Positions 1 to 21,953 of a stretch of 21,953 nucleotides of DNA are shown piece after piece. This DNA comes from Saccoglossus kowalevskii. Taxonomy: Eukaryota; Hemichordata; Enteropneusta; Harrimaniidae. The notes under the pieces are model-generated. The model was not told where the DNA came from and did no database searches. It saw only the letters and a list, made by a program, of their open reading frames with translations. The position numbers and the translations under genes were made by a program. The stretch lies in contig NW_003107091.1 in NCBI RefSeq assembly GCF_000003605.2, forward strand, positions 117,934 to 139,886. Reading direction: 5' to 3'. Every line of letters starts with the position of its first letter. Positions within the stretch are counted from its first letter, which is position 1.

Positions 1-187
1 TTGAGATCAAAACCCCCCCACCCCTAAACTAAAGGAAATAAGTTTTTTATCCGACATTGATCTTTTGACGTCGTCCCTTAACGGATTCTAAAATTGATTG
101 GTAAATATCACGAAAAGTTAGCATCAGAAAACTGTATTGAATTTTGTCGCTGTCATTATATAATAAGTTTCTTGCATGACCCGTGAA

Positions 188-375
188 GTTCACACATCCT
201 GGTACTTTTGGGGGGATATTGTTGCACTGTAATATCTATTTCTAATGTAATATGTTGATGTTTTTAATTTCAAAAACAACTGCTTGCTTTTGGAATAAAT
301 GAGAAATTTTTATTGAATTTGGCCCTTCAGAAAGTACCAGGATGTGTGACCTTTAGGTACCAGGATGTGTGACCT
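188..375. repeat. Foldback with a duplicated arm (ACCAGGATGTGTGAC)
   Basis: The segment at 188-209 reads TTCACACATCCTGGTACTTT. Its reverse complement recurs at 331-350 and again, as GTACCAGGATGTGTGACCT, at 357-375. The arms are about 19-20 bp and almost identical, with about 120 bp of AT-rich loop. A partial further copy (GTACCAGGATG) lies near 911. This looks like a miniature inverted-repeat element or its remnant with one terminal arm duplicated. No family is recognised. Confidence 0.55.
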
Positions 376-1899
376 GTTTCAGTCATGCACAGGCTTGTAT
401 TAAAAAAATGTTCATGGGTGGGATGTCCTGTTCAGGGATCATAAATAAGGCCTGCCTGTCTCAAGCAAGCAGATATTAGCTGTGACAGGTGAATATACAA
501 ATTGCCTTTCTCTGTGAACATAGGAAAAAAGATCAAATTTTAACTAACTGACTGAATGGGGTAGTTCCAAGTTGCCAATGTCTAGAAAATTGTTTTCATA
601 GTTCTTAAGACTTATGAAGTGATGATGTTCCGAGAATTAAAATATTTTATTTCATATAATAAGTCATAATTTATCTTGCCAGGAACAGGTTCATTATCAA
701 TTGGATTAGGCAATTTTATTTCTCAACCAGTTCAATGAACATGAAACTTTTTAAATTCAAATTATTTCAATCCTGATAAGAGTGACAGACACACAGACAT
801 AGCAACAATAATTTCAATACTTTTCCTTCAGTAATCAGTAATACAAAACTTCAATTTGGATAAAATAACTTTCCAATAACAATGTTTTCCATTAAATTTG
901 CTACTTACTTGTACCAGGATGAATAGTTATTTTTCACAGTATTTTCTATTACATTCTGCATGTATCCCATAATACTCATCAACGTTGAGAAGTGATGATT
1001 TACTCCATGACGAGATCATCGCATCTCGCAAAATTCCACATCACTTTCAAGAGTTCACAATTTGAGTGTCATAGTGATATCCTGAAAATAAAAAATTATT
1101 ATTATGATAGACAAAAATGCATTATGCAATAAAAAGATGATGTGTTTGTACGTGTTCACGTCACAATTAAGTTTCATTTGACGTGATTTATGATACTTCT
1201 ACAATATCCTTAGGAGACGTTAGTTGACATCAACAACATATGTGGGCTTCTAAAATATTCTTTAATAATTTTAATGGATCGGGAGGTTAAAATTATCTCT
1301 CTCGCCTCAAGCTAGATTCACTATCTTAGGTATACATTAAAATAGAACAAGATGTACTGAGCATTTTAAGTTTCACGTCTGAACCGTCTGTTGCACTCTC
1401 AGTCTTTTTCCAGTCGTGTTTTATTTCACTTTCCGTCTCTTCATCTAACACTTTGAAATATATTTATCCTCTTCCCAGGACATTTTATTTGTGGTTAAAC
1501 ATTTGATGTTTTTAAATTTTATCCAACATTGTTTTATTTCATTTTCTTGGTTATCAACTTGACAGTGCCTGGGATCTTTCTCCAGCAATATGTTTTTTTT
1601 TTGATAATTATTTGAGAAGTACCTAGTTGGTTGTCGAAACCATCAATGTCCATCCACTCAAAATGCACTTCAACATGACTCTCCTGCATCTAAAACCGAC
1701 AACCAATCAGCAATCAGAACTTATGTTGGGGTAAAAAAAAAAATGGTAAAATTTTTTTTTCTTCTTCCCCTCTGTCACTTTTACTGTATTTTTCACCCCC
1801 CCCCAAAGTTGTGAGCAACTCTTTTTGAACTGACGTGTTCACTGACCAGAAACAAATCATTTATTTTTGTTGGCCTTACAGGTTGCTTTTTTTAGCACG

Positions 1900-2060
1900 C
1901 CACGTTCCACTCAGGAAAGCTGCCTGAATGTCTTTACATCAATCTGAATGAAATTTAATGAAGATGAGACACCAATCGCTTTTAATTCCGGTCGCCGGCA
2001 TTCATTTCTTCTAACCGCATCTGACCATCTGACTATCCTAATTACTAATTATGTTCAGGT
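1900..2060. promoter_or_regulatory. Possible intronic regulatory element
   Basis: This stretch has more balanced composition than its surroundings and lacks simple repeats. It ends in a paired homeodomain-like core, TAATTACTAATTAT, at 2039-2052. No reading frame explains it. The regulatory reading is inference from composition and motif only. Confidence 0.2.
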
Positions 2061-2698
2061 AGCTTTTCTCTGACTAGGCTTATCAGCCGACAAATGATTT
2101 TTGCTACTTCTATGCTTGAACAGTGTGGACCGTACATCTGCCGCACAAATTGAATTTTGAATTTGAAAGACCAATTATTCAGAAGAGAAAATTATATTGA
2201 ATAGCCCTAGCTACCCTAAAATTGACCATCATCAGTTATGTATAGCATGTTATTACACGTGAAAATACCTTTAAAAAACTTCCCCGTTTGTTGAATTCGA
2301 CACAATGTTTTGATGCCACTACAATATTTGTTTGGCTGTTTTTACGTTAGATTTCACGCATAACGCAGAATCTTGAAGTTCAAAAAATGGTCTAAAAGTG
2401 TTTTTTACTAAAAGCTGGTTTGTAACATGAATTCTGATTGGTTGTTAATCCAACAAGACCTGAAAATAATTCATATAGTTTGAGGGAATGTACATCAAAG
2501 ACGACGACAAGTTAAAAGTGTATGCAGCAGTTTTTTTGTTATCAGATTGGATATGTGCAGATTTAATGTGATGTTTTTATTCCAAAAACTATAGGTTGTA
2601 CCTCCTTTACCTCGTCCTCCCCACCAACCCTTTAACTTGATCGTGATTTGATACAGCACCACGTAGTATTTCAGGGATTCATATGATTTGTGTTACAG

Positions 2699-2808
2699 GA
2701 AAGAACTGAATGAACTTAATGCTCTTCACAATCAGTGCAGTGAACATGCTTCGCAGCAAGCTGATCTGATTCGACAACTTCAATCGTTGCAGTTTGATAC
2801 GCAGAAAA
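2699..2808 (+). CDS. CNTLN: CNTLN exon 1 of the window (residues 1-36)
   Basis: Acceptor TGTTACAG is followed by one base that completes a split codon, then KELNELNALHNQ and QQADLIRQLQSLQFDTQK. Vertebrate centlein has a very similar block (KELQELQNLYKQ, then QQAELIQQLQ). The donor is GTAAGT. Coiled-coil sequence. The exon ends in phase 1. Confidence 0.93.
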
Positions 2809-5800
2809 GTAAGTACTGATGTTCCACTGTTTAAAAAAATGAACTGTGAGGGCTCCTATTCAATAGCAACTTTTAACATTATGTATTATGTCTCATTATG
2901 TATTTAGCAGATGTTTTTTTTGTTAAGCCAAATTTTGTTGAAACTTTCTGTGTTCTTCTGCGTGTCTAATACTTGTTGTGTTTTCAGTCATGAAGAACCA
3001 GGAAGAAGCCCACACTATGGAATCGTCCTCTTTGCAGTCGGTAAGATATTTCACCTCCAGAGGGCTCTGTCACTTTTTCTGATTTGGCTATTCTCGTCTG
3101 TTGATTTCCCACAAACCTTTGCAGATTCTCTCTCAGAAAATAACTTTATAAAATTTATAAGATATTTCACCTCCAGAGGGCCCTGTCACTTTTTCTGATT
3201 GGCTTTTCTCGTCTTTTGATTACCCACAAACCTTTGCAGATTCTCTCTCAGAAAATAACTTTGTCTATTTAAAGTACACTCTGAGTTAGCAGAGTTGTTG
3301 TTGGCATTTGTCATTTTAAATTTTGCAAGCTACCACTTATTTGCAAAGTAGTAGAGTGACAGTATTGGATAGCCGAAACAAGTATGTTATGCATGGAATC
3401 AGGGCCTGCATGTGATCTCCTCTCATATCACATGGGAATATTTTACATAAATTAATTTTCACTAAACTCACTATCCCTGAACTCATTACTAGTACTTTGA
3501 CGTGCATATATATTTCTTCATTTCCGCACAATTTCCTCAATTTCATTCTCTGCAATTCAATTCCTTCAACAACGAAATACTTAACACTAGAGGGCGCTTC
3601 ACCCCAGCAATGAAATGTATGTTGTTGTTGTTTTGTTTTCAGATGTATTCTGATCTGAATTCTCGCTATCAAGCTTTGAAAGCCGATTTTGATAATTCTG
3701 AACGTCATCTTTCCACGATACCAGCACGGAATGTCAGCATGCAAGTCAATTTTGCACCTTGGGATGCGGTGAGTTTAGATTGCAAGACTTGTGGAGAAAA
3801 CTCAAATTCACCAGAAATGAGTCTTGTATTATAAAGTATTATTCATTTTAATTCAGCATCTGTGTCAAATTCTGCTATATTTTATTTATTTATCTCTATG
3901 TTGTATAATTATGTTATCATATGTTTTCTTGTGGGTTTACAATTATACGTCTTCTTGATGTAAACCATAGCGGTAAACAATCTGCGCAAAAACAAAACAT
4001 GGACTTATAGGTATGAACATGTATGTATGGTCACATGACCACCAATGGTATACTTTTAAATAGTGCAATTGTAAATCTTCATTTTGCATTGAAATAGACT
4101 TATAAAGTTTAATGCAGTAACGTAATGACTTCATACATCTTGATGAATGTGTCTGTGTGAATAATATACCTGTGGGGTGCACTCTGCTGGTCTCATTTAA
4201 TAATGTCTTTTCTCGCTTCTTTTTATTCAGGAAGTTCAAGTTTGTGAGTCGTGTGTTATTAATGAATGCAAAATGACAAGTTTACAAACAGAGGTTGATC
4301 TATTGAAAGAAAGATTGAAAGAAAAATCAAGGTATCTTTATTATCAATATTACATAATAAATAAAATGGATAGAACTGAAGAAGATTATAGTTTAAAAAT
4401 TGCATATTAGCGAGTCTGACCGTCAATCCGATGTACATACAATGTAGTTATATGACGGAATTTATCTTATCTTGTATTGAAACACTAAAGAAAGAAATAG
4501 ATAGATGTTTTTTTTTTATTTACTATGAAACTTTTTTTTTCTCATTTTTTTTATGTTTTGTCATTCACTGGATTTTTAAGTTCTTGATTTTGCCATTGAG
4601 GTATATTTATATTTTGTATGTATACGAAGATTTAACTATATTTATCAGCGAAAATATAAATCAAACCCAGTGAATAATGCATTTTCTGTGGCCACGTTAC
4701 AGAATATGGTTCTACTAATCTTGCGCTTGTTGTGATTTGACTGCGATATCATCAGTTTCTTGATTGTTAGGCCATTGTATCATCTTCGCCAGCCAAGGAC
4801 CATTTATTCGGCCAAAGCCTCAACATTAACCCTTGGCAGATTTCACCACGATTTACTGTATGTCGCACGCCCACAAACGATTATAAGATGGGCACATTTG
4901 ATTTACCCAATCAAAACTCACGATAGAAAGGACATATTACTTGGTAACATCGTGGCGCAAGTTCGGTCGAATATGTAAATCAACGTGTTGCTAGCTTTTT
5001 CTCTGTGGACGAACTTACTGACCATCAAAAGAAAAAACGTAGTGCGGTTTCTAAGGGAAACGATTTGTTAGTTGCAGCGAAGAACAGATCAGACAAGTCG
5101 ACATGTTATCTGTCTTGTCAGTTTTGTCAGTTTACTAAAACACGGTTTGCACAAATATTTAAACATTCTATGGTTTTCATTTACTTGTCCACAAATAATT
5201 TTCAACATTGGAATAACAAAAATTGGAAACGTGTTGACGAACATAGACCTTCTGTTCTTGACTCCTGGTGAATCAGCGCAGAGCCTACACGCCGCCATTG
5301 TCTTCAAATTTATGATACAGCAACGTTGATTGGTAGCGCCAGCTTCTTGGCGCGCCCAATCAAATGACTCAATTTAACTGCAGTGAAATACAGCTTTTCC
5401 TAACACGATCACGCGCGGGTTCGTGGGCCGTTTATGAATGGCTGGGTTTAGTGAAACCGTGTGATTCAGGCGATGCCATTGTACCATCTACCTAGTGTCA
5501 ACATTTGACAGTGGTCCTTAAAACATTGACAGTGATCCCCCAAACATTGCAGACATTTTCATTTTGTCACTATTTCTGAATTTGAAAACTTTTTGGTTTG
5601 CTATCACATGCTTAGACATCCACTGCGTCCGAAACCAAACACCATGACATATACATTGCTTTTTTGTTTCTTCCATGATATCTTCATGATGTGTCACCAA
5701 CTCTGAAATTTATCAATTTGTTCCACATCTGTCTACAAATAAATTTCCTTGAATTTTGTTATTAGATTGATTTATGCTATGGATAAAGAAGATCCTGACA

Positions 5801-8800
5801 AGGAATATGATTTATCACTAACAAGAAGTAAAAGAAGGGTGAGATAATTTGGGTTGGCATTTCATTTGATACTGTTATAAGATTTTGAATATTAAGCCAG
5901 ATATATACAACCAGAAGAATAAGAAACTTATTTTGCTTTGGCTAGACAGTAAATGTAAAAAAAAATAAACATATTGTGTTCAAATTTCATAAATTGCACA
6001 CATTGTTTGCATGTTTTTGCACCTCCTCTTTATTAATGGATTGTGCCATTTTAGAACAGCAGGTGGCCCTTTTATAATTGATGCAAAGCATCATGGGAAA
6101 ACAAGCAATCAACTAATAAATTGTAAAAATGCAATGATAAAATACAAACAGTATGCAATGTGAAAGGAACTCTCTTCAATTTTAAAATATTCCAATTTCT
6201 TAATAAATATATTTGATATGTAAATATAGCTATTCACTTTTATTTTAGTCCATGGTCGAGAACACAGGAAGTTCACATTTCAGCTCCGGCAATAGATCCA
6301 GATCACTGTCACCAATGAGGGCGCCATTACATACTAGTAGTCCTAAACAGAGAAGGTCTGCTGGTATCAGTACAGATAAAAAGACGGATGATCTTGAGAA
6401 ATTACTCAAATTGAAAGTATGTTTATATCACTATTACCGTACCAGTAAATATCGTCTCAAAAAGTGGTCAACCTTTTAGGTTAAATGTAACTCAGGCAGT
6501 TTATTTTTTTAATTTTTAACATTGATATTTATATAAGTTCTAAAATGTGTACAATGTTTGTTTGTGCTTTATTATGTTCTGTATAACACCCCCCAAATAT
6601 TTGAAATAGGACTTTTGGAATGAGACCAATTCAGTTTTGAGCGACTGTTGAGAAGCAGCAGCAAAAACTACTGGACTCGTTCTTCATCTCGGTGTTAGTT
6701 CTAGGTATCCCATAGTGCATGTGAATTTTATTTAAACAAAACAATGCGTTGTATATGTTGCATGGGACTCACATCATACAGCTACTCATTGTTATTATAT
6801 CTTGTGTCTCTAAGTTCTACTGACAATGGATGTATAATATTACAGAATGCAGAGATTGAGGATTTACGAGCCGCTCATGACAGGCGATTAGCGAGACTAC
6901 GTGCATTACAACATAATTATAATATTTTGAAAGAACAAATTAAAACTTATGAAGAAGAAAACAGGTGAGAAATAGACAATTGTTTTATTCTAATTTAATT
7001 GTATTGTCATTACTATTTTCTGATTGATATTTTGATAGTCACATTGACAGATCTCTGGCATCTTATTGGTTGAAAACATGATTTTGATTGGTCATGCAGT
7101 GGTATCCTGACATCTGATTGGTTAAACAAAGACCTCATAATGTCATTTCGAAATTGAAACTTGGTCATATTTAGACAGAATTTGTTCAAACTTATTTTAC
7201 ATTAGACATTATGGGACATAAGTGCATTTTTATTTAAAATGGCCGACTAGTGGCCATTTTGTTTTAATGAATGCTGTTCCGAAGTAATATCTCTGATATG
7301 TCTTGACTGATTATGTTTTGTTACAATATGCATTTGTTTCGTAAGCCAATTCAAGGTGGCCGAATGGCAGCCATTTTTAAGCTGAAATGTATCAAAACCA
7401 TCATTTCTGTCATTTTGGAACCAAATCAAATCAAACTTCACACATATGTTGTTATACATCATGTTTCTAATTCAAAGTTCTGATTCAAAATGGCAGGCTC
7501 ATTTCCACTTTGTTTTTAAATATTGCACGACTGGGACTGTGTCATTCTGATATTAATGTCTTGTTTAATTTGTTTTGTTCCATGCTGTCAAAAACATCAA
7601 CTAGTTTTCAGTCATTTATAGTACACACAAAAAATGAAATGATATTTTTACCATGCTTGTTCTACATTCCTAGTGGACGGAAAAAGAAGAAGAAAATGCA
7701 TCGTTCTGATCCTCGTAAACTACAGCAAGAAGACAGTGACAGCGTATGGAATGAATTGGCGTACTTCAAGGGACATAATAGAAATCTATTGATGGAAAGG
7801 TCGGTATTCTAGAACGATGTAATAAGACTGTGACTGAATATTATGACGATGGCCCCTGGCTAATGAAACACATATCATAGTGTCATGATCTGAATGCATT
7901 TACTGGTAATATACAGATCACAGTATCATAGCATGTTCTGAGGTTGAATCCTATCTGTCCGCTAAATTGAGATTGACTAAAAACCCTGGGCCATTAGCTG
8001 AGTTTCATTTACTCATGCCATTTTTTTAAGTGCTTTTGTTATTTTATATAACCAATGGTATTGTGTTGGCTCTCAAATAAACATAGTTGTTATCTGTCAT
8101 GCAATTTTAAACAAAATGAACTTTTATTTTGTTTTATTCATATATTCCTTGTTTTTGTGTGTGAACAATAGTGACCCCACATTTCACATTGAACAAAACT
8201 TCAATTTCTGTCTTCGCTGCAAATCTGTGAATTTCTAGAATGAACCTACAGGAAGAACTAGATTTGTTAAAGGTGCAAACAGCGGCCGATGCGGCTCACG
8301 TGGGAGAACTGACGCGGTGTCTGCAGCAAGAAAAAGAACAACTGAAAGGCCAGTTAGCGGAAGCCGAGAGAAGTCGAAAAATTAAAGATACCGAAAGAAA
8401 AGAAATATCAGAACAAAAAAGAAAGGTAACAAATTTACCAAGATATTATATCAATCCCTCAATATACTGTGAAAGCAATTGTATCTTCTAAAGTAAAATC
8501 AGTTTCAGTGATGATAAATTTTTGCTGATATTGTGTGTAAATTCTCTGAAATCAGTGAACGTCTATTACATACAATATAGAAAAGTTTATTTTATACAGT
8601 AAAAATAAAATACAGTAAAAGAAGTGTTCCGTGGTACAAATAATAGATGCTGTGTCAGCCTACTGTAAAATACTTTATTTTAGCTGGAATTAATTTTCCC
8701 TGAAAGACGTTTTGTGTGTTTTGTATGGAATTTATTTTTCACTGATTTTTGACGAGTTGAATGTAAAATATAGAAAAAAAGGTATTTTCGCTGCATTTCA

Positions 8801-11800
8801 TTTTCACTGAATCATTCCTGCAGCGAAAATAGCGAAAATTAATTCCAAGCGAAAATAAAGTATTTCACAGTACATGCAGTTATTTTATACAGAACAGTAA
8901 TTGAAGAATGAACTTCTATATTTGTAGATAAAATCTTTGGAGAAGTTATTGGAGAGGTTGGAATCTGAGAGCAATGATTTGATCGATGAGAGAGACAATC
9001 TTGTCAAGGAAAAAAGGTCAGTACAAAATATAGTTTTGTGTAAGAATACCGTATAGTACATAGTGTACCTGGAATACTGACTGACTTGTACCGTAACAAG
9101 GATTACTATTCTATCCCCTGATGTATGTATCGACTTGATAACAGTGCAGTGTCTGATGAGGTCACGTTATTTCAAGATAGAACTCCGTAAATTACGTTTA
9201 TTTATATGATGTATAAACATAAATCATTTTATCAACAATGTGCCCTCTAAGTTGATTTAATATTTGCTGTGACACAACAGAAAATCATACATTCATAGAG
9301 TGATCTTTAATAACATCCTATGATAGTTAAAGAATTTGTAATTAGATGAAAAGAAAATTCACAGTGTAAGTGTAAAAATGAAGGAAATCAGCCTTAGAGG
9401 GCGCACTACTATCTATTTTGTAAGTGTCATTGAATTTGGTAGCTGTAGGATGAACTACATTTATGCTATGGATGTGGGCAAGTTGATGTGTTGCCATGGT
9501 TATCTGACAATATACCACTGTGGTCACTGACAATATAAGTCATACCGTGTGTTTTACATTCATTCATTTGTGGTAATCCTATATGATACTACATGTATTA
9601 TGACCATACTGCGGTACATTCAGTACAAAACATAAACCACCATCAGTGATCGTTACGTCATATTGACCTCTGACCTCATAAAGGAATTTGAAAAATGAAA
9701 TCAGTCGGCTGAAGCAAGAATTATTAGAAAAAGATGGTGAAGTGACAGAAGTGAGAAAAGAAAATCATTATTTAACAAAAAAATTACGACAAAGAAAACT
9801 CAGCAGGAACAAAGCTAGGAGATGCAAGTCAGTGAAAGAGGTAAGTAGAGTGTCCTGATTACGAAACTGATTTATTTTTGTACTTTTACACCATGGTTGA
9901 TATTCAATTTATTTAACAATCTTATAAATGTAGTCCAAGACTGCCACCAGTATTTTATAATACTGTAAAACATGTCTTTTTCGCAAGCATTTCTTTTTCG
10001 TGAATTTAGCAAGAGAACTGATTCGCTAATTCAAGATGTCGCTAATGACTTTATTATAAATTCAAAATGGCCGCCAAACAAATAAATCAACAATGACAAG
10101 AGAGATTCGCTAAATCAACATTTCGCTATTACGTCATTTTACCTCAATTCGCTAAAATTGCATGCCGCTTTTTCAACATGTTTTATAATAGTTATTTTGT
10201 AACACACCACACACAAACAATGCTGTGATAAGTCAAAATAAACAAGCTGCAATAGGCTGAAGTCAAGGCCGCAAGAATCCAGATTAGACTCCAAGCTCTG
10301 GGCCAAAATCACACGTAATAAAGTGCATTTTTTTCACTTCTAATGGAGCAATAACTTATTTTCTTTTAGTTATTAGTATTGCATGCACTATACATAAATT
10401 ACAGAGATTTTTCTATGGTAAAAATAAATAATATTTTAATGATTAAGTATACAACATATGCGTATTTTGGTTTATATGTGTTTCTGTTGAAAATTTGTTT
10501 CTAATATGGCAGATCAGAATGCACAGAAATCTGAAGAAACAAAATGTTTCATGTCAATTATTTACTCACATCACCAGGGATTGCGTTAACCCCATATTTT
10601 GCTTCCCAGACTACAATAATTGAAGAGGGACCCAGTTTTTCAGGCAAACTGGGGTCCAATCTCTAATAAAGTTGTCTTGCTAAGACACTAGCGCAAACCC
10701 TGATCACATCCAATCTTCTTTGATGTGTATGAATTCTATACTCTTCAGATCTCTCTTTAAATTTGATCCTATCATGTTTAGGGTTTTCTAAATCACCTAA
10801 TCACCTAATACTGAGTACTGGTAATTCTTATCTTGAGTTCACTATCTATAACTTGTTTGCTAACATTTGTGTGTCACGTCAATTACGAACTTTAAAAATC
10901 ATGAATCCAATATCTCTGTATGATTTCCTGCTTTCATTTATTAGGTGTATTTAGGGTTAGATTTTTTGACTTGTAAGTCATTAGTGCAAACTGTTTGATT
11001 TATTTACTGCCATATACAAATGTAACCATAAACTGTTTTCATTACAGCATCAAAGAGCACTTAATAGGTCCATACAACACATGAGTGCATTATTTTCTGA
11101 TTTTGATGAAGATGGATGGGAAGAAATTAGCACTGACAGGTACGAGTTTTAAATTAGATTTTACCCGAATCTGTCATCATTTTATGTCACCTGTGTGTCT
11201 TTATGTCACGTACAAAAATAGTTGTTTTTACTTATAAATTAAAAGTTGGTTAAGGCTTTATTTTGACAATGGTTTTTGTCTTTTGATATTTTTCAATGCA
11301 TACAGCAGAGGTGAGGTAAGTTGATCAGTATAACTCACTCACTTACTTGTATTATTTCATACTCTAGCGGTGGTGAGGAGACCGGGGATAGCTTGGGAGA
11401 TAGAATAGTGAGAACGGCTACATCACCTGATTTAACATGTAGAACACTAGACAGATCATTGAGAAGAAGAAGAAGACGACATGATAGTAGCGGCAGATCA
11501 ATTTCTCCACGCAGCATAACTAAACCATCTAAAAGACAGGTGAGCTGCAATTCATTCATCCATTCCTCTATCTGTCTGTGCATCTATCCATCTATCTAGT
11601 GTCTGTTTTTTTTAGCAAATAAGTGTACTGCTATATTATACAAAATCATGTGATATACCTGGTTACGCTTTATTGATGTATTCTACTGGGAACTGTCTGA
11701 ATCGACCTTCAAAGATACAAAACGACCGCCGAGATCTCATTGACAACGAGAGCCGCAAGATTTTTTTTTGACTTTTAAATAGTGTTTGGTCAAGTATTAA

Positions 11801-14800
11801 GAGCTGACTGGTGTAACCTACTGTTGTGTCTTGTTCTAGGCGGCTTCAATTCATGGTCACATAAAACGACTCGCAAAGAGATATGAGGTGAATGAATCCG
11901 AGCGAAAATTGAAATGGAGTAACATTGGTGTGCAGACTGATGATGAAGGTATTGTATTTTTACATCAGGGTATATAGCATACTGTAGAATATTTTATTTT
12001 AGCTGGAATTAATTTTCGCTGAAAAGACGTTTTCGGTGTTTAGTATAGAATTTATTTTCACAGAGTTGAATGTGAAATATAGGAAAAATGGTATATTCAG
12101 TATATTTCAGCGAAAATGGTGAAAATTAATTCCAAGCGAAAATAAAGTAGTAGGTTTTATGTTGAAAATACATGTTATGTTGTACACATTTTAACTCAAA
12201 TGTTGTCTCAAATGTTCATAAACTTCTGTAATACCGTGTTCACATGTGTGCCAAAAAGCTGGTTTGGAGGCTGGCGTTGAAACATATGTGAACAAGATAA
12301 GCCAGAGCGCCCTCAATGTCAGCCTTGCTCTGGAGTTCCATTCATTGCAAGTATTTTAAAGGAACATGGCAGCCAAAAACAACGCCAGCTCAGTTTAGTC
12401 TTTATACATGTATGAACACAGGACCAATTCAAATCACTGATAGGGATTGTTTACCAAATTAGTCAAGCCGGCTCTGTGGCACGTGTGTCAACACAGTATA
12501 ATTGGTTTTTAACTTTACTAGTAAATTTATAAACATTGTCCTGATTGTAGACTTGGTGTGGCAGAAATGGACAACACCATCCACACATGCAAACAGCTTA
12601 TATGATATGTCTCAAGTTTGCTTGCTGCTACCATATTCGAAAAGGGTTGGCAGGGAGTTTAGTGAGAAAAGTATGAGAATTTTATGAACGGGAAGTCATT
12701 TACTGAGATTTCCAATACAGTTGGTGTTTCAAAATCCACAGTGTACGTAATTTGCAAAGGTGACATTGACTGGTAGTTAGGAAAGGTGGTTTCACAGCGT
12801 GTTCCACCCTGTGTCATTATGTCATATAGTACATATAGTTTTACATGATAACCAAATCTGGCATTATTAGAAAGTAATTTGAACTAAGACGATCAATGAA
12901 ATCATCTATTGCGACCACACACCATGATATCATCCACACAAGTATACATACTTTTGATAGATATTAGTATTATTTATTGAAAGTTAAAACACAGCTCCAT
13001 AAAAAAATCAATCTTTTCTGTGGCTCTTGGACGACATCTTGGAATTCATACCTGTACTCACCATATACACCATGTGTTGTTCATTTCACAGCTCCGAGAC
13101 CATGTAATCATTTAACTGTGATTGGCGTTGGTGACAACAGTGTGACCGATTACACCAATAATACAACAATAGATACTACTATCGGTAAGGCAGTATTTCC
13201 TATGCATTTGTATCTACCATTTAAAGTGCAGTGGTCGTCGCTCAGCGCGTGTTTGAATTTCATGTAAATAAACAATGTATTTTACATGCGTTGTATACGT
13301 TGCTATGAGTCCCATATCGAACAGGACGCGGCGTGACGACTGCCGCCCTTTACTGTAAAAGTTTATCTACGATAAAATAATAACATACTATTAGTGAACA
13401 TGCTTTTACAGATGCACAGACTTTAATATAAACTGTATGTCTGCCTAAGAAGCCGATGAACCCTATTACTGTACTAACTTACCAACATTCCACAAATATT
13501 GAAAATAATTTTGTATTATCTTATTTATCTTCTTGTGGAAGGAATTGATAAAAAACTCTCAGAATAAATCATAGGCAAATAAATATCTTGTATAATTTAT
13601 TGTTTTTTGTAGTACAATGAAATTTACATTTTAATTCACTCATTTATAAATTGTTTGTTGTGCTTTTGTAAGTTGATTGTGTTTGTGAGAAAAAAGGTCG
13701 GTGACTTTGTGTCTTCAAGATCCTAGTGAAAAATTCACTGTTCTTGAAGTTCACAATCATAATTCTTAGAAATTTGTCTTTCAAAAAATCAAAGAGTTTT
13801 ATACTATATTATAATTACTAGAGTTTATGTCTATTGCAGTTAGAAGACGAGACATTGCCACATCACCTCACATGGGATTGGCAAAACTGGGAAAATCACT
13901 CAATAGATCACATCGACTGGAAAGTCCAAGTATGAGTAGTTTGAAACAAAGACTTGGCAGTCTCCAACAACAGGTACAGTATTCTTAGTAGTAGTAGTAG
14001 TCCAGAGTTTTAAATCCGATTTGGTCCCCGAAGACGAGGGTGGCCGGATTTACCTTAAACTAGTGGCAATTTAAGGTTTTTTTGGAGCATGAGATAATTG
14101 GCCGGATGCCCTTCCTGACACCAATCCACTGTTTCGGCAGTGGGCCTAGCCTTTGAGGGAAACACCCATCATGCAAGGCAGCATGTGTATTCTTGTTTTA
14201 TTTTATTCTATTTGAATGAAAGAAAAATTATACCAGAAAATAAAAACAACCAATATAATGACTGAAAATTCTTTATATTTTCAGGTGACAGTACTGAGGG
14301 ATTCTAAGGCTTGCTACAAAAAAGTTTGAATGACGAGAAGGAAAGTAAGGAGCATCTACAGTCGGATCTGAGCGTGTCTAATCAAAGACTTAAGATCAGT
14401 AAACAAACCATTCAGGTAGGTATGCTGACTGCTGACATTGAATATGAGTGTTGTTTGTGGTAAACAATTCCATTCAAATATTAGACTATAGTAGTGTTCT
14501 CTGGACGAAATAAGCAGTTGTCACAACGTCTTTTATTTGAGAACGTTGTTAAAATGTGTGTGTGAACAGAATACGCCATTGTGGTGTCAGCGTTTTTACA
14601 CTATCGTAAAAGGGGTGGACCAGATCCTAAACGCTGTTGTCACACTGGATCTTGTACAACGCAATGTGCCGTGTGAACACAATACGACGGCCAAATCTCT
14701 AGCTAATCTGTTATCCAATGTTCGTAACACTATTTCTTCCCACCAGTTATTTTCGCGTTGTCGAGTCACTTGGGTTGTTGAGTACACATGTATATTGTTG

Positions 14801-17800
14801 CGTTATTCATACACGCAAATAGTATGAACATGAACCGATCATTTCTCGATCTTGTTCGACCTAACAAGTAGGCGATTTCCTGCTTTCGAAATCTCGATAA
14901 ATCATTCGTCGTTGTCTTCTTCTCAAGCGAAAAACACACGGAAAAACAGAAACAAAGCAAATGCATTTACCAGAGGGGACACCATTTTGTCGATTGACCT
15001 TTCCATTTGTTTATAGATGACTTTCCCGGAAGTCAAAGATACAGCGCTTTGCATGCATGTACATGCCGTTTTGGGGTTTAAAGTAAACTTGCACGCGTGA
15101 TATTGTGATTCTGGGTATACCAATCGACGTCACAAAAATATAATTCCCTTCTATCGACTATCAACAAACTGACATGTTGATATTTTTCGCCATGACAAAG
15201 CAGGAGTATTTTTGCACCCCAATTTCGCTACTTCCAGGAAAGTGGTCTATTGACCTTTCTGTGATATGATTCCTCAAGGGCGCAAAAACACCGGTGTGAG
15301 AACACAAGCAGACAATTCAGCAGATTATTTAATATTTGCACAACAAAAAAACAGACGTGTGAGAACGTAACTTTTATGAGTCACTATTTTGCGGTAAAAC
15401 AGTTTTCCAGATTAATATTTTCCAAACAGATACCTCAAAGTAGTCGTTCTCAGAATTGTTCATCTAATGGAATTGTAGATTTAGAATTATCAATTTAAAT
15501 TTTATTTATATTTTTTAATTTCTTAAAAACCATAAGGTAGATTACATTTGTATTTACCAGGAACATTGAGTGGTTTTCTATTAGATTTGTGTATTTTGAT
15601 GGCACTATTTTGCACATTTGTTGTTTTCATCTTACCAGATACTGTAGAATACTTTATTTTCGCTTGATATTAATTTTTGCTGAAGGAAATGATTCAGTGA
15701 AAATAAAATCCAATATGCAATACTGCCCTCAGTCGTTGAAATGTTTGTCAATCCACCACCCCCATCAATAAAATCCAGCGAATATGAATCAAAAGCAATG
15801 CATTGGCTGCCTGAATGTATTGAGAACACTTTTGTGAGTTCTTCATTATACTGTAAAATGACTAATTTTCACTGGGTTTAAATATCACTGATTTACCATT
15901 TCAGGCATATTCAGTGGGTTTTAAATTCACGGTTTTATCATTTAGATAATATATTTTATGCTAAATTTTACATATTCACTGGGTTTTAATTTAGCGCATT
16001 TTCCAGTCAGCGAAATAAGCCAAATTAAAACCCAGTGAATAATTAACCATTTTACAGTATCTCATTTATGCTAATTTTTCTTATCAGAAATTAACTCAAG
16101 AACTTGATAACAGCCAGGCAGCTAAGGAGACATTGGAAAGACAGTTGGAAACCAAGATACAGACATTACAAGATGCTGAGATCATGTACGGAAAATTACC
16201 AACATCTGGGAACGGAAATAAACGAACAGAGTCTGAATGGAAACAACTGGAAAGCAAGCTGAAGGTGAGTTGATGATCAAAAATGGTTCAAATTATTTTG
16301 ATGATTTATCTTATATTAAATAACACCAAATATCATGTTCGACATGTATGTAGAAAGCATTGTTTGTTTACATGAAATTCGAAAGCATGCTGTGCAATAA
16401 GTGTCGAAGCTTTATTTTTAAAAAATATGAAATTGAATTTATGCTCAAGTGTTTTGATCTAAAAATCTATGTTTTGGTCAGTGTGCACACAACCAAAAGT
16501 ACAGGTTGATCTTTTTTTTGATTTATTTCACCACTGCACAGCGCCCTCTGTTGACAAATTGATAACACCTGTCATGTACCGATATATGCCTGTTAATAAA
16601 TATTTTAGCGAAAAAAAGATGGAAAAAAAAAGGCTCGCTGGTCTATTCTTGAAAACAATTGAACATATTTTGTTGTTGCTAAACTTTTCTATATTTTTTT
16701 TTATCACAGAATTCCACAACTGAAATTTCCAAACAAGCTAGTGTCATTAAAACATTTAAAAGTGAAAATGAGAGTCATTCTGAACAGATCAAAACGTTAC
16801 AGGAAAAGTAAGTCTAAAGTTTACATGTATATGGTATTTAGAAATTTTGTGTCAGCAGAAATTAAACCTGAGGTGTGTTTACTGAAGGAAAACTTTTTGC
16901 AAAATGTTTTTGAACTTATCATTCAGTAAAATAAAAAGAAGCTTGAAGTGCTCACAAACTATTTCTTTAGTGTACACACCGATGCATCCAGTACTCAGTC
17001 GAATTGCACCAAGGAAACAAGGGTTACTGATGCGATCTCAAATGATGAGATGTCTTCTCTGGAATCGTTCATTATTACAATGGGATTTTTATTTTTATAT
17101 ATTTGTCTTCTTTTTAGAATCAATAAATTAGAGCGTGATATTACACAAAAAAGAACTTTGATTGAAGATTTGAGAAGTAAAGTCAAAGCAGTACAAGAGG
17201 ATAAGAAAACCAACGCAGAAACAATTGTAAGTAGCATGATGGAGATCAGAAGTCAGTGTACTCACTCGACTAATCTTTATGAAATATAAAGTCTGCTATG
17301 AGTTTGATAATGGCATGGTACAAATTTTTCCATATTTTGTGAACTCAAATGGTCAATTCTTTTGTGGGATTGAACTTGGAAAGGTCATTGACTCATACCA
17401 CTGTTTTTGGAACTATTGACTCCAGTTGCATTTGTTCAACGATTCCACATGTTGTTTTTGTTCCAAAATTTTGCAAATAAAACAATTAGTGACATCATGG
17501 CTCAAAAATATTCAAAAATGAAATGATGTTTCCAGCAAATTTTTACTGAGTTTGTCACTCAAGGTTTAAATATAAAATAAGACTGTTTGAAGAAGATAAC
17601 AACAATTAAGATTAGTGACAAGATTTAGGAATGTGACCTTAACGAAAATAGTTCTAATTTGAACTATACACATGTACTAACTCCCAACCATTTACAAATA
17701 CTGTGGAATACTTTATTTTCGCTGAAAAGGTATTTTGGACGTTTTGTATGGAATTTATTTTCACTGATCTTTGACCAGTTTAATGTGAAATATAAGAAAA

Positions 17801-20281
17801 AAAATAAAATTCGCTGGATTTTATTTTCACCGAATCATCCCTTCAGCAAAAATAAATTCCAAGCGAAAATAAAGTATTCTACAGTATGTGAAATATTTAA
17901 TGCAGAATGATTTGTATAATATGTGTTACTTTTTTTTCTAATGGCAGAAAAACTTGGAAGATAAAATCAAATCAATGACTGGTGGAACAGATCAAAAGAA
18001 ATCTTACGTTGAATCGTTGAAAAAACGAGTAACGGCACTGACCACTGAAAAACACCAGTATGAGGAGCTGTACTTTAAAGCAAATACAGAACTAGAAAAG
18101 AAGGTAACAGGTCTTTTGTAGTTTTTTATGTAAAATTTGAATTTCAGTATTTTACAACCCATACGATTTAATTTGCTTTGTAGTCATTTCCAAACTTCAC
18201 TTGTGGTTTGAAATTTTAAGGTTATTTTGAGGATACCGCAAAGTATGCATAAAGCCAGTACAGCTGAAGTATCGGCCGACGCGCAGGGTACTGTCTGAGT
18301 GCATACTTTGCGGTACACTTGTAATAACCTTATTATTATATATCTTTTCCTCTCAAAGATACATCATGGGAATGTCGAAATCAAAAAAAGTTTAGAACAG
18401 ATTTAGCGACTTCTTTGTATGGGGTCAGATCAAACCCTGGGGGCTGCCATGTTTGTTTTTATTATTAGAGGATACTTATGCGCTTAATTGTTCCATATTT
18501 GGGGAATTCACATCTCCTAATATGGTAGGATGAAAATACCTCGTAAAATACCGCAAAATTACGACATGCTGTAACTTATTGTGTTACGATGTATAATAAT
18601 TAATAATGCATATTTGCGAATTGTAGGTAATATTTGAAAAACGTATTCTGCATCACTTACAGGTGAATCTTTGTGATTTCACATTTGTTGAAATGACATT
18701 TACTAACGTCAACAAATACATGCATGTTCTGATGGTTATGTAATAAATAATATTTAATTATATTATGTATTTAAATTATTCAGAACCATCAATAAAAGTT
18801 GTTATAATTGAGTGTAATGCATGTACTTGATATTCCAAAGACATCTAATTGCATTACTGATGAATTGTACTTGCATGACTGGAATTGACAATAGTTTTAC
18901 AGTAAGGTCTACAAACCCATCACTGAAAATAATGACTTAATTTTAATGTTTTTTGCATGTGCTTCATTTCAGACCAAACAGCTGATATCTGCACAGAACC
19001 GGAAAACTGAAGCGGAGAATACGGCAGTAGAACTGGAGACAGCTGCTGCACAACAATTACATGGTTTAGCTAGCCGTAGTGAATCGACTATTGAAACTAT
19101 TAAAGGAAAACTGAAAAAATCTCACGCCAGAATACAGGAACTCAACCAGTTTGTTAAAGTGAGTAAATGTAAATTGAAGTAGTGTAAAATCTGTATTATA
19201 ATTTGCGGCTTCTATTAAAATTGTATATTGCAACAGAGGAGATACGGTTTCTATTAGGGCATCTACACATATGAGAAATGATGAATTTTTGGTTTTTCAA
19301 TTGTTAAAAAAAAAAATGGGTGCGACTTCCATTAGGGATGCAGCTTCTAATTAAACAGTAGTATGGTTCAGTACATTTACTAATATCTTCTATATTCCAG
19401 TTGGTAGCACAAACTGATATTGAAATCATTGATTTATTTAGACAAAAAAACTCATTCCTAATTCAGTATTTGTTTTTAATAATACAGGATATTTTTTTTA
19501 GTTTTTAGCAAGTGAACTGTTGAACCAAGTCCATGACGCAAGAGATCTAGTGAAACAAGCCAAAAAGTCGAAATTAAAGAACGGTTTAACAACCGGTGTT
19601 TCGATGAGTAAAGCGCATTCATTGGCCTCGTCTATTCTGAATATGAGCGAAACAGACATAGAAGATTTTATGAATTCAACTGATGGAACGTTTGACGAAG
19701 AAATGGTAAGTTGTAAATTGAAGAAAATTTTCAAAAAAATTGAAGAAAATTACACAATAGTCTGTAGCAGTGAATTTGACCCGAGTACTCGATACAGTGA
19801 CTCACACAAATTCATGTCACTTCATCTTATTTGGCAATGTTGTATTTTTATACTCTATGTATTGATAATAATGACAAATTGAGTCTTTGAAAGACTTGAA
19901 AGTCTTTTCCTGGTGAGGTGCATGTTCGACCATAGCTTGTGGTGTGATGAAAGTGTGATTTTCATACAAATGTTGAGCTCCAGCTTCGTTACAGCGCCCT
20001 CTATAACTGCTGAATATACCGGTAAAGAGTAGCACACTGGAGAACACATTTTTCTTGTGCATCTAAATTTCTTTCTTGTATACTTACAACAATATGGTTA
20101 TTTGCAGGCCGCGGAAGGACTGGATGATCATCGTAGAGACAGCGAATGGCACAGAAGATGGCAAGCGGTTCTCAGCTCTAAAGTCCCATTTGCCAAACAG
20201 CTGATGGAAGTTTTGATGGAGAAAGTCAGCGAAAGAGATCAACTGTTATCTAAAGTAGAATTATCACAACCATTAAAATAA
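2699..20281 (+). CDS. CNTLN: Centlein homologue, 24 exons, 5' end outside the window
   Basis: Joined exons: 2699-2808, 2988-3040, 3643-3768, 4231-4331, 5766-5838, 6249-6416, 6846-6964, 7674-7799, 8239-8425, 8928-9016, 9684-9840, 11048-11139, 11368-11539, 11840-11948, 13092-13184, 13840-13973, 14285-14415, 16088-16264, 16710-16807, 17118-17226, 17948-18103, 18973-19158, 19502-19705, 20108-20281. All introns are GT-AG and phases agree at every junction except for one lost base inside exon 17. The product, about 1,047 residues here, is mainly heptad-rich coiled coil with a Ser/Arg/Pro linker near residues 130-205 and another near 467-625. Blocks resembling vertebrate centlein occur in the same order to the C-terminus. 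Known for the family: centlein sits at the proximal centriole, binds C-Nap1/CEP250 and CEP68 in the centrosome linker, and supports the sperm head-tail junction. Role in this organism is inferred from homology. Residue numbers used below count from the first full codon in exon 1. Confidence 0.92.
2988..3040 (+). CDS. CNTLN: CNTLN exon 2 (residues 37-54)
   Basis: Acceptor TTTTCAG; the split ATC codon is followed by MKNQEEAHTMESSSLQS, matching the vertebrate block with NQEDVHTAES. The donor is GTAAGA. At 53 bp this is the shortest exon. It abuts the tandemly duplicated intron segment that starts at 3042. Confidence 0.9.
3042..3262. repeat. Tandem duplication, about 106-bp unit, in intron 2
   Basis: Unit 1 (3042-3147) and unit 2 (3158-3262) both run from TAAGATATTTCACCTCCAG to AAAATAACTTT with only a few differences and a 10-bp AT spacer. 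Each unit carries CTTTGCAG and TCTCTCAG strings that look like 3' splice sites. Unit 1 begins one base into the exon 2 donor. Confidence 0.9.
3263..3642. other. Rest of intron 2
   Basis: No exon is seen between the tandem duplication and the exon 3 acceptor. The stretch contains one CTCF-like GAGGGCGC site (3584-3597), listed separately. Reading frames here have no supporting motif or phase. Confidence 0.6.
3584..3597 (+). promoter_or_regulatory. CTCF-core-like site
   Basis: ACACTAGAGGGCGC matches the bilaterian CTCF core CCASYAGRKGGCRS at every position except the first. Binding is not shown by sequence alone. Confidence 0.35.
3643..3768 (+). CDS. CNTLN: CNTLN exon 3 (residues 55-96)
   Basis: Acceptor TTTGTTTTCAG and donor GTGAGT bound a phase 0-0 exon of 42 codons. 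It begins MYSDLNSRYQALKADFDNSE, the counterpart of the vertebrate LYNELHICFETTKSNEA segment, and runs on to VNFAPWDA. The internal ATG is not the gene start. Confidence 0.9.
3769..4230. other. Intron 3, nothing recognised
   Basis: AT-rich noncoding sequence with normal splice signals at both ends. I see no repeat family, RNA gene or phase-compatible extra exon. Confidence 0.6.
4231..4331 (+). CDS. CNTLN: CNTLN exon 4 (residues 97-129)
   Basis: Acceptor TTTTTATTCAG leads into EVQVCESCVINECKMTSLQ, then TEVDLLKERLKEKS. The second half is the coiled coil equivalent to the vertebrate LQDQLLQKEQENAKLKEKL segment. The exon ends in phase 2 with an unusual donor, GTATCTTTA. The CxxC pair in CESC is not a recognised motif. 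Confidence 0.88.
4556..4689. mobile_element. Degenerate foldback related to the 15849-16059 element
   Basis: TCATTCACTGGATTTTT (from 4561) pairs imperfectly with AAACCCAGTGAATAATGCAT upstream of 4690. The same CACTGGGTTT / AAACCCAGTGAATAA arms occur in the clearer element at 15849-16059, so this is probably an old copy of that family. Confidence 0.4.
5089..5298 (-). CDS. Nested antisense ORF with ZAD-like zinc-binding pattern
   Basis: This 69-residue frame starts MAACRLCADSPGV at an ATG in strong initiation context (ACAATGG) and ends in LTKLTRQITCRLV. Cysteines 4, 7, 50 and 53 form C-x2-C-x42-C-x2-C, with CRLC at the start and YLCKPCFSKL at the end. That layout is typical of ZAD-type and related N-terminal zinc-coordinating domains. 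It lies antisense within intron 4, behind a GC-rich stretch with CCAAT boxes. No clear donor follows the domain, and it ends at a stop, so it may be the first exon of a larger gene, a truncated gene or a transposon-derived remnant. Function is unknown; the zinc-domain call is inferred from Cys spacing and flanking residues. Confidence 0.45.
   Translation of the reverse strand: MAACRLCADSPGVKNRRSMFVNTFPIFVIPMLKIICGQVNENHRMFKYLCKPCFSKLTKLTRQITCRLV
5299..5480 (-). promoter_or_regulatory. Candidate TATA-less promoter for the antisense ORF
   Basis: Upstream of the antisense ATG are two CCAAT boxes in opposite orientation (5328-5334 and 5356-5362), an E2F-like TTGGCGCGCC (5347-5356), an AP-1 consensus TGACTCA (5365-5371), and CpG-rich sequence near 5405-5425. 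No TATA box is placed suitably. Promoter activity is inferred. Confidence 0.35.
5328..5361. repeat. Inverted repeat pairing CCAAT and GC boxes
   Basis: GATTGGTAGCGCCA (5328-5341) and TGGCGCGCCCAATC (5348-5361) are inverted repeats with 12 of 14 positions paired and a 6-bp loop. Each arm contains a CCAAT box and a GCGC core. Confidence 0.7.
5490..5765. other. 3' part of intron 4
   Basis: The motif ACAGTGGTCC / ACAGTGATCC repeats around 5510-5540 in a short degenerate array. Otherwise the stretch is AT-rich and ends in the U12-like branch site and acceptor. Confidence 0.5.
5766..5838 (+). CDS. CNTLN: CNTLN exon 5 (residues 130-154)
   Basis: Acceptor TTATTAG; one base completes a split Arg codon, then LIYAMDKEDPDKEYDLSL and TRSKRR. 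The donor is GTGAGA. The exon is charged linker rather than coiled coil. It is supported by phase on both sides more than by similarity. Confidence 0.8.
5839..6248. other. Intron 5, nothing recognised
   Basis: AT-rich noncoding sequence. A small palindrome, GATGCAAAGCATC, occurs near 6080. No exon or mobile element is seen. Confidence 0.55.
6249..6416 (+). CDS. CNTLN: CNTLN exon 6 (residues 155-210), SRSLSP linker
   Basis: A phase 0-0 exon of 56 codons with acceptor TATTTTAG and donor GTATGT. It encodes a Ser/Arg/Pro-rich linker containing RSRSLSPMRA and SSPKQRRSAG, then the start of a helix, DDLEKLLKLK. Vertebrate centlein has KRSRSLSPKSS at the same place followed by a similar helix. The SP dipeptides are plausible kinase sites (inference). 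Confidence 0.92.
6417..6845. other. Intron 6 with a dispersed repeat copy
   Basis: About 55 bp at 6716-6770, including ATGCGTTGTATATGTTGC, is similar to 13252-13312 in intron 15. No other feature is recognised. Confidence 0.5.
6846..6964 (+). CDS. CNTLN: CNTLN exon 7 (residues 211-249)
   Basis: Acceptor ATATTACAG leads to NAEIEDLRAAHDRRLARLRA, then LQHNYNILKEQIKTYEEEN. This matches the vertebrate DELRDAHEKRKERLQMLQTN block and the following AVKEQLKQWEEG. The donor is GTGAGA and the exon ends in phase 2. Strong coiled coil. Confidence 0.95.
6965..7673. other. Intron 7 with ATGGCC-rich repeat sequence
   Basis: AAAATGGCCGACTAGTGGCCATTTT-like palindromic sequence lies near 7228-7252 with 9-bp perfect arms. 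Related strings (TGGCCGAATGGCAGCC; TTCAAAATGGCAGG) follow near 7356 and 7484. ATTGG occurs three times in about 90 bp near 7065-7130. This is probably a decayed dispersed repeat; no exon is seen. Confidence 0.45.
7674..7799 (+). CDS. CNTLN: CNTLN exon 8 (residues 250-291), VWNELAYFK block
   Basis: After a split Ser codon the exon reads GRKKKKMHRSDPRKLQQEDS, then DSVWNELAYFKGHNRNLLME. The vertebrate protein has IKRADPQQLRQEDSDAVWNE and LAYFKRENQELM at this point, the best conserved region in the window. The lysine run is a possible nuclear-localisation or acidic-surface-binding patch. The donor GTCGGT is weak, but the phase joins exon 9 correctly. Confidence 0.96.
7800..8238. other. Intron 8, nothing clearly recognised
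   Basis: AT-rich noncoding sequence. Weak inverted similarity between about 7867-7890 and 7915-7935 is too imperfect to call an element. Confidence 0.5.
8239..8425 (+). CDS. CNTLN: CNTLN exon 9 (residues 292-354)
   Basis: Acceptor TTTCTAG; the split Arg is followed by MNLQEELDLLKVQTAADAAH, matching vertebrate MNLEEELDELKVHISIDKAA. Long heptad-rich coiled coil ends in ISEQKRK at donor GTAACA. The ATG near the exon start is internal to the protein. Confidence 0.95.
8426..8927. other. Intron 9, largely a miniature transposon
   Basis: The intron contains the foldback element at 8661-8872. Nothing else is recognised in the flanks. Confidence 0.6.
8661..8872. mobile_element. MITE, CTGTARAATACTTTATTTT family, copy 1
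   Basis: The left end reads TACTGTAAAATACTTTATTT. The right end is its inverted complement with few mismatches, about 26 bp, and both ends are bordered by TA. The 212-bp interior has no coding sequence. TA target duplications and CTGT-type ends suggest a nonautonomous Tc1/mariner-like element. Related copies are at 11980, 15640 and 17699. Confidence 0.8.
8928..9016 (+). CDS. CNTLN: CNTLN exon 10 (residues 355-383)
   Basis: Acceptor TATTTGTAG; the exon reads IKSLEKLLERLESESNDLID, then ERDNLVKEK. It is coiled coil, with donor GTCAGT, ending in phase 2. The corresponding vertebrate segment is VTELENRLKSFEKRSRKLKE. Confidence 0.88.
9017..9683. other. Intron 10, no element recognised
   Basis: Noncoding AT-rich sequence with one GAGGGCGC motif at 9395-9404. 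The acceptor of exon 11 (TCATAAAG) has a weak pyrimidine tract. Confidence 0.5.
9684..9840 (+). CDS. CNTLN: CNTLN exon 11 (residues 384-436)
   Basis: The split Arg is followed by NLKNEISRLKQELLEKDGEV and then KENHYLTKKLRQRKLSRNKA. The vertebrate counterpart is KLMKENDFLKSLLKQQQEDT and onward. The acceptor is weak, but phase and similarity on both sides fix it. The donor is GTAAGT. The C-terminal third is strongly basic (KLRQRKLSRNKARRCK). Confidence 0.88.
9841..11047. other. Intron 11 with an old foldback
   Basis: The element at 9961-10190 is the only structure recognised. The remainder to the acceptor is AT-rich noncoding sequence. Exons 11 and 12 join in phase and match the continuous vertebrate segment, so no exon appears to be missed. 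Confidence 0.6.
9961..10190. mobile_element. Degenerate foldback element with TA flanks
   Basis: The left end TACTGTAAAACATGTCTTTT resembles the inverted complement of the right end, TTCAACATGTTTTATAATA. TTCGCTAA recurs inside in both orientations. A central TTCAAAATGGCCGCCAA is present. It is probably another TA-flanked miniature element, diverged from those at 8661 and 15849. Confidence 0.55.
11048..11139 (+). CDS. CNTLN: CNTLN exon 12 (residues 437-466), DGWEEIS block
   Basis: Acceptor CATTACAG; the exon reads HQRALNRSIQHMSALFSDFD, then EDGWEEISTD. Vertebrate centlein has HHTVLNHSIKVMSNVFENLS followed by KDGWEDVSES, a diagnostic match. The donor is GTACGA; ends in phase 2. Confidence 0.95.
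11368..11539 (+). CDS. CNTLN: CNTLN exon 13 (residues 467-524), Arg/Ser linker
   Basis: After a split Ser the exon reads GGEETGDSLGDRIVRTATSP. It continues to LDRSLRRRRRRHDSSGR, then SISPRSITKPSKRQ. It has acceptor TACTCTAG and donor GTGAGC. The run of six arginines is encoded by an (AGA)n tract. Disordered linker with two SP sites; vertebrate similarity is limited to the acidic start. Confidence 0.88.
11540..11839. other. Intron 13, nothing recognised
   Basis: It starts with a short imperfect CATC/TATC microsatellite around 11555-11600, followed by unremarkable noncoding sequence. Confidence 0.5.
11840..11948 (+). CDS. CNTLN: CNTLN exon 14 (residues 525-560)
   Basis: Acceptor TTGTTCTAG; the exon reads AASIHGHIKRLAKRYEVNES, then ERKLKWSNIGVQTDDE. 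It ends in phase 1 at donor GTATTG. The helix plus acidic tail is consistent with linker in this part of centlein. Call rests on splice signals and open phase. Confidence 0.82.
11980..12150. mobile_element. MITE, CTGTARAATACTTTATTTT family, copy 2
   Basis: The left end TACTGTAGAATATTTTATTT and the right end CCAAGCGAAAATAAAGTA are inverted. The outermost right bases are lost or altered. The GCTGGAATTAATTTTCGCTG interior matches the copy at 8661. It begins about 31 bp after the exon 14 donor. Confidence 0.75.
12232..12498. mobile_element. Foldback element with about 34-bp imperfect terminal repeats
   Basis: The left end TACCGTGTTCACATGTGTGC aligns with the inverted complement of the right end, TACTGTGTTGACACACGTGC. 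The similarity continues into AGCTGG / AGCCGG. TA flanks both ends. No coding capacity. Probably a nonautonomous TA-target DNA transposon. Confidence 0.5.
12640..12776 (+). pseudogene. Broken Tc1-like transposase N-terminal fragment
   Basis: One frame reads KRVGREFSEKSMRIL to a stop at 12685-12687. An overlapping frame from 12684 reads MNGKSFTEISNTVGVSKSTV and ends at 12776. Together they resemble the first helix-turn-helix of Tc1/mariner-type transposases (GR-x-LSE...GKS-x-x-EIA...GVSKSTV). The shift, the stops and the absence of a catalytic domain show it is dead. The family call is by motif resemblance. Confidence 0.5.
13092..13184 (+). CDS. CNTLN: CNTLN exon 15, candidate cassette exon (residues 561-591)
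   Basis: A good acceptor (TTCATTTCACAG) and donor (GTAAGG) bound 93 bp that is open in the required phase and phase 1 at both ends. It encodes PRPCNHLTVIGVGDNSVTDY, then TNNTTIDTTI. Exons 14 and 16 also join in frame without it, so it could be skipped. I find no clear vertebrate counterpart. Confidence 0.6.
13185..13839. other. Intron 15 with a dispersed repeat copy
   Basis: About 60 bp at 13252-13312, including ATGCGTTGTATACGTTGC, resembles 6716-6770 in intron 6. Nothing else is recognised. Confidence 0.5.
13840..13973 (+). CDS. CNTLN: CNTLN exon 16 (residues 592-636)
   Basis: Acceptor TCTATTGCAG; after a split Val codon the exon reads RRRDIATSPHMGLAKLGKSL, and ends MSSLKQRLGSLQQQ. The vertebrate segment ends ILLRERIISLQQQN. 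The donor is GTACAG, phase 0. The basic linker gives way to coiled coil here. Confidence 0.9.
13974..14284. repeat. Intron 16, dispersed-repeat fragment
   Basis: A (TAG)n run at 13988-14002 is followed by sequence containing GGCCGGATGCCCTTCCTGAC near 14100. That string is familiar to me from dispersed repeats in several animal genomes, but I cannot name the family. No coding sequence is seen. Confidence 0.35.
14285..14415 (+). CDS. CNTLN: CNTLN exon 17, frame broken at an A6 run (residues 637-680)
   Basis: Acceptor TATTTTCAG and donor GTAGGT are good. Entering in phase 0 the exon reads VTVLRDSKACYKKV then TGA at 14327-14329. From 14323 the -1 frame reads SLNDEKESKEHLQSDLSVSN, then QRLKISKQTIQ. 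The latter matches vertebrate VSDQRFQTSRQTI. The exon is 131 bp where 132 would keep phase. A seventh A in the run at 14318-14323 would make both halves continuous and give the same length as the vertebrate block. Assembly error, a real 1-bp deletion, and slippage at the A run are all possible. Confidence 0.88.
15640..15785. mobile_element. MITE, CTGTARAATACTTTATTTT family, partial copy 3
   Basis: The left end TACTGTAGAATACTTTATTT is intact and followed by the TCGCTTGATATTAATTTTTGCT interior. The right end is rearranged or lost: GTGAAAATAAAATCCA near 15700 and ATAAAATCCAGCGAA near 15770 are all that remain. Confidence 0.6.
15849..16059. mobile_element. MITE, CTGTAAAATG family, complete
   Basis: The left arm TACTGTAAAATGACTAATTT, then CACTGGGTTTAA, is inverted at the right end as TTAAAACCCAGTGAATAATT, then AACCATTTTACAGTA. 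The terminal repeats are about 35 bp and bordered by TA. Inner CACTGGGTTTTAA copies add further pairing. Noncoding, likely Tc1/mariner-type nonautonomous. Confidence 0.8.
16088..16264 (+). CDS. CNTLN: CNTLN exon 18 (residues 681-739)
   Basis: Acceptor TTCTTATCAG; the exon reads KLTQELDNSQAAKETLERQL and ends ESEWKQLESKLK. The vertebrate protein has KLNLDLAGLRKEKEDLLKKL and later LEMKQLQYKLK. The exon is phase 0-0, with donor GTGAGT. Coiled coil interrupted by a Gly/Asn/Pro linker (KLPTSGNGNKR). Confidence 0.92.
16265..16709. other. Intron 18, one CTCF-like site
   Basis: GCGCCCTCTGTTGA at 16541-16554 is the reverse complement of a CTCF-core-like AGAGGGCGC site. Otherwise unremarkable AT-rich sequence. 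Confidence 0.5.
16710..16807 (+). CDS. CNTLN: CNTLN exon 19 (residues 740-771)
   Basis: Acceptor TTATCACAG; the exon reads NSTTEISKQASVIKTFKSEN, then ESHSEQIKTLQE. It matches vertebrate NATNELTKQSSNVKTLKFEL. The donor is GTAAGT, phase 2. Coiled coil. Confidence 0.93.
16808..17117. other. Intron 19, nothing recognised
   Basis: Short intron with strong splice signals. Open frames cross its 3' end into exon 20 but are not supported as coding in the intron part. Confidence 0.6.
17118..17226 (+). CDS. CNTLN: CNTLN exon 20 (residues 772-808), ERDIT block
   Basis: Acceptor TTCTTTTTAG; after a split Lys the exon reads INKLERDITQKRTLIEDLRS. Vertebrate centlein has ISRMERDITMKRHLIEDLKF here, among the closest matches in the window. 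The donor is GTAAGT, phase 0. Confidence 0.96.
17227..17947. other. Intron 20, contains a miniature transposon
   Basis: The foldback at 17699-17886 ends about 60 bp before exon 21. The remainder is noncoding with nothing recognised. Confidence 0.6.
17699..17886. mobile_element. MITE, CTGTARAATACTTTATTTT family, copy 4
   Basis: Left end TACTGTGGAATACTTTATTT and right end GCGAAAATAAAGTATTCTAC then AGTA are inverted over about 26 bp with one mismatch, bordered by TA. The interior shares TTGTATGGAATTTATTTTCA and GTGAAATATA(A)GAAAAAA with the copy at 8661. It is the best preserved copy. Confidence 0.85.
17948..18103 (+). CDS. CNTLN: CNTLN exon 21 (residues 809-860)
   Basis: Acceptor TCTAATGGCAG; the exon reads KNLEDKIKSMTGGTDQKKSY, then VESLKKRVTALTTEKHQYEE, then LYFKANTELEKK. 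The vertebrate protein has SIDSLKQRLNVAVKEKSQYE and QMYQKSKEELEKK. The exon is phase 0-0, with donor GTAACA. Coiled coil. Confidence 0.95.
18104..18972. other. Intron 21 with a short foldback
   Basis: The element at 18217-18332 is the only clear structure. The rest is AT-rich, with no exon expected between the in-phase neighbours. Confidence 0.6.
18217..18332. mobile_element. 116-bp foldback, TAAGGTTATT ends
   Basis: TAAGGTTATT, then TACCGCAAAGTATGCA, pairs with TGCATACTTTGCGGTA, then AATAACCTTA. A 6-7 bp bulge lies at the same place in each arm and the loop is CpG-bearing (about 18251-18299). TA lies at both outer ends. It looks like a very small nonautonomous DNA transposon or a structured hairpin. 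Confidence 0.7.
18973..19158 (+). CDS. CNTLN: CNTLN exon 22 (residues 861-922)
   Basis: Acceptor TTCATTTCAG; the exon reads TKQLISAQNRKTEAENTAVE, then LETAAAQQLHGLASRSESTI, and ends IQELNQFVK. Vertebrate centlein has IETAASKQLQELALQSEQVL and VEEFTTFVK. The exon is phase 0-0, with donor GTGAGT. Strong coiled coil. Confidence 0.96.
19159..19501. repeat. Intron 22, degenerate CTTCTATTAGGG repeats
   Basis: GCGGCTTCTATTAAA (19205), ACGGTTTCTATTAGGG (about 19244), GCGACTTCCATTAGGG (about 19322) and GCAGCTTCTAATTAAA (about 19340) are related strings. They suggest a decayed short tandem or dispersed repeat. Confidence 0.35.
19502..19705 (+). CDS. CNTLN: CNTLN exon 23 (residues 923-990), ASSILN block
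   Basis: Acceptor ATTTTTTTTAG; the exon reads FLASELLNQVHDARDLVKQA, then a Lys-rich linker, then SKAHSLASSILNMSETDIED. The vertebrate block is HKAQTLAASILNISRSDLEE. An alternative AG at 19507-19508 would remove 7 nt and break the frame, so the first AG is used. The donor is GTAAGT, phase 0. Confidence 0.96.
19706..20107. other. Intron 23, one CTCF-like site
   Basis: GCGCCCTCTA at 19994-20003 is an inverted GAGGGCGC motif. No other feature is seen. Confidence 0.5.
20108..20281 (+). CDS. CNTLN: CNTLN exon 24, C-terminus and stop (residues 991-1047)
   Basis: Acceptor TATTTGCAG; the exon reads AAEGLDDHRRDSEWHRRWQA, then VPFAKQLMEVLMEKVSERDQ, and ends at TAA (20279-20281). Vertebrate centlein ends with a similar NDKEW...LPFASYLLEAVLEKINEKKK segment followed by a short tail, so the C-terminus is close to full length. 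Confidence 0.96.
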   Translation, partial: AAEGLDDHRRDSEWHRRWQAVLSSKVPFAKQLMEVLMEKVSERDQLLSKVELSQPLK

Positions 20282-20729
20282 TGCAAATCTGTTGATAATC
20301 TAACAGGTTAAGATTAGAATACAGTACTAAGAGATTTTTTTTTTTTAAATAAGTGAAAAATGAATTAAACATTTAAAATATTTTTTTGATTTCTTCTATT
20401 AGGTGTTATATGGGAGGTGAAACTGAATGAAAATGTTATTTAGTCTATTTATGTAAAAATTATTGTAAATTTCTATAATTTTCATTTTTGAGTATAATGG
20501 AATGATTTTATCAGGAAATAATAACATGCTGTCATAAAAGATTTTCTTTGACAGACTGCCCTCTATGGCATAAAAACAAAACTGATAAAACAAATCCTGT
20601 TTGTCAGTATGAGAAACCTGTCTAAAGTGCTGTGTCTATACCATTCTTCAACCAAAGAGTTGAATTTTGTTTTTAATTTACATAATTTTTTTTTTAATTT
20701 AAATATTGTAAATATTTGTAAATTATTAT

Positions 20730-20735
20730 AATAAA
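20730..20735 (+). terminator. First canonical poly(A) signal after the stop
   Basis: AATAAA about 450 nt after the stop codon, followed by T/G-rich TTTGGATTTTTATTGG, the arrangement expected at a cleavage site. Confidence 0.5.
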
Positions 20736-21562
20736 TTTGGATTTTTATTGGCAACCTGCATGCAAGTGAAATAACATTGCTTCGGTACAAACATTCAAAA
20801 AAGATATTGTAATTGCTGAATATTTTATATTCATTGGGCCAGACTTTTATTATCCCTTGTTTCGCGAACCCGCCAAATAAACAGGAGCCGAAAATGAAAA
20901 AAAAAAAATTATTTCGGCGTAATTTCTCATAAGTGCAAAAAATTTCTAAAAAAAACTTATTTTTATCTTCCTTTTTTTCCCCGCCCACCGTATAACAAAC
21001 CCAAGTTGCATTTTTGTGCCACGGTGGAAGTATCATGATCAAAGTACCGAAGTCTCACGCAGATGAGAAACAAGGTTATACATGGAATAAAATTTTATTT
21101 CATCCTTCCGATCAATGATTTCATTTACAATTCTTTGAGAATCACACAAATCTAATGGAAAAAAGAATTAATTTTTTTTTTTTTCCCGCCCTCCTCAAAA
21201 AAATGTCCTTATTAAAACTCTAGAAACAAGGAATAAAAAAACGTCGGGCCTTGCTTATGATAAAGTCCAATGCCATCTTTATCAAAACTTGCTTCATGCA
21301 ATAAATGCATAGCTTAAATACAACATTTACCTAATAACCCTGTTTCATTTTAATGGTTTTAATAAATGGTTTTATCAATTTATAAATTCATAAATAAAAT
21401 CAAAGTAATGAAATGTAGATTCTGTCAAATATTGGTTTGTATTCATTCTGATACCACAAGGATCGTGGCCGTCCACTGTGTCGGAATATTTTCTCATCTA
21501 TATTTTTCTATGCACATTTTTTTCAAGTTTTTGTATTATGTGATGTTATAACAATGTAATTT

Positions 21563-21568
21563 AATAAA
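21563..21568 (+). terminator. Distal AATAAA poly(A) candidate
   Basis: AATAAAGC about 1.28 kb after the stop, within TTTAATAAAGCATGTGAC. It could define a longer 3' UTR form. Confidence 0.25.
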
Positions 21569-21735
21569 GCATGTGACATACGCGAAATTCTAAACTTTTA
21601 TTATGTGATCTTTAACTTCTGAATTTGGTTCACCGTCACGTTTCCGATCCTGAAGAAAAAAAGCTGAGCGCTTTCAGGAGAGGGTTCTGTATTTTTGTAC
21701 CCAAATATAAAATGTGACTCAATAAACCCAAAAAC

Positions 21736-21953
21736 CTAGTTTGTTCGAGGGTGCCCTGTATTTCTATGACCGGACTTGCTCAATGAGCTAATAGTCTAAA
21801 ATTCAACTGCAGTGTAGCTAGTTTGAGGGAGGGCTCCCTGCATTTCTATGACCGGACTTGCTCAATGAGGTAATAGTCTAAAATTCAACTGCAGTGTAGC
21901 TAGTTTGAGGGAGGGCTCCCTGCATTTCTATGACCGGACTTGCTCAATGAGTT
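21736..21953. repeat. 82-bp tandem repeat, at least 2.6 units, open at window end
   Basis: Units start at CTAGTTTG: 21736-21817, 21818-21899 and 21900 to the window end. Each contains TTTCTATGACCGGACTTGCT and AAAATTCAACTGCAGTGTAG. Units 2 and 3 are nearly identical; unit 1 differs in its first third (TTCGAGGGTGCCC against TGAGGGAGGGCTCC). Confidence 0.95.

Follow-up and report, generated by a model that had tools for sequence, protein, structure and literature searches.

The centlein gene in the window

The window, meaning the whole 21,953-nt stretch of Saccoglossus kowalevskii DNA that was analysed, contained 22 recognizable exons of an animal centlein (CNTLN) gene. They all lay on the + strand and ended at the stop codon at 20279-20281. 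The features referred to below were as follows.

2699..2808, + strand: centlein exon a, the first one identified, from the exon model and the alignment with the presumed human centlein sequence
2988..3040, + strand: centlein exon a2, 53 nt, sought for the 17 residues that human centlein presumably has between exons a and b
3643..13973, + strand: centlein exons b to m (12 exons), together forming a single frame of 515 open codons
13840..13973, + strand: centlein exon m, ending in phase 0, from the exon phases
14285..14415, + strand: centlein exon n with the frame break, from AG/GT splice sites, its 131 nt, phase-0 neighbours and two half-open frames
14305..14329, + strand: interval for one missing base, between a TAA (14305-14307) in one frame and a TGA (14327-14329) in the other
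14318..14323, + strand: run of six A, candidate place of the loss, from the sequence and a codon model
16088..16264, + strand: centlein exon o, starting in phase 0, from the exon phases
16088..20281, + strand: centlein exons o to u (7 exons), a single open frame of 367 codons with the TAA at 20279-20281 as its end

The exon boundaries were placed manually at AG/GT sites under the guidance of phase, which in particular decided the start of exon d (6284). All joins apart from those of exon n agreed in phase. The identity of the gene rests on fragments of the presumed human centlein sequence. Three collinear stretches of these fragments were identical to the window's protein at 32 of 65, 74 of 152 and 158 of 407 positions, and their scores were 170, 361 and 680, while 300 shuffles each reached at most 60, 97 and 140. 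The fragments touched 16 of the 22 exons (a, a2, b, d to g and m to u), with exons c and h to l lying outside them. Against this presumed sequence, the collinear similarity expected of an orthologue ran over the protein, including its C-terminus. The stretch scoring 680 ran from exon m to exon u and had no gap within exon n, the ambiguous part of which had been padded with seven X to 44 residues before the alignment. Human centlein presumably has 44 residues at this position, and 17 between exons a and b. The small exon a2, found at the latter place, supports the presumed human sequence.

Pfam gave only sub-threshold matches to the protein, the best being CtIP_N at 20.5 bits against a cut-off of 27, and no centlein model was among the matches. 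The 398-residue C-terminal part matched no solved protein chain at an E value of 0.01. When its relatives were sought with six short peptide patterns, 18 stretches in viral_contigs and 62 in genome_contigs matched one of the patterns and none was confirmed, which was expected because these collections are viral and prokaryotic. No Rfam family reached its gathering score in the window, the tRNA scan found none, and the eight open frames outside the centlein exons had no Pfam match above cut-off.

Several repeats accompanied the gene. A 115-bp tandem unit (3042-3262; 1.9 copies, 95% matches) began with base two of the intron that follows exon a2, which places the exon a2 donor at the repeat edge. 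A dispersed short repeat (TACTGTAGAATACTTTATTTTCGCTG...) occurred at 8657-8872, 11976-12149, 15636-15893 and 17692-17893, in both orientations and resembling a miniature transposon; an exact search with 24 of its bases found nothing in genome_contigs and viral_contigs, and a like search with 24 bases of another, intronic repeat found nothing in viral_contigs. The intron that follows exon r carried an inverted repeat (18212-18337) with 50-nt arms, 78% complementary and 26 nt apart, and an 82-bp tandem repeat of 2.6 copies (21736-21951) ended within two bases of the window's end.

A frame break confined to exon n

Exon n was bounded by TTTTCAG upstream and GTAGGT downstream. Its donor matched the consensus at 8 of 9 positions and its acceptor tract contained 12 pyrimidines in 15. 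Both flanking exons meet it at phase 0, so its length should be divisible by three. Read from 14285, the first 14 codons gave VTVLRDSKACYKKV and were followed by the TGA at 14327-14329. In the frame one base earlier, the upstream part was closed by the TAA at 14305-14307, after which ...SLNDEKESKEHLQSDLSVSNQRLKISKQTIQ stayed open up to the donor. These 30 codons joined the 367 of the last seven exons, leaving 397 open codons 3' of the break. Exon n was the sole frame-breaking exon of the gene.

These observations agree with much of the first-pass annotation, which had described an exon of 131 nt instead of 132, two halves in different frames and a downstream half in the -1 frame. The AG/GT bounds, the two stop codons and the phases of exons m and o upheld each of these points in turn, and reading the sequence confirmed the C-AAAAAA-G placed at 14318-14323.

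Position of the putative missing base

Insertion of one base restored an open exon in 85 ways, all after bases 14305 to 14328, corresponding to 63 distinct longer forms and 45 peptides. Forms of exon n two bases shorter were also open, with 13 peptides. We preferred one missing base to two extra ones because human centlein presumably has 44 residues here, and the shorter forms were dropped solely on that account.

The first-pass annotation had mapped the break to the A6 run. This placement was not unique, since the 63 open forms spread across 14305-14329. With a codon model fitted to 919 codons of this gene, the A run received 0.5% under a flat prior. Its share was 2.6, 9.6 or 24.7% when loss was taken as proportional to run length, its square or its cube, and it reached 18.2% when loss doubled, or 61.8% when loss tripled, with each added base. 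An amino-acid-only model gave 0.4, 1.9, 7.1, 19.1, 13.8 and 53.9% for the same six priors in order. A place outside the run was thus preferred in 10 of the 12 model settings. The reason lay in the residues directly 5' of the run, which read LLQ in the second frame and ACY in the first. The protein is 11% leucine and 6% glutamine, compared with about 1% each of cysteine and tyrosine, so the models favoured a break upstream of the run. Codon use therefore spoke against the A6 assignment unless long runs lose bases very much more often than short ones. A run of six or more was present in 104 of 2407 exon stretches of 24 nt, and its presence inside the interval is a mild hint of a run-length error. 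The A run is best regarded as a candidate site of loss whose placement is unproven.

Homopolymer runs in the gene and the window

Besides the run in exon n, 17 coding runs of five or more (counted over 21 exons, a2 left out) were all in frame, and six of these 17 consisted of six or more A. Noncoding A/T runs in the window reached a length of 13. There was no sign of general homopolymer loss in the window.

A separate feature of the run lengths was a shortage at exactly six. Over positions 1-21953, 27 A/T runs of this length were observed against 54 expected from an order-2 Markov model, compared with 118 against 130 for runs of five and 22 against 23 for runs of seven. Runs of nine or more numbered 14, with about 7 expected. 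For noncoding A/T runs, the probability of continuing was 0.37 at length five and rose to 0.67 for those of six. Run compression was considered as the cause of the deficit at six and rejected, since runs of five were not in excess and longer runs were not short.

Origin of the frame break

Rather than a new mode of gene reading, the break in exon n is most likely a technical fault or the mark of an ordinary broken copy. An old pseudogene is improbable: the 21 other exons were open, in phase and flanked by AG and GT (with boundaries set by hand and guided by phase), and they showed no additional stops, frame breaks or damaged splice sites. The single break without decay elsewhere therefore fits either an error or a very recent change. 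Between these we favour, at a probability of roughly 0.55, a base missing from the consensus by error, a preference held on general grounds. On this account the locus would be a normal animal centlein gene with introns, and its genomic consensus would be missing one base of exon n somewhere in 14305-14329. The likeliest single cause would be an indel error left over from sequencing or assembly, located in the A6 run or immediately 5' of it. The living animal would then make a normal 44-codon exon and full-length centlein. In long-read-only bacterial assemblies, residual errors were most commonly errors of homopolymer length (PMC8812927). A run-length error would be less apt here if the break lies outside the A run, where the codon model mostly puts it. 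The earlier proposal that a homopolymer assembly error is the likeliest cause thus stands in part: an error is plausible as the leading cause, while the general homopolymer loss that might have accompanied it gave no sign in the window.

The main competitor, and a distinctly weaker one, is a true frameshift allele of recent origin, which may be segregating or be confined to the sequenced animal. The deletion of one base would be real, truncating centlein and probably triggering nonsense-mediated decay. Heterozygous null alleles are common in outbred animals, the lesion stands alone in an otherwise intact gene, and systematic run errors left no sign in the window, all of which count in its favour. 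Such an allele cannot be old, as nothing else in the gene has decayed. A fixed null would also be costly if the sperm role seen in the mouse is shared, since inactivation of mouse centlein caused sperm decapitation and male sterility (PMC8363609). A real deletion might in addition be softened by skipping of exon n, although we consider this unlikely. Exons m and o meet 0-0 and the joined frame, 2649 nt when counted from exon b, ran uninterrupted to its stop codon, so that the protein would be just 44 residues shorter than with an intact exon. Against skipping, the splice sites of exon n are good and the exon is probably included as a rule, and a length of 44 residues does not divide into complete heptads. 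The first-pass annotation had foreseen the loss of the last ~400 residues. The 397 codons after the break support that size; the loss is not inevitable, because the exon is symmetric and skipping it costs 44 residues.

It is highly improbable that a different splice choice opens the frame in a normal gene. A brute-force search did find 12 pairs of an exon m donor and an exon n acceptor, 16 internal introns and one exon n donor that left an open frame, but every solution dropped part of exon n. The acceptors at 14337, 14308 and 14324 had 5, 7 and 6 pyrimidines in 15, compared with 7-13 in the acceptors used, so that 14308 equalled the weakest of these. The donors at 14324 and 14291 matched at 5 and 4 of 9 positions, compared with 6-9 in the donors used. 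The scoring covered these five alternative sites; the remaining acceptors were purine-rich by eye. The internal introns would measure just 26-104 nt. Neither was there a twin or mutually exclusive exon in 13974-16087, where the best score was 25 against 24-41 for 20 shuffled queries. The best score over the whole window was 33, a value that has no shuffle control of its own.

Transcriptional or ribosomal slippage at the A6 run, restoring the frame from a gene with six A, is no more credible than alternative splicing. The zero frame contains two AAA codons with the stop one codon later, and one lysine tRNA paired to the second AAA could slip back by a base and pair again. According to the review PMC5009743, about 2% of potyviral transcripts acquire an extra A at GAAAAAA through the viral polymerase, and some ribosomal frameshifts seem independent of a stimulatory signal; the absence of structure does not by itself dispose of slippage, because some shifts seem to need no signal. 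The same source describes bacterial transcriptional slippage on runs of 9, whereas the run here has six. The site and the RNA after it both speak against ribosomal slippage on AAA-AAA, which the first-pass annotation had raised. The zero-frame heptamer is C_AAA_AAA, on which the P-site tRNA cannot fully re-pair in a tandem slip, and between 14285 and the stop the zero frame contained no tandem slippery heptamer of the form X_XXY_YYZ. The downstream RNA was no more structured than shuffled sequences in a folding model that leaves pseudoknots aside: for the 92 nt downstream, z was 0.19 and 109 of 200 shuffles were as good or better, and for 47 nt at the usual spacing, z was +2.0 and 199 of 200 were as good or better. 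Hardest of all to credit is the full scenario in which the DNA truly has six A and full-length centlein is routinely made because RNA polymerase II or the lysine tRNA slips without a stimulatory structure. A nuclear animal gene would then depend on corrective slippage. A literature search on centlein and frameshifting returned nothing bearing on the exon n break in the titles and abstract openings among the matches listed.

Consequences for the protein and its annotation

With the break ~400 residues from the end, it would fall at roughly residue 1000 of centlein, judging from the presumed human sequence. The published descriptions name a full-length construct CENTLEIN 1-1406 and place the RABIN8-binding part at 916-952 (PMC10520482), while SUN5 binding needs residues 971-1396 (PMC8363609). 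If the break is real, the SUN5-binding part would be lost nearly entirely and the RABIN8-binding part kept, with the proviso that the numbering of the two papers may differ slightly. A real allele would also make the 0-0 exon a simple test of whether skipping spares the ciliary and sperm protein. For annotation, the locus calls for caution, as automatic prediction would truncate centlein, split the gene in two or invent a splice site. More generally, a homopolymer should be blamed for a frame break beside it only when an orthologue is at hand for comparison.

Comparison with known systems

The gene in the window is collinear with the presumed sequence of human centlein, the coiled-coil protein of the centrosome linker and sperm neck, and differs from it by the out-of-frame exon n of the consensus. 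In showing a lone frame break within an intact gene, it resembles the residual indel errors of draft assemblies, but the runs of the window were not generally shortened. Programmed -1 ribosomal frameshifting shares with exon n an A6 run and a -1 frame downstream. It characteristically combines a zero-frame slippery heptamer with a downstream stem-loop or pseudoknot, whereas exon n had neither an X_XXY_YYZ in the zero frame nor a fold beyond that of shuffled sequences.
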